A DNA stretch of 64,000 nucleotides from Methanocalculus natronophilus (lineage in GTDB: Archaea; Halobacteriota; Methanomicrobia; Methanomicrobiales; Methanocorpusculaceae), in assembly GCF_038751955.1 (NCBI RefSeq), contig NZ_JBCEXH010000001.1, forward strand, positions 18,300 through 82,299, read 5' to 3'. The position numbers and the translations under genes are program-made. The first letter of the stretch is position 1; each line of letters begins with the position of its first letter. Positions 1-64,000 of the stretch are shown here, one piece after another. The notes under the pieces were generated by a model. That model was not told the origin of the DNA. It made no database searches and saw nothing but the letters and a program-made list of their open reading frames with translations.

Positions 1-358
1 CATACGTTGCAGCTGGTACATACACTGTCAGCCTGACGGTAACAAATCCAGATGGGTCTGATACCGAGACGAAAGTGGATTATATCATCGTGAGTGAACC
101 GGGAGCACCACCAGTTGCAGATTTCGCCGGCTCACCAACATCCGGCACACGGCCGCTTGAAGTAACCTTTACTGATCTCTCAACCGGCGTGATAGACTCA
201 TGGAGCTGGGACTTTGGGGACGGAAATACATCGACAGCCCAGAATCCGACCCATACATACGTTGCAGCTGGTACATACACTGTCAGCCTGACGGTAACAA
301 ATCCAGATGGATCTGATACAGAGACGAAAGTGGATTATATCACCGTGAGTGAACTACC
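1..358 (+). repeat. 255-bp-period direct repeat encoding PKD domains
   Basis: Bases 1-103 and 256-358 are nearly identical, differing at only a few positions, and both encode the end of a PKD domain and its linker. The period of 255 bp equals 85 codons, one PKD domain. Such near-identity at DNA level implies recent duplication or gene conversion within the gene. Confidence 0.85.
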
Positions 359-716
359 AGAAGTTGGAAGTATTGAGTATCAAAGCCACACGACCAACTC
401 AATTACATTCCTTGTAAGAGATGTAAATGGCAACCCGTATGACGGAACAGTTCCGGGAGCAATCTCGCTTCGTGAGCGTCCAGGGAGTGCGCTTATCGAT
501 CAGGCAGTTGTCACCCAGGCAGATGTGGTATGGAATCCAAATATCAATAGTGATGGTATCGCAACCATAACATACAACAACCTTATTGTTCAAGGAACAG
601 GAACCATAGATGTTGAACCAATCATTATTGAGTCAACTGATGAAATGATGGAAATCATATTAAAAATTGGACTGCAGCGAACCCAGAACTGGATCCAGGA
701 TGTGGATGTAATTTGA
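1..716 (+). CDS. PKD-repeat surface protein, 5'-truncated by the window edge
   Basis: The reading frame is open from the first bases, so only the C-terminal part is seen. It begins inside a PKD domain (a beta-sandwich typical of archaeal S-layer and adhesin proteins), continues with one complete PKD domain bearing the WDFGDG signature near nt 205-225 and the GTYTVSLTVTN strand, and ends in about 118 residues that I do not recognise (nt 360-716). The partial and complete PKD copies are almost identical in DNA, so the missing part probably holds more repeats. No membrane anchor is visible before the stop. Its position ahead of three pilin-like PKD proteins suggests an extracellular role, but the signal peptide lies outside the window. 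Confidence 0.8.
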   Translation, partial: YVAAGTYTVSLTVTNPDGSDTETKVDYIIVSEPGAPPVADFAGSPTSGTRPLEVTFTDLSTGVIDSWSWDFGDGNTSTAQNPTHTYVAAGTYTVSLTVTNPDGSDTETKVDYITVSELPEVGSIEYQSHTTNSITFLVRDVNGNPYDGTVPGAISLRERPGSALIDQAVVTQADVVWNPNINSDGIATITYNNLIVQGTGTIDVEPIIIESTDEMMEIILKIGLQRTQNWIQDVDVI

Positions 717-775
717 TGCTGATCATTATCGTGATCAAAAACGCATAACTTATGAGAACAAAGTGGAGCCCTCTT

Positions 776-800
776 CCTATAAAAATTATAATAATATATA
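776..800 (+). promoter_or_regulatory. Probable TATA promoter of the first pilin-like gene
   Basis: An AT-rich run with CTATAAAAATTA at about 777-788 and ATATATATG shortly after it lies 25-45 bp before the presumed start region at 822. It is the only promoter-like element in the 105-bp gap after the upstream PKD gene. The two following paralogues are only 26 bp apart from their neighbours and are probably co-transcribed. Confidence 0.5.
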
Positions 801-821
801 TGAAAAGATCATCTGGAGGCG

Positions 822-2087
822 ATTAGAGTAAAGAGAAGGGATCAGGATGCAGTCACCCCCGCAATCAGCGTCATGTTACTCGTCCTCCTTACCGCAATTA
901 TCGCTATCATCATGTATGCCTTCATCTACGGCATCCCCGGCGGGCTTGAGAAGTCGGCGTATGTTGCAGCCGAGGCTGATGTTGTTGAGATCAACGGAAC
1001 AGAGTATGTTGCCATTCAGCACCGGGGCGGCGACGAGGTCTTCCTGAACGGATCAGGCGCCGCCCGGGGCATCCCAATCGATATCAGGACGACCGCGGCC
1101 GGGGGTGGGCCGGTGCTGGCGGGAGCGGATTATCCCGTCACCTGGAAGGCGGGGCAGGTTCTCTATCTCTATAATACCCCAAGTGGTCCGAAGATAACGA
1201 TTGATCGGTTAACCGCAGCAGAGGGAACAGGTTTTCCTGCAGGGGAGCTTGAGCTTGTCATCATCGACTCGAATGCCGAGGTACGGGTATTTGGATCCAT
1301 CCTTGCCATGGCAGGCAGTGGGCCGGGGCCGGATGATCCACCAGTTGCAGGCTTCACCGCCGATCCAAATTCAGGAAAAGCACCCCTTACAGTCCAGTTC
1401 ACTGACACCTCGACCGGCGTGATCGATTCATGGAGCTGGGACTTTGGGGACGGAAGCCCGGAATCACCAGCAGAAAACCCGTCACATACCTTCGCTGATC
1501 CGGGGACGTATACTGTCACGCTCACGGTTACAAACAGTGGCGGGTCAGACACTTTCTCAGAAAATATCGAAGTATGGGAGGACGGCGACGGGTTCACGGT
1601 CGAGGCATGGGTGAAGTGGAATAAGAATCCAGCTCCCATTGCGAATGATGAGCGATGGGCTACCATCGTTATAGACGGAAACAGCGACAGCAACCGCCGA
1701 TATCACCTTCTGCATAAACATGACAATTCCAGATTTGAGATCGCCATCAGAACACCGGATTCAACCGGGGTGGGGGATTATATCGAGTCAAACACCCAAC
1801 CTTTGATAAATGTCTGGTACTACCTGACTGGTGTGTACAACCAGGAGACAGGAAGCCTGATCATCTATGTAGATGCCAATGCAGAGAGAAGCATGGGGGT
1901 CAGTACTGCAGGACTTATCCCATCACCGACTCTGTACCAGGTTGGAGGGCCGGGTGGCATTACCTTTGGTGGAAACCAGAACCAGAGAAAATTCGACGGC
2001 GAGATCCGTGGCCTCAACACATACGAGCGGGCGTTAAGCCCGGCCGAAATACAGGCACAGTATAACGCAGGCCTCCCCCCGGCATAA
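822..2087 (+). CDS. Type IV pilin-like PKD/LamG surface protein 1 (non-canonical start)
   Basis: The N-terminal segment ([20 protein letters not shown]) is the class III signal/hydrophobic helix of archaeal type IV pilins, processed by an EppA/PibD-type peptidase and used for assembly or membrane anchoring. It is followed by a conserved module of about 140 residues shared with the next two genes, a PKD domain ([12 protein letters not shown], about nt 1339-1570) and a LamG/concanavalin-like domain ending near the stop. Between the in-frame stop at 801 and the internal ATG at 873 there is no ATG, GTG or TTG. I place the start at ATT 822 because it gives the same ten-residue leader as the paralogues and follows GGAGG at 815-819. 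Starting at ATG 873 would remove the pilin processing site. Confidence 0.7.
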   Translation: MRVKRRDQDAVTPAISVMLLVLLTAIIAIIMYAFIYGIPGGLEKSAYVAAEADVVEINGTEYVAIQHRGGDEVFLNGSGAARGIPIDIRTTAAGGGPVLAGADYPVTWKAGQVLYLYNTPSGPKITIDRLTAAEGTGFPAGELELVIIDSNAEVRVFGSILAMAGSGPGPDDPPVAGFTADPNSGKAPLTVQFTDTSTGVIDSWSWDFGDGSPESPAENPSHTFADPGTYTVTLTVTNSGGSDTFSENIEVWEDGDGFTVEAWVKWNKNPAPIANDERWATIVIDGNSDSNRRYHLLHKHDNSRFEIAIRTPDSTGVGDYIESNTQPLINVWYYLTGVYNQETGSLIIYVDANAERSMGVSTAGLIPSPTLYQVGGPGGITFGGNQNQRKFDGEIRGLNTYERALSPAEIQAQYNAGLPPA

Positions 2088-3890
2088 TATGAAAAGGTGA
2101 GGAGGAAGACGAAATGATAAGGGAAGATTCAGAAAGTGCAGTCACCCCCGCAATAAGCGTCATGCTGCTCGTGCTCCTCACCGCAATCATCGCGATCATC
2201 ATGTATGCCTTCATCTACGGAATCCCCGGCGGGCTTGAGAAGTCGGCATTCATCGCAGCCGAGGCAGGCGTCCTTGAGATCAATGGTACAGAGTATGTTG
2301 CCATTCAGCACCGGGGCGGCGACGAGGTCTTCCTGAACGGATCGGGCGCCGCCCGTGGCATCCCAATCGATATCAGGACGACGGTTGCCGGGGGCGGGCC
2401 GGTGCTGGCGGGAGCAGACTATCCCGTCACCTGGAAGGCCGGGCAGGTTCTCTATCTCTATAATACCCCGAGTGGTCCGAAGATAACAATCGACAGGTTA
2501 ACCGCGGCAGAGGGAACCGGTTTTCCTGCGGGTGATCTTGAGCTTGTCATCATCGACACGAATGCCGAGGTACGGGTATTTGGATCCACCCTTGCCATGG
2601 CAGGAAGCGGGCCGGGGCCAGATGAACCACCAGTTGCAGGCTTTACCGCCGATCCAAATTCAGGAACAGCACCCCTTACCATCCAGTTCACGGATACCTC
2701 GACCGGCGTGATCGATTCATGGAACTGGGACTTTGGGGACGGGAGCCCGGAATCACCAGCAGAGAACCCGTCACATACCTTCGCTGATCCGGGGACGTAT
2801 ACTGTCACGCTCACGGTGTCGAACAGTGGAGGATCAGACGATTTCTCAAGGGAGATTGTGGTTGCACCTGAAATTGCAGGATTCACGGTAGAGGCATGGG
2901 TAAAGTGGAATCGGGATCCCGCTCCCCCGGATGGATCACATAACCATGCAACCATAGTTGTTGATGGGACAAATAATGACAATAGTCCCTATCACCTCCA
3001 ACACAACTCCGATAATTCCTTATTTGAGATAGCTATCAATACAGATCAGCAAAGGCGTTTCAGATGGTCAACCACTTCTCCGGTGGAAGGTAGCTGGTAC
3101 CATGTGGTTGGAGTATACAATCAGGATAATGAATGGTTGCGTATCTTTGTTAATGGTGGAACTCATGAGAACTCAATTTCTCAACAGGGTACGATTATCG
3201 ACTCGCCTGGAAAGTACCAGGTAGGTGGGCCGGAGGGGGTAACCTTCTTTACCGATAATCAACGAAAATTCGACGGCGAGATCCGTGGCCTCAACACATA
3301 CGAACGGGCATTCACACAAGCCGAGATCCAGGCGAGATTTAATGCTGGCCTGCCCCCATCCTGAAATAATACAAGAACAATGAGGAGAGGATGGAGATGT
3401 CCAGAAGAGAGCCGGATAATGCAGTCACCCCCGCAATCAGCGTCATGCTGCTCGTCCTCCTCACCGCAATTATCGCGATCATCATGTATGCCTTCATCTA
3501 CGGCATCCCCGGCGGGCTTGAGAAGTCGGCATTCATCGCAGCCGAGGCTGGTGTGGATGAGATCAACGGAACAGAGTTTCTCACCATCAGCCACCGGGGC
3601 GGCGACGAGGTCTTCCTGAATGGATCAGGCGCCGCCCGTGGCATCCCAATCGATATCAGGACGACGGCAGCCGGGGGCGGACCGGTGCTGGCGGGAGCGG
3701 ATTATCCCGTCACCTGGAAGGCGGGGCAGGTTCTCTATCTCTATAATACCCCAAGTGGTCCGAAGATAACGATTGACAGGTTAACCGCAGCAGAGGGCAC
3801 CGGCTTCCCTGCGGGTGATCTTGAGCTTGTCATCATCGACACGAATGCCGAGGTACGGGTATTTGGATCCACCTTTGCAATCTCCGGCAA
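849..3890 (+). repeat. Three near-identical copies of a pilin-like 5' module
   Basis: About 470 bp beginning at GCAGTCACCCCCGCAAT is present three times, from 849, 2138 and 3421, each at the 5' end of one of three tandem genes. Copies differ only at scattered positions. The conservation ends near the motif EVRVFGS, after which the genes diverge. This is a modular family expanded by tandem duplication with homogenised 5' ends. Confidence 0.9.
2114..3364 (+). CDS. Type IV pilin-like PKD/LamG surface protein 2
   Basis: This 416-residue paralogue of the preceding gene begins 26 bp after its stop, with ATG 2114 behind a GAGGAAGA ribosome-binding site. Layout: leader of about 10 residues, pilin-type hydrophobic helix (residues 9-35), conserved module to about residue 165, PKD domain (about 175-255, signature WDFGDG), and a LamG-like domain (about 258-410, GFTVEAWVKWN to the end) that matches gene 1 in plan but differs in many residues. 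LamG domains commonly bind glycans or proteins. The protein is expected to be membrane- or pilus-associated and exposed. I infer an adhesin or minor-pilin role; no catalytic motif is seen. Confidence 0.8.
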   Translation: MIREDSESAVTPAISVMLLVLLTAIIAIIMYAFIYGIPGGLEKSAFIAAEAGVLEINGTEYVAIQHRGGDEVFLNGSGAARGIPIDIRTTVAGGGPVLAGADYPVTWKAGQVLYLYNTPSGPKITIDRLTAAEGTGFPAGDLELVIIDTNAEVRVFGSTLAMAGSGPGPDEPPVAGFTADPNSGTAPLTIQFTDTSTGVIDSWNWDFGDGSPESPAENPSHTFADPGTYTVTLTVSNSGGSDDFSREIVVAPEIAGFTVEAWVKWNRDPAPPDGSHNHATIVVDGTNNDNSPYHLQHNSDNSLFEIAINTDQQRRFRWSTTSPVEGSWYHVVGVYNQDNEWLRIFVNGGTHENSISQQGTIIDSPGKYQVGGPEGVTFFTDNQRKFDGEIRGLNTYERAFTQAEIQARFNAGLPPS

Positions 3891-5481
3891 TGGACAGGGG
3901 TCAACCTTCCATATGCTGACACTGGAGGCAGAACCGGTTCAGGGAGGCAGTGTGGCGGGTGAAGGAAATTATTCACATGGTGCTGGGATCCCAGTCATTG
4001 CCACACAAAAAGAGGGCTACAGATTTGTTAAGTGGACAGAAGCAGGTGAGGAGATCAGTATTGATTCCAACTTCACCTATACCATGCCGGACAGAGACGT
4101 GAGCCTTATTGCATTTTTTGAACCAGGACCCATACCTGTGACGTATTCAGCCTTCTGGCCACTTGATGAAGGGACAGGAGCCATTGCCTCCGACAGAGCC
4201 GGATCCTATGACGGGAGTATCATCAATCCGAACTGGATCGAATGTCAGGATCGTGGCTATCTCCTCTTTGATGGCAGCACATCATACGTCAATATTGAGG
4301 GGAACCCAAACCTAAAGCCAGTCTCCGCAGTCAGCTTTGAGGCTTGGGTCTATCCAACAGAGTATAAAACTGCCAAGGTCATCCAGATGAGAGACTGGGA
4401 TGGCCATGGACTGGATCTCAATCTCTGGAAGGGTTGGCAGGGCGGGGTAAACCATGGACCAGGCGCTAAGACAACAATCGATTGGGCGCCTTCAGATGCC
4501 AACAGGCGGCCGGATCTCTTCACATGGTACCATCTGGCACTCGTCTATGACAATGCCACATTGAAACTATATGTGGATGGTGTCCTGGAGAAGAGTCAGC
4601 CACTCACCGGAGCCCTCCATATATGGTCGTTCAATCCTCCGATCCGGATTGGATCAGAAGGAGGGGATGGGCATAAGTTCTTCAAAGGCAGCATCGCCAA
4701 TGTCGGGTATTCAACAGATGCATTTACCGCTGCTGAGATTGCAGCCCAGGCCGCCACTCCTCCCGGTGGCTGTCCGCCTGAGGTACACTTTACCGCAGTA
4801 CCTGCTCATGGACAGATACCACTCACGGTCTCTTTCACCGATACCTCAACACGAATGCCATATGCGTGGAGCTGGGACTTTGGGGACGGGAATACATCAG
4901 CCGAACAGAATCCTGTGCATACCTATGAGAGCGCAGGTACATACACCGTCACGCTGCAGGCGACAAATATCTTTGGAACTGCAAGCCGTACACAAGAGGA
5001 TCTTATCCATGCAGAGGGTGTTATTGAACCAGGGAATCTACTCATCAACCCGGCGTTCTCTGGGACTCTGGGAGAGAGACCTGATAGCTGGCAGGGAACA
5101 AGCAGGATAACATCAGAAGCAGTCAATGGAAACAACATAGTGATGGACATATCAGATGGTGGCGGGTTTCTGAGGCAGTCTGTAGACGGCATAGAGACCG
5201 ATAAAGCATATACGCTCTCCTTTTATGCAAAGAAGAATGGAACGATTAATAGTGGCTGGTCTCAACTGGCGTTTTACGATGATAAGGATAAGTACATTGA
5301 TGCCTGTGTTATAGTACATAATTTTGACGAAGTAATACAAGATGACTGGCAAATATTTGAAGGAACGTGTCACACTATACCTGCCAATACCGGCTCCATC
5401 CGGGTTGAGATAATACGAGGCCTAGGTACTACCGGCACCGATGCCCTCTTCATTCACTCGCCTGTGTTGGTAGCGGGTTAA
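3391..5481 (+). CDS. Type IV pilin-like multidomain surface protein 3 (InlB-type, LamG, PKD)
   Basis: The largest of the three paralogues (696 residues). ATG 3391 follows a GAGGAGAGG site; ATG 3397 in the same frame is an alternative. It has the same pilin helix and conserved module up to about residue 170. Then come a divergent InlB B-repeat-like domain (about 173-245, [12 protein letters not shown] and [14 protein letters not shown]), a LamG domain (about 250-450, FWPLDEGTG and VSFEAWVYP), a PKD domain (about 465-545, WDFGDGNTS) and a C-terminal beta-sandwich resembling carbohydrate-binding modules (about 550-696, LLINPAF and [11 protein letters not shown]). The different tail on the same anchor module suggests exchange of binding domains. 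A carbohydrate- or surface-binding role is inference. Confidence 0.8.
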
Positions 5482-5567
5482 GAAGAACCAGGAAGAATTC
5501 CCCCTCCGCGAAGTGCCTGGCTGGTATACCGGGTATAGGCGTTGTGGTGTGATGCACAACAATAACG

Positions 5568-5576
5568 TCTATAAAC
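5568..5576 (+). promoter_or_regulatory. TATA box of tRNA-Gly
   Basis: The sequence TCTATAAAC lies about 30 bp before the mature tRNA 5' end at 5602, the usual spacing for an archaeal TATA box to a tRNA transcript start. Confidence 0.5.
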
Positions 5577-5601
5577 AATGACGCAGATAAAATGAGGAAG
5601 C

Positions 5602-5672
5602 GCGATAATAGTCTAGCGGTAGGACAGGGGCTTCCCAAGCCTCTAGCCCGGGTTCGAATCCCGGTTATCGCA
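5602..5672 (+). tRNA. tRNA-Gly (anticodon CCC)
   Basis: A complete cloverleaf folds by eye. The acceptor stem GCGATAA pairs with TTATCGC (5665-5671), with discriminator A at 5672. The D arm has GTCT/GGAC around AGCGGTA, the anticodon stem is GGGGC/GCCTC with loop TTCCCAA, and the T arm is CCGGG-TTCGAAT-CCCGG. Anticodon CCC reads glycine codon GGG. CCA is not encoded. Length 71 nt, no intron. Confidence 0.95.
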
Positions 5673-5679
5673 CTTGGAG

Positions 5680-5691
5680 TTTTCTTTTTTT
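5680..5691 (+). terminator. T-rich terminator after tRNA-Gly
   Basis: A run of T residues broken by one C begins 8 nt after the tRNA, the usual oligo-T termination signal of archaeal RNA polymerase. Confidence 0.6.
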
Positions 5692-6030
5692 AAAGGAATA
5701 AACTCATAAGCCATGCATCCTTTATCCAGAATATAATTAATTAATCATCCAAACCAGCAATGCCGCTACAATATAATGCCAGTTCTCTATACCAACAACC
5801 AGGTTCGTTGCGCCCATGCTCGTTGCATCCTGTTGTACCCGGTATGCACCCGGTATACACCCCTGAACCACAACCGGCTGCCGGAATTGATGCGTATCTT
5901 CCGATAGCATTTTCTGCCTGTTTGATATAACCTTTTTACCAGCAGAAGAGATCATGACTGACAGTGAATTGCAGAGGAATACAATTGATTGATACAAGAG
6001 CATCCCGGTAGCTCCAGAGAATACAAAACG
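5692..6030. other. Intergenic region without a convincing gene
   Basis: About 340 bp between tRNA-Gly and the ACT-domain gene. A short minus-strand frame (5737-6003) could encode 88 residues but has no recognisable domain and no clear ribosome-binding site. CCCGGTATgcaCCCGGTATac near 5840-5860 is a short direct repeat of unknown meaning. No RNA gene or clear promoter was recognised. Confidence 0.4.
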
Positions 6031-6705
6031 ATGTCCCCTTCCTCGAGTTACGCAATAAGCATCATCACGGAGAATAAAAAAGGCGTTCTCCGGGATATTG
6101 CAACAGTTCTTGCCAATTATAATGTGAATATCCTCACCATACAGCAGGAGATTATGAAGAGAGGCCCGGATGCAGGTCTTGCATGGGTCGATCTTGAGAT
6201 TGAGGTGGATGATAACTTCGGATCAATCATTGCTGCGCTGACCACGCTTCCCAATGTCCTTGAGGTTGAGACCCACGAAACCTTCTCAAAGATCTTCGGC
6301 CAGCGGGTCATCATCATCGGCGGCGGCGCCCAGGTTGCGCAGGTTGCAATGGGTGCAGTCAATGAAGCAGACCGCCATAATATCCGGGGCGAGCGGATCT
6401 CAGTCGATACCATCCCGCTTGTCGGGGAGGATACACTGGCACTTGCTGTTGATGCCGTGACCCGGCTCCCGCGTGCCTCTATCCTGGTGCTTGCAGGCTC
6501 GATCATGGGAGGAAAGATCAGTGCTGCGGTGCTAAATGTAAAAGCAGAAGGAATACCGGTAATCGCCCTGAAAATGGCAGGAAGCGTGACAAAGCATGCC
6601 GATCTCGTCGTGACTGATCCCATCCAGGCAGGGGTGTTTGCTGTGATGCATGTCTCTGAAAAGGCAATTTTTGATATTGAACGTGTAAAAGGCCGTGAAT
6701 TCTAA
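6031..6705 (+). CDS. ACT-domain regulatory protein of the DUF5612 type
   Basis: The first 75 residues form an ACT domain (YAISIITENKKGVLRDIA, then NVNILTIQQEI), a fold that binds amino acids or other small ligands and regulates enzymes or transcription. Residues about 90-225 (VIIIGGGAQVAQVAMGAVNEA to the C-terminus) look like a small-molecule-binding domain found with ACT in methanogens, annotated as DUF5612. The ligand is unknown. ATG 6031 is chosen because it places the ACT strand at residue 7; an in-frame TTG at 5989 would add 14 residues. The Sua5 gene begins 17 bp downstream on the same strand, so co-transcription is likely. Confidence 0.75.
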   Translation: MSPSSSYAISIITENKKGVLRDIATVLANYNVNILTIQQEIMKRGPDAGLAWVDLEIEVDDNFGSIIAALTTLPNVLEVETHETFSKIFGQRVIIIGGGAQVAQVAMGAVNEADRHNIRGERISVDTIPLVGEDTLALAVDAVTRLPRASILVLAGSIMGGKISAAVLNVKAEGIPVIALKMAGSVTKHADLVVTDPIQAGVFAVMHVSEKAIFDIERVKGREF

Positions 6706-6722
6706 AAATCAGGCAATTGTGA

Positions 6723-7310
6723 ATGAAAATGATGGAAAATAGTATACAGCGTGCAGTGGATGTCCTTCGCCGTGACGGACTGATCGTCTACCCGACAGAG
6801 ACGGTATATGGACTTGGAGGAGATGCCTTCTCAGATATTGCAATTGATCGTGTCTATGAGGCAAAGAGCAGGCTCCGGGGCAAGCCAATCTCAATTGCAG
6901 TCTCTGATATGGAGATGCTCGCATGCGTTGCCTATGTTGATGATGCCGCAGAACAGTTCATCAACCGCTTCCTTCCGGGTCCGGTAACTGTCATACTCAG
7001 GGCAAAACAGTGTCTTCCTGCAGAACTGACCGGCGGAACCGGGATGATCGGCATCCGCTGGCCTGACCATGAGATTGCACTTGCCATTGTCCGGGAACTG
7101 GATGCCCCGATCACCGCGACAAGCGCCAATATATCCGGCGATATATCACCACGGACAATATCGGAAGTGAATGTCCGCCATGATTTTTTTGTCGACGGTG
7201 GAGAACTCCCGGGCACACCAAGCACCGTCGTCGATCTCCAGGCAAAAGAGATTGTCCGTCCGGGTTCAGAGCTTGACGAGATCGTTGATTTCCTCTTAAA
7301 AATGGACTGA
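6723..7310 (+). CDS. Threonylcarbamoyl-AMP synthase, Sua5/YrdC family
   Basis: This 195-residue protein is a stand-alone YrdC domain. It makes threonylcarbamoyl-adenylate from threonine, bicarbonate and ATP, the first step of t6A37 synthesis in ANN-decoding tRNAs, in the cytosol. Diagnostic motifs are IVYPTETVYGLGGDAF (about residues 20-35), the KSRLRGKPIS loop (about 48-57) and ATSANISG (about 137-144). It lacks the extra C-terminal Sua5 domain of longer homologues. ATG 6723 and ATG 6732 are both possible. The KEOPS partners are not in the window, but a TrmO domain that modifies the same nucleotide is encoded at 24855-25700. Confidence 0.88.
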   Translation: MKMMENSIQRAVDVLRRDGLIVYPTETVYGLGGDAFSDIAIDRVYEAKSRLRGKPISIAVSDMEMLACVAYVDDAAEQFINRFLPGPVTVILRAKQCLPAELTGGTGMIGIRWPDHEIALAIVRELDAPITATSANISGDISPRTISEVNVRHDFFVDGGELPGTPSTVVDLQAKEIVRPGSELDEIVDFLLKMD

Positions 7311-7316
7311 GATGGA

Positions 7317-8243
7317 ATGGAGAGACCTATCCGGCTTCGAGACTTTCTCATTGATCATGCAGGGGCAATCTATGCCGTCTCTGTCTATGATAATGATGAG
7401 CGAACAGGCTGTATCCTGCGGTACCTGCCTGATACGGGTGGAGAGAGAACCGGACCCCGCGGGATTCGGTACCGGAAGATCGAGTTTGATGAGGCATATG
7501 CCTGGATACAAAAACAGCACCCTGAATGGGCAGACACAGTCCATCGGATTCCGCACTCTGAGATCGCAACTGTCCTGAAGCCTGAAGAAGAGATGTCCAG
7601 GATTCTGCCGGAAAATCCCCGTCTCCGGAGCCTGATGAGCCTCTTTGATCTCCCCAAGAGAAGTTTCGGCGTGACCGGGTCCCTCCTCTGCGGACTTGAG
7701 AACGACGCCTCAGACATTGACCTTGTTGTGTATGGGGAGCACTGGTTTTCAGCACAGAGACAGCTTGCGGATGCAGTTGCAAAAGGGCTGATCCCTCGGA
7801 TGAGTGAGGGGATGTGGGAGAAGGTCTACCGGAAACGGGTTCCAGAGATCTCCTTTGATGATTTTGTTGCCCATGAATCCAGGAAATTTAACCGGGGCGA
7901 GTATGAAGGGACATACTTTGACCTCCTCTTCTCACGTGGCTACGACCAGCTGAATGCTGTTTCCATCCGCAAAGGCGAGGGTATCGGACGGGATGTGATC
8001 GAAGCCAGGGTGACTGATGCATCGCTTGCCTTTGACAACCCCTCAGTCTATGCCATCGATCACGACGAGATCAGCCATGTCCTCAGTTTTACGCACACCT
8101 ATGCCGGCCAGGCGCTTGAAGGAGAGGTGATCGAGGCAGCAGGGGTTGTTGAGGAGCACGGAGACACAAACATTCTGATCGTCGGCACAACCCGTGAGGC
8201 CCGGGGAGAATATATCATCTCAAGGACGCTCCTTGACCGATGA
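7317..8243 (+). CDS. Archaeal nucleotidyltransferase-domain protein
   Basis: A 308-residue protein with a pol-beta-type nucleotidyltransferase signature in its middle: GVTGSLLCGL (about residues 120-129) followed by DIDLVVYG (about 134-141), the GS-x9-DxD pattern that binds the nucleotide and metals. The N-terminal 90 residues and C-terminal 130 residues are not assigned; the C-terminal part (AGQALEGEVIEAAGVVEE) looks like a small beta domain. Homologues are common in methanogens and uncharacterised. It starts 6 bp after the Sua5 stop and so probably shares an operon with Sua5 and the ACT protein. Whether it acts on RNA or protein is unknown. Confidence 0.7.
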   Translation: MERPIRLRDFLIDHAGAIYAVSVYDNDERTGCILRYLPDTGGERTGPRGIRYRKIEFDEAYAWIQKQHPEWADTVHRIPHSEIATVLKPEEEMSRILPENPRLRSLMSLFDLPKRSFGVTGSLLCGLENDASDIDLVVYGEHWFSAQRQLADAVAKGLIPRMSEGMWEKVYRKRVPEISFDDFVAHESRKFNRGEYEGTYFDLLFSRGYDQLNAVSIRKGEGIGRDVIEARVTDASLAFDNPSVYAIDHDEISHVLSFTHTYAGQALEGEVIEAAGVVEEHGDTNILIVGTTREARGEYIISRTLLDR

Positions 8244-8265
8244 TTCACATCTTAGGTTAATTTTC

Positions 8266-8275
8266 AAAAAAAAAA
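8266..8275 (-). terminator. Oligo-T terminator of the Cas4-like gene
   Basis: Ten consecutive A on the plus strand read as T10 on the minus strand, 28 bp after the stop of the minus-strand gene ending at 8303. It lies in the 59-bp gap between two convergent genes. Confidence 0.6.
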
Positions 8276-8302
8276 GTCGACGTCCATTCAAACCATTTCT
8301 CT

Positions 8303-9259
8303 TCAGGTCTTTTTGAAGAACCGGTCAAAGAGCGAGGGGGGATCACGCCTTGTCCGGGCTATGCAGTTCTCATGCTTTGGACAGCGTTCACAGGGTGCAT
8401 CCGGGGGTTTACGCGGCGTTTCACCCCGGTATATTGCCGCGGCTTTCTTCAGTGCATCAAGGAGCACGCGGCGATCCGTTGCAGTCGGGGTAACTGTCCG
8501 CACAACACCGGATGGGATATAGACGATTCTGACACCTGACTGTCGCGGCTGCGGCTTTAGAAACCCGGCTGATACTGGCTCAGCCGGGGATGCAAGCGCC
8601 TGGATCTCCTGCATCTCTTCTGCTGCGAGCAGGTATGCCGCTGCCCGGATCCGATCCTGGCGCCAGACCCCGTATGTCGGGGCACGGGTGGCACGGAGGA
8701 TGCCGATGACGGGATCCCGATCAAATACCCAGTCAATCCGTCCTGATATGCCATACTTTTTGTTTGCAACGGCTATATCAACTGCAACAGGCACATCCAG
8801 GGATGCGTCGCCGCCTTCCCAGGCAGTAATGCATTCATCAAGATAGACCCGCATCATAGCAGGGATATCCGGCCTGACCAGCCTGATCTCTTCCCATATC
8901 GCTTCGTTCTCAAGCCCGAAATCACTGAAACCCTCAGGATCATCACAGAATTGAGAGCAGCCATCCAGGTGGTAGCCGATCTGTTTAGATATCGTATACT
9001 CAAATGGCTCAGCAACCGCCTCGTTTCGCTCAAGGTAGACCCTGACCGGGCAGACCGAGACCCGGACAAGTGTTGAAACCGGGATATACCGGGGGTCGGC
9101 TGCACCCGGAGTAGCGTGCCGGGTATTGTGATCAGATCTGGTATAGGGCTTAGAACCGCTACCAGCTTCCTGGGTTGCATCCTGATCAAATCTGGTTAAA
9201 GGATCGCCTCTGGTATCTGGCTCTGGTGTTTTTCCGGGCAGAGACATGCGTAAGAACAT
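8303..9259 (-). CDS. Cas4/RecB-like Fe-S protein, apparently lacking nuclease residues
   Basis: A 318-residue protein with the Cas4 plan. An N-terminal Cys70 lies in VSVCPVRVYLER, and three C-terminal cysteines, C290, C293 and C299, lie in CERCPKHENC; together these are the four ligands expected for a 4Fe-4S cluster. The nuclease core is only partly kept. Asp176 in GRIDWVFD matches the first PD-(D/E)XK metal ligand, but the following strand (VIGILRATRAP) lacks the E-x-K pair, and the usual Q-x3-Y helix is altered (RQDRIRAAAYLL). It is therefore probably not an active exonuclease. The first 55 residues are an unstructured-looking extension; Met6 is an alternative start. No cas genes or CRISPR array accompany it. 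It is transcribed divergently from the DUF3467 gene, 29 bp away. Confidence 0.65.
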   Translation of the reverse strand: MFLRMSLPGKTPEPDTRGDPLTRFDQDATQEAGSGSKPYTRSDHNTRHATPGAADPRYIPVSTLVRVSVCPVRVYLERNEAVAEPFEYTISKQIGYHLDGCSQFCDDPEGFSDFGLENEAIWEEIRLVRPDIPAMMRVYLDECITAWEGGDASLDVPVAVDIAVANKKYGISGRIDWVFDRDPVIGILRATRAPTYGVWRQDRIRAAAYLLAAEEMQEIQALASPAEPVSAGFLKPQPRQSGVRIVYIPSGVVRTVTPTATDRRVLLDALKKAAAIYRGETPRKPPDAPCERCPKHENCIARTRRDPPSLFDRFFKKT

Positions 9260-9288
9260 TTTTCACTTCTCTTAGCTAATAGATTTGC

Positions 9289-9582
9289 ATGGCTTCCAAG
9301 GAAATAACCGTGAATGTCCCACAGGATCTTGACCCCGTCTACAGCAATATGATCCAGATCGCCTTCAGGGACGATGAGTTCACCTTCCTCTTCCTCCACC
9401 AGATACCAAATATCAACCAGGCAAAGGCCAAGTCTATTGTAACGATCAGCCCAAAGCATGCAAAGAAGTTTCTCGGGGTTCTTCAGCAGAGTATTGCCGA
9501 GTTTGAGGCAAAGTTCGGCACAATCGAGGCGCCAAAAGAGCAGCAGGCCACAGACACCGTCACGATGCGGGGCTACTCGTAA
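9289..9582 (+). CDS. DUF3467 protein
   Basis: A 97-residue protein matching DUF3467: VYSNMIQIAFRDDEFTFLFL near the N-terminus, then ITISP-like segment VTISPKHAKKFLGVLQQSI and the closing FEAKFGTIE. The family is widespread in bacteria and archaea and has no established biochemical function. The ATG at 9289 is only 29 bp from the divergent start of the Cas4-like gene, so both transcripts must have very short leaders. Nothing in the sequence indicates a membrane segment. Confidence 0.8.
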   Translation: MASKEITVNVPQDLDPVYSNMIQIAFRDDEFTFLFLHQIPNINQAKAKSIVTISPKHAKKFLGVLQQSIAEFEAKFGTIEAPKEQQATDTVTMRGYS

Positions 9583-9680
9583 ACGATGGAATGAGCCGGG
9601 AAAAGCCACCAGGGCTTTCGAAGGAGAATAGAAAGACGTTGAAAGGAGCAGAACCTTTTTTAGCTTTTCAAAGCCAATAC

Positions 9681-9720
9681 TATTGTCGCGTATTATAGCG
9701 TATTGTCGCGTAGTATCGCA
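9681..9720 (+). repeat. Four 10-bp tandem units directly before tRNA-Thr
   Basis: Units are TATTGTCGCG (9681), TATTATAGCG (9691), TATTGTCGCG (9701) and TAGTATCGCA (9711). The array stops 2 bp before the tRNA and fills the promoter interval where a TATA box is expected, so the second unit may double as the TATA element. Confidence 0.7.
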
Positions 9721-9722
9721 GT

Positions 9723-9796
9723 GCCGCCGTGGCTTAGCCCGGTATAGCGGCTGATTCGTAATCAGCAGGTCGAGGGTTCAACTCCCTCCGGCGGCT
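9723..9796 (+). tRNA. tRNA-Thr (anticodon CGT)
   Basis: The acceptor stem GCCGCCG pairs with CGGCGGC (9789-9795), discriminator T at 9796. The anticodon stem is GCTGA/TCAGC with loop TTCGTAA, giving anticodon CGT for threonine codon ACG. The T arm is GAGGG-TTCAACT-CCCTC. No intron and no encoded CCA; 74 nt. Confidence 0.95.
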
Positions 9797-10018
9797 CTCT
9801 TTTAAGGACGTTAAATTACGATTCAGGCATACATTACCCGATAATCGGATACATTGAACCTGAGATGTCATTCTAAATGAAACCGTGTACGAAGAGCCAT
9901 AAGCTGGGATATTCCGGCTTTTATCATATTCTGGCGGATGGCGTATCCATTCACCACACACTGATCCACCAGACTCCATCACCTTTATCATCTAAGTTGA
10001 CTACAAAGTAGTATACTT

Positions 10019-11455
10019 ATGTCTCAACAAATCTTCGTCGACCGGAATGATGAGCTCCGGTTCCTTCTTGATCGATACCATTCACAGAACCCGGAGTGCA
10101 TAATCATCTATGGCAGGCGGCGTGTCGGGAAGACAACTCTCCTCGCCCAATTCTTAAAGAAGGCAAGAGGCTTCTACTTCCTTGCCTCCGAGGAGGGAAC
10201 AGCCCTGAATATTTCTGATTTTGCGCACTATGCAGGAGAATACCTCCAGGATCCTGATTTTGAGCGGGGAAGCTATCCGGATTGGAAAGCAGTTTTTCAG
10301 GCGCTCATTTCCCACCGGAGATTCGCACCATCTGATGGAGGAAAAGTTGTGATTGTGATCGATGAGTTTCCGTACCTAATCGGACGGGACAAGGCAACTC
10401 CATCAATCTTCCAGAAGATATGGGATCAGATACTCGCCCATGAGCCGGTGATGCTTATCATCTCAGGATCATCAGTGAGCGCAATGGAAAGTGAAGTACT
10501 GGCATATACAAGCCCCCTGTACGGCAGAAGAACAGGCCAGTGGCAGGTTGAGCCGCTCCCCTACCCCTACCTCAGGGAGATCCTCCCCTATACTGAACAT
10601 GACCTGATTCTGACATGGTGCATCCTTGGAGGAATACCGGCATATCTCAGATTATTCAACCCGGATCTCTCCTTCTGGGAGAATGTGGAGGAGCAGATCC
10701 TGACAAAGGGTGCATACCTGTATTCTGAGGCAGAACTCCTTATGCACTATGAGTTCCGGGAAGCTGGCAACTATATCTCGATTCTTCGCGCCCTTGTCTC
10801 CGGACATACGACACTATCAGCAATCTGCCAGGCAACAGGCCTTGATAAAGGGATGGTATCCAAATATCTTGCAATACTCTCACGTATGAAGCTCATCCTT
10901 GATGAGGCGCCGATCACCGCACATGCGGGGTTCAGGAGACGGCATTACCGGTTGCGCGACCCGTATCTCACATTCTGGTTCCGCTTTGTGTATCCAAGGC
11001 GGGCAGAGACTGAAACCGGCAAGGTGGAGGCGGTTCTCCATTCGATTCAGGACTCAATCGCTCCATATTGTGGAGAGATGTTTGAGATACTTATTGAAGA
11101 TCTGGTACGGAGAGGAATCCTGTTTCCGGATACGCCATACTCACGCCTGGGGCGATGGTGGCAGAATGAGATAGAGATTGATATAGTCGGGCTCGATGAG
11201 CGGACAGGCTCCGCCCTTTTCTGCGAATGCAAATGGTCTGAAATCGGCATGCGGGATGCACGATCCATCATGGCAGCTCAGAGGGAGAAGGCAGAACACG
11301 TGCGATGGAGAAACGGCGAGCGGAAAGAACGCTATGCACTGATCGCCAGAGAGATTCACGGGAAAGAACAGCTCAGGAATGAGGGGTACCACGTCATTGA
11401 TCTCCAGGATATCACCCTGCTTTCAGAGAGATTTCTGGCAGATAAAGGAAAGTGA
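10019..11455 (+). CDS. Archaeal AAA-type ATPase with DUF234 C-terminal domain
   Basis: A 478-residue protein of the archaeal ATPase family found in accessory regions. The N-terminal STAND/AAA-like ATPase has Walker A in YGRRRVGKTTLL (about residues 38-49) and Walker B in VIVIDEFPYL (about 108-117). A winged-helix segment follows (ATGLDKGMVSKYLAILSRM, about 275-295). The C-terminal DUF234 region has RLRDPYLTFWFRFVYP and a PD-(D/E)XK-like core ending FCECKWSE (about 400-407). Substrate and partner are unknown. It lies 222 bp after tRNA-Thr. The gap holds no gene; TTGACTACAAAGTAGTATACTT just before the ATG is the likely promoter area, giving a nearly leaderless transcript. Confidence 0.85.
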   Translation: MSQQIFVDRNDELRFLLDRYHSQNPECIIIYGRRRVGKTTLLAQFLKKARGFYFLASEEGTALNISDFAHYAGEYLQDPDFERGSYPDWKAVFQALISHRRFAPSDGGKVVIVIDEFPYLIGRDKATPSIFQKIWDQILAHEPVMLIISGSSVSAMESEVLAYTSPLYGRRTGQWQVEPLPYPYLREILPYTEHDLILTWCILGGIPAYLRLFNPDLSFWENVEEQILTKGAYLYSEAELLMHYEFREAGNYISILRALVSGHTTLSAICQATGLDKGMVSKYLAILSRMKLILDEAPITAHAGFRRRHYRLRDPYLTFWFRFVYPRRAETETGKVEAVLHSIQDSIAPYCGEMFEILIEDLVRRGILFPDTPYSRLGRWWQNEIEIDIVGLDERTGSALFCECKWSEIGMRDARSIMAAQREKAEHVRWRNGERKERYALIAREIHGKEQLRNEGYHVIDLQDITLLSERFLADKGK

Positions 11456-11514
11456 CTCAGCCAGATGATGTATATGTGCACATCAAACCCAATGCATCAT
11501 GAAAACCCCTGCGA

Positions 11515-12123
11515 ATGAAAAGAGCGATTGCGAAAACAGAACATGCGGTATCGCATCCTCACAATCACAAGCAGATGTACATTCTCGAAGATATCCTGGC
11601 CCATAACCAGCTCATCGTCTTTTGCGGATCTGCCGCCAGCAGGAAATCAGCAGAGAGGGGATGCTACTATTGCGGCCCCGGCAATAAATTCTGGCCGCAG
11701 TTCTCCCGGATAACCGGCAGAGAGAACGTAATGCCCGCCTCCATTGATGATTGCAGGATTGTGTTGGAATACGGAATAGGGCTTACGGATCTGAATAAGA
11801 CTGAGTCGGGATCCGACAGATCCCTGACAAAAGCAAAATACGAAACAGATAATTGCATTCAGAAGATGCTGGAGTACAAACCCCGTTTCATCGTTTTTAA
11901 TGGGAAGGAGGCCGCCAGGCACGCCTTGAAGAAAAGGGATGTACGCTATGGATTACAAACTATAATGATTGGAGAGAGTGCTGTATTCGTTGCTCCATCA
12001 ACCTCCGGACTCGCAGCAAAAGACTGGAAGACACACGGCGAAGAGTACTGGAACAGGATAGGAGGGATCTATACAGAGATAAAGGCAAGGGAGGGTCAGG
12101 AAAGAAAGAGTCAAAATTACTGA
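11515..12123 (+). CDS. Mug-type mismatch-specific uracil/thymine DNA glycosylase
   Basis: A uracil-DNA-glycosylase fold protein of the Mug/TDG type, expected to remove uracil or thymine from G mismatches and start base-excision repair. Recognisable motifs are LIVFCGSAASRKSAERG followed by CGPGNKFWPQF (motif 1, nt about 11610-11705), LTDLNK, FNGKEAARHAL (nt about 11905) and the late loop PSTSGLAAKDW (nt about 11995). Two cysteines flank the active-site loop (GCYYCGPGN) where many homologues have other residues. ATG 11515 gives 202 residues; ATG 11575 (MYILEDIL) is an equally good start that drops a poorly conserved leader. Confidence 0.78.
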   Translation: MKRAIAKTEHAVSHPHNHKQMYILEDILAHNQLIVFCGSAASRKSAERGCYYCGPGNKFWPQFSRITGRENVMPASIDDCRIVLEYGIGLTDLNKTESGSDRSLTKAKYETDNCIQKMLEYKPRFIVFNGKEAARHALKKRDVRYGLQTIMIGESAVFVAPSTSGLAAKDWKTHGEEYWNRIGGIYTEIKAREGQERKSQNY

Positions 12124-12270
12124 TGATGTCCAGGAATGGTGAGCAAAGCAGGTAGAAGTCAGGTGATACCGGGAAGACGGGATTACCACTGCAGATGCGG
12201 TCTCCATGGCAGGATAGTTTTATTGGTGAAGAATTAGTATCTCTTTGATTACCCGGCAACGTACCTGACC

Positions 12271-15200
12271 ATGATTACAAGTAGTGTGATCGGGGAAGCC
12301 AGGTTCGGGAACCCGGAATTGGAGAGAGGAGAGAGAGAAGAGAAGATCGGAAGCAACCATCAAGAGCATGCCATGAACAACACCAATGATTGGAACAGGG
12401 GTGATCCAACGCGTGGAGACATCAGCCAGACTGGCAGCCAGAATACCAGCCAAAAATATAACAACAGAAATGACAGCAGCACAAACGACAGCACCAGTGA
12501 GAACAGTGAGAACAGCAATAACCCCTCCGGCTACATCTTTGTGAAAAGCCTGAGTTTCAAAGGCATCTGGTCATCACCGCGTGGAGTCGCCGTGCATGCC
12601 GACGGGACGCTCTATGTCGCCGACCTCTCCAACCATATAATAAGGAAATTTGACTCTTCCGGGACGCTGGTTGCGGAATTTGGATCCTGGGGCACAGGAG
12701 AGGGGCAGTTCTGGAAACCCCGGGGACTCGCCATAGATCACAATGGCGACATATATGTTGCTGATAGCAGAAACAACCGCATCCAGAAGTTTGATTCCCA
12801 CGGCACATTCATCGGCACCTGGGGGGCATGGGGACCAGAGATGGGAGAATTTGAGTGGCCCCTTGGTGTTGCAGTAGACAGGTACGGGTATGTCTATGTC
12901 ATAGACAGCGGCAACAACCGGATCCAGAAATTCGATAGTGCAGGCACATTCATCATAGAATGGAGGATAGACGACTCGCTCACCTTCTCAGGCGATACCG
13001 AGGCCCGCCTCCCCCAGGGTATCGCTGTTGACAGAAAAGGAAATGTCTTTGTGGCTGACACCGGCCATGCCTGCATCCGCCAGTTCGACGATGTAGGCAA
13101 CCTGATATCCACCTGGGGACGCGAGGGGCAGGCAGAGGGAGAGTTTAGCCAGCCCGGCGGCATCTCTGTGGATTGCGATGGTAATCTCTATGTCGCAGAT
13201 ACCGGAAACGCCCGTATCCAGAAATTCAGCAGCAATGGCACATTCATCACCATGTGGGGCCGATACGGCTCAGGTGAGCGGGAGTTCAAAAAACCATACG
13301 ATGTCACGCTGGACAGAAACGGCACCGTCTATGTAGCAGATTCAGAAAACCACCGCATCCAGATCTTTGCAGGCAGCAGATCAGAACGGGTTATGTCAGA
13401 TACATCTATCAGTACTGGATTAAAACAGGAGGAACAGCTGCAACCGGCAGCAGGCAGGACGACAGGTACCATACCGTCTGCCCCTGAAGGAAAGCCGGCT
13501 TCTTCGGCAGAAAACCCGGCTGCCCCGGCAGAACGAGAGATCCCCCCCTTCAGGTTCACCAGGAGTGCAAAGATCAGGGAGGCGGGTGGCGATGCAGCGA
13601 ATGCGACCGCCGGTTGGGAATTGTCGGGGAAGAGATCAGAGACAGAAACCAGCATACATGAGGAAGAGTCCATGAAGAAGACGCAGCCTGGTGAGTGTAT
13701 AGGCACCTGGGGAATCCAGGGAACAGGGAAAGGCGAGTTTAAAGCACCCTTCAGCATATCCATTGATGCGGATCAGTTGATCTATGTCGCAGATTCATGG
13801 AACAACCGGATCCAGAAATTTGATGAAAACGGGAATATCATTGCCACATGGGGACACTGGGGGACAGAAGATGGCCAGTTCCAGAACCCTGAAGGGGTGG
13901 CTGCCGATACGAGAGGCAACGTCTTTGTTGCAGATACAGACAATAACCGGATCCAGAAGTTCGATACAAACGGGAAATTCATCACACAATGGGGTTTGTT
14001 TGGCTCCAGCACCGGAAGATTCAATTCTCCACTCGGTATCGCAACAGATAGTTCGGGTTTTGTCTATGTGGTGGAATACTGGAATAACCGGGTGCAGAAG
14101 TTCGCAACCGATGGCAGATTCATCGAAAAACTGGGATCATTTGGATCGGGTGACGGCCAGTTCATCTACCCCCGGGGAATAGCCATTGACACAGAAGGAA
14201 ACATCTATGTCGCCGATATCGGCAACCACAGGATACAGAAGTTTTCTCACGCCGGTGCATTTCTCCTGCAGTGGGGATCTGAGGGCACAAATGACGGTGA
14301 ATTCAAAAAACCCGAGGGCGTTGCTGTTGATTCAAAGGGCTATGTCTACGTGGCAGATACAGACAACCACAGGATCCAGGTATTTGACAAGAACGGCCGC
14401 TTCATCACAAAATGGGGGGAGAAAGGCACACGTGAGGGTTATTTCAGCAGGCCACATGATCTGGCAATAGATGGACGGGGAAATGTATATGTTGTCGATA
14501 CCGAGAACCACCGGATACAGAAGTTCTCTCCTGTTCTAGTCAGCCAGGAAGAAGGATCAGCAGTCGAAGAAGAGAGAGAAAACCTGGTTCAACCAGAAGA
14601 GCCGGCCGCCAGGGTAGCAGGAGCGGGAGACGCAGCATCTGGGATCGCTTCTTTGAAAGACGTTGAAGCAGCCTTTGAAACAGCATTTGGGGCAGAAAAG
14701 GAGAAGCCTGTTGCAGACTTTACGGCCACACCCTTTGCGGGAAGTGCCCCGCTCGCTGTCAGGTTCTCTGACAGATCCAAGGGCAGCCCCAGATCATGGT
14801 TCTGGGAATTTGGCGACGGCTCCACTTCTGAAGAGCAGAATCCTCAAAGGACATACGAAACCCCTGGGATATACCCGGTCTCCCTGACTGTGACAAATCC
14901 GGATGGCAGAGACACCCGGACAAAAGAGGAGGCAATAACCGTCACCGAGGCCCCACAAGTACCGTTTACAGATGTATCCAGGGATGCTGAAACCGATGCA
15001 GACACTGATGCAGACATTGATGCTGCTCTCGAGATCGAACCAGATGCAGCCCAAGAGGCCACAGGAGATGCCGGTGCTGTTCACAAAAGAGCCACAGCAT
15101 TTCCGGAATCCGGACCCGCCGCACCTTCCACCAGCAGAGAGGAAGCACCCGCAGCTGAGGTTTTGCTCCCTGATGAAGAGGCACCGGAACAGCCCGGGAT

Positions 15201-16293
15201 ACCGCAGCAGGTAATCGAAGAAGAGATGCCAGTTCCAGGTGAGCTGCCGCCGCCTGTACCAGACGAGACTCCTGCAGCAGGAGAGGGCCCGGAGGAGCTG
15301 GCTGAAGAGCAAATACCTGATGACGTGGAGGAAGTGGAAGAGCTGATCCTGGAGCCTTCAGAAGAGCTGCTGCTGGATGAATACCTCAAGGAACCGGATA
15401 TATACGATACACGACAGCCAGTACAACAGATCCCGGGGCACGAGAAAGGGGTCGCTGATGAGCTGCCAGTACCGGATGAGGCTCCCCGGGCAGGAGAGAT
15501 GCCAGAGGAGCTGGCAGAGGAGACACCAGAAGAGCCACAGGCAGATATACCGGCTTTTGACCACCTGCCAGAAGAGTTGGTGGAGGAGCTCCCTGAAGAG
15601 CAGAGAATCGAACAAGCGATAGAGCCAACTGAAGAGCAGAACAAAGAGCCAGTGGACGGGGCCCTGCCTGATGAAAGCTATACAGCTCCTGACGCTCCGG
15701 GCACCCCGGGGGAGGAGCCATTACCCGGCGTCCCATCCCGTTCTCTCTATATCGGGACAGTGGCAGTCTCTATCGACTACCTCATCAGGCATCCGGAAGA
15801 GGGAGCAGCGTGTGTCAACAGGCTTGTCTCTGAAGAGAAGGTACCAATGGAGGAGCTTGTGTATACACTCAATGATGAGCTGCTCAGCTCCTCAACCAAT
15901 CAGCCTGTTCCAGTGGAAGAGAAGAAGAAGAGAATTCTGGCCGTTCAAAGCTTTATTGATGCAGATGGCATCACGCATACCATCAGGCAGCAACAGTTTG
16001 CAGCAGCCGCCATACAGGTTGGAGCACTCGGCTTCTGCCAGATCAGAATCTCCCATGTTCACGAACTCCCGGGTGCCACGCATTTCAGGATACAGGCAAG
16101 TCCCCATCTCCAGGCAATCGGCAGCAGTGATCCGGTCACATTTGTGGGAACAGGTACACAAAGCCTTGAGATAACCGATGTATCCGGATCTCTTTTTGCA
16201 ACAGGAACATTTGAGATACCTGCTGCCTATGGAATCCATGAAATGACAATTATTTTGGAGAAAATCATGGAGAGGGGTGCAGACGAGCAGTGA
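12271..16293 (+). CDS. Giant NHL double-propeller protein with PKD and acidic Pro/Glu-rich tail
   Basis: A 1340-residue protein. After a low-complexity Asn/Ser-rich leader (residues 1-85) come two six-bladed NHL propellers (about 87-370 and 474-755), with blades repeating a YVADTGNNRIQKF-type motif and GxFxxP turns. A PKD domain (about 811-895, WEFGDGSTS) is followed by a very acidic Pro/Glu-rich region (about 900-1155) and an unrecognised C-terminal domain (about 1165-1340, starting LYIGTVAVSIDYLIRHPEEG). NHL propellers bind proteins, RNA or glycans. No signal peptide is found at ATG 12271 or ATG 12373, and an in-frame stop lies about 35 bp upstream, so export, normal for PKD proteins, is not supported. 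Function unknown. Confidence 0.8.
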   Translation: MITSSVIGEARFGNPELERGEREEKIGSNHQEHAMNNTNDWNRGDPTRGDISQTGSQNTSQKYNNRNDSSTNDSTSENSENSNNPSGYIFVKSLSFKGIWSSPRGVAVHADGTLYVADLSNHIIRKFDSSGTLVAEFGSWGTGEGQFWKPRGLAIDHNGDIYVADSRNNRIQKFDSHGTFIGTWGAWGPEMGEFEWPLGVAVDRYGYVYVIDSGNNRIQKFDSAGTFIIEWRIDDSLTFSGDTEARLPQGIAVDRKGNVFVADTGHACIRQFDDVGNLISTWGREGQAEGEFSQPGGISVDCDGNLYVADTGNARIQKFSSNGTFITMWGRYGSGEREFKKPYDVTLDRNGTVYVADSENHRIQIFAGSRSERVMSDTSISTGLKQEEQLQPAAGRTTGTIPSAPEGKPASSAENPAAPAEREIPPFRFTRSAKIREAGGDAANATAGWELSGKRSETETSIHEEESMKKTQPGECIGTWGIQGTGKGEFKAPFSISIDADQLIYVADSWNNRIQKFDENGNIIATWGHWGTEDGQFQNPEGVAADTRGNVFVADTDNNRIQKFDTNGKFITQWGLFGSSTGRFNSPLGIATDSSGFVYVVEYWNNRVQKFATDGRFIEKLGSFGSGDGQFIYPRGIAIDTEGNIYVADIGNHRIQKFSHAGAFLLQWGSEGTNDGEFKKPEGVAVDSKGYVYVADTDNHRIQVFDKNGRFITKWGEKGTREGYFSRPHDLAIDGRGNVYVVDTENHRIQKFSPVLVSQEEGSAVEEERENLVQPEEPAARVAGAGDAASGIASLKDVEAAFETAFGAEKEKPVADFTATPFAGSAPLAVRFSDRSKGSPRSWFWEFGDGSTSEEQNPQRTYETPGIYPVSLTVTNPDGRDTRTKEEAITVTEAPQVPFTDVSRDAETDADTDADIDAALEIEPDAAQEATGDAGAVHKRATAFPESGPAAPSTSREEAPAAEVLLPDEEAPEQPGIPQQVIEEEMPVPGELPPPVPDETPAAGEGPEELAEEQIPDDVEEVEELILEPSEELLLDEYLKEPDIYDTRQPVQQIPGHEKGVADELPVPDEAPRAGEMPEELAEETPEEPQADIPAFDHLPEELVEELPEEQRIEQAIEPTEEQNKEPVDGALPDESYTAPDAPGTPGEEPLPGVPSRSLYIGTVAVSIDYLIRHPEEGAACVNRLVSEEKVPMEELVYTLNDELLSSSTNQPVPVEEKKKRILAVQSFIDADGITHTIRQQQFAAAAIQVGALGFCQIRISHVHELPGATHFRIQASPHLQAIGSSDPVTFVGTGTQSLEITDVSGSLFATGTFEIPAAYGIHEMTIILEKIMERGADEQ

Positions 16294-16476
16294 GCAGAGA
16301 ATTCTGCCCCGATCCATTTGACAATAATTAAGAACTTTTCTTTCGTTTTTACTATGTCAATTGAGGTTTCGGATGCAGCAGGCATCCGGATCTGATCAGT
16401 GAAACTCCGGCAGCACGTGATCGTTATGGATGGTGCAGACGGTTGTTTTTTGAGTGACGGTAGCTGGAGGTGGGAT

Positions 16477-18372
16477 ATGAGCGGAGAATATGAAGAGGCA
16501 TTCAATGAGTCAATAGAGAACCCGGTTGCATTCTGGGGGAATGCAGCTCAACGGATCAGGTGGATACAGGAGTACGATACCGTTCTCAACAGCGACAATC
16601 CACCCTTTTACCGGTGGTTTGAAGGAGGTATCGTCAATACCTGCTATAATGCTCTTGATTACCATGTCGAGGAAGGCAGGGGCGAGCAGGTTGCCCTGAT
16701 CTATGACAGCCCGGTGACAGGCACAATCAAAAAGTACACCTATCTCGAGCTCCTCGATGCTGTTGCACGTTGTGCCGGCGGGTTCCAGGCACTCGGGATC
16801 AACAGGGGCGACAGGGTCATCATCTATATGCCGATGATCCCGGAAGCCGTCATCGCCATGCTCGCCTGTGCACGAATCGGGGCGATTCACTCCGTAGTCT
16901 TTGGGGGCTTTGCCTCACGTGAGCTGGCAAAACGGATTGATGATGCAGAACCCGCATTGATTGTATCTGCCTCCTGCGGAATCGAGGTGGACCGGATCAT
17001 ACCCTACAAGCCGCTCCTTGATGAAGCCCTCTCCATCTCCTCTCATATGCCAAAGGCATGCATCTATGTCCAGAGAAGAGAACATCCAATTGAACTGAAC
17101 CCCGAAACCGAGATCTCCTGGGAGAGCCTGCTTGCAGCAGATCCGGCACCAGTTGTTCCGGTGAAGGCAACAGATCCCCTCTACCTCCTCTACACATCCG
17201 GCACAACCGGAAAGCCGAAGGGTGTTGTGAGAGACAACGGCGGCCATCTTGTTGCTCTCCACTGGAGCATGGAGTATATCTACGGCATGAAACCAGGAGA
17301 AGTATACTGGGCAGCCTCGGATATCGGATGGGTCGTCGGCCACTCCTATATCGTCTACGGGCCGCTCCTGTATGGGTGCACGACGATCCTCTATGAAGGA
17401 AAGTCGGTTGGGACACCTGATCCCGGCTCCTTCTGGCGGGTCATCGAAGAACACGGGGTATCAGTCCTCTTCTGTGCACCAACAGCATTCCGGGCAATCA
17501 GAAAGGAAGATCCAGATGGCGAGTACATCAGCAGGTATGATCTCACGTCACTGCGGATGCTCTTCCTCGCAGGTGAACGATGCGACCCGGACACCCTCCA
17601 CTGGGCAGAAGAAATGCTCTCTGTGCCGGTCATCGATCACTGGTGGCAGACAGAGACCGGGTGGGCAATCGGGGCAAACTGCGCCGGCCTTGAACTGCTC
17701 CCAATAAAACCCGGCTCCTGCACAAAGCCGGTGCCAGGCTATGACATCCAGGTGCTGAATTCAGAAGAGAAGCCATTAGCTCCCGGAGAACCAGGAAACG
17801 TCGTGGTAAAGATGCCGCTTCCTCCAGGCTGCTTCACGACACTCTGGAATAATGACGCAGATTACAGGACTTCCTACTTCTCGGCATATCCGGGCTATTA
17901 CCTCACCTCTGATGCAGGCTTTATTGATGCTGATGGCTATCTCTGGATCATGGGCAGGACAGATGATATCATCAATGTTGCCGGCCATCGCCTCTCAACA
18001 GGAGCTATGGAAGAGGTGCTTGCGTCCCACCCCGATGTCGCGGAATGTGCCGTCTCGGGCGTATATGATCCAGTCAAAGGCGAGATCCCACTCGGCTTTG
18101 TGGTGGTACAATCCGGATCAGCAATAGATGCCGGCATACTTGAATCAGAATTAATCCAGCTCGTCCGTCAGAAGATTGGTCCTATTGCGTCCTTTAAAAC
18201 CGTTGTACTCGTGAAGAGACTCCCAAAAACCCGGTCAGGAAAGATACTCAGGGGCACACTAAAAAAGATCGCAGATGGCGCGCCATACACCGTACCTGCA
18301 ACAATCGATGATCCGGTAATCCTTGATGAGATACACGAGTCACTTCAGGCAATTGGATACCCAAAACAGTAA
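16477..18372 (+). CDS. PrpE/ACSS3-like acyl-CoA synthetase (propionate or acetate)
   Basis: An AMP-forming acyl-CoA synthetase of about 631 residues, expected to form acyl-CoA from a short-chain acid, ATP and CoA. The P-loop-like motif YTSGTTGKPKGVVRDNGGH (about residue 245) with VVRDNGGH, and DHWWQTETGWAIG, match propionyl-CoA synthetases (PrpE/ACSS3) better than typical acetyl-CoA synthetases. The catalytic lysine is in KTRSGKILR near the C-terminus, so the enzyme looks complete. ATG 16477 is preferred over GTG 16399 because GGAGG lies 6 bp before it. Substrate choice between acetate and propionate cannot be read from sequence alone. It stands alone, preceded by the NHL gene. Confidence 0.85.
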   Translation: MSGEYEEAFNESIENPVAFWGNAAQRIRWIQEYDTVLNSDNPPFYRWFEGGIVNTCYNALDYHVEEGRGEQVALIYDSPVTGTIKKYTYLELLDAVARCAGGFQALGINRGDRVIIYMPMIPEAVIAMLACARIGAIHSVVFGGFASRELAKRIDDAEPALIVSASCGIEVDRIIPYKPLLDEALSISSHMPKACIYVQRREHPIELNPETEISWESLLAADPAPVVPVKATDPLYLLYTSGTTGKPKGVVRDNGGHLVALHWSMEYIYGMKPGEVYWAASDIGWVVGHSYIVYGPLLYGCTTILYEGKSVGTPDPGSFWRVIEEHGVSVLFCAPTAFRAIRKEDPDGEYISRYDLTSLRMLFLAGERCDPDTLHWAEEMLSVPVIDHWWQTETGWAIGANCAGLELLPIKPGSCTKPVPGYDIQVLNSEEKPLAPGEPGNVVVKMPLPPGCFTTLWNNDADYRTSYFSAYPGYYLTSDAGFIDADGYLWIMGRTDDIINVAGHRLSTGAMEEVLASHPDVAECAVSGVYDPVKGEIPLGFVVVQSGSAIDAGILESELIQLVRQKIGPIASFKTVVLVKRLPKTRSGKILRGTLKKIADGAPYTVPATIDDPVILDEIHESLQAIGYPKQ

Positions 18373-18686
18373 ATAAAAGCAATTCCAGAGTATATGGACT
18401 GCCCGGGTACAGGCACTCGTCCCCAACCGGGAAGAGACGGTACAAACCATCTATTTTATATACAACAAAAATACATTTTATAAAAGTAACCCCACCCCTT
18501 CTTATACCCTCAAATAACGCAAATTCTTGGCTTATTTTACATTTCAAACTCAAATGCTAAAAATTTACACCGGCGTGAAAGGAAAAGTATATAAGTAGGA
18601 TAAGGAAAACGTACCTGTATACACAGGCAGCACCTATTCGCTCCACCCTTCTCCGCCAGATAATTCATGCCACAGGGCGTATTCCC
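18373..18686 (+). promoter_or_regulatory. Intergenic region with TATA promoter of the sensor kinase
   Basis: About 310 bp without a gene. AGTATATAAG at 18586-18595, preceded by the purine-rich GGAAA as a BRE-like element, is a good archaeal TATA box about 95 bp before the kinase ATG. Another AT-rich stretch with TTTTATATAC lies near 18450. Confidence 0.55.
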
Positions 18687-20576
18687 ATGACTGCACACAC
18701 ACTCCTCTACATTGATGATGAACCCGGTCTTCTCGAAATTGGGAGAATGTTTCTCGAACAGAACAAGAAAATGATCGTTTCGACCTGTGAAAGTGCTCGT
18801 GACGCAATAGGCATTCTTCAAAAACATTCATTTGACGCAATTATTTCTGACTACCAGATGCCGGGGATGAATGGCATTCAGTTTCTGAAGTATCTCAGGC
18901 AGAACGGTGACAGAACACCATTCATTATCTTTACCGGGAAAGGGCGTGAGGAGGTTGTTATTGAAGCATTCAACAACGGAGCTGACTTTTACCTCCAGAA
19001 AGGAGGGGATGCACGATCACAGTTTGCTGAACTACAGAACAAGGTCAGGCATGCAATTGAGCGGAAAAATGCAGAGGAGGCCCTGAGAAGAAGTGAAGAG
19101 CGGTATAGAAATGTTGTCGAGACGCAGACAGAATACATCTGCAGGTTCAAACCGGATGGAACACACATTTTTGTAAATGATGCATACTGCCGCTTCTATG
19201 GGAAGGCCGAAGAAGAGATCATTGGAAGCCGTTTCAAGCCCGTCATCCATGACGAGGACAAAGAAGAGGTGTCCCGTACTTTTGCAGGTCTCACCCCGGA
19301 TAACCCTTCCTGCTATAATAAGCAGCGGATCATCATGCCTAATGGAGACATTGTCTGGCAGCGGTGGAGCACCCGTGCATTCTTTGATACAAAGGGAAAA
19401 GTCTATGAATACCAGTCTGTTGGACGGGATATAACCGAACAGATGCAGCGTGAAGATGAGCTCCGGGAAATAAATACCGAGCTTATGGCGGCATATGAAC
19501 AGCTCGCCGCCAGTGAAGAAGAGATTCGTCAGCAGCTTGATGAGATCATCACCGCCCAGCAGGCACTTCGGGAAAGTGAACAGCGCTACCAGGCTGTTAT
19601 CGAATCCCAGAGTGAGTTCATCTCCAGGTTCAGGCCCGATGGAACCCATATCCTCGTCAATGACGCCTATGCCCGGTACTTTGGAAAAACAAAAGAAGAG
19701 TTCCTTGGAGAACAGTTTGAACCAGAGATCCATCCAGAGGATCAGGCACGAGTACAGGCATTCTTTGCATCACTCACAGAAGCAAACCCTGCCGGGAGAA
19801 TCGAGCACCGGATCATCATGCCTGATGGTTCGATCCGGTGGCAGGAGTGGAGTGACCATGCCATATATAATAAAAATGGCCGTATCAAAGAATACCAGTC
19901 TGTCGGACGGGATATTACCGACAGGAAGTCTGCAGAAGAGGCACTCCGCCTGACAAATAACAAACTCCACCTGCTCACAAGCGTCACCAGGCACGATATC
20001 CTCAACATGATCATGGTCGTACGTGGCTACCTCAAGCTTACAAACAAAAGCGAGATCAGCCCGGTGGTTGAAAAAAACCTCAGGAAGATGGAGACGGCAG
20101 TATTGGCAATAGAGCGCCAGCTTATGTTCACCCGGGAGTATGAGCAGCTTGGTGCCTCAGATCCTGCATGGATACCAATGCATACCTCCATCAGAAAGAT
20201 CACCGACTCGCGCCTCTCACTCTCCTGCCAGGGCCCAGAGGTCACACTCTTTGCAGACCCGATGATTGAGAAGGTCTTCTCAAACCTCTATGATAACACG
20301 CTCCGCCATGGAGACGGTGCAACCAGCATCCGTATTACCACTGAACAGGCCGATACAGATCTGCTGATCACCTGGGAGGACGATGGAACAGGCATCCCCG
20401 AGGATACAAAGGAGCACATTTTCACCCGTGGAGTCGGGAGAAATACCGGCTATGGCTTATTCCTTGCCCGTGAGATACTGGCTATCACCGGAATGTCGAT
20501 TACTGAAACCGGAACACCGGGTGAGGGTGCCCGGTTTGAGATTGTGGTTCCGGAAGGCAGGTACATGATAGGGTAA
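18687..20576 (+). CDS. Hybrid sensor: receiver-PAS-PAS-histidine kinase
   Basis: A soluble 629-residue signalling protein. Residues 5-120 are a CheY-like receiver with phospho-acceptor Asp55 in ISDYQMPG, Thr83 and Lys105. PAS domains follow at about 130-250 and 290-415, separated by a heptad helix (about 255-285); both are of the RPDGTHIFVNDAY type with a PAC end VGRDIT. The kinase part has the probable phospho-acceptor His436 in TRHDILN, and the ATPase domain has DNTLRHG (N box), DDGTGIP (G1) and YGLFLAREIL (G2). There is no membrane segment, so it senses a cytoplasmic signal. The orphan receiver protein 390 bp downstream is a candidate partner. Confidence 0.9.
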   Translation: MTAHTLLYIDDEPGLLEIGRMFLEQNKKMIVSTCESARDAIGILQKHSFDAIISDYQMPGMNGIQFLKYLRQNGDRTPFIIFTGKGREEVVIEAFNNGADFYLQKGGDARSQFAELQNKVRHAIERKNAEEALRRSEERYRNVVETQTEYICRFKPDGTHIFVNDAYCRFYGKAEEEIIGSRFKPVIHDEDKEEVSRTFAGLTPDNPSCYNKQRIIMPNGDIVWQRWSTRAFFDTKGKVYEYQSVGRDITEQMQREDELREINTELMAAYEQLAASEEEIRQQLDEIITAQQALRESEQRYQAVIESQSEFISRFRPDGTHILVNDAYARYFGKTKEEFLGEQFEPEIHPEDQARVQAFFASLTEANPAGRIEHRIIMPDGSIRWQEWSDHAIYNKNGRIKEYQSVGRDITDRKSAEEALRLTNNKLHLLTSVTRHDILNMIMVVRGYLKLTNKSEISPVVEKNLRKMETAVLAIERQLMFTREYEQLGASDPAWIPMHTSIRKITDSRLSLSCQGPEVTLFADPMIEKVFSNLYDNTLRHGDGATSIRITTEQADTDLLITWEDDGTGIPEDTKEHIFTRGVGRNTGYGLFLAREILAITGMSITETGTPGEGARFEIVVPEGRYMIG

Positions 20577-20965
20577 GCGGGAATCTGCACAACACACCAG
20601 ACGAGAACAACCAGATGCCGGCAACCTCTGGAAACGAATACGCAATACTATTCCTGCAGAAACAGGTCATCATTCTTCATACTCTGTTTCATTGGTTTTT
20701 GGATTCCCTGACAGAATCCAGGGAGGTTTTCGCTCATATTTATTCTTAAAAATACTACATTTCCTTACACAAGATATGCCGATGCACTCTCCCCGTTATA
20801 TTTCAGAAACTTTATCGTTTACAAATACCCAGGTAGGTTCATAAAAACATATACGTTACCATTAATAAGGTTTAAAAACCCCTTTAAAAAAACAGAATCA
20901 TTCATTCCTGCCAAATGCATTGAGAGTGTGGCAACAGGGGTGGACGTCGCCTGGATGAAGAGTGT
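20577..20965. other. AT-rich intergenic region before the response regulator
   Basis: About 390 bp without a convincing gene. GGTTTAAAAACCCCTTTAAAA near 20870-20890 is AT-rich and could supply the TATA box of the regulator at 20966. No RNA gene or repeat was recognised. Confidence 0.4.
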
Positions 20966-21805
20966 ATGAACATGACAAAACAGATACTGATTGTTGAAGA
21001 CGATCCTTTGATCGCACGGATCCTGTCTGATCGGTTGAAGAAACTTGGATATGGAGTTTCGGGAATGGTAACCTCAGCCGATGATGCGATCATGCATGCA
21101 ATCGAGTTTACACCTGATCTGGTCATGATGGATATCGGGCTCGAAGGGAAAGCAAGCGGGATTTCTGCGGCAAAATACATCTACCTCTTCTTTTCGATCC
21201 CGGTTGTCTTCTGTACTGCATACTCCGGGCTGGATTGTCTGAACAGAGCCAAAGAGGCGATGCCTTTTGGCTTTGTCCAAAAACCCTTTACTGACCGGGA
21301 TCTGCTCAATTCCATAGAAATGGCAATGAATTCATATGAAGCATACCGCCAGACTGAAGTCGATCCGCACAGCTTCAGGGAGGTCATTCACCTTGATCTG
21401 GGAATTATCTTTGTTGATGCCGATGGAAAAATCATCTATTCAAATCCCTATGCCGAACATATGACCAGCATATCCCATAAGAAATCATTCTTTGAATCAA
21501 TAGAGAGAGTTATAGATTACGACCATGCAGCATCAACAGGATACAAAAGTACCTCAAACTCGCTTCTCGAAACAGTACGCGAGGTTGCTGCTATCGGCAG
21601 GGCAACTGACATCGTGATAAAATCAAAGATCTTCAAAAAGCGAAAGGCCTTCAAAATGAATGTAAAGGCAAGAAAAGATAAAAGAGGCGCAATTATTGGA
21701 TATATGATAAAACTTGAGGAAGATTTTAACAGATCACGTGAATTGAATAAAATGAACAATACACAAAAGAAACCCGGAACAAAACCACAAACCCGGTTAA
21801 AGTAG
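20966..21805 (+). CDS. Response regulator with C-terminal PAS-like domain
   Basis: A 279-residue protein. Residues 5-125 form a receiver (LIVEDDPLIARIL) with acidic pocket Asp12/Asp13, phospho-acceptor Asp56 in VMMDIGLEG and Lys106 in FVQKPF. Residues about 138-265 look like a PAS domain (LGIIFVDADGKIIYSNPYAEHM). There is no DNA-binding domain or kinase, so output is likely through protein contact. ATG 20966 and 20972 are both possible. Such receiver-PAS proteins are frequent in Methanomicrobiales and often lie near kinases such as the one just upstream; pairing is inference. Confidence 0.85.
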   Translation: MNMTKQILIVEDDPLIARILSDRLKKLGYGVSGMVTSADDAIMHAIEFTPDLVMMDIGLEGKASGISAAKYIYLFFSIPVVFCTAYSGLDCLNRAKEAMPFGFVQKPFTDRDLLNSIEMAMNSYEAYRQTEVDPHSFREVIHLDLGIIFVDADGKIIYSNPYAEHMTSISHKKSFFESIERVIDYDHAASTGYKSTSNSLLETVREVAAIGRATDIVIKSKIFKKRKAFKMNVKARKDKRGAIIGYMIKLEEDFNRSRELNKMNNTQKKPGTKPQTRLK

Positions 21806-21864
21806 CCATTTCAAAGGAATTTTAAAAACGAACAGCCATTCCGGCCAGGCAAAAGCAGCATTCC

Positions 21865-22977
21865 TCAATACACTTCAGCGAGTATACCATCGCGCTTCAT
21901 CCTCTGGTACAGGCCGGGCCGGTCATGCTTCTGCTCCAGGATCATAGCATGTATCCCGACATACCGCTCCGCTTCCCTGACAAGCTCGTTGTATGCATCG
22001 ATTCTCATGTTATATTCAGCAATCATTGCATTAAATACGGGAACCTGGCGGTTATACTCAGTATACCGCCCCTCACGGAGATGCAAATCCATCGATGAGC
22101 GGAGATCTGCAATCTCCTCCTCAAGCTCCCTGAGCTCCCGGGATTCTGTTTCCATCCTGGCATTCAGAGCATCCACCTGATCCCTGCAGAAGTGCAGTAT
22201 AGCTGAAAAGGCCGCTGTTTCATGACAGGAATCATACCGCTTCTCTCCCTCTCCGACAGGGATTATAATCGGCTGGGATGAGAGAACGATATCCCCCTCC
22301 AGTCGCTCGGGATAGAGGCCGACAAAATGTGGCTTTGTTGTCTCGATATAGGCATACCCGTCTTCAGTGGCAACACACCCGGAAGCCCTGACACCGACTG
22401 CCATATGTTTTTCTTCCAGGTACAGGAGGAGGGCTGTCTCATAGCCTGCACGCGAGAGAATCCCCGCGAGGAGAAGACTTTTGTCATCACAGTCACCGGT
22501 CCCATCACCAAACGTCTCGATCGGATATTTCGGCTCCACCAGGGTGGTATCATCATCATAGGGGAGAGACTGGACAAAGACGGTGCAGAGCTCAAGGAAC
22601 CGGTCATCATCGAGGCTGAGATCCTGCTGAATCATCCAAAGTGCCTGCATAAGCTCATTGAAGAACGGCTCCTGGAGCGGATCGGTGATGAAGGCAGCGT
22701 AATAGATCGGCAGCCACTCCCTATCCTCAAGATCGGTATAGAGCAGGATCTGTTTCTCACTTGCCACTGCGCCATAATACACCCCGGCATCGACTGGAAT
22801 ATGCAGGGTGATCTCATGCTCCTCAAAGAGAAAGCTGTGCGAGATGAGCAGGACTCCATTTTCTGTTGCAACCGGCGTAATTGAGGGAGGGACAACATCC
22901 TGCTGCACCAGTGTGCACCCGGCGGTGAGGCAGAGGACGAGAAGAAATACCGGGAGGAGTGCCTGTCGGCCAGTCAT
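21865..22977 (-). CDS. Lipoprotein with transglutaminase-like cysteine-protease fold
   Basis: About 370 residues beginning with a lipoprotein signal (ALLPVFLLVLCLTAGC, lipid-attached Cys near residue 21), so the protein should be anchored outside the cytoplasmic membrane. The central region carries the transglutaminase-like core with GDGTGDCDDKSLLLAGIL, where the second Cys would be the nucleophile, followed by HMAVGV with the His. A coiled-coil (DALNARMETESRELREL onward) occupies the C-terminal third. Proteins of this fold in archaea are mostly predicted peptidases. I start at ATG 22977 because it gives the proper signal peptide; an upstream ATG at 23028 would add 17 residues. Substrate unknown. 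Confidence 0.75.
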   Translation of the reverse strand: MTGRQALLPVFLLVLCLTAGCTLVQQDVVPPSITPVATENGVLLISHSFLFEEHEITLHIPVDAGVYYGAVASEKQILLYTDLEDREWLPIYYAAFITDPLQEPFFNELMQALWMIQQDLSLDDDRFLELCTVFVQSLPYDDDTTLVEPKYPIETFGDGTGDCDDKSLLLAGILSRAGYETALLLYLEEKHMAVGVRASGCVATEDGYAYIETTKPHFVGLYPERLEGDIVLSSQPIIIPVGEGEKRYDSCHETAAFSAILHFCRDQVDALNARMETESRELRELEEEIADLRSSMDLHLREGRYTEYNRQVPVFNAMIAEYNMRIDAYNELVREAERYVGIHAMILEQKHDRPGLYQRMKRDGILAEVY

Positions 22978-23111
22978 TACAAGTTCATTGGCGGGAGAAG
23001 AGATAGTGATGACGGATTTGACAATCAATGGTGTTCAGATGGCAAATTGTCAGCGTAGCCGTCCCCGCTACGTGCAACTGAAGAGAGAAGCCCTGGAAAA
23101 AAGTGGAGGTG

Positions 23112-23762
23112 CTACCTGAAATAGACCCCGACATCACGCATCTGGTTATTCTTTGCGATATTCAGCACAAGCGGGGTGATACTTTCAACAATCGATGATA
23201 CAGATAATGGGCCCGCATCCAGGGGAGTTAAGCTCCGAATATCCCAAATTAAGTCCATCACAATCGCTTTCGCATCGGCATCATCGCTGCAGACCGCAAC
23301 AGAGTAGTCAAGAAGGGCATCCAGTTCCTTCCACTTATGAGCAGCAATATTATTAAAGGCCGAGACGACTGTGGCACTCTTTGGAAGGCGGTTTTTGATA
23401 AACACGGCTGCAGAACCTTCCGCAGGCGGATCATAGGAGAAGTGATCGGACCGTGCTATCGGGTTCACCGGAGATACAACAATTTTATCCTCAAATCCTG
23501 ACAGCCCCGCCAGAGTCGATTCGACATGGGCAAAGGGAAGGGCAAGCACAATAACATCACCGGCATCAACAGCCTCCTGGTTGGAGACGCCCCTGCATTG
23601 TGCATGAACCCCCCTGCTCCTCAGGGTGTCAATAGTGCAGTCACTCGCAGTACATGCCTTTGCTTCATCCCTTGATCCAAGGATAACTTCATGGATATGG
23701 GAGAGGCGAAGAGCCATCCCCTCGCCGATATCCCCGGTTCCGCCAACAATTCCAATCTTCAT
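23112..23762 (-). CDS. npdG: F420H2:NADP oxidoreductase (Fno/NpdG)
   Basis: This enzyme passes hydride between coenzyme F420 and NADP in the cytosol and supplies NADPH for biosynthesis in methanogens. The Rossmann loop is GIVGGTGDIGEGMALRL at the N-terminus, followed by EVILGSRD, whose Ser-Arg pair suits the NADP 2'-phosphate, and VIVLALPFAHVES; the tail SIVESITPLVLNIAKNN is also family-like. Length about 216 residues is normal. ATG 23762 is chosen so that the protein begins MKIGIVGG; an upstream start at 23795 would add 11 residues that do not fit. It stands alone between a lipoprotein gene and the Nbp35 gene on the same strand. Confidence 0.9.
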   Translation of the reverse strand: MKIGIVGGTGDIGEGMALRLSHIHEVILGSRDEAKACTASDCTIDTLRSRGVHAQCRGVSNQEAVDAGDVIVLALPFAHVESTLAGLSGFEDKIVVSPVNPIARSDHFSYDPPAEGSAAVFIKNRLPKSATVVSAFNNIAAHKWKELDALLDYSVAVCSDDADAKAIVMDLIWDIRSLTPLDAGPLSVSSIVESITPLVLNIAKNNQMRDVGVYFR

Positions 23763-23888
23763 ATGACTACCTGCATCTGGTTTTAGATCAGGCACAAAAG
23801 AGTGCTGCCTGAAGCTGTTGATAGAATCGATTGAATCATTATTAAATATTGTTATTTTGGGTTTTGCAGAAAAAAAGAGTGATGAAGA

Positions 23889-24752
23889 TCACTTCTCAAT
23901 GACATCTATAAGGTTTTCCATCACGGCATCGACAGCCTTCCAGGTGGGGGAATCCCCACGCCGGATAATGAAAGGCTTCCCTTCATCACCTGCCTTCCTC
24001 ATATCGATATCAAGAGGGATGCTTCCAAGGAACGGAACTTTGAACTCCTCTGCAGCCTTTTTGCCACCCTCCTTTCCAAAGAGGTCAACCTCTTCCTGGC
24101 AGTGGGGACAGACCATGCCACTCATGTTTTCGACAATCCCAAGCGGCTTCAGCCCGATCTGTTCAATAAATCTGAGTGCTTTGCTTGAATCGAGCACTGC
24201 AACATCCTGGGGAGTGGTCACGATGATTGCACCGGCAATATTTGGTGCAAGCTGCACTATAGAGAGTGCTTCATCTCCTGTTCCCGGCGGAAGATCGACA
24301 ACAAGGAAATCAAGCTCACCCCAGTCCACATCAGAGAGGAACTGCTGGATCGCAGCCATCTTCATCGGGCCACGCCAGATAACCGGTGTAGACTTCTCAG
24401 GAAGCAGAAACGCCATTGAGATAACAGAGAGCGATCCGGTAACCCTGGCAGGCAGGATCTTCTCTCCCATCACCTGGAGTTTGTGTTCATCCAGCCCAAG
24501 CATCTTGGGAATGCTCGGCCCATGGATATCGATATCCATGAGGCCTGTCCTGAATCCATGGTTGGAGAGCGCATAGGCAAGATTTACAGAAACCGTACTC
24601 TTCCCGACGCCTCCTTTCCCCGAGAGGACAAGAACCACATGCTTCACATCGATATCAGCTTTCTTTGGAAGTTTTGCCTCGCACTCATCAGTTTTGACGC
24701 TGCATCCTTCGCACTGTCCATTGCAATCCTGTTCATACTGTTGATCGGTCAT
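23889..24752 (-). CDS. Fe-S cluster carrier ATPase, Mrp/Nbp35 family
   Basis: A 287-residue P-loop ATPase that assembles or carries Fe-S clusters to apo-proteins in the cytosol. The deviant Walker A is LSGKGGVGKST (about residues 43-53). MDIDIHGPSIPKMLG and VDLPPGTGDEAL are family signatures, and CPHC (about residue 197) is the conserved cluster-bridging CxxC. The N-terminus has a four-cysteine cluster (CNGQCEGC and a further Cys at about 24) like the N-terminal Fe-S site of eukaryotic Nbp35, which most bacterial Mrp/ApbC proteins lack. ATG 24752 begins MTDQQYEQ. Confidence 0.9.
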   Translation of the reverse strand: MTDQQYEQDCNGQCEGCSVKTDECEAKLPKKADIDVKHVVLVLSGKGGVGKSTVSVNLAYALSNHGFRTGLMDIDIHGPSIPKMLGLDEHKLQVMGEKILPARVTGSLSVISMAFLLPEKSTPVIWRGPMKMAAIQQFLSDVDWGELDFLVVDLPPGTGDEALSIVQLAPNIAGAIIVTTPQDVAVLDSSKALRFIEQIGLKPLGIVENMSGMVCPHCQEEVDLFGKEGGKKAAEEFKVPFLGSIPLDIDMRKAGDEGKPFIIRRGDSPTWKAVDAVMENLIDVIEK

Positions 24753-24854
24753 TGTTTACCTCAGGTACTATCTGCGTGATGATAGGTTGCAAAGAGAGGG
24801 TTAAAGGTGTATAGATTGGTGCAAAAGAAAACACCAGTACATCGGGATCATGAG

Positions 24855-25700
24855 TCATGCCCCTTCTGTATCCCAATCAGTATCAGAAACAAGTGGCTTG
24901 ATATCAAGAACCGGGGTGCCATCAAGTGCATCAAGTCCCCTGACATGAAGAATCCGGCCTTTCTGTCCGACCAGATCAACCGTGGTCAGGCCTATCGGAT
25001 TGGGCCTGTCGGGGGAGCGGGTTGCAAAGACGCCGCGCGAAAAACCCCGTCCGGGTTTATCAACCCACAGGAGATCGCGCCTGCTCTGGTCAAACCAGGA
25101 GAGGATAACAATCCGGTTATACTCCGAGATTCCGGCAAGGCCTGGTTCGTATTCCGGGAATACCTCAATAGTACTCATGACCGGATCGATTTTCCCCTGC
25201 CGTGGAGCGTCGTTTCTCGTCTTATACGGGGAGCGGACAATGCCAATTGGTATCACCTCCGCACCCTGCGGCATATCACAATCCAGATGATGTTCTTCTC
25301 CATCCAGTGCTGCATTGGCAAGGCTGTCAGCGCGCCGGATATACGGGCTCGTGCGGGGAACCGCGTGGAAGTTCACCCTTGAGAACTGGTTTTTCAGGCT
25401 ATTTGCCCTCTCAAAAAGGGAGAGCAGTCCCTTTGCCCGGACATTGTACCTGCCCGTCAGCTGCCTGATCATGAGCTCGCTGTCCGAATAGAGATCGAGT
25501 GTATCAGCCCCAAGAGCCAGGGCTCTTTCAAGAGCTGCAATAAGCGCCCTGTATTCGGCCTGGTTATTTGTCGCCCTGCCGATAGCCTCGCCATACTCTG
25601 CTATGACGTTGCCATTCCTCAGAATCACATAGGCAAGAGCCGCATCCCCGGGGTTTCCCCGGGAGGCTCCGTCAGTATAAACCTCAAGTTTTTCTGTCAT
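24855..25700 (-). CDS. RNase HI-TrmO fusion protein
   Basis: One uninterrupted 281-residue frame joins two enzymes. Residues 1-135 are RNase HI: Asp10 in YTDGASRGNPG, Glu49 in NNQAEYRAL, Asp73 in YSDSEL and Asp124 in RRADSLAN form the four-acid active site, so RNA cleavage in RNA-DNA hybrids is expected. Residues about 148-275 are TrmO (formerly TsaA): IGIVRSPYK, then RGVFATRSPDRPNPIGLT. TrmO methylates N6 of t6A37 in threonine tRNAs using S-adenosylmethionine. Both halves keep their key residues. The start is ATG 25700, and the divergent PEBP gene begins 50 bp away. Both functions are nucleic-acid related, but a joint role is unknown. Confidence 0.87.
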   Translation of the reverse strand: MTEKLEVYTDGASRGNPGDAALAYVILRNGNVIAEYGEAIGRATNNQAEYRALIAALERALALGADTLDLYSDSELMIRQLTGRYNVRAKGLLSLFERANSLKNQFSRVNFHAVPRTSPYIRRADSLANAALDGEEHHLDCDMPQGAEVIPIGIVRSPYKTRNDAPRQGKIDPVMSTIEVFPEYEPGLAGISEYNRIVILSWFDQSRRDLLWVDKPGRGFSRGVFATRSPDRPNPIGLTTVDLVGQKGRILHVRGLDALDGTPVLDIKPLVSDTDWDTEGA

Positions 25701-25750
25701 TGAAACTCCAATCCAACCTTTTTTTATCTCAACGGTGTATAAATGGCACT

Positions 25751-26200
25751 ATGGAAAAGCTGACTGTAAACCTTGGATTCAGTGAGTTCCCGCCAACCCA
25801 TACAGGCGATGGAGGCAATATCTCACCTGGTATCAGGCTTACCAACCTTAAATCACCATATCTTGCAGTCTTTGCATTTAATCCCTATGAACCCGGATGC
25901 TCATTCTGCACATGGATTGCCTGGGACATACCGGGGATACATGCCATACCGGCAGGGTTTCCACAAGAACAGGAGATCAATACACCCACCCATGCCAGGC
26001 AGGGCACAAATGATTACGGCACTATCGGGTATGCCGGGCCAAAACCCCCGGCTGGTGCAGTACACCGGTATTTCTTCAAGATCTATGGACTGGATGCCAG
26101 ACTGGACTGCGCTCCGGGATCAGAAGCCCACACCGTCATCAATGCCATGAAAGGACATGTGCTCCAGTTCGGCCAGACAGAAGCCTTCTGCCAGCGATGA
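25751..26200 (+). CDS. PEBP/YbhB-like protein 1
   Basis: A 149-residue protein of the YbhB/YbcL branch of the phosphatidylethanolamine-binding (Raf kinase inhibitor-like) family. It keeps the family frame: P-x-x-HTGDGGNISPGI (ligand-pocket region), TWIAWDIPG, and the late YGTIGYAGPKPPAGAVHRYFF. The DPDAP motif of the classical pocket is replaced by NPYEPG, and two cysteines (CSFC) are inserted there. Bacterial and archaeal homologues have no firm function. ATG 25751 is used because it aligns with the start of the paralogue at 26290. Confidence 0.82.
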   Translation: MEKLTVNLGFSEFPPTHTGDGGNISPGIRLTNLKSPYLAVFAFNPYEPGCSFCTWIAWDIPGIHAIPAGFPQEQEINTPTHARQGTNDYGTIGYAGPKPPAGAVHRYFFKIYGLDARLDCAPGSEAHTVINAMKGHVLQFGQTEAFCQR

Positions 26201-26289
26201 GGCAGATCCAGATACCTGCTGAATTACATCTCTGATGCAGGTTATTTTCTTATACAATCAGATCCATCTCAATTATCTGGTGAAGAGAC

Positions 26290-26748
26290 ATGGAAAAACT
26301 CACAGTAACCCTAACCACCCGGGAATTCCCCCCGGATTACACCTGTGATGGAAGAAACCGCTCACCACCTCTCGCTATCGAGGGGTTGAACGAGCATGTC
26401 AGGTCACTTGCAGTGATTATGGTAGACTCATCTGCAGAACGTGGCGGCAATCTCACACACTGGATCATCTGGAATATCGAACCGGTCAGGATACTCCCCG
26501 AGTCCCTCCCAAAAGAGCCGGTGATCACGTTTCCGGTCCGTGCCGTCCAGGGGATCAATGACTTTGGGGAGATCGGCTACTCAGGTCCCTGTCCGGAACC
26601 CGGTCCGCACCATCGCTACAGCTTCAAGGTATATGCCCTGGACGAGGAAATACCCCTCTCCGGAGGCGCAACAAAGCAGGAGCTGGCAACCTTCCTCTCG
26701 GGCAGGGTCATCCAGTTTGGGGATGCTGAAGCGATTTATTCCAGGTGA
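26290..26748 (+). CDS. PEBP/YbhB-like protein 2
   Basis: A 152-residue paralogue of the preceding gene, 89 bp downstream. Both start MEKLTV. It follows the family more closely: PPDYTCDGRNRSPPLAIEGL, MVDSSAERGGNLTHWIIWNI and FGEIGYSGPCPEPGPHHRYSF, where the PxPGPHHRY segment lines the anion pocket. The stop (26746-26748) is immediately followed by the stop of the convergent SLC13 gene at 26749, with no spacer, so the two transcripts must overlap in their 3' ends. Confidence 0.85.
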   Translation: MEKLTVTLTTREFPPDYTCDGRNRSPPLAIEGLNEHVRSLAVIMVDSSAERGGNLTHWIIWNIEPVRILPESLPKEPVITFPVRAVQGINDFGEIGYSGPCPEPGPHHRYSFKVYALDEEIPLSGGATKQELATFLSGRVIQFGDAEAIYSR

Positions 26749-28524
26749 TCAGAACATCGGCCAGAAGAGCAGGAGAAGCGGAATAGAGACAACAACGATG
26801 ATACACTCAAGAACAAGACCCATCCTCCAGTAATCCGTGAACTGGTAGCCCCCCGGCCCCATGACAAGTGTATTTGACTGATGTCCAATAGGGGTCAGAA
26901 ATGCACAGGATGCACCGATTGCAACTGCCATCAGGAAGGGATCAATTGATGCACCCATATCAAGGGCGATCCCAATTGCAATAGGTGCCATCAGAACAGC
27001 TGCCGCTGCATTGTTCACAAGATCAGAGAGAAACATCGTGATTATCAGCAGAAGCATCAGCGTTACCCAGGGTGGAAAATATGATGCCCCCGTCACAATG
27101 CTGCCTGCAATGAGTGCTGCACCCCCGGTCGTCTCAAGTGCCTGGCCAACCGGGATCATTGCCCCAAGAAGAATGAGAATAGGCCATTCCACACTCTCAT
27201 AGGTCTCCCGGAGTGAGACGATGGAGGTGAGGATCATCAGCACCACTGCGGCACTGAAGGTGATCTGCACAGGGAAGATACCGAGTGCTGATATCAGAAG
27301 GGCAGTTCCAAAGATTGCAACTGCCATCAGAAGCGTCTTATGCCCTCCTATCCTGATGCCGCGCTCTGCAAGCGGCAGACAGCCGATCTTTGGCAGAGCA
27401 GCCTGGATTGCATCCATTTTTCCCTGGAGGAGGAGGATATCTCCTGGCCGGAACCGCACCTGGTTCAGCCGGTTCCTGACCCTCCCTCCTTCCCGTGCAA
27501 CTGCCAGAAGGTTGATGCCATAGATCCAGCGAAGATTTGCAGAATATGCGGTCTGATCAAGGATGGGTGAGTCCGGTTTTACAATTGCCTCAATGATTCC
27601 GACTGATTCAGATCCGATTACCTCCTCGGTCACTTCATCAATTTCTGTGAGTTCAAGCCGTGTTGCATCAAGGAGAATCTGGAGATCATCAGAATCGGCC
27701 TTGATGATCAGAATATCCTCCTCAAGTATTGTCTCATAGATTGAAGGGGCAACAATCGTCCTCCCGTTTCTGATCAATCCAACGACCATCACCTCTGCCT
27801 CTGTGGCAGCACCGATATCCATTATCATACTGCCAGAAAACCGTGAGCCTTCCGGAACCCTGACCTCTGTTAAGTAATCCTTCACGGAAAAGAGCTCTTC
27901 TTTAGATACGGGACTCTCCCTGAACGGAACAAGCCTCCAGCCGATGAGCGCGATGAAGAGCAGGCCGCATATGGCCACACCAACGCCGACATAGGCAAAA
28001 TCAAAGATCATAAATGGATCTGCGCCGTTCTCGGCACGAAATGTTGCTATGATGATATTGGGAGGAGTCCCCATGAGGGTGGTCATACCGCCAAGAAGTG
28101 AGGCAAATGCAATGGGCATCAGAAGATATGAGGGAGATTTGCCACTTTTGCGTGCGGTCCTGATAGCGACCGGCATCATGAGAGCAAGGGCCCCGACATT
28201 ATTCATGAAAGCAGAAAGGAGAGCAACAATGCCTGATAGTGAGAAAATCTGCCGGATATCCCCATCACCTACCCGTGAAACCCACCTGCTGATGATATCG
28301 ATCAGGCCGGAGTTCTGGAGAGCTTTACTGATGATCAGCACAGCTGCAACCGTAATCACCGCAGGGTGGCCAAACCCGAGAAACGCATCCATTGGATCAA
28401 TGATCCCGGAAAACGTGACGATTAAAAGCGCTATCAGTGCAACTATATCGTAACGTATCTTTCCGGTTGCAAAGAGAAATAACGCCAACGCAAGCGTTCC
28501 AAAAACGATTGCCATATCAGGCAT
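26749..28524 (-). CDS. SLC13/DASS-family permease with two TrkA_C domains
   Basis: A 591-residue inner-membrane transporter of the SLC13/ArsB-like superfamily, which moves sulfate, dicarboxylates or related anions with cations. Hydrophobic helices fill residues 1-200 and 400-590; conserved loops are GHPAVITVAAVLIISKALQ, NNVGALALMMPVA and, in the second half, DLVNNAAAAVLMAPIAI. Two RCK_C/TrkA_C regulatory domains (about 210-290 and 300-385, VPEGSRFSG and VKPDSPILD) lie between the halves and face the cytosol, where they may bind a ligand. Substrate is not predictable. The hairpin cluster at 28741-28860 lies about 220 bp upstream of its start. Confidence 0.85.
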   Translation of the reverse strand: MPDMAIVFGTLALALFLFATGKIRYDIVALIALLIVTFSGIIDPMDAFLGFGHPAVITVAAVLIISKALQNSGLIDIISRWVSRVGDGDIRQIFSLSGIVALLSAFMNNVGALALMMPVAIRTARKSGKSPSYLLMPIAFASLLGGMTTLMGTPPNIIIATFRAENGADPFMIFDFAYVGVGVAICGLLFIALIGWRLVPFRESPVSKEELFSVKDYLTEVRVPEGSRFSGSMIMDIGAATEAEVMVVGLIRNGRTIVAPSIYETILEEDILIIKADSDDLQILLDATRLELTEIDEVTEEVIGSESVGIIEAIVKPDSPILDQTAYSANLRWIYGINLLAVAREGGRVRNRLNQVRFRPGDILLLQGKMDAIQAALPKIGCLPLAERGIRIGGHKTLLMAVAIFGTALLISALGIFPVQITFSAAVVLMILTSIVSLRETYESVEWPILILLGAMIPVGQALETTGGAALIAGSIVTGASYFPPWVTLMLLLIITMFLSDLVNNAAAAVLMAPIAIGIALDMGASIDPFLMAVAIGASCAFLTPIGHQSNTLVMGPGGYQFTDYWRMGLVLECIIVVVSIPLLLLFWPMF

Positions 28525-28873
28525 GAAGAAACCCTCTCTCTATCAGAGAACAAAATGACAAATACATAGATAATGCTTCCCAAGGATCAGGCACGGGATA
28601 CCTGAGAGGAGGAAGCCAGGAGAAACTGGCCGGATCACCAGTTGTGCTGGACACGTCTGCTATTGTGAGAGAGAAACAACCTGGTATCAGCAATCACCGC
28701 ACCTCCTCATCCTCCACACACACGGGATGGCGTGCATGCAGCCGGGGACTATTCCCCCGGCCCAAAGCCCTGACGGGCTGCCACATGGGATGCCATCAGG
28801 GCATCTGCCAAATCCCCATGTGGCCCATTATCTGAAATGCCTGCTTTGTATGCAGGCGTTAGAGAGATCCTAT
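28525..28873 (-). other. Intergenic hairpin cluster between katG and the SLC13 gene
   Basis: Four inverted repeats lie in 120 bp. They are GCCGGGG/CCCCGGC (28741-28761), AGCCC/GGGCT (28766-28779), GCCACATGGG/CCCATGTGGC (28780-28824) enclosing GATGCC/GGCATC (28789-28805), and AATGCCTGC/GCAGGCGTT (28836-28860). On the minus strand they follow the katG stop by 14 bp and precede the SLC13 gene. They may form a terminator, a structured leader or a small RNA. The rest, 28525-28740, shows no gene. Confidence 0.6.
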
Positions 28874-31075
<2,202 letters not shown>

Positions 31076-31250
31076 CTATCCTATGATTCTATCCACGGTG
31101 ATGATCACATATAGTTCTTATCCAGACCAGACCCGATCAGAGCACGACCAGATAACCCAATTCCGCCCCGGATGATCTGCGCTTTGAATTTTGTGAGCCG
31201 GACGCTGCAGGGGATCTCTTCATAATCTTTGCCTGACGAATACGTAAAGA

Positions 31251-31258
31251 ATATATAG
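31251..31258 (+). promoter_or_regulatory. TATA box of groES-groEL
   Basis: ATATATAG, preceded by GTAAAGA (BRE-like), lies about 70 bp before the groES ATG. A transcript start near 31282 would leave a leader of about 38 nt containing AGAGGTGAT as ribosome-binding site. Confidence 0.55.
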
Positions 31259-31319
31259 AACCGCTACTCACCTTATGACAGGGCAAGAAGCCTGATTCTT
31301 TCAGAAGAGGTGATACACA

Positions 31320-33217
<1,898 letters not shown>

Positions 33218-33225
33218 ATCTTTTT

Positions 33226-33753
33226 TCAGGCAGATACCGGCGTCATGAACCCCTGTGCAATGCTCAGGATGCCGATTGCAATTGCAAATATACCTATATA
33301 GACAGCGACGAGGATGACTGCCCCAAGCATCGGGAAGATGATGAAGACTCCTCCGAGAATGACCAGGAGCAGACCTGAGAGACCATGCAGGATGCGATGA
33401 GTTCCAGGTCCAATTGCCGTTGCTGCAGCCCAGAGATCAGATAGCCCTGAGAGGATGGCAAGGACAGCAATCAGCAGGGTGAGTGTCACCGCCATGTACA
33501 TCGGGTTCAAAACCCCAATGATCCCCCCGATGAATACGAGGATACCAGAGAGAAGGAGCAGAGTACCGGATGATCCCTCTGTTGTTCGGGCAAGTGAGAG
33601 GGAAATCAGCAGCAGTCCATTGGCAAGAATAAAAACCGCAAAGATAATTGCGACGATCTCGACTGTCAGGCCGGGCCAGAAGAGGACGATCATACCAAGA
33701 AGTATGGCAAGCGCCCCCCTCAGAAAATGGGGAGTTCCTGAATGTTCGTTCAT
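33226..33753 (-). CDS. HdeD/DUF308-family membrane protein
   Basis: A 175-residue protein made almost entirely of six hydrophobic helices (for example LAILLGMIVLFWPGLTVEIVAI and VILGGVFIIFPMLGAVILV), matching the HdeD (DUF308) pattern of paired helices joined by short loops. Members sit in the cytoplasmic membrane; HdeD is linked to acid resistance in Escherichia coli, but archaeal homologues are uncharacterised. The stop lies 8 bp from the groEL stop, so the genes are convergent. Confidence 0.82.
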   Translation of the reverse strand: MNEHSGTPHFLRGALAILLGMIVLFWPGLTVEIVAIIFAVFILANGLLLISLSLARTTEGSSGTLLLLSGILVFIGGIIGVLNPMYMAVTLTLLIAVLAILSGLSDLWAAATAIGPGTHRILHGLSGLLLVILGGVFIIFPMLGAVILVAVYIGIFAIAIGILSIAQGFMTPVSA

Positions 33754-33870
33754 AGGAAGAAGATGACCACCGCTATTCTTAATTATTCCTATCGTGGGTG
33801 GAGGAAGGGCTTATGATTGCTGCACACAATTAGTATAGGACACCTGACAGCACGTTTTTTGGAGGAGATC

Positions 33871-34995
33871 GTGGTCTTTTTTCATATCGTTGTAACAGAT
33901 GACTGCAACCTTGCATGCAGGTACTGCCGCGGAGCACTCTTTGAAGAGCTTGACGAACCAGTTTGCCAGTCTGCCATCAGAGATGACCTCCCGATCTCAT
34001 TTGATGAAACGCTTCTCAAAGAGCTCTATCGCTTTCTTGGATCAGACCCTGACCCTGTCCTCACCTTCATCGGGGGAGAGCCTCTCCTCAATACCGGACT
34101 CATCTGCAGGATTATGGATGAAGCACCCTGCTCAAGGTACATGCTCCAGACAAACGGCCTGCTCCTTGACCGCCTGCCAGGAGCATACCATAACCGCCTG
34201 GAGACTATCCTCGTCTCAATAGACGGCGACGCTGCACAGAATGATGCAAACCGCGGAGACGGAGTATATGAAAGGGTTCTTGCAAATGCCCGGATGATCC
34301 GATCCCAGGGGTATCGTGGTGAACTGATCGCACGAATGACCGTCTGCGAAGATATGGATATCCGGGCAATGGTCAGGCATCTCCAGGAGCTGCAGGAGAA
34401 CCCCTTCTCCTCGATTCACTGGCAGCTGGATGCCAACTTCAGGGGCGATTATGCGGCAAGGAATGCCTCAGTCTGGATAGCAGAGAGCTATAACCCCGGA
34501 ATATCAGCCCTGCTCCAGGACTGGGTCAGCCATATGCAGGTACATGGGGAGGTTCCCGGGTGGTATCCCTTCCTCCAGACAACTGAGGATCTCCTGACTG
34601 ACTCGCCCACCCACCTGAGGTGCGGATCGGGTTTAACCAATTATACCATCCAGACAGATGGCTCAATCATACCCTGCCCGATCATGATCGGGATGGCTGA
34701 CTATACACTTGGCACAATCAGCACCAGCAACCCACTGGCTCTGCCACAGGTTCAGCCCGGTTCACCCTGTAGGGATTGTGCAATACTCACCTTCTGTGGG
34801 GGAAGATGCCTCTATTCAAATATAGTAAAGCCGTGGCCGGATGATGGTGTCAGAGCAGTCTGTTCAACCATTTATCATCTCAGAGCAGAACTGTGTGGCC
34901 ATCTCCCCACAATACGCAGGCTGATTGCGGATGGCAGAGTCAATATGGCATCTTTTCGGCACACAAGATATAATGGATGTGAGATCATCCCCTGA
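33871..34995 (+). CDS. Radical SAM/SPASM enzyme, AF1577-like peptide-modifying family
   Basis: A 374-residue radical SAM protein. The cluster motif CNLACRYC follows FFHIVVTDD right at the N-terminus, FIGGEPLLN is the GGE SAM-binding motif, and a C-terminal SPASM domain contributes cysteines in IPCPIM, CRDCAILTFCGGRC and VCS. The arrangement matches the archaeal AF1577 group (TIGR04084), predicted to modify a ribosomally made peptide; no precursor gene is evident nearby. GTG 33871 is preferred as start because GGAGG lies 5 bp before it; a TTG at 33817 would add 18 residues. Confidence 0.8.
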   Translation: MVFFHIVVTDDCNLACRYCRGALFEELDEPVCQSAIRDDLPISFDETLLKELYRFLGSDPDPVLTFIGGEPLLNTGLICRIMDEAPCSRYMLQTNGLLLDRLPGAYHNRLETILVSIDGDAAQNDANRGDGVYERVLANARMIRSQGYRGELIARMTVCEDMDIRAMVRHLQELQENPFSSIHWQLDANFRGDYAARNASVWIAESYNPGISALLQDWVSHMQVHGEVPGWYPFLQTTEDLLTDSPTHLRCGSGLTNYTIQTDGSIIPCPIMIGMADYTLGTISTSNPLALPQVQPGSPCRDCAILTFCGGRCLYSNIVKPWPDDGVRAVCSTIYHLRAELCGHLPTIRRLIADGRVNMASFRHTRYNGCEIIP

Positions 34996-35075
34996 TCAGA
35001 GAGGGAGATTGCTGCAATAGATACAAATGCTCATATAGTCCATATACAAAAAGTGATAAAAAAACCGGGGAATGC

Positions 35076-36890
35076 ATGATGGAAGATGGCGGGAGAGAAA
35101 CATCCAGGGCTGATGAGCTGATTCTGCGTGCACGCCTGGAGAGGGATCCCGCTCGAAAACTCTACTATGCAACCAGGGCAATCGAGCTGAGCCCGGACAA
35201 TACAAAAGCCTGGATAGAGCGTGGGAAAGCCCTGCTCAAGTCCGGTATGCTCAGTGAGGCAGAAGAGCAGATCGGAGAGGTGATCCGGCAGGATCCCGAT
35301 GATGGAGAGGGATGGTACCTGCATGGTCTTCTCATGAGCATGACAGGGAAACTGGATCATGCACAGGACAGCCTCGAGAAGGCAGCTGCAACACTCAAAG
35401 AGCCTTCCTCTGCCCAGTATGCACTTGGGATTCTTCTTGCAAAACGGGGTGAGTATGATGAGGCATTACACCTCTTTGATGCAGCACTCCGTGAACAGAA
35501 GAAAAATCCTGAAATCTGGTATGCCCGTGGAAAACTGCTTGTCGCAATGAAGCGGTATCACCAGGCAGTTATCTCGTTTGACCATGCTGCTGAAGTACGG
35601 CCTGAAGATGAGGTGATCCGGGAGGAGAGAAGAAAAACCATCAGGCTGATGAATAGGGATCTTGAAGCAGCCGAGGATAGGGATTTTGCCCTGCTTCGTG
35701 GAGATGCAGATTTTGAAGGGCTTGTCCGCCTCCTGATACGGGAAAAAGATGCACGGGCTTTCAAGGCGGCAGAGCAGCTTGTCACCCTTGGTACCGGGGC
35801 AACTCCCCATGTCCGGCCGCTCCTCGCCCATGCAGATCCGATGATCCGCATTCGCGGACTGCAGGTCCTCCTGGCAATTCGGGATCCCCGTTGTGCAGGA
35901 CTCTTCGTCAGGCTGGCGCTCTCCCTGCCGACACCAGGAGAGGGAGGGGGGAAGAAAGCCGGCCAGCTCCTGAAACAAATCGGAGATGCGCTCAGTTACA
36001 TGAATGTCTCTGCACCTGTTGAAGGACTAAGGAATGCGCTTGAAAGCGGAGATGAGAAGAAGATCATCAGGGCGATCAGCCTTCTTGAACGGACCCGGGG
36101 CGAGGGTGCGGTTGACCAGCTCCTCCTTGCAACCGACCATCCCTCCCCCAGGGTGGTCTTTGCCGCACTCTCAACACTTGGCGCAATTGGCGATATCGAG
36201 GCTGTCGATCGTGTTTTTACCATTCAGAACAGAAGGGATCCGGCAATCAGATCACATGCAAAAGGTGCGCTCCGACATATTGTACGCCGCTCTCTCCCGG
36301 AGATAGTGAGGAGATATGCGTATGGAAATGATGGTGAACGTGCCTTCATATATGAGATCGTCCGCCTGGTTGGAACCGGACTTGGGCCCAACCTTCAGAA
36401 AATCCTCTCTTCTGCAGACGAACCAGTGATTCGTGATGCTGCATCTGATATTTTGGTGGCAGCAGCAGATGCAACAGGTATTCCTGTCCTGATCAATGCC
36501 CTGACATCACCAGATGAGAACGTCAGAAAGAATGCTGCTGCTGCACTCACTGCAATCGGTGTTCCGGCCATACAGCCCCTAATATATACGCTTGGCGACT
36601 CCCGGAGGCGGGTTCGGGATCGTGTAAAGGAGATTCTTGCAGGAATGGGAAGACCAGCTGTACCAGCACTTCTTGGGGCAATTGAATCAGGAGAGACGGG
36701 TATTGGAGAGGCTGCTGAAGAGATACTGCTGCTGATGGGGCAGGCAGCCGTCCCGGCACTTGAGGACACACTCTCAACCAATACCAATAGTGAGTGGAAA
36801 ACAAAAATCACCTCGCTCATCAGGCAGATACAGAAGAAGGAACGTACGGAGAGGCTTCTTGCCGAATATCGGGGAGAAGAGCCCGTATAA
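35076..36890 (+). CDS. TPR-HEAT repeat protein
   Basis: A 604-residue helical-repeat protein. About residues 20-190 hold five TPR units (LYYATRAIELSPDNTKAWIERGKALL and similar), and about 200-590 hold HEAT/PBS-lyase-type repeats (for example DAASDILVAAADATGIPVLINALTS), the type with Asp/Glu and Ala spaced in helices that are found in phycocyanobilin-lyase-like scaffolds. It has no signal peptide or catalytic motif and is expected to be a cytosolic scaffold. ATG 35076 and ATG 35079 are adjacent alternatives. It is followed after 9 bp by the TauE gene, so co-transcription is likely. Confidence 0.78.
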   Translation: MMEDGGRETSRADELILRARLERDPARKLYYATRAIELSPDNTKAWIERGKALLKSGMLSEAEEQIGEVIRQDPDDGEGWYLHGLLMSMTGKLDHAQDSLEKAAATLKEPSSAQYALGILLAKRGEYDEALHLFDAALREQKKNPEIWYARGKLLVAMKRYHQAVISFDHAAEVRPEDEVIREERRKTIRLMNRDLEAAEDRDFALLRGDADFEGLVRLLIREKDARAFKAAEQLVTLGTGATPHVRPLLAHADPMIRIRGLQVLLAIRDPRCAGLFVRLALSLPTPGEGGGKKAGQLLKQIGDALSYMNVSAPVEGLRNALESGDEKKIIRAISLLERTRGEGAVDQLLLATDHPSPRVVFAALSTLGAIGDIEAVDRVFTIQNRRDPAIRSHAKGALRHIVRRSLPEIVRRYAYGNDGERAFIYEIVRLVGTGLGPNLQKILSSADEPVIRDAASDILVAAADATGIPVLINALTSPDENVRKNAAAALTAIGVPAIQPLIYTLGDSRRRVRDRVKEILAGMGRPAVPALLGAIESGETGIGEAAEEILLLMGQAAVPALEDTLSTNTNSEWKTKITSLIRQIQKKERTERLLAEYRGEEPV

Positions 36891-36899
36891 GGCAGACTG

Positions 36900-37718
36900 G
36901 TGATTCTCCTGGATCTCTGGCTTATCATTCTGATTCTTATTGCAACCGGTATTATTGCCGGGTACTGTGCAGGGCTCCTCGGTATTGGCGGGGGTTTTCT
37001 GATGGTACCGGTCCAGTACCTCCTTCTTATCCATACCGGCATCGATCCAACATATGCAATCCGGATTGCGATTGGAACAAGCCTTGCAGTCGTCTTCCTG
37101 GTATCATGCACAGCTGCAATGGCTCATCACAAACGGCAGGCTGTCGACTGGCAGGCCGCAGTTCCAATCGGCATGGCGGGGCTTGCAGGCGGCTTTGCCG
37201 GAGGAACACTTGCCTCATACCTCCCGGTGGAGATCCTCAAACCCCTCTTTGGGATTATGGTAATAGTCGGCGCATTCAGGCTCCTCAGGGGAGTGCCGGA
37301 TCCAGGAGGGGTGACAAGAACAGGCCATGGTGCATGGACAATGGCTGGTCTTGCAATTGGCATCCTCTCAGGACTTGTTGGACTTGGGGGTGGCGTCCTT
37401 CTTGTGCCCGTGCTGCTTCTCATCTTTAATCTCCCGATTCACCGGGCTATTGCCACATCATCTGCCTGCATCCTCTTCTTCTCAATCGGAGGAATACTTG
37501 CCTATATTTACCATGGCCTCATGGTGGAGGAGCTCACAAACGGATTTCTTGGGTATATTGACATTTTGCAATGGGTTGTTCTGACAGCCACAATGGTTCC
37601 GTTTACCCGTCTTGGGGTTGCAACTGCTCACAACCTTCCTGCAAACAGGCTCAGGATAGTCTTTGCTGGCGTAATGGTGCTGATAGGAGTGGCAATGATT
37701 GCCATCCTCCCCCGGTAG
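36900..37718 (+). CDS. TauE/SafE-family (DUF81) membrane permease
   Basis: A 272-residue protein with about eight hydrophobic helices in two halves, each beginning with the DUF81 signature GLLGIGGGFLMVPVQ (first half, about residues 24-38) and GLVGLGGGVLLVPVLL (second half, about 160-175). The family exports sulfite, sulfonates or other anions. GTG 36900 is taken as start; the frame has no good ATG near it. It follows the TPR-HEAT gene by 9 bp. The substrate is unknown. Confidence 0.82.
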   Translation: MILLDLWLIILILIATGIIAGYCAGLLGIGGGFLMVPVQYLLLIHTGIDPTYAIRIAIGTSLAVVFLVSCTAAMAHHKRQAVDWQAAVPIGMAGLAGGFAGGTLASYLPVEILKPLFGIMVIVGAFRLLRGVPDPGGVTRTGHGAWTMAGLAIGILSGLVGLGGGVLLVPVLLLIFNLPIHRAIATSSACILFFSIGGILAYIYHGLMVEELTNGFLGYIDILQWVVLTATMVPFTRLGVATAHNLPANRLRIVFAGVMVLIGVAMIAILPR

Positions 37719-37747
37719 GGATGAGATGGCTTTATATAGAGAAACAA

Positions 37748-37768
37748 TGTTCCGGAACACATATAAAT
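37748..37768 (+). promoter_or_regulatory. gdhA promoter with 12-bp palindrome and TATA
   Basis: TGTTCCGGAACA (37748-37759) is a perfect palindrome directly before CATATAAATT (about 37760-37769), a good archaeal TATA sequence about 90 bp before the gdhA ATG. The palindrome is placed where an activator or repressor would sit. A second TATA-like run, CTTATAATA, lies near 37784, and the ribosome-binding site is AAGGAGAT just before 37858. Confidence 0.5.
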
Positions 37769-37857
37769 TGGTGGAAGACAAGGACTTATAATAAAAACGC
37801 AGTACACGTATGTGCGTTTGGAACAAGCACCAGACGAAATGTATAAGGAGATAGTAC

Positions 37858-39117
37858 ATGGATCATGAAAAGAACTCTTCTACAGAAGCACAGTATGATA
37901 TTATCGAGGATTGCGTCTGTGACCTTAACCTTGACAGAAGTACAACAGAGCTTCTTCAGAACCCAAAGAGGGAGCTGAAGGTATCGATACCAGTCAGGAT
38001 GGATGACGGAAATGTCAGGGTCTTTACCGGGTACCGTATCCAGCACAACAATGCAATGGGCCCGATGAAAGGCGGTATCAGGTACCATCCCGAAGAGACA
38101 GAAGAGATTGTCCGGTCACTTGCTGCCTGGATGACCTGGAAATGTGCACTATTAAACCTCCCGCTTGGCGGTGCAAAAGGCGGTATCGTCTGTGATCCAA
38201 AGAAGCTCTCGCGTGCAGAGCTTGAGCGCCTCACCCGTGGATATATGGGAAGGATCTGGAAGTTCATCGGACCGGAGACCGATGTCCCGGCACCCGATGT
38301 CGGAACAGATGCATCCATTATGGGATGGATGATGGATGAATACGCACGGCTCAGCGGAGAGTATAAACCCGGGATCATCACCGGAAAGCCAATCCGGATC
38401 GGCGGGTCGCTTGGCAGGACCGAGGCAACCGGCCGCGGCGGCATCATCACAATCAGGGAGGCAGCAAAGGAGCTTGAGATCGAACTCAGGGGAGCGACGG
38501 TTGTTGTTCAGGGTTTTGGCAATGTCGGTATGAATGCCGCATATCTTGCACGGAACCTGCATAACTGTAAGATTATTGCGGTCTCAGACTCACGTGGAGG
38601 AGTATACAATCCCGATGGACTCAACCTTGAGGAGGTCCAGAAGCATAAGCAGAAGACCGGATCTGTTGTTGGCTCACCCAATACACAGGAGGTGGGAAGT
38701 GCCGAGGTGCTTGAGATTGAGGCCGACATCGTCATTGCAGCCGCACTCGAAGATGCAATCACCGCAGAGAACGCAGGCAGGATCAACACAAAAATCCTGG
38801 CAGAACTTGCAAACGGCCCGACAACTGCCGAGGCTGACCAGATCCTGACTGAAAAGGGCGTCCATATCATCCCTGACATTCTGAGCAATGCAGGCGGTGT
38901 AACCGTCTCGTACTTTGAGATGGTGCAGAACCGGACATTGGATTACTGGACAGAAGACCAGGTCAACCAGAAACTCGACAAGAAGATGGTGGAAGCCTAC
39001 CATGAGGTCTACAAAACCTCAAATGCCCGTGGCATCTCTATGCGGAAGGCAGCCTATATTGTCTCAATATCAAGGGTTGTCGAGGCAATGAGGCTTCGCG
39101 GCTGGCTGGATCTCTAA
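37858..39117 (+). CDS. gdhA: Glutamate dehydrogenase
   Basis: A 419-residue hexameric-type enzyme that interconverts 2-oxoglutarate plus ammonium with glutamate. Lys71 in GPMKGGIR and Lys95 bind the substrate and Lys107 in PLGGAKGGI is the catalytic lysine. VVVQGFGNVGMNAA is the coenzyme-binding Rossmann loop and LSNAGGVTVSYFEM completes the active site. Coenzyme preference is not obvious. ATG 37858 follows AAGGAGAT. It faces the amtB-glnK operon and provides the low-affinity ammonium route next to the GS/GOGAT genes. Confidence 0.95.
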   Translation: MDHEKNSSTEAQYDIIEDCVCDLNLDRSTTELLQNPKRELKVSIPVRMDDGNVRVFTGYRIQHNNAMGPMKGGIRYHPEETEEIVRSLAAWMTWKCALLNLPLGGAKGGIVCDPKKLSRAELERLTRGYMGRIWKFIGPETDVPAPDVGTDASIMGWMMDEYARLSGEYKPGIITGKPIRIGGSLGRTEATGRGGIITIREAAKELEIELRGATVVVQGFGNVGMNAAYLARNLHNCKIIAVSDSRGGVYNPDGLNLEEVQKHKQKTGSVVGSPNTQEVGSAEVLEIEADIVIAAALEDAITAENAGRINTKILAELANGPTTAEADQILTEKGVHIIPDILSNAGGVTVSYFEMVQNRTLDYWTEDQVNQKLDKKMVEAYHEVYKTSNARGISMRKAAYIVSISRVVEAMRLRGWLDL

Positions 39118-39138
39118 TCCCGGATCAGAAAGCCACAC

Positions 39139-39172
39139 TTTTTTTCAAATATCTTCCAAAACAACTTTTTTT
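39139..39172 (+). terminator. Double oligo-T terminator of gdhA
   Basis: Two T7 runs (39139-39145 and 39166-39172) lie 20-55 bp after the gdhA stop in the gap before the convergent glnK gene. Confidence 0.6.
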
Positions 39173-39314
39173 GAGAGAAAAAGATTCCTGAAACAGCGTT
39201 GTTGAAATGAGAGGGAGGGAAAGATTCGGGCTCCACCATGCCCTTCCCTCTCTGCTGGAGATGGTAGATAGTACGTTGATTGGTGGAGCCCCATTCCATT
39301 TGTGGCTATGCACG

Positions 39315-39635
39315 TCACAGCATCTTTCGCACCCAGTAGGTCTTCTCAACCGGCAGGACGAATATACGGCCATCACCGACTTTACCCGTGCGTGCCGATT
39401 CCTGGATGATTGCCACTGCCCGTTCGAGATCCTCATCCTCGACAACCATCTCGATCTTGATTTTTGGGAGGAGGTTCACCTGCATCGTCCCTCCACGGTA
39501 CTGGAGGGTGATCCCCTTCTGGGACCCGCGCCCTTTCACCTCTGAGACGGTCATGGCCGTAAAACCCTGGTCTTCAAGGTTTTTTTCGACGATCTCATAG
39601 CGTTCAGGACGGATAACTGCCTCGATCTTTTTCAT
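39315..39635 (-). CDS. glnK: PII signal protein GlnK
   Basis: A 106-residue PII protein that senses 2-oxoglutarate and ATP/ADP and blocks AmtB when ammonium is plentiful. It has the N-terminal MKKIEAVIRPE and the C-terminal IFVLPVEKTYWVR. The T-loop (VKGRGSQKGITLQYRGGTMQ) keeps the first tyrosine, but the residue aligned with the uridylylation Tyr51 is Met, so uridylylation at that site is unlikely, as in other archaeal GlnK proteins. It starts 12 bp after the amtB stop, with GGAGTGA before the ATG, forming the conserved amtB-glnK pair. Confidence 0.93.
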   Translation of the reverse strand: MKKIEAVIRPERYEIVEKNLEDQGFTAMTVSEVKGRGSQKGITLQYRGGTMQVNLLPKIKIEMVVEDEDLERAVAIIQESARTGKVGDGRIFVLPVEKTYWVRKML

Positions 39636-39647
39636 TGTACATCACTC

Positions 39648-40844
39648 CTAACTACCTGCTTTCTCTCCATGCTGGGAGATATCAAGTCCGACATACTCTT
39701 CATCCTCGGTTACCCGGAGACCGAGTGTCTTGTGGACGGCATACGCAAGGATGTAGGTCACAACGAAGGCATAGATAACTGCAGCAAAAGCATCAAGTGC
39801 CTGGATACCAAGCTGTGCCGGGTTTCCATAGAGAAGCCCGTTTACCCCTCCAACTGCTGCTGTGGCAAAGACACCGGTTGCAAGCGCACCCCAGAGACCT
39901 CCGACACCATGAATCGCCCAGGCATCCAGGCTCTCATCAAGACCTTTGTTGATACGCCAGAGCATGGCTTTGTAACAGACCAGGCCGGCGATGAGCCCGA
40001 TTGGAATCGATGCGAGGATATCAACATATCCTGCTGCAGGAGTGATTGCCACAAGTCCTGCAATTGCCCCGGATATCATACCAAGGGACGATGGCTTCCC
40101 ATATATCCAGGCAGCAAACATCCAGGCAAGTGCACCGGCGGCAGCTGCGACATTGGTCACGACGAAGGCATTCACCGCAATAATGTCTGGAGCAAGGGCA
40201 GAGCCTGCATTAAACCCAAACCAGCCAAACCAGAGGAGCGCACCGCCCATCAGGGTCATCGGGATGTTATTTGGTTCCATTGAGTGAGAGCCAAAGCCTA
40301 TCCGTTTGCCTATAACCAGTGCGGCTGCAAGAGCCCCGAAACCCGAACTGATATGAACAACTGTTCCCCCGGCAAAGTCAAGCGCACCGAGCTGGTGAGC
40401 CCAGCCACCACCCCATGCCCAGTGGGCAAGCGGATCGTAGACAAGTGTGGTCCAGAGGAGACCAAAGACGATAAATGAGCTTATCTTCACCCGTTCAGCC
40501 AGTGCTGACGTCAGAATTGCAAGTGCAAGACCCGCAAAGACCAGCTGGAAGACCATGAAGAGGAGATCCGGAATCCCGTCACCTTCCATGCCAACGCCCC
40601 GTAAGCCGATGTGGTCAAGGTTTCCGATGAAGCCACCGACATCAGGTCCAAAAGCGAGCGAGTAGCCGATCAGCACCCACTGTATGCTCACGACTGCAAA
40701 CGAGATCATGGCAAGCGCAATCGCGGAGATGTAGTTCTTCCGGCGCACCATGCCCCCGTAGAAGAGCCCGACACCGGGCGTCATCAGCATAACCATTGCC
40801 GTTGCAATCAGGATAAACGTGATTGCAGACGAATCAAGTTCCAT
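39648..40844 (-). CDS. amtB: Ammonium transporter AmtB
   Basis: A 398-residue channel of the Amt/Rh family with about eleven membrane helices. The channel histidines are in [14 protein letters not shown] and [17 protein letters not shown], and the N-terminal [20 protein letters not shown] is a family signature. It imports ammonium, and its cytosolic face is closed by GlnK, encoded next. The ATG at 40844 is preceded by GGGGTATAAAAA, which can serve as ribosome-binding site. A perfect NrpR-type operator lies about 200 bp upstream. Confidence 0.94.
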
Positions 40845-41206
40845 TTTTTATACCCCGTTTCTTCAGTCCGGGAAGCTGACACCAGGTCATCTCCCGGAAC
40901 TGCAACTTTTGTTCTCAGTTCAGTGCTGTTGTCAGGCGTGGCAGGAGAAACCCACAAAATCACAACCAGAGTCATGCAGAGAGGAGATCTCCACTAGTTT
41001 TTTCAAACCGGTCGAAGTCCTCCTGGTGCATGACATAGAAGGAAGTTATCTTCCATGCATATTAAAAGTTACTATTTGATTCTGTACAACCAGGGTGGAT
41101 CTATAAAACGCATTCACACAACCAAACAAAACAGAAGGCCTCAATCAACCATCCGGCTACAAAAAGCCGGATATACGGCCTCAAAAAAAAGGAGGGGAAA
41201 AACCGG
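40845..41206 (-). promoter_or_regulatory. amtB-glnK upstream region with NrpR-type operator
   Basis: GGAAGTTATCTTCC at 41041-41054 matches the GGAA-N6-TTCC consensus of the methanogen nitrogen repressor NrpR. On the minus strand CTTTTAATA (41060-41068) is the probable TATA box, so the operator lies between TATA and the predicted transcript start near 41038. This leaves a leader of about 195 nt before amtB, with no clear structure. NrpR itself is not in the window, and its binding is inferred from the motif. Confidence 0.7.
41151..41189 (-). terminator. glnA terminator: oligo-T plus hairpin
   Basis: On the minus strand a T8 run (41182-41189) begins 17 nt after the glnA stop and is followed by a perfect 8-bp hairpin, ATCCGGCT/AGCCGGAT with 6-nt loop (41151-41172). 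Confidence 0.6.
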
Positions 41207-42523
41207 TCAGTATTTTGAGAGGTACCGGTTCGTCTCCCAGTCGGTAACCGCAGTCCTGAATGAATCCCATTCGATTTCTGCAATCGAGTTGAGATTCCCG
41301 GCGACATGCTCACCGAGGATGCCGCAGATCAATGGATCTGCCATCAGGGACTGGTTTGCCTCGAAAAGGCTCCCCGGAAGGGTTTCGATCCCATTACTCA
41401 TCCGCTCTTCCGCAGTCATATGGAAGATGTTGCGATCGATACTCTGTGGCGGTTCGATATCATTTCTGATACCGTCAAGACCAGCTGCAAGGATCGCAGC
41501 AAAGGTCAGATACGGATTACAGGTCGGATCAGGGCTCCGCAGTTCAACCCGAGTGCTCCTGCCGCGCGGTGCCGGAACCCGTACAAGGGCACTCCGGTTC
41601 GAGGCGCTCCATCCGATGTAAACAGGTGCCTCATACCCTGGAACAAGCCGTTTGTACGAGTTTACTGTCGGATTTGCAATCCGTGTGATTGCTTTCACAT
41701 GCTTCAGAAGACCTCCGACGAACTTCAGTGCCGTATCCGAGAGCTGTTTTGGCGCATCTGGATCATAGAATGCATTCTGCCCATCCATTGTTGCCAGTGA
41801 ACAGTTCGTATGCATGCCGGATCCATTGATCCCATAGATCGGCTTTGCCATAAAGGTCGCATGGAGTCCTTTTTGGAGTGCAATCGTCTTTGTTGCAAAT
41901 TTAAAGGTGATCACATTATCTGCCGTTGTCAGGGCATCACCGTACTTGAAATCGATCTCGTGCTGCGATTCGGCAACCTCGTGGTGCGAGGCTTCGATAT
42001 CAAAGTCCATGTCAGTGAGCGCGAGAATGATGTCGCGCCTGACGTCCTCGGCGAGATCTGTTGGTGCAAGATCGAAGTACCCGCCGACATCCTGGAGTTC
42101 AAGCGATGGTTTTCCATTCTCCTGCCTGAAGAGGAAGAACTCAAGCTCAGGGCCTGTGTTGAAGATATAGCCCATTTTGGCTGCTTCCTCAACCTGCTTC
42201 CTCAGGATGTGCCGCGGATCACCCTCAAAGGGTTTTCCATTCGGCGTATAGACATCACAGATGAACCTGGCAGCCCGGTTCGTCTCCGGCCTCCACGGGA
42301 GAATCCGGTACGTCGAAATGTCAGGTTTCAACACCATATCCGATTCTTCGAGCCTGGCAAACCCCTGGATTGAGGAGCCATCAAAGCTGATGCCTTCGGT
42401 GAGCGCTTTCTCAGCCTGTTTGGCCGGGATAGCGACATTCTTTGCCATACCGATGATATCGGTAAACTGAAGCCGGATGAATTTTACCCGGTCATTCTCT
42501 ATCTGTTCCAGCATCCTGGACAT
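41207..42523 (-). CDS. glnA: Glutamine synthetase, type I (GSI-alpha)
   Basis: About 438 residues. The dodecameric enzyme makes glutamine from glutamate, ammonium and ATP. Signatures are FTDIIGMAKNVAIP, the DGSSIQGF flexible loop, GPELEFFLF (metal ligands), HHEVAESQHEIDF, NGSGMHTNCSL and ANPTVNSYKRLVPGYEAP. There is no adenylylation tyrosine segment of the GSI-beta class. ATG 42523 (MSRMLEQ) is preferred because GGAG lies 5 bp before it; ATG 42538 would be nearly leaderless. It is divergent from the glutamate synthase operon, and the shared 111-bp region holds an NrpR-like site. Confidence 0.93.
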   Translation of the reverse strand: MSRMLEQIENDRVKFIRLQFTDIIGMAKNVAIPAKQAEKALTEGISFDGSSIQGFARLEESDMVLKPDISTYRILPWRPETNRAARFICDVYTPNGKPFEGDPRHILRKQVEEAAKMGYIFNTGPELEFFLFRQENGKPSLELQDVGGYFDLAPTDLAEDVRRDIILALTDMDFDIEASHHEVAESQHEIDFKYGDALTTADNVITFKFATKTIALQKGLHATFMAKPIYGINGSGMHTNCSLATMDGQNAFYDPDAPKQLSDTALKFVGGLLKHVKAITRIANPTVNSYKRLVPGYEAPVYIGWSASNRSALVRVPAPRGRSTRVELRSPDPTCNPYLTFAAILAAGLDGIRNDIEPPQSIDRNIFHMTAEERMSNGIETLPGSLFEANQSLMADPLICGILGEHVAGNLNSIAEIEWDSFRTAVTDWETNRYLSKY

Positions 42524-42540
42524 GTCGTCTCCGGTCATAT

Positions 42541-42616
42541 GGAAGATATCTTCTACTGATTACTATAAATAGTTTATTGAACAACCATGTATAGCCAACA
42601 ATTCATGAAAGAATTG
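42541..42616. promoter_or_regulatory. Divergent glnA/glutamate synthase promoter with NrpR-like site
   Basis: GGAAGATATCTTCT (42541-42554) matches GGAA-N6-TTCC with one mismatch. CTATAAATAG at 42563-42572 is a nearly symmetrical TATA box usable in both directions; for glnA it places the operator between TATA and start, the same geometry as at amtB. On the plus side, CAATTC-N6-GAATTG (42599-42616) is a second inverted repeat with 6-bp spacing, next to the predicted start of the glutamate synthase transcript. Confidence 0.65.
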
Positions 42617-42634
42617 ATCAAAGTGTGATAACCC

Positions 42635-43687
42635 ATGTGTGGAATTATTAGTGTTGTTGACAGATCCAGGTCAGGAATGGATGGATCCTCAATAAAAAAC
42701 GCCCTTTCCCTGATGGATGAGCGGGGGAGCGGCGAAGGAGCAGGGTATGCGGCATATGGAGTGTACCCCGATTTTGCCGACTATTATGCCATTCATCTCT
42801 TCTTCAATAACCTTGTGGAGCCAAAAGGTGCAGTTGACGAGATCCTCCGGGCCTGGGGCAAAATAGAGCATGAAGAGGAGATCCCAACTGTCGAGCAGCC
42901 GGATCTCCGGAGAACACGCATACCCTGGCGATATTTCTTCAAGCCTGATCCAACCCTGATGCCCGGGAGCGACACTCCTGAAGAAGATATCATAATGATG
43001 CTTGTCATGAAGATCAACACCTCCATCCAGGGTGCCCTGGTCTTCTCATCAGGAAAGAATATCGGCGTGTTCAAAGCATCCGGGTGGCCGGAGGCAGTCG
43101 CGGATTTTTATCAGATTGACCAGTATGAAGGCTACATCTGGCTTGCCCACAACCGCTACCCGACAAACACACCGGGATGGTGGGGAGGTGCCCACCCCTT
43201 TAACCTCCTCGACTGGTCGGTTATTCATAACGGTGAAATCACGTCATATGGAACAAACAGGCGATATATTGAGAGTTTCGGGTACCGTTGCACAATGTTT
43301 ACCGACACCGAGGTCGTCGCCTATCTCTGTGATCTCCTCTCAAGGAGACATGGCCTGCCCCGTGAACTCATGGTGCGCGCATTCGCACCCCCATTCTGGG
43401 ACGAGATTGACAGGATGAAGAAGCCTGAGATGGAGCTGAACCATGCCATACGGCAGACATATGGATCTGCGCTCATGAACGGACCCTTTGCAATCGTTGT
43501 TGCAACCGCAGACGGCATTGTCGGGTTCACCGACCGGATCAAGCTGCGGCCACTCATTGCCGCTGAAGCAGGAGACAGGCTCTACATTGCAAGTGAGGAA
43601 GCAGCCATCCGGCGGATGGAGAGCAGCCTCGATCATGTCTGGATGCCACAAGCCGGAGAGCCTGTCATCGGGAGGGTACAGTCATGA
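42635..43687 (+). CDS. Glutamate synthase, class II glutamine amidotransferase subunit
   Basis: A 350-residue protein beginning MCGIISVVDR, in which Cys2 is the N-terminal nucleophile that releases ammonia from glutamine. Further signatures are LAHNRYPTN and HNGEITSYGTNRRYIE. In bacteria this is the first domain of the large GltB subunit; here, as in many archaea, it is a separate gene. Its stop overlaps the next ATG by 4 bp, so the subunits are translationally coupled. Expression is probably under nitrogen control through the divergent promoter. Confidence 0.9.
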   Translation: MCGIISVVDRSRSGMDGSSIKNALSLMDERGSGEGAGYAAYGVYPDFADYYAIHLFFNNLVEPKGAVDEILRAWGKIEHEEEIPTVEQPDLRRTRIPWRYFFKPDPTLMPGSDTPEEDIIMMLVMKINTSIQGALVFSSGKNIGVFKASGWPEAVADFYQIDQYEGYIWLAHNRYPTNTPGWWGGAHPFNLLDWSVIHNGEITSYGTNRRYIESFGYRCTMFTDTEVVAYLCDLLSRRHGLPRELMVRAFAPPFWDEIDRMKKPEMELNHAIRQTYGSALMNGPFAIVVATADGIVGFTDRIKLRPLIAAEAGDRLYIASEEAAIRRMESSLDHVWMPQAGEPVIGRVQS

Positions 43688-45195
43688 ACCCCGGATCCGT
43701 TCCAGCAAAATTCAAGGTCAGGATAGATGCCGATCAATGCATGCTCTGTGAACGCTGCGTGGAAAACTGCCCCTATGGGACATACAGGCGGGAAGGCGAG
43801 CATATCAGTGTTGATTCACGGAGGTGTGTTGCCTGCCACCGGTGCGTTGCCATGTGTCCGCGGGATTCGATCACAATCGAAGAAAAACCAGTCGATTACC
43901 GGAGCCACCCGCTCTGGACACGGGAATCACGGGAAGCCATCTACAACCAGGCACGGACAGGGAGAATCGTCCTTGCCGGGATGGGGAATGCAAGCGATCT
44001 CCCGATCATCTTTGACCGGCTTCTCCTGGATGCATGCCAGGTGACAAACCCAAGTATTGACCCGCTCCGTGAACCGATGGAACTTCGCACCTATATCGGA
44101 AAGAAACCCAGAAAGCTGGATCTCCGGAAGAAAAGAAATGGGGATATCGAACTGAAAACCAGGCTCCATCCGAACCTCAGACTGAATACACCGATTATGA
44201 TCGGGCATATGAGCTACGGTGCAATCAGCCTGAATGCCCAGCTCTCGATGGCACGGGCTGTTGCCAGTGAGGGTACATTCATGGGAACCGGAGAAGGGGG
44301 GCTGCATCCGGCTCTCAGGGAATTCCAGGATAATATGATCGTCCAGGTGGCATCCGGGCGGTTTGGTGTGGATATCGACTACCTGGAGCGGGGCGCGGCA
44401 ATCGAGATCAAGATTGGCCAGGGCGCAAAGCCAGGCATAGGCGGCCACCTGCCGGGGGAGAAGATCGATCCCGATATTTCACAGACCAGGATGATCCCCG
44501 AGCGAAGCGATGCAATCAGCCCGGCGCCGCATCATGACATCTACTCGATTGAAGACTTAAAACAGCTTGTCCACTCTTTAAAAGAGGCGACAGAATGGAA
44601 AAAACCAGTATTTGTCAAGATAGCGGCTGTACACAATGTCGCTGCCATTGCATCGGGGATTGCCAGATCATCTGCTGATGCAGTCGTTATTGACGGGTTC
44701 CGGGGAGGAACAGGTGCTGCACCGCGGGTATTCCGGGATCATGTCGGCATCCCCATTGAAGCAGCAATTGCAGCAGTCGATCAGAAGCTCCGATCCCAGG
44801 GTATCAGAAACGAGGTCTCCATCATCGCCTCCGGCGGCATCCGGGACGCAGCAGAAGTGACAAAGGCTATCGCACTCGGCGCAGATGCAATCTATATTGG
44901 TACTGCGGCATTAATTGCAATGGGATGCAGGGTCTGCGGAACCTGTTACCGGGGACTCTGCCCATGGGGTATTGCCACCCAGAACTCCTCGCTCACCAGG
45001 AGGCTGAACCCTGATGTCGAGTGGCAGCATGTGGCAAACCTGATTCGAGGATGGACCCTGGAGATATCCGAGCTGATGGGGGCTGCTGGGATTAACAGTA
45101 TCGAGAGCCTCCGCGGCAACCGTGACCGCCTGAGAGGATACCTCCTTGACGAGGCTATGATGAACATTCTGGACGTACAACCTGTTGGAGCATGA
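43684..45195 (+). CDS. Glutamate synthase, ferredoxin-FMN catalytic subunit
   Basis: A 503-residue protein. An N-terminal two-cluster ferredoxin domain (CMLCERCVENCPYG and CVACHRCVAMCPRD, about residues 19-64) is fused to the FMN-binding barrel that joins ammonia and 2-oxoglutarate to glutamate. GQGAKPGIGGHLPGEKI, VIDGFRGGTGAAPRV and ASGGIRDAAEV are barrel signatures, and CRVCGTCYRGLCPWGIATQ carries the 3Fe-4S cysteines. The fused ferredoxin supplies the electron path that the GltD subunit provides in bacteria. ATG 43684 overlaps the previous stop. Confidence 0.92.
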   Translation: MNPGSVPAKFKVRIDADQCMLCERCVENCPYGTYRREGEHISVDSRRCVACHRCVAMCPRDSITIEEKPVDYRSHPLWTRESREAIYNQARTGRIVLAGMGNASDLPIIFDRLLLDACQVTNPSIDPLREPMELRTYIGKKPRKLDLRKKRNGDIELKTRLHPNLRLNTPIMIGHMSYGAISLNAQLSMARAVASEGTFMGTGEGGLHPALREFQDNMIVQVASGRFGVDIDYLERGAAIEIKIGQGAKPGIGGHLPGEKIDPDISQTRMIPERSDAISPAPHHDIYSIEDLKQLVHSLKEATEWKKPVFVKIAAVHNVAAIASGIARSSADAVVIDGFRGGTGAAPRVFRDHVGIPIEAAIAAVDQKLRSQGIRNEVSIIASGGIRDAAEVTKAIALGADAIYIGTAALIAMGCRVCGTCYRGLCPWGIATQNSSLTRRLNPDVEWQHVANLIRGWTLEISELMGAAGINSIESLRGNRDRLRGYLLDEAMMNILDVQPVGA

Positions 45196-45198
45196 AGG

Positions 45199-45942
45199 AT
45201 GGAGAATGAACTGGTAATCAATGCAGAGGGGATGCATTACACACCGCTCAACAAGGCGATACGATCTGCTGTTGCCAAAGGAACAGAGAAGATCCGGATC
45301 GAGCATGTACTTGGGCAGCGTTTCATCGCTGACGGGTTGAAAGGCAGAGTGAAGATAACAGTTCACGGCACTCCCGGAGGAGATCTCGGGATGTTCATGA
45401 GCGGCCCTTCAATCGAGGTCTTTGGAAACTGTGACCATGCGCCCGGCAATACGATGGATGGTGGCGAGATCATCATCCACGGCAGTGCAGGGGACGCAAC
45501 CGCCCATTCCATGCGGGGAGGGCTTGTGATGGTCCGTGATGACATCGGGTACAGGGGCGGCATCCATATGAAGGAGTATGGAGACCACAGGCCTGTTCTG
45601 ATCATCGGAGGGAATGCCTGTGCCTTCCTCGGCGAGTATATGGCAGGCGGCCTCGTGCTCGTTCTTGGATCCGGAGAGAAACGGGTTCTGCCCAACCGGG
45701 GGATCGGATCCGGCATCCACGGCGGGCTGATCATTATCCGGGGAGACGTTCCTGACCAGACACTGGGAGTCGGGGCGAAGAAGAGCCGGGCAACCGAGGA
45801 GGAGAAGAGACTGATTGATCCATATATCAGACGATATGCGGCGGTTTATGGTCGTGATCCAAAACCTCTGCTTGATGATGAGTATACCATTATCACCCCC
45901 TCAAGCGGACGGCCGTTTGCAAATAAATATACCTGGGAGTGA
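45199..45942 (+). CDS. Glutamate synthase, GXGXG (alpha-like) domain subunit
   Basis: A 247-residue protein of the right-handed beta-helix GXGXG domain that forms the C-terminal, structural domain of GltB in bacteria. Repeated Gly motifs such as GTPGGDLGMFMSGPSIEV, HGSAGDATAHSMRGGLVMVRDD and GIGSGIHGGLIIIRGD are visible. It starts 4 bp after the previous stop. Together with its two upstream neighbours it reconstitutes a full large subunit in three pieces. Confidence 0.9.
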   Translation: MENELVINAEGMHYTPLNKAIRSAVAKGTEKIRIEHVLGQRFIADGLKGRVKITVHGTPGGDLGMFMSGPSIEVFGNCDHAPGNTMDGGEIIIHGSAGDATAHSMRGGLVMVRDDIGYRGGIHMKEYGDHRPVLIIGGNACAFLGEYMAGGLVLVLGSGEKRVLPNRGIGSGIHGGLIIIRGDVPDQTLGVGAKKSRATEEEKRLIDPYIRRYAAVYGRDPKPLLDDEYTIITPSSGRPFANKYTWE

Positions 45943-45948
45943 TGAAAC

Positions 45949-46974
45949 ATGGCAAACTCCAGTTACGAAGATCTGTTACGCGAAGTCTGGGAAACCGGCA
46001 GGTGCAGTGGGTGCGGAGCATGTGTTGCCGTCTGCCCTGCCGATGCGATCGTCTTCTGCAGTGAACAGAACACCTGCCCTGAGAACAGGCATTACTGCAA
46101 AGAGCTGACAGATCAGGTTCCCTGCGGCGCATGCTATGATTCATGCCCCCGGGTGGGCGATTTTCAGGGGAGAGGACTGCTTGGGGAATACCAGTCTATT
46201 GTATCTGCACGGGCAGGAATTGAGGTGCCACACCGTCAGAGCGGCGGGGCAGTCACGGCGATCCTTGCTGATGCACTTGATTCGGGGCTCATTGACTCTG
46301 TTGTGACAGTGACTGAGGACCGGTTCACGCTCAGGCCGAGGTCTGTCCTGATAACCTCATCAGGTGAACTGATCCGGCATGCCGGAAGCCGGTATGCCTG
46401 GTGGGTCCCGCTGCTTGCGTCACTCAAGAAAGCTGTTATCCAGAAAAAATGCAGGAAGATTGCAGTCATTGGCCTGCCCTGTGCAACCGAGGCAATAGCT
46501 GTAATGAAAGCAAGCGACAATGATCTTATCCGGCCGTTTGCAACCTCTATCAGGGTCGTATTCGGCCTTTTCTGTACCGAGAGCTTTGATTACGATCACC
46601 TCGTCAACACTATCCTCGATCGCCGGTATGGCATCAGAACACATCAGGTGGAGAAGCTGGATGTCAAAGGCGGACTTGTTGTCACCAGAGCAGGTGGTGA
46701 GACACTCACCGTGCCGCTGAAAGAACTTGACGAGGCTGTCCGTCCCGGGTGCCGGATCTGCACTGATCTGACTGCCCGGAGTGCGGATATCTCAGCTGGC
46801 GCCGTCGGGTCAGGTGATGGGTATACCACATTGATTATCAGGAGTGAGACAGGCGAGGCATTTGTCAGATCAGCTGTTGCCTCTGGTGCGCTCCTTGTTG
46901 AAGGAGAGATTGATCAAAGCGCCATAGAATCGCTTGCTGCAAAAAAGGCAGCACGAGGAATTCCAAAACGGTGA
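45949..46974 (+). CDS. FrhB-like F420-binding Fe-S flavoprotein of glutamate synthase
   Basis: A 341-residue member of the FrhB family, whose members oxidise reduced F420 with FAD and pass electrons on through Fe-S clusters. The N-terminus has a ferredoxin pattern, CSGCGACVAVCPADAI, then further cysteines in CPENRHYC and CGACYDSCP. The FrhB core follows: RQSGGAVTAILADAL, VIGLPCATEAI, FGLFCTESFDYDHL and PGCRICTDLTARSADISAGAVGS. It lies 6 bp after the glutamate synthase genes, and there is no gltD gene, so it is probably the electron-input subunit, making the enzyme F420-dependent. This is inferred from family and position. Confidence 0.88.
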   Translation: MANSSYEDLLREVWETGRCSGCGACVAVCPADAIVFCSEQNTCPENRHYCKELTDQVPCGACYDSCPRVGDFQGRGLLGEYQSIVSARAGIEVPHRQSGGAVTAILADALDSGLIDSVVTVTEDRFTLRPRSVLITSSGELIRHAGSRYAWWVPLLASLKKAVIQKKCRKIAVIGLPCATEAIAVMKASDNDLIRPFATSIRVVFGLFCTESFDYDHLVNTILDRRYGIRTHQVEKLDVKGGLVVTRAGGETLTVPLKELDEAVRPGCRICTDLTARSADISAGAVGSGDGYTTLIIRSETGEAFVRSAVASGALLVEGEIDQSAIESLAAKKAARGIPKR

Positions 46975-47420
46975 CGTGCGGGAAAGGGTTGCGGGAAAAA
47001 TGCCTCCTCGCTATTTTATGCGGGTAGTTTGAAGCAGGTGCGGCGCGGGTATCGGGGGGCGGGTCAGGCGAAGGGAGCAGGATGACAGAGCAGATCTATC
47101 CGTGCTCGAGAGAGCAACCTGAAAGGCGATTCCAAAGGAATCGGGCGTTTATCTGCTTCTGGCACGCCAAACGAAAGCATTCCCGCCCCCTCCCGCACCA
47201 GCATCTGCGGAAACCCGGCACGAACCTCCCCTGCGAAGCACCTGCGGACGGGGCAGGGGCGCTGGGGAAAAACGCCTCAGTGAACAGATCCGAATGTTGA
47301 TGCAAACACCTGATAACCAGATGATGACTCGCCCCCTTGTAAAACCCATACAAATCAGCGAAGAGCCAAAAAAATACATCCCGGTGCAGCACGAGCGACA
47401 CAGAATCCAGACAATTATCT
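46975..47420. other. GC-rich intergenic region without a convincing gene
   Basis: About 450 bp between the FrhB-like gene and the convergent TPR gene. CGATTCC-AAA-GGAATCG (47127-47143) is a 7-bp hairpin. A minus-strand frame (47096-47494) and a plus-strand frame (47082-47300) exist, but their residue composition is atypical and the first overlaps the TPR gene. No RNA gene was recognised. Confidence 0.4.
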
Positions 47421-48329
47421 CTATTTCCTATTTTGCTCCAGAACAAGCACCTGCAGGGCATCTTCTGCATCGGTATGACCCGGCTCAAGCGCAAGCACCT
47501 GCTGAAATGATCTCACCGCCTCATTGAAGTGTCCGGATTCAGCAAGAGCTCTCCCCCGCTTATACCAGAGATCAAAGATAGCAGGGTCGATTGAGAGCGC
47601 CATATCATAGGCATGGACAGCCCCCGTATAGTCTTCATGTTCATGGAGGATCACGGCACGGCCAATCCAGGCATCCAGATCCTCAGGGTCAAGGGCGAGG
47701 GCATCGGCAAATGATTCAAGCGCCTCATCAAGCCGGCCGAGCGCCGCAAGTGACAGCCCCCGTGACGTCCATATCCCTGCATCCAGAGGATCTATAGCGA
47801 GGACACGATCATACGATCTCACAGCCTCTTCGTGCTTTCCCAGTGCACCACAGGTATCACCACGGTTGCCCCAGGTATCGGGATCATCAGGGTCAAGGGC
47901 AAGAGCATTGTCAAATGATGCAATTGCCTCAGTATACCGTCCAAGTTTGGAGAGGGCTATCCCATGATTATACCAGGTATCCGCATCATCGGGAAGTTTT
48001 CCTGGGAGAGAGGCAAAAGAGGAGTCAGAGTCTCCAGTCTCATCTGCACCTGCACCAGGGGTGTCCTGATCAGCGGAGCCGGACCTGGTGTTGCCTTCGG
48101 AATCATCGTTCTGCAAAATATCAAGAACCCGGTTAAATGAGTGAAGTGCATCAGTATATCTCCCAAGCCCGATAAGGGCAACACCCCTGTTGTTCCATGC
48201 AGTAGCATGTGTGGGATCCCTCTCAATAATGCGCTCAAAGGTCTCCACGGCTTCAGTGAAGAGAGAGTTTGCCAGCTGTACATCTCCGCATGCAAGCATT
48301 TCATCCATAGACCCGCTGTTCATATCCAC
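47421..48329 (-). CDS. TPR repeat protein (seven repeats)
   Basis: A 302-residue protein with two TPR units, an acidic Ser/Gly-rich insert (about residues 85-115, with DDSEGNTRSGSADQD) and five more TPR units (TWYNHGIALSKLGRYTEAIASFDNALALDPDD and similar). There is no signal peptide or other domain, so it is probably a cytosolic scaffold. GTG 48329 is used because GGAGGGG lies 7 bp before it; ATG 48323 is the alternative. It lies 176 bp downstream of the large TPR-TFB gene on the same strand and uses the same WYNRG/YDRAL-type repeat consensus. Confidence 0.82.
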   Translation of the reverse strand: MDMNSGSMDEMLACGDVQLANSLFTEAVETFERIIERDPTHATAWNNRGVALIGLGRYTDALHSFNRVLDILQNDDSEGNTRSGSADQDTPGAGADETGDSDSSFASLPGKLPDDADTWYNHGIALSKLGRYTEAIASFDNALALDPDDPDTWGNRGDTCGALGKHEEAVRSYDRVLAIDPLDAGIWTSRGLSLAALGRLDEALESFADALALDPEDLDAWIGRAVILHEHEDYTGAVHAYDMALSIDPAIFDLWYKRGRALAESGHFNEAVRSFQQVLALEPGHTDAEDALQVLVLEQNRK

Positions 48330-48505
48330 GTGCCATCCCCTCCAGAACCAGCGCTCATGACGTGCTGATGTGCAATTTTTCAGATACCTCTGATTCCACG
48401 CTCGCTGTACATAATACTACCGAACGTCTGTCCGGGTCAGGAAACCGGCACACCCGGGACCTGTGAAAAACGGATGTGAGCAGATCAGCTGTTGCATCAG
48501 CATGA

Positions 48506-51400
48506 TCATTTTGGGAGATGTTTATACCATTTCCTGAGTGTGGAGACAGAGACACCGGCAGCTGCCGCAACCTCACGTTGTGAGTATGCCTGCCCGGACC
48601 GGTTGGCTGCTTTATAGAGAACAGCAGCAAGAAGGCCGTTTCTGCCTCTCCCGCTGCCTGGGCTCTCTTCTTCTGCCTTCTGAAGAATCAGTGCCGCCTC
48701 TTCAGAGGCCAGCTGATCCAGCTGTAGTTCATTGCAGCACTGTTCGAGGTCAGGATACAATTCAAGGAGACGGGCTTTGCCGGATGCCTGCTGTACAGAC
48801 GCTGTCAGGCTCAAAAGCCCGGCCTGGGAGAGCCGGGAGACACCAGCCACCATGGCATCTGAGCATGGAGTGCCGGCTTGCCTGCAGGCAAGAGAGACGG
48901 CTGTTGCTGCGAGGGCTGCCGGGGATACATCCAGGTAATCTCTGCTTCCCATGAGATCGCGGCAGACATCTAAACAGAGAGCACGAATATCTCCAGAAAG
49001 GCCAAGTGCAGACGATATCCGGCTGATCTCCATTTCGGGATGCAATGCACCAGGCTGCATTCCATCTGCCTTCCTCAGGATGCCGGATCGCTTCCAGATA
49101 TGAAAGAGAACCGGCTTCAGATCGTTTGTGGACCTGTTTGAGAGAGAATACCCGGAACTGCAGATCCCTCCTGCAATGACCGGGGATATAAACGTCTTTT
49201 TGGAAGGAGAGTATACATCTGTACCGGCTTCATTGCCAGGGGGTGCAGCAGAGTCTAAAGCGCCTTCACCCTGAGCAGCACCGTGCCAGTCAAAGCCATG
49301 CACAACAGACCCATTCCCACAATCTCCGGCTGCCAGAGAACGGGGGCGGATATTTCGCTCCGTTCCTTCCGGGAAACCGATGTCGTCCCCATGGCATGCA
49401 CTTTTTTCCCGTGCATTCATATATCCTGTCGCAGCAACAGCATCATCCGGATTGAAGGTGAGCGCATGCTCATACGAGATACGGGCATCATCATAGCATC
49501 CCATCTTTTCAAGGGCAACACCCCTGCCTGTCCAGACACTGCCAAGATCCGGATCATGCTCAAGCGCTTTATCATATGAGAGAACCGCTTCATCAAACCT
49601 GCCAAGGCCACCAAGTGCATTGCCGCGGTTGCACCATGCATGGGCATCACGAGGATTGAGAGCCAGCGCCCTGTCATACGAGGAGACGGCATGCTCAAAC
49701 CTGAGCAATTTTTCCAGTGCAACTCCACGGTTGCTCCAGGCAAGGGCATCACCCGGGCTGATCGCAAGGCAGCGATCATACGAGGCAAGTGCCTCCTTAA
49801 ACCTCCCAAGATGCCCAAGTGCGTTGCCACGGATATACCATGCCAGTGCATGCATTGGATCGACAAAAACAGCCCTGTCATACGACTCTATTGCTTGTGT
49901 ATGCCGCCCGATCTTCTCAAGCGCCACACCCCTCCCAATCCAGGCATTGGCGTTCTCTGGATCTATCGCAAGCGCCTTGTCACAGGAGGCAACAGCATCT
50001 GCATACCGCCCGAGTATCCCAAGCGCATTGCCGCGGTTGCTCCAGGCAGGCGCATTGACAGGATCCAGCTCAAGTGCTTTTTCATATGAAAAGAGCGCAT
50101 CGTCCAGCTGCCCGAGGCCAAGATATGCATTGCCGCGGTTTGTCCATGCAGTGACATAATCAGGATGCAGGGCAAGGGCCCTGTCATACGAGGCAGCTGC
50201 ATCCCCGTACATGCCCAGGTTTGAGAGGGCATTCCCACGGTTATACCAGGCAGATGCATTTTCAGAGTCGATGCCAAGCGCATGATCAAATGAGTGAATG
50301 GCTTCGGCATACCTGCCCAGTTCAACAAGGGCAACACCCTGTCCGGTCCAGGCAAGGGCATCATCAGGATTGATTGCAAGTGCACGATCATAGGAGACCA
50401 GCGCCTCGGTATAGTTTCCGAGGGCTCCAAGTGCCACCCCACGGTTATTCCAGGCGACGGGATCATCCTGATTCAGGGCAAGGGCCCTGTCATACGACTC
50501 AACAGCTTTGGTAAAGGATCCGGTTCTGAGCAGGGCGTTGCCCCGCCCTGTCCAGGCATAGGCATGTCCTGGATCAAGTGAGAGCGCCTGGTCATAGGAG
50601 GCAAGCGCATCTGCATACCGTGAGAGGCTCCTGAGCGTATTTCCCCGGTTATACCAGACCTGGGCACGCGTGCGGCTGATAGCGAGTGCGCGATCATAGG
50701 CGGCAAGTGCATCTGCATGCCTGCCGATATATGCGAGCGCATTCCCACGATTATACCAGGCATGGGCGTTTTTGCGGTCGATTGAAAGGGCACGATCACA
50801 GGATGCGATCGCATCGGTATATCTCCCAAGCCCGATAAGCGCATTCCCACGGGCATTCCAGGCAGCCGCATCATCCGGATCAAGTTCCAGGGCTTTATCA
50901 AAGGATACAAGGGCGTCTCCCGGGCGGCTGAGTTCAGATAGAGCATTCCCACGGCCAATCCAGGCAGCCGCATCTGTTGGATCAAGAGAGAGGGCCTTAT
51001 CATATGATGCCAGTGAATCAACATACCTGCCAAGGTTGGCAAGCTCTGCAGCCCGGTTCAGCCAGGCACACGAATCTTCAGGATCGCTTGCAATGGCACG
51101 ATCATAGGAGTTCAGCGCCTCGCTGTAGTTTCCAAGTTCATAGAGAGCATTCCCACGGCCAATCCAGGCAAGAGAGTCGTGGGGGTTCATCGTGAGTGCA
51201 CGATCATATGATGCTATGGCATCATCGTTTTGCCCAAGCCCGGCAAGTGCTATACCACGACAGGTCCAGGCAACTGAATCAGTTGGGTCAGTAGAGAGTA
51301 CACTATCATATGTCAGAACCGCATCAAGGTAGGAACCCTGCTTGATCAGGTCATATCCTCTGCTGATTTTGCTGATTGGAATGCGCCTGCCAGTACCCAT
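48506..51400 (-). CDS. TPR array fused to TFB (TFIIB)-like cyclin repeats
   Basis: A 964-residue protein. Residues 16-661 are 19 uninterrupted TPR units of exactly 34 residues (consensus NALxxLGRYxDALASYDRALxxDPxxAxAWxxRG). After a linker (662-785) comes a region that aligns by eye with archaeal TFB. Repeat 1 (about 787-872) has ISRISSALGL, a helix ending SLACRQAGTP and SRLSQAGLLSL. Repeat 2 (about 883-963) has GLLAAVLYKAANRSGQ and the helix-turn-helix SQREVAAAAGVSVSTLRKWY, close to TFB's TQREVAEVARVTEVTVRNRY. There is no zinc ribbon or B-finger. ATG 51400 (MGTGRRIP) is chosen; an upstream extension to 51628 adds 76 non-repeat residues. A regulatory role is inferred. Confidence 0.82.
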   Translation of the reverse strand: MGTGRRIPISKISRGYDLIKQGSYLDAVLTYDSVLSTDPTDSVAWTCRGIALAGLGQNDDAIASYDRALTMNPHDSLAWIGRGNALYELGNYSEALNSYDRAIASDPEDSCAWLNRAAELANLGRYVDSLASYDKALSLDPTDAAAWIGRGNALSELSRPGDALVSFDKALELDPDDAAAWNARGNALIGLGRYTDAIASCDRALSIDRKNAHAWYNRGNALAYIGRHADALAAYDRALAISRTRAQVWYNRGNTLRSLSRYADALASYDQALSLDPGHAYAWTGRGNALLRTGSFTKAVESYDRALALNQDDPVAWNNRGVALGALGNYTEALVSYDRALAINPDDALAWTGQGVALVELGRYAEAIHSFDHALGIDSENASAWYNRGNALSNLGMYGDAAASYDRALALHPDYVTAWTNRGNAYLGLGQLDDALFSYEKALELDPVNAPAWSNRGNALGILGRYADAVASCDKALAIDPENANAWIGRGVALEKIGRHTQAIESYDRAVFVDPMHALAWYIRGNALGHLGRFKEALASYDRCLAISPGDALAWSNRGVALEKLLRFEHAVSSYDRALALNPRDAHAWCNRGNALGGLGRFDEAVLSYDKALEHDPDLGSVWTGRGVALEKMGCYDDARISYEHALTFNPDDAVAATGYMNAREKSACHGDDIGFPEGTERNIRPRSLAAGDCGNGSVVHGFDWHGAAQGEGALDSAAPPGNEAGTDVYSPSKKTFISPVIAGGICSSGYSLSNRSTNDLKPVLFHIWKRSGILRKADGMQPGALHPEMEISRISSALGLSGDIRALCLDVCRDLMGSRDYLDVSPAALAATAVSLACRQAGTPCSDAMVAGVSRLSQAGLLSLTASVQQASGKARLLELYPDLEQCCNELQLDQLASEEAALILQKAEEESPGSGRGRNGLLAAVLYKAANRSGQAYSQREVAAAAGVSVSTLRKWYKHLPK

Positions 51401-51443
51401 CTGTCCAAACCCTCTCTCATGGCACAAGGCTTGTATACTACTA

Positions 51444-51451
51444 TGATATAC
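51444..51451 (-). promoter_or_regulatory. Possible TATA box of the TPR-TFB gene
   Basis: On the minus strand GAGAGTATATCATAG places TATATC-like sequence about 45-50 bp before ATG 51400. A second candidate, ACATATATATCAGG, lies farther upstream near 51475-51485. The remaining gap to atpD holds no gene. Confidence 0.35.
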
Positions 51452-51668
51452 TCTCTTTCTCTTCTCTGTATCCTGATATATATGTGGGAGTCGTTTCCTA
51501 TCAGAGTATTGATTTTGATGGAGCCAGGCAATTAAATCAGAGGAGCTGAAAAATCTCACCGTTACCAGATACCAGGCACAAGAGCGGCAGCCTTTGTTTT
51601 GTCCAGTAGAAATCTGAGTTGCACTCAATAGAGCAACACCATCAGACCCACCTGATCTGGCCCAGGTG

Positions 51669-51675
51669 AAAAAAA
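51669..51675 (-). terminator. Oligo-T terminator of the ATP synthase operon
   Basis: T7 on the minus strand, 27 bp after the atpD stop, is consistent with archaeal termination at the operon end. Confidence 0.5.
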
Positions 51676-51701
51676 GAGTATTGGAGCAGGATTCAAACAG
51701 G

Positions 51702-52355
51702 TCATCCGGCAGCAGCTTTCTCTTTCTGCTTCCTGCGTGATATGATCTTCTTCACTTTCTTTAATCTGAAGAGATCTTCTCTTTCACGTTCCTCTATTGC
51801 AATTTTGATGCTTTTTGCGGTATCTAACAGATCTGGTATCACCACCTGCTCAAGGGCATTCACACGCCTCCGGTTCATCTGGATCTCTTCCCCAAGTCTC
51901 CGGAGAGCGGTCTCGGTCTCAGCCAGCTGGATGATCAGATCCAGTTCCTTCTCAAACTTCTCCGCAACCTCATCGATCCTCGCAGAGACACCGACGACAC
52001 TATACCCCCGCTCAAAGGTTCCCTTGGAGATCGTCTTCTTCTCGAGGATCGGAACAGGTACACCCATGATGTTTTTGCCGGAAATATCCAGAAAGACCCC
52101 GCGCCGCGTTGCAAGGGCAGCAGACCTGACTGCCACAGAATCATCGACTGCGACTGCCATATGCAGGGAATGCCGGGCTGACCGGTCCACAACCTCCAGT
52201 TCCGCCCTTGAGTCGGATACATCCTTCATGATTAAAAAGAATTCCTGGATGAGTGCATCCATCTTCTGGCGCAGGAGATCTTTTCCCTGTTCTGCGAGCT
52301 TGATCTGGTTTTTCACCCTGATAAGCTCCATGCGGGTGGGATTAACCTGCTCCAT
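51702..52355 (-). CDS. atpD: A-type ATP synthase subunit D
   Basis: A 217-residue coiled-coil subunit that forms the rotating central stalk inside the A3B3 head. The start MEQVNPTRMELIRVKNQIKLAEQGKDLL and the late helix LRRLGEEIQMNRRRVNALEQVVIP are typical of AtpD/NtpD. It begins 3 bp after the atpB stop and is the last gene of the operon. Confidence 0.93.
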   Translation of the reverse strand: MEQVNPTRMELIRVKNQIKLAEQGKDLLRQKMDALIQEFFLIMKDVSDSRAELEVVDRSARHSLHMAVAVDDSVAVRSAALATRRGVFLDISGKNIMGVPVPILEKKTISKGTFERGYSVVGVSARIDEVAEKFEKELDLIIQLAETETALRRLGEEIQMNRRRVNALEQVVIPDLLDTAKSIKIAIEEREREDLFRLKKVKKIISRRKQKEKAAAG

Positions 52356-52358
52356 TCA

Positions 52359-53756
52359 TCATTCCTCCTGGTATCCGGGATGGTATTTCTCGATGTTTTC
52401 AACAGAAATCCGTTTGAGTTCCTCATCAGGGAGCATTGCAAGCAGGTTCCACCCGATTGCAAGGGTCTTTTCGATCCCCCGGTTCTCATCTCCCTGTGAA
52501 ATAAAGGTCTTCTCAAACTCATCAGCAAGCTTGAGATACATTCTGTCGAGCTCTGTCAGCGCCTCCTCTCCAACAATCGCAACAAGCCTCCTGAGATCCC
52601 GTCCATAGGCATAGGAGGCATAGAGCTGGTCGGCAACATTACGGTGGTCTTCCCGTGTCTTCCCCTCACCAATGCCCGAGTTCATCAGCCTTGAGAGGCA
52701 CGGAAGAACGTCGATCGGGGGATCGCCACCTCTCCTGAAGAGATCACGCGACAGGACAATCTGTCCCTCGGTGATATAGCCTGTCAGATCAGGTACCGGA
52801 TGGGTGATATCATCATCCGGCATCGTCAGAATCGGAATCTGGGTAATTGAGCCTTTCTTTCCTTTGATCTTCCCTGCACGTTCATAAATTGTCGAGAGAT
52901 CGGTATACATATACCCCGGATACCCTCTCCGTCCGGGAACCTCTTCCCGGGCGGTTGATATCTCACGGAGCGCCTCACAGTAATTGATCATATCAGTGAG
53001 AATAACAAGCACATGATGGTTCAGTGTATAGGCGAGGTATTCTGCAACCGAGAGGGCACATCGCGGGGTTGTCAGCCTCTCGATAGTCGGATCATCAGTC
53101 AGGTTCATGAAAAAGACAACCCTTCCAAGTGCCCCGGACTTCTCAAAGGAACGGATGAAGAAGGAAGCCTCCCTGAAGGTGATCCCCATTGCCGCAAAGA
53201 CAACAGAGAACTGTTCACCTTCTCCAAGCACTTCTGCCTGCCTTCCGATCTGGGCTGCGAGCTTGTTTGCAGGCAGGCCCGCACCCGAGAAGATCGGAAG
53301 CTTCTGCCCCCGGACAAGCGTATTGAGCCCGTCTATTGCCGACATGCCGGTCTGGATAAAATCTTCAGGCTTATCCCGTGCGACCGGGTTGATCGGCATG
53401 CCATTCACATCGATTTCCATCTCCTCAATGATATCCGGGCCGCCATCACGGGGCTTGCCGATTCCATTAAAGGTTCTCCCGAGGATATCCGGAGAGAGCT
53501 TCATCATGAGAGGCCTGCCGGTGAAGCTGGCTTTCGTATTCCTGTTGTCTATGCCGGTTGTACCCTCAAAGACCTGCACAACAGCAACATCCTCTGCTAT
53601 CTCAAGCACCCTTCCGGTTCGCTCCTCGCCATCTGCAAGCCGTATCCGTACAATCTCATCATACGAGACATCGGTTGTATTCCCGATGAAGATCAAAGGA
53701 CCTGCGACATGGCTTATGGTTCTGTACTCCTTGGTTGCAAGCGGGACTGCCATCAT
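52359..53756 (-). CDS. atpB: A-type ATP synthase subunit B
   Basis: A 465-residue regulatory, non-catalytic nucleotide-binding subunit of the A1 head. It has [21 protein letters not shown] in place of a Walker A loop and [19 protein letters not shown] and [18 protein letters not shown] as family signatures. It starts [14 protein letters not shown]; the ATG overlaps the atpA stop by 4 bp, indicating coupled translation. Confidence 0.95.
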
Positions 53757-55492
53757 GATTCCTCCAGAAGGGATGCGATATCCCGGTTTATCCTCTCGAT
53801 ATATTCTTCAACCATCGCAGCATCGGGCAGCTCCTTCATCCGCCCGATATCCTTTTTTACCGGCAGCTGCATCACTGCATCAATCCCGACGCCCCGGTTC
53901 ATGGATCGTTTCCCGCTCTCATAGAAGGTGAGAATGGTCTTGAGCATCCAGTACTGTTTGTCAAGCGAACAGAAGGAATCAATATCATGAAATGCACTCT
54001 GCTGAAGGAAATCCTCCCGTATCATCCGGGAAACCTCAAGGATGAGTTTCTCACTCTCAGGGAGGGCATCCGGCCCGACCAGCTGGACGATCTCCTGCAG
54101 TTCGACCTCCTTCTGGAGCAGATAAATTGCTTCTTCCCGAAGATTCAGCCAGTCTCCGGCTACTTCCTGGTTGTACCAGTCTCCAAGACTCTCCAGGTAG
54201 AGAGAATAACTTTTAATCCAGTTCACTGAAGGGAAATGGCGCCGGTAGGCAAGAGCAGTATCCAGTGCCCAGAAGGTGCCTGCAACCCGGAGCGTGTTCT
54301 GGGTAATCGGCTCTGAGAAGTCTCCGCCCGGAGGTGAGACGGCACCGATGATGGTAATTGACCCGATCCGTTCATCATTTCCGTGGCATATCACACGGCC
54401 GGCACGCTCATAAAATGCCGCAAGCCGTGTTGCAAGATATGCAGGATATCCCTCCTCGCCAGGCATCTCTTCAAGCCGTCCTGAGATCTCCCTGAGTGCC
54501 TCTCCCCATCTCGAGGTAGAATCTGCCATCAGAGCCACATCATACCCCATATCACGGTAGTATTCTGCTATGGTGATCCCGGTATAAATCGAGGCTTCCC
54601 GGGCGGCAACAGGCATATTGGATGTATTCGCGATAAGGACAGTACGCTCAATCAGCGGAAGGCCCGTTCTTGGATCAATGAGTTCGGGGAACTCATAGAG
54701 AACATCCGTCATCTCGTTGCCCCGTTCGCCACAGCCGATATAGACAACAATCTGGGTATCAGACCATTTCGCGAGAGTTTGTTCTGCAACCGTCTTTCCG
54801 GTTCCAAAGCCCCCGGGTATCATTGCGGTTCCACCTTTGGCAACCGGAAACATGGTATCAAAGATCCGCTGCCCGGTGATCAGAAGGGTATCCGGATCCA
54901 GCTTTTTCCGGAAGGGGCGTGGTTTTCTGGCCGGCCAGAGCTGCATCATGCGGATTTTGGAGCCGTTATCCAGAATACAGACCGGCTCTTCTACTGTGAA
55001 GTCACCTTCATATATCTCTTTGACAGTTCCCGAAACTGCCGGTGGAACCATGATCCGGTGTTCAATATGGTATTCTGCCACAACACCGATGAGATCTCCC
55101 TCCCTGACGGGGTCGCCTGCTGAAACAGCCGGAGTAAAGGTCCAGCGTCGGGAGAGATCAAGTCCGGGAGGAAAGATACCCCGCGAGATAAAGTCTCCGC
55201 TCATATCCTGGAGGACAGGGAGTGGGCGCTGGATGCCATCATAGATTGAAGAGAGAAGCCCGGGTCCAAGAGCCACAGAAAACTGGGAGCCTGTGCTCTC
55301 CACCTTCTCACCGATCTTTAAGCCGGATGTATCTTCATACACCTGGATGATCGCCTCATCACGGTCAAGACGGATAATTTCTCCAAATAATGCATCTTTG
55401 CCGACCCGTACCACCTCATACATCATTGAGCCCCGGAGTCCTGTTGCATTTACAACCGGCCCGGATATTCGTGAAATGCTGCCTACTGCCAC
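53753..55492 (-). CDS. atpA: A-type ATP synthase subunit A (catalytic)
   Basis: A 579-residue catalytic subunit of the A1 head. The Walker A motif is GGFGTGKTV, slightly changed from the common GPFGSGKTV. The A/V-type non-homologous insertion is present, and [29 protein letters not shown] marks the catalytic region. GTG 55492 ([12 protein letters not shown]) follows GAGGCGAT. It lies between atpF and atpB in the expected order. Confidence 0.96.
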
Positions 55493-55496
55493 GTCT

Positions 55497-55817
55497 CTAT
55501 CGCCTCACAACAATATTGTAGCCAATTGCCCTGCGGAGAAGCCTGTCGATGTAGCTCTCCTGGTCCGCCTGCTTCTTCCCCGATGGAATCGGGATGATGA
55601 TGGGCCTGTACGATTTCTCGATACGTTCCATAATCTTTCGATCCAGTCTCTCGATAAACTCTTCATTCATTGCAATCACCCCGGTATCATCACGATGGAG
55701 CAGGCGGGATACCAGTTTGCCCGCATCATCAGGGTCAGCAAGCTCGATGACTTCAACTCCAGCCATCTGAAAGCCGGGAGCGGTCTCGGGATCGGTCACG
55801 ACCATACATTTATACAT
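55497..55817 (-). CDS. atpF: A-type ATP synthase subunit F
   Basis: A 106-residue central-stalk subunit associated with [20 protein letters not shown] and [16 protein letters not shown] are characteristic. ATG 55817 overlaps the atpC stop by 8 bp and has GGAGGGCG upstream; ATG 55805 is an alternative. Confidence 0.9.
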
Positions 55818-56862
55818 AGGTCAACGCCCTCCGCAGTTCTGGTTCAGGCACCTGGCCGATGATGGATCGGGCTATGATCCTGATGTTCGTGATTTCGTTC
55901 TCTTTTGCCCAGATATACCCGATAGGGATGGCGATACTGAGTGGATCCCGGAGGAAGTGCCTGCATCCCTTGATGATTATAAATCGCTCAAGTTCCCGTT
56001 CAAGTGAAGAAAGCTTCTCATGGACAAGATCTTCCCTGTTGACATCTCCAAGAAATGCATACGCGGTATCTGCCAGTTCCCTGACGAACTCCTCGACAGA
56101 TCGTGCAGTCAGCATCGGTGCCAGCTGATCGATCCTGATATATTTGCCTCCTGCGATCAGGTAGTCATTGGGATCATCAACATTGATCCGGTCCCTGATG
56201 ATTCTGAGCACAATTTTGAGGTTCGCAACATCAATTCCAGTCTGGATCATCTCTAGAACAATGACACCATCATCACTCTCATCCTCTTTCAGGATTGAGA
56301 GAGCATGATTGAAGTAAAACTGATCCAGTGCGAATTCGAGGATGGCAAGATCACGTTTTTCAAGATAGGCTGGTAGTTTCCGGGTCAGGGGAGCGGCATA
56401 ATCGATCCTCCAGGTTGCAAGCAGGTCAATAACAGCCCTGACATCCGGCTGTTCAGTCAGCTCGCTGAGTGCAGCCATACCAAGTTCTCCTGCCGGTACA
56501 AGATTTGCGATGATCTCATTGTGGTGAGCGCCAATCTTCTTTCCACGCAGCACCGTTTTGATATTCTGGACATCAAAGCGATTGAGCAGAATGCGAATGT
56601 AGGCCTCATCGGATTCACCCCTGAAGAAGCGGAGAATCTGCCGGAACGAGAAGACGAGATCCCGTCGTATTGCCGTCTCGATCTGGGAGATCCCGGAAAA
56701 TTCTATACCTGCCTTCTGAATCTCTGTTCTGTATGCGGTATCCTCAAGTGCAATGATTAAGGAATCGATATCCGGTTTGTTTGAGAGCTCATCGAGATCC
56801 TGTTGATCCAGAAGCCGGCTTTTCATGCTTTTAATCCGGGCATTCGCATTTCCGTAATCCAT
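55810..56862 (-). CDS. atpC: A-type ATP synthase subunit C
   Basis: A subunit of about 350 residues (V-type subunit d counterpart) that couples the central stalk to the c-ring. MDYGNANARIKSMKSRLLD is the typical start, and repeated helical units such as RDLVFSFRQILRFFRGE follow. ATG 56862 with GGAGGGTGAG is preferred over the upstream extension to 56961; the ATG lies 2 bp inside the region that follows the atpE stop. Confidence 0.92.
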   Translation of the reverse strand: MDYGNANARIKSMKSRLLDQQDLDELSNKPDIDSLIIALEDTAYRTEIQKAGIEFSGISQIETAIRRDLVFSFRQILRFFRGESDEAYIRILLNRFDVQNIKTVLRGKKIGAHHNEIIANLVPAGELGMAALSELTEQPDVRAVIDLLATWRIDYAAPLTRKLPAYLEKRDLAILEFALDQFYFNHALSILKEDESDDGVIVLEMIQTGIDVANLKIVLRIIRDRINVDDPNDYLIAGGKYIRIDQLAPMLTARSVEEFVRELADTAYAFLGDVNREDLVHEKLSSLERELERFIIIKGCRHFLRDPLSIAIPIGYIWAKENEITNIRIIARSIIGQVPEPELRRALTYV

Positions 56863-56863
56863 C

Positions 56864-57442
56864 TCACCCTCCTTCCAGTATAGAAAAGATCTCTTTCCTG
56901 AGCAGTTCCCTGGATTTCGCAAGCCTCGACTCAAGTGTGTTGTCAACGGCGATACTCTCATCCGGAGTCATTGCAATTAATCCTCCAGGCGTCTCAATAT
57001 CTGCAATCACATCGTGATTCAGGCCGGTATCGGTTTTAATCCGGGAAAAGAGATCCTGATCTGCAGGATCGATGTGGAGGATGGCGGCGTCGTGGTCAAG
57101 GAGAGAGAGAGCTTCACGCGTTGCAGCCTTCAAAAAGGTTTCATACTCCGGACTTTCTCTGAAGGAAGCGATCTCTTCTTCTGCACGAAGGAAGACGGCC
57201 TCAAAAAATTCTTCTTTTATCTGCAATAGTTCAAGCCTTGCTTTTTCCCGGGCGGCAACAACTGAAATCCGTTCCAGAGCACCGGCATTCTTCCAGTGCT
57301 CAAGATGGAGCTGTTTCAGTTTCATGCCTTCGGCGTCTGCTTCCTCTCGTATCCGCTCAGCCCGGGCTTCTGCCTCCTCCAGGATTCTCTGTATCTCCTC
57401 TTCGGCAGACTCATCAACGGTTTTTATCAGTTGTTCGCTCAT
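56864..57442 (-). CDS. atpE: A-type ATP synthase subunit E
   Basis: A peripheral-stalk subunit of about 192 residues. A long charged N-terminal helix (EEEIQRILEEAEARAERIREEA) pairs with subunit H, and the C-terminal domain has LLDHDAAILHIDPADQDLF and GGLIAMTPDESIAVDNTLESRL. ATG 57442 (MSEQLIKTVDE) with GGAGTG upstream is preferred over 57478. Confidence 0.9.
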   Translation of the reverse strand: MSEQLIKTVDESAEEEIQRILEEAEARAERIREEADAEGMKLKQLHLEHWKNAGALERISVVAAREKARLELLQIKEEFFEAVFLRAEEEIASFRESPEYETFLKAATREALSLLDHDAAILHIDPADQDLFSRIKTDTGLNHDVIADIETPGGLIAMTPDESIAVDNTLESRLAKSRELLRKEIFSILEGG

Positions 57443-57559
57443 GTGCCACTCCATCTCTCTTTCATCTGAAAGACTCAAATATATCTCTCTTTTTCCAAAG
57501 CGCAGGCACTGCTCTTATGATGATCATGGGGAGACTATTGAGTCTCTCAAGGTCTTTTC

Positions 57560-57778
57560 TTACATGATCAGGATCATCGCTGCAATAACGAACCCAAAGA
57601 TGGCAAGCGTTTCAGGAATAGCCAGAAATATCAGCATGTAACCGAACAGCTCAGGCCTTTCGGCAACTGTGCCGGCTCCGGCAGATCCAATTCTCGACAT
57701 CGCAATTCCAGCTCCAAGTGCGCCAAGCCCAAAAGCAATGCCGGCACCGATTGGTATACCCCACTCCATAGTACTCAT
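57560..57778 (-). CDS. atpK: A-type ATP synthase rotor subunit K (c)
   Basis: A 72-residue two-helix proteolipid that forms the membrane rotor ring. The ion-binding carboxylate is Glu in LAIPETLAIFGFVIA of the second helix, and the first helix has the Gly-rich GAGIAFGLGALGAGIAMSRIG. It is a single hairpin, not a duplicated form. H+ or Na+ specificity cannot be decided by eye. A 196-bp gap separates it from atpI. Confidence 0.95.
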   Translation of the reverse strand: MSTMEWGIPIGAGIAFGLGALGAGIAMSRIGSAGAGTVAERPELFGYMLIFLAIPETLAIFGFVIAAMILIM

Positions 57779-57974
57779 TACCTGTTAGTTACGCCTAAAT
57801 GGCAATTTGTTCTTCAAGCGATACTGCCTCTTCTGCACCATTTTCACGTCAGGGTCGATCCCGGATCCGCTCTTCCACACCGGTACAGTGACAGGAACAC
57901 CCCCGTAACGGGATGTCCGAAACGGTGCTCGTAAATCAATTGAAATTACAGAATCGGCCATTCATTTCATGGAA
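57779..57974 (-). other. Long spacer between atpI and atpK
   Basis: About 196 bp without a gene inside an otherwise tightly packed operon. CCCG-TTA-CGGG (near 57913-57925) is a small hairpin on the minus strand, and AATTTCAATTGATTTACG is a weak TATA-like run near 57935-57955. It may boost or process the message for the abundant rotor subunit. Confidence 0.5.
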
Positions 57975-59921
57975 TCAACCCCGATCACCCCTTCGAAATG
58001 GTTTATAGAGTTTGCCTCCGCCTTCAGTGAATTTTGGGCCAAACTCAACGATTTGCAACCTGAATGAGTGCAGAGATCCCGTAAACATCTTCAGTATGAT
58101 ATTGATCATATGAATGACCGTTGCAACAGCAATCCCTATCACGGCAACTCCTATCATGCCGCCAAGCTCGTTTGCAACCACACCGAGAACCATGCAGGAG
58201 ATCCCTATTGCCATAATACGTGCATAGGAGACAATATTACCAAATAAACTGATGATCTCCATGCTTGCGATGAGCCCTCCCCCATAGATGATCAGGGCAA
58301 GGGCAATAACCAGCATCACGATGCCGGCATACATCAGGACCTCAGGGATAAACAGTGTCAGGGCACCTGCCAGGACAAGAACACTGAGGATAGCCATGAT
58401 CATCCCGGCTTTTTCACAGATGTGTTTCCTGCAGTCGCATGCATATTTTGCACACTGCATCTTGGTATACTGGTTGATGATACCAAGGCTCAGTCCAAGA
58501 ATGATATGGAATACACCGATTGCAATGACCAGAATGAGCATCGGGATCATCGCATCGAACCGATCCCAGTAGATACCCATAATGGTCATCGGCTGAATGA
58601 TATCAAGCCTGTTCCCAAGGTCGCCAAAGAATTTCCCAAATACAAATCCAAAGAGGATGGTTGGCAGGGAGGCGATAATCATCAGGTTCATAAGGGGACG
58701 GATCCAGTCGAACTGTTCACTGAATGTCTTCTTCAGCAGGAGTGCAATGCCAAGGATCACAAAACCATACCCGATGTCGCCGACTATCAGTCCAAAGAAT
58801 ATCGGAAAGAAGATGGCAAAGATCGGAGAGGGATCGATCTCGCGGTACTTCGGGTGGGAGATGAAGCTGAGCAGGTACTCAAATGGCTTGACAATCGCAG
58901 GATTATCATAGAAAGTCGGAGCATCATCCATCATTTCCGGTGTGGGCTCCAGTTCGTTCACAACGACAAGATCGCCATAGGCGTCCCTGAGTTTCATCTT
59001 TGTGGGTTCGAGCAGTTTTTTCGGAATCCACCCAAGGACAATAAAAGTATAATCTGTCTGACCGAATTTGTTGTAGACCTTCAGCTCCTCGTACCGGTCG
59101 GTTAAGAGACGCCTGAGGGCGGAGATTTCCATATACCAGGTTATGGCAAGTTCCCTGAGATCGGAATCTATCTGTTCGACCAGAGCAACCGCTTCCTCCT
59201 TTCTCTCCCGGTTCAGAACAAGGATATCCTTTAAGGGGCGGTTGAGGTATTCGGGAGGAAGCCTGAGTTCGTTTACATTCTGTGAATAGAGGAAGGAGTG
59301 AACCTCACCTGCATATTGCCTGTTAAAGATGACGACTGTGGCGATATTCTCTTCATCCACAGAGGCGGATATCAGTTCACACTGGTTTTTTGTAATTGAG
59401 GTGAGCCTGTCCCTGATTAAGTCCAGCAGCCCTTCAAACTCCCGCTGGATTAAAATGATGGTGATCTCAAAGCCTTCAAGTGCAGGAATCTGCTCTTCAA
59501 TCGGAAGGATCTTTTCAATGACATCCTGGTAACGGGAGAGGTTTTCTATGGTGAATTCGAGATCGGTCTTCTTTGAGATGAGCTCTTTGGTGGTCGGCTC
59601 AAGGGTTCTGATCACCTCCTGGGCCCGTTTTATTATGGCTTCCTGGCCCTGCTGGCCAAGATCAGAGATGATAGCCTCTTCTTGCTTTGTATCGACAGAA
59701 ACTTTTGGGAGAATATGCTGGATTCCTTCTATCTTAGAGATCAGAGCAGCTAATGTATCAGCTTCCTCAGGTTCAATTTTCTGAAGAATAATGCCTCCGG
59801 GCTCATGATCCCGCGATGCATCCTCAAGATGAATGGTACCTGCCTGATACAGTGTATCAACGATCTGATTCAGGTGCTTCTTTGGACCAATGACCTGAAC
59901 CTTTACCATTCTCTGGAGCAT
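57975..59921 (-). CDS. atpI: A-type ATP synthase subunit I (a)
   Basis: A 648-residue membrane subunit that provides the ion half-channels. The N-terminal half (to about residue 330) is cytosolic and coiled (TRKLL-like helices such as EPEEADTLAALISKIEGI), and the C-terminal half has about eight membrane helices. The essential Arg lies in GNIVSYARIMAIGIS. ATG 59921 (MLQRMVKVQVIGPKKH) with GGGTGAT 6 bp before it is preferred; a TTG at 59936 would overlap atpH by 8 bp. Confidence 0.93.
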   Translation of the reverse strand: MLQRMVKVQVIGPKKHLNQIVDTLYQAGTIHLEDASRDHEPGGIILQKIEPEEADTLAALISKIEGIQHILPKVSVDTKQEEAIISDLGQQGQEAIIKRAQEVIRTLEPTTKELISKKTDLEFTIENLSRYQDVIEKILPIEEQIPALEGFEITIILIQREFEGLLDLIRDRLTSITKNQCELISASVDEENIATVVIFNRQYAGEVHSFLYSQNVNELRLPPEYLNRPLKDILVLNRERKEEAVALVEQIDSDLRELAITWYMEISALRRLLTDRYEELKVYNKFGQTDYTFIVLGWIPKKLLEPTKMKLRDAYGDLVVVNELEPTPEMMDDAPTFYDNPAIVKPFEYLLSFISHPKYREIDPSPIFAIFFPIFFGLIVGDIGYGFVILGIALLLKKTFSEQFDWIRPLMNLMIIASLPTILFGFVFGKFFGDLGNRLDIIQPMTIMGIYWDRFDAMIPMLILVIAIGVFHIILGLSLGIINQYTKMQCAKYACDCRKHICEKAGMIMAILSVLVLAGALTLFIPEVLMYAGIVMLVIALALIIYGGGLIASMEIISLFGNIVSYARIMAIGISCMVLGVVANELGGMIGVAVIGIAVATVIHMINIILKMFTGSLHSFRLQIVEFGPKFTEGGGKLYKPFRRGDRG

Positions 59922-59928
59922 CTGTGTA

Positions 59929-60249
59929 TCACCCAAATCCTATATATCGTACAACTGTATCAACCGCTTCAGGAACCTTTTTTTCAAATTTTTGCCTGAT
60001 ATGCTCTTCTTCTTCTTTCTTCTGCTCTTCAAGGCGGGCAATTTCCTTATCTATCGCTTCAAGTTCCTGTTCAAAAATTATTTTCCCTTCTTCTTCACCT
60101 TCTGCATCATATCGTTGTAGTATTGCTGCTGCCTCGTTTTGGGCCTCTTCCAGTATTGTATTGGCAGCGGATCTGGCCTCCTCGATCCGGACGTTTACCT
60201 CGAGTTCTTTTCTCCGGATTGCCTGCAAAACTGACTGATCTGAAACCAT
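59929..60249 (-). CDS. atpH: A-type ATP synthase subunit H
   Basis: A 106-residue, nearly all-helical peripheral-stalk subunit (NVRIEEARSAANTILEEAQN and EIARLEEQKKEEEEHIRQKF) that forms a coiled coil with subunit E. It ends VVRYIGFG, typical of the family. It is the first gene of the operon and is preceded by a long hairpin-rich leader. Confidence 0.9.
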   Translation of the reverse strand: MVSDQSVLQAIRRKELEVNVRIEEARSAANTILEEAQNEAAAILQRYDAEGEEEGKIIFEQELEAIDKEIARLEEQKKEEEEHIRQKFEKKVPEAVDTVVRYIGFG

Positions 60250-60528
60250 ATCCCACCATTCACCTGTTTATCAGAGTCCATGATGATGCCTGAGCATCGA
60301 GGTGACGCCCCGGCAGGGGACTGCCGGGCTGGCACGCTTCCTGCCTTTTGATCGTGCGGCAGCTCTGTCTATCCGTTCCTGGCACCGAGCAAGTGCCTGG
60401 CTCTTCAGTCCATCGATGATACTGCTCGCACGGGCTGAACCGGATGACGTTTGCATGACTTGCACCCCCATTACATATGGTGTAAACCATTGGAATTCAC
60501 ACGTGTAATTGTCACTTGGATATTTATA
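60250..60528 (-). promoter_or_regulatory. ATP synthase operon promoter and structured leader
   Basis: TATAAATA on the minus strand (60521-60528) is the best TATA box, giving a transcript start near 60495-60500 and a leader of about 250 nt. Two perfect hairpins lie in it, CCCGGCAG/CTGCCGGG with a 4-nt loop (60309-60328) and GATGC/GCATC with a 4-nt loop (60285-60298). A 93-residue frame (60271-60552) overlaps the TATA box and hairpins and is probably not translated. Confidence 0.6.
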
Positions 60529-60552
60529 GATATCGTCAGTTATTGCAGGCAA

Positions 60553-60927
60553 ATCAGGACCTGCTTATGTATATACATTATTCTTTTCCCAAATCACACC
60601 CGTATCTGATACAAATCTGCATATGATCTGATCCGGTATGTTTTGCTTCATAAACCGGGTTGCGCGCGAAAAAAGGAGTTCAATTCAGGTCTTTTTTGAA
60701 AATACCACTTAATATGGTTTAAAATAACATGCGTAAGACAATTCAGACGTTGATTGGCATTATTCAGCCTGAACATCAGGGGGGCATGTCACAAGGAGTG
60801 GGGAAATAGATCGTGGTTGGTTTTTTACCTCAAGCGGGTGTGGCTCGCTGCTTGTGACGCAGATCAGCACGCTGCTCAAAAAAAAGGTTTACCAGTCGGC
60901 ACGAGAAATGCCGATGATGTAAAAAAT
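60553..60927. other. Intergenic region upstream of the ATP synthase promoter
   Basis: About 375 bp with no convincing gene. ATGTATATACAT (60567-60578) is a 12-bp palindrome that could be an alternative TATA element for the operon. Further toward 60900 the sequence holds only short frames without domains. Confidence 0.4.
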
Positions 60928-61305
60928 TCAGAATCCAGAAGCAATAGTTTGGAATATCTGATTGAGCTGGTTTGTTGCCTCCTTCTTCGACATCAAATCC
61001 CGCATCCGTGAATGTCCAATCCTTGTGATCGTCTGGATATCCGTATATGTCAGGCGTGAGAAGGAGTAGTTTTTCCAGGTGCTCCGTGGCGTCTGTAACC
61101 AGAGTTCCTCTAAGATCATCCGCAGGGCATTGACATCATCTTCAGAAAAACCCATCCATTTTTCCCCAAGTGTAGTCCGGATAATGGCAATTGCCTGTTC
61201 GACACTCCTCTGCTGCTTCAGCTGGAACACCCGTCTCCCGATCCCGTCCCGCGGCACTTCAGGCATGCATGATACTGCACTTTTCCAGTATATGAGGTTT
61301 GGCAC
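60928..61305 (-). CDS. Hypothetical protein, 125 residues
   Basis: A minus-strand frame starting with GTG 61305 (or ATG 61266) and rich in helix-forming residues (RSVEQAIAIIRTTLGEKWMGF, NALRMILEELWLQTP and a Lys-rich end). No family is recognised and no strong ribosome-binding site is seen. Codon use looks like that of neighbouring genes, which is the only support for it being real. It lies between the ATP synthase promoter region and the sensor kinase, on their strand. Confidence 0.4.
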   Translation of the reverse strand: MPNLIYWKSAVSCMPEVPRDGIGRRVFQLKQQRSVEQAIAIIRTTLGEKWMGFSEDDVNALRMILEELWLQTPRSTWKNYSFSRLTYTDIQTITRIGHSRMRDLMSKKEATNQLNQIFQTIASGF

Positions 61306-61464
61306 TATCCAATTGATTCTGGTGTCAGGCTGAGATGGGGGCAGGCTGATCCGGCATGCAGCCGATATGCCCGTTAACTGCGCTCATGGTATCCAGAACG
61401 TTCGGCCCACATCCCCGGATCTCTATACGATGTTGTGTCGCTCCCTGCCTGCCACACTGCTGCA

Positions 61465-64000
61465 TTATTCCGGGAACTCCTGATCACGCTTCCAGTCGGG
61501 CTCAGGAACAAAGATCTCAAATCGTGCCCCCACCCCGTATTCCCCTGTTTCACGGATATCAATACCGGTAAATGCAAGCACCTCGCGTGCAAGGAAGAGA
61601 CCAAGACCGGTATTCTTCCCATATCCCCTCTGAAAGATCTTCTCCTTCTCGTCAGGAGGGATGCCTCCCCCATCATCCTCCCAGATGATCCAAAGCCCCT
61701 TTCCGGGTGCTCTCCCTCCATCGGATTCTATGGTTCTGACTGTTATCGTCTGCAGGTTCCTGCCATGCCGGAGCGAGTTGTCGAGGAGTGTGGAGAAGAC
61801 TTTCTTTAATAACGGGTCGGCATAGATGCGCACCGGTTCGGTATGATTAAAAAAAGTGATCTCCTTTGGAATCAAAAGATCCCGGATAAGCTGGTCCAGG
61901 TGCTGCCATTGTGGATCGGTTGAGCCGAGATCCTGGTATATACGGGTGAAATCGATCTGGGAGTGGACTGTATCTATTGCTGATCCCATCTCGTTGAGAT
62001 AGTGATTCAGGTCGGGATCATCAGTTCTGGCCCGTGCTAATTCAATATACCCAAGAACGACAGAGATCTTGTTGTTGATATCATGCCTGGTGATACCGGA
62101 GAGGATCTTCAGCTGCTTGTTTGCCTGTCTGAGAGCGTCTTCCACCTTTTTCCGCCCGGTGATATCACGGGAGATGCCGAGAATAGCAACCGGCCTGCCC
62201 TCTTTGTCCCGGAGAAGCCGGGCGGAATTTTCTATTTTGAGGACTGATCCGTCTTTTGCATATTCTTCTGTCTCAAACCATACGGTTCTGTCAGGGTCAG
62301 CTCTTCCCTCACGTGCCATCTCCTCGTTGAGGCGTGCAAGAAGAGCCGCATACGACTCCGGGGTCATCATATCCAAGACACTCTGGCCAAGCGACTCTTC
62401 GACAGTGAAACCTTTGAGGTTCACTACAGACGGGCTGATATACTGCAACTGGAAGTCCATATCATAAATCCAGATATTATCTGCGGTATTCTCCGCGATG
62501 ATACGGTACTTCTCCTCACTCTCCCGGAGCGAGTCTTCGGTCTGCTTCCGCCCGGTGATATCATTCATCGTGACAAATACCTGGTATGGATCGGCACTAT
62601 CCGGCCTCCTGAGCGGGATCGCATCCACAGACACCCAGACGTACTGATCAGACACGGCATTATGGATGCCAACAACAGTATCGCGAACCGGCTTTCCTGT
62701 GCGTAATGCAACCATGGACGGGTGTTCTTCAGGGGCAAGACGAGAGCCATCTTCCCTGATAATGTTCCAGGCCGGATGATTGGAGTCCCGATCAAGAAGC
62801 TCCTCTCTTGAGATGCCAAGCATCTTCAGTGCAGATGGATTCGCATCGACAAGTGAACCATCAGCCTGCTGATAGAAGACACCCGGCTCCATGATAGCAA
62901 AGAGTGTCCGGTACTTCTCCTCGCTCTCCCTGAGGGTATCTTCGATCCGCTGCTGCTCGGTGACATCCATCCCAAACTCAATTGCACCGGTCAGGTTCCC
63001 TCCAGCATCATAGACCGGGCAGCCTTTCAGGTGGAACACCTTTCCACCAGGCAGAAGACGGAAGCCCTCCTCAACCTGGCCGGTTTCCATCGCCTTTTCT
63101 ATGATGCAATCGTCACACCTGGTGGACCTGCCATGCCGGACCAGATAGCAATGGAGCCCGGTAACCTCATGCGGCTGCTTATCGGAAGAGAGAGCCGATT
63201 GATGATTTGAATACCTGATACGATAATCCGGATCAATATAGGTAACACCAACAGGCATTGTATCAAGAATAAGATTCAGCTCCCGCCTCGATGCAAGGAG
63301 AGCATCTTCTGCAGCCTTCCTCTCTGTCACATCCGCAAACAGCACAACAGTCTGTTCACCGGCACGCGCTGCACGAAACTCGATCTGGCGGATTCCCCCG
63401 TCTTTACAACGGACCGGATATTCAAGTGTTCTGGTCTCTGATCCATTGCATTTTGCCTGGTCAAGCGCATCGTTCCAGTCCTTTCTTGCCAGCTCCCGGA
63501 GAGATGCTTCAGGATAGGCAGACGTAAACCAGTCATCAACGGTAACCAGATCGTTGTGAGTGTATCCGAATAGCTCCACAAACTTCGGGCTGAAATAGAC
63601 GGGGCGTCCATCTGCACCCAGAAGCGCTATACCAACCGGGGCCGTTTCAGCGAGTGTCCGGAACCCGGCTTCGCTCCGCTGCAATGCCTTCTGCAGTGCA
63701 GTCATCTCATCCAGCTGCGAACGCAGCTCCTCTTCGGCGACACTCAGCTCTTCATACTGGGAACGGAGCTCTTCTTCTGCTGCAGCGAGTTGTTCATTGG
63801 CAACGGAAAGTGCCTGCCTGGCATCCTTTTCTGCCTCAAGAGCGGCAACCCTGTCAGTGATATCCATGAAGCTACAAGCAAACTGGTTCTTTGCGGGAGA
63901 GAAGGCATTCACAAGGAAATAGCTGTCCTGTTCGGATGCGTACTGTTCAAAGGTGATCTCTTCTCCAAAAAGGGCAACCCTGCCAAATGTTTCGATCCAG
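61465..64000 (-). CDS. Multi-PAS sensor histidine kinase, 5' end beyond window
   Basis: The frame is open through the window edge, so the N-terminus is missing. Visible from the N-terminal side are the end of a PAS domain (GRVALFGEEITF to SFMDITDR), a helix of heptads (QLAAAEEELRSQYEELSVAE), then four PAS domains. These include one with CDDC (RSTRCDDCIIEKAM), reminiscent of a cysteine-bearing sensor. The kinase core has the probable phospho-acceptor His in ITRHDINNK, LDNSLRHG, DDGGGIPPDEKEKIFQRG and GLGLFLAREVL. Its C-terminal kinase part resembles that of the protein at 18687. It looks soluble within the visible region, and no receiver is attached. Confidence 0.9.
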   Translation of the reverse strand, partial: WIETFGRVALFGEEITFEQYASEQDSYFLVNAFSPAKNQFACSFMDITDRVAALEAEKDARQALSVANEQLAAAEEELRSQYEELSVAEEELRSQLDEMTALQKALQRSEAGFRTLAETAPVGIALLGADGRPVYFSPKFVELFGYTHNDLVTVDDWFTSAYPEASLRELARKDWNDALDQAKCNGSETRTLEYPVRCKDGGIRQIEFRAARAGEQTVVLFADVTERKAAEDALLASRRELNLILDTMPVGVTYIDPDYRIRYSNHQSALSSDKQPHEVTGLHCYLVRHGRSTRCDDCIIEKAMETGQVEEGFRLLPGGKVFHLKGCPVYDAGGNLTGAIEFGMDVTEQQRIEDTLRESEEKYRTLFAIMEPGVFYQQADGSLVDANPSALKMLGISREELLDRDSNHPAWNIIREDGSRLAPEEHPSMVALRTGKPVRDTVVGIHNAVSDQYVWVSVDAIPLRRPDSADPYQVFVTMNDITGRKQTEDSLRESEEKYRIIAENTADNIWIYDMDFQLQYISPSVVNLKGFTVEESLGQSVLDMMTPESYAALLARLNEEMAREGRADPDRTVWFETEEYAKDGSVLKIENSARLLRDKEGRPVAILGISRDITGRKKVEDALRQANKQLKILSGITRHDINNKISVVLGYIELARARTDDPDLNHYLNEMGSAIDTVHSQIDFTRIYQDLGSTDPQWQHLDQLIRDLLIPKEITFFNHTEPVRIYADPLLKKVFSTLLDNSLRHGRNLQTITVRTIESDGGRAPGKGLWIIWEDDGGGIPPDEKEKIFQRGYGKNTGLGLFLAREVLAFTGIDIRETGEYGVGARFEIFVPEPDWKRDQEFPE

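Follow-up and report, generated by a model that had tools for sequence, protein, structure and literature searches.

A gene in a 64,000-nucleotide stretch of Methanocalculus natronophilus DNA (hereafter the window) encodes a long TPR array fused to a C-terminal part that, on database matches and predicted structure, is a TFB-type fold homologous to the archaeal TFB core. Judged from its sequence, the fusion is a TFB-derived protein that lacks the zinc ribbon and B-reader by which an initiation factor is recognised. We see an even chance that the captured TFB core has become a TPR-controlled DNA-binding regulator or scaffold, recruiting neither TBP nor polymerase. Such a role is more likely than that of an alternative initiation factor.

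The gene lies on the reverse strand of the window and its features are listed in Table 1. From the ATG at 51400 there are 964 codons and a stop. The reading frame stays open 5' of this ATG, up to 51628. We place the start codon at 51400 because the orthologues can be aligned from about residue 5 (RRIPI..K). The candidate promoter element, ATATATAT, is one of two such sites in the window, where 0.5 are expected. An assembly or frame artefact was rejected, since the architecture is identical in four genomes.

Table 1. Features of the fusion gene and its neighbour. Positions are those of the window; residues are those of the window protein.
Feature	Position	Strand	Evidence
TPR-TFB fusion CDS, 964 aa	48506..51400	-	translation, orthologue alignment
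ATATATAT, possible TATA box, ~75 nt 5' of start codon	51476..51483	-	weak
19 TPR units x 34 residues (residues 11-656), capping helix to 672	49433..51370	-	Pfam, motif spacing, AlphaFold
Disordered linker (residues 671-785)	49046..49390	-	pLDDT below 50 (AlphaFold)
B-linker helix remnant position (residues 762-783)	49052..49117	-	clear in three orthologues, faint in window protein
Cyclin repeat 1 (residues 786-876)	48773..49045	-	NCBIfam TFB model, AlphaFold, Foldseek, alignment
Last helix of repeat 1 (residues 858-876), = KEIGRTYR / K188-R193 beside TBP in TFB/TFIIB; stripped in four orthologues	48773..48829	-	alignment, conservation count, PMC6004067
Cyclin repeat 2 (residues 880-964)	48509..48763	-	PF00382, PDB matches, AlphaFold
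HTH of repeat 2 (residues 938-962); R956 = human TFIIB R286 kept, S953 = V283 changed	48515..48589	-	alignment, conservation count
Glutamate-synthase operon (GATase, Glu_synthase, GXGXG, FrhB-like), convergent neighbour of fusion gene	42635..46974	+	same arrangement in four fusion genomes

The TPR array is strikingly regular. W-xx-R-G motifs stand at residues 45, 79 and onwards to 623, and all 17 consecutive spacings are exactly 34 residues. The last unit comprises residues 623-656 and a degenerate first unit residues 11-44, which gives the total of 19 that a preliminary description of this DNA had claimed. Pfam TPR_1 matched 18 stretches (E=1.6e-176); the degenerate unit 1 failed. In the AlphaFold model the array consists of regular helix pairs with pLDDT mostly >90, lower in the first repeats, and helix A of unit 1 is not seen. 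Taken together, Pfam, motif spacing and the model give tandem 34-residue helix pairs wound into a superhelix, which is what defines a TPR array. The proposal of a large protein-binding arm on a TFB-derived core is supported.

Evidence for the TFB origin of the C-terminal part came from several searches. PF00382 matched residues 885-962 (E=8e-15). The NCBIfam TFB model spans both repeats (model positions 130-302 of 312), with a score well under the curated cut-off. PDB entries 1d3u and 1ais, and human TFIIB, matched with E-values of 2.5e-8 to 1.3e-7. The two TFB cyclin repeats described earlier were confirmed; repeat 1 contains SLACRQAGTP and repeat 2 contains SQREVAAAAGVSVSTLRKWY. For the C-terminal part alone, AlphaFold predicted two five-helix bundles from an alignment that held the four orthologues only and no TFB. 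Compared with the PDB by Foldseek, this model returned human TFIIB, Pyrococcus woesei TFB, yeast TFIIB and Brf2, in that order, followed at weaker scores by cyclins C, T and K. A structure prediction and a TFB match had been named as the checks on this part, and neither refuted the assignment. Over the whole length, TM-scores were 0.4-0.5 and the rmsd was high; hence, the mutual placement of the two bundles is unlike that in solved complexes and is untrustworthy. The sequence searches point to TFB independently of this fold comparison. A chance match to TFB was rejected on the E-values, the four orthologues and the fold prediction.

The polymerase-recruiting parts are missing, as had been claimed. 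The translation has no CxxC pair N-terminal to the repeats, so that a zinc ribbon is absent, and the TFB profile was matched only from position 130. The B-reader is also absent from the fusion proteins. What persists is a partial B-linker-like helix: ahead of repeat 1, three orthologues carry LYSLRQHRRRN (compare LYRLRKWQRRI in the TFB B-linker). The TFB-derived segment thus starts within tfb, 5' of the cyclin repeats. In three orthologues the start of repeat 2 (residues 884-895, e.g. DLDRISSALKI) is closer to the start of TFB repeat 1 (ELDRMASALGL) than to the start of TFB repeat 2, as though a single helix had been converted.

Orthologues were found in three other genomes of the genus: G003 (Methanocorpusculaceae archaeon UBA456), G006 and G007. 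Their open frames are 915-971 aa long, their overall identity to the window protein is 53-55%, and the 19-unit array is free of insertions and deletions in all four proteins. In a tree with 43 TFBs the four fusion cyclin domains group together with support 100/99, and their branches are long. The fusions are a family of single origin; the length of their branches prevents placement of the donor TFB. Two genomes of the same genus that are 99% complete, G001 and G002, have no fusion gene. In G004 and G005 there was no second TFB match, and the contigs end at the fusion locus, so that its presence or absence cannot be read there. Besides the fusion, the window genome (2.0 Mb, 143 contigs) encodes a single normal TFB (a 347-aa open frame). 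The genus, g1, has two or three TBP genes as against a single normal TFB.

No further TPR-TFB fusion occurred among the matches listed from 232 order-level and 147 phylum-level genomes; the distribution rests on these matches, and a weaker fusion elsewhere may be missed. A scan of genome contigs with the window protein matched only G003. Among viral contigs and phages no relative was found, and the five plasmid matches listed were ordinary haloarchaeal TFBs only. TPR arrays are very common in these genomes, which makes a sequence search for TPR neighbours uninformative. Several candidates were rejected. Two long frames from the phylum (815 and 857 aa) are ordinary TFBs with intein-like inserts; such inserts in TFB genes occur in two further families of this phylum (L092, L093). 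Order genomes with two or three matches contain ordinary TFBs of ~300-360 aa or contig fragments. Separately, several genomes of the genus g34 in this order (e.g. G166, G175 and G192) carry two full-length TFBs.

The gene neighbourhood is partly conserved. In all four fusion genomes glutamine synthetase adjoins the glutamate-synthase operon, as does an ammonium transporter where the stretch reaches, and the Glu_synthase gene carries a ferredoxin domain. G007 has a DDE transposase gene between the operon and the fusion gene. The other flank is variable: the V-type ATPase operon in the window, a 458-aa gene (by eye, a CCA-adding enzyme) in G003 and G006, and a PAS-SpoIIE gene in G007. The operon is also present without the fusion in G001 and G002, where five other genes separate it from the 458-aa gene. 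A tie to nitrogen metabolism is consequently a lead only. Two observations on this locus may be added. Directly 3' of the fusion gene, at 47421-48329 on the reverse strand of the window, another TPR gene encodes 302 aa with at least 6 units and an acidic insert; it is missing from this spot in the other three fusion genomes. In G001 (C2:138530-139871) and G002 (C15:19419-20768) a TBP paralogue gene sits directly 3' of atpD, where the window has the fusion gene instead.

We scored positions with 93% identity or more among 43 TFBs as TFB-invariant and counted how many of these cells the four fusions keep. In repeat 1 the proportions are 75% for helix 1, 37% for helices 2-4 and 11% for the last helix; in repeat 2 they are 41% for helices 1-3 and 65% for the HTH. 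The last helix of repeat 1 differs from the rest (Fisher, p=0.004); the HTH does so with p=0.05 only. In that helix 6 of 56 cells survive across the orthologues, and the equivalent of K189-L204 (TFB KEIGRTYRFI) is gone in all four. Human TFIIB keeps 6 of the 14 positions of this helix, including K189-E-I-G-R193. Overall identity to the organism's TFB in the compared region is 48% for human TFIIB and 34-43% for the fusions.

Single TBP contacts are kept unevenly. Substitution R169E weakens the binding of TFIIB to TBP, and R169E/K188E does so more strongly (PMC6004067). Two conserved Glu of TBP meet one Arg and one Thr of TFIIB/TFB (PMC7221094); by our own assignment, the latter two are R169 and T176. 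In the order window, G007, G003, G006, the residues at R169 are R,R,R,Q, those at K188 are Q,R,R,K and those at T176 are S,E,T,T. TFB-like TBP binding by the fusions is unlikely, because single contacts partly survive and the helix around them does not. Some binding could persist, since R169 is kept in three of four; this fits residual TBP contact and counts against a TBP-independent reading. On such grounds the fusion could be a decoy or alternative initiation factor that holds TBP-TATA in place of TFB and so blocks or redirects initiation. R169 in three proteins (a TBP contact in TFIIB, PMC6004067, and by our assignment the Arg of PMC7221094), a basic residue at K188 in three, and T176 in two with Ser in the window protein would suit this role, and the two or three TBPs of the genus offer possible partners. 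Conversely, the KEIGRTYR helix is lost and V283 changed in all four, and the charge of the core is lost. A divergent third TBP is confined to G000, G001, G002 and G005, and co-occurrence of the fusion with an extra TBP was not seen in the genomes of the genus. We regard this role as improbable. The earlier suggestion that the protein occupies promoters or TBP therefore stands in part: its regulator component is favoured, and occupancy of TBP-TATA fits poorly with the stripped helix, V283 and charge.

The HTH is a different matter. The equivalents of Q271, E273, V274, A275, A278, G279, V280, T284, R286 and Y289 are invariant in the four fusions. V283 and R286 of TFIIB are BRE-reading residues. 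R286 is kept in all four, V283 is replaced by A or S, and E282 by V or I. With R286 retained, these shared changes look like an altered specificity. Net charge of the core is +7 in TFB and 0 to -3 in the fusions. In every fusion the C-terminal 30 residues form a basic stretch with a charge of +3 to +6; the comparable stretch of the organism's TFB has a charge of 0. Retention of the HTH, R286 and the basic C-terminus count for DNA binding. The neutral-to-negative core counts against it, and the HTH may have been retained for structural reasons, given that its helices also close the cyclin fold.

Cyclin folds frequently bind proteins. The cyclin pair might hence be a protein-binding module only, with the fusion joining its TPR client to another protein and making no contact with DNA. 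The weaker fold matches to cyclins C, T and K, the lost basic charge and the fast divergence of repeat 1 point this way; the HTH, among the best-kept stretches, its invariant R286 and the basic C-terminus do not. We consider such a protein-only scaffold rather unlikely.

Selection was compared along the protein. For G003 and G006, Nei-Gojobori omega was 0.115 for the array and 0.57 for the linker; repeats 1 and 2 gave 0.45 and 0.36, respectively. These ratios show purifying selection on both the TPR and cyclin parts, strong on the array and weaker on the cyclin part. Between G007 and G003 the array is 82% identical and repeat 1 39%. Depending on which two proteins are compared, 11 to 19 of the 19 TPR units match their positional partner best, which marks the array as an old, ordered structure without ongoing homogenisation. 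Fast evolution of repeat 1 fits a decaying domain and counts against DNA binding. At the extreme, only the array would do work, and the fused fragment of TFB would be an inert, decaying relic. Repeat 1 and the linker do evolve far faster than the array, and charge and TBP interface are lost. Against decay, omega is 0.36-0.45 in this closest pair, the frame is open in four species, the cyclin fold is still predicted and the HTH is well kept. Of the readings considered, an inert relic seems to us the least probable.

Returning to a DNA-binding regulator or scaffold, we tentatively propose a more specific version: that, in one genus, a basal TFB core captured by a 19-repeat TPR array became a partner-responsive, TBP-independent, specific DNA-binding regulator. 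On the broader reading, to which we give an even chance, tfb sequence from the B-linker helix to the 3' end would have been joined to a TPR array. The superhelix would bind a conserved protein or peptide partner, and the HTH of repeat 2 would bind DNA without TBP, with a specificity other than the BRE. Partner binding might control the DNA-bound fusion, or the fusion might deliver its partner. Either way, the protein's role would be that of a local regulator or scaffold rather than that of an initiation factor.

Archaeal TFB paralogues are mostly discussed as initiation factors with altered promoter choice. If our reading is true, a TFB core without polymerase-recruiting parts, joined to a strictly conserved protein-binding rod, represents a second path from basal factor to regulator or adaptor. 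The preliminary description knew of no TFB with this architecture, and likewise no TPR-TFB protein was found in text searches of the open-access literature. Four orthologues and two close relatives without the gene make the question directly testable.

Among the closest known counterparts is the core of archaeal TFB and eukaryotic TFIIB. The fusion shares its two five-helix cyclin repeats and C-terminal HTH, a significant sequence match over both repeats and, in the orthologues, a trace of the B-linker. It differs in having no zinc ribbon, B-reader or C-terminal tail, in the lost TBP-side helix of repeat 1, in the change at V283 and in the 19 TPRs ahead of the core. Bacterial TPR-HTH regulators (the RRNPP family and MalT) also couple a TPR superhelix to an HTH and respond to peptide or sugar ligands. 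Their HTH belongs to another family, and we do not claim a common origin. Like the fusion, Sulfolobus TFB3 is a divergent paralogue of TFB and is not expected to take over its role (PMC7289017); it activates in trans with canonical TFB. By description, TFB3 is unlike the fusion in being an activator that works with TFB and for which no TPR array is described. Finally, the TPR array of TFIIIC tau131/TFC4 binds Brf1 and Bdp1 (PMC4490372). Here too a TPR array is functionally tied to a TFIIB-like factor, which provides a precedent for TPR arrays that serve such factors, although in that system the proteins are separate and the array recruits a complete TFIIB-like factor.
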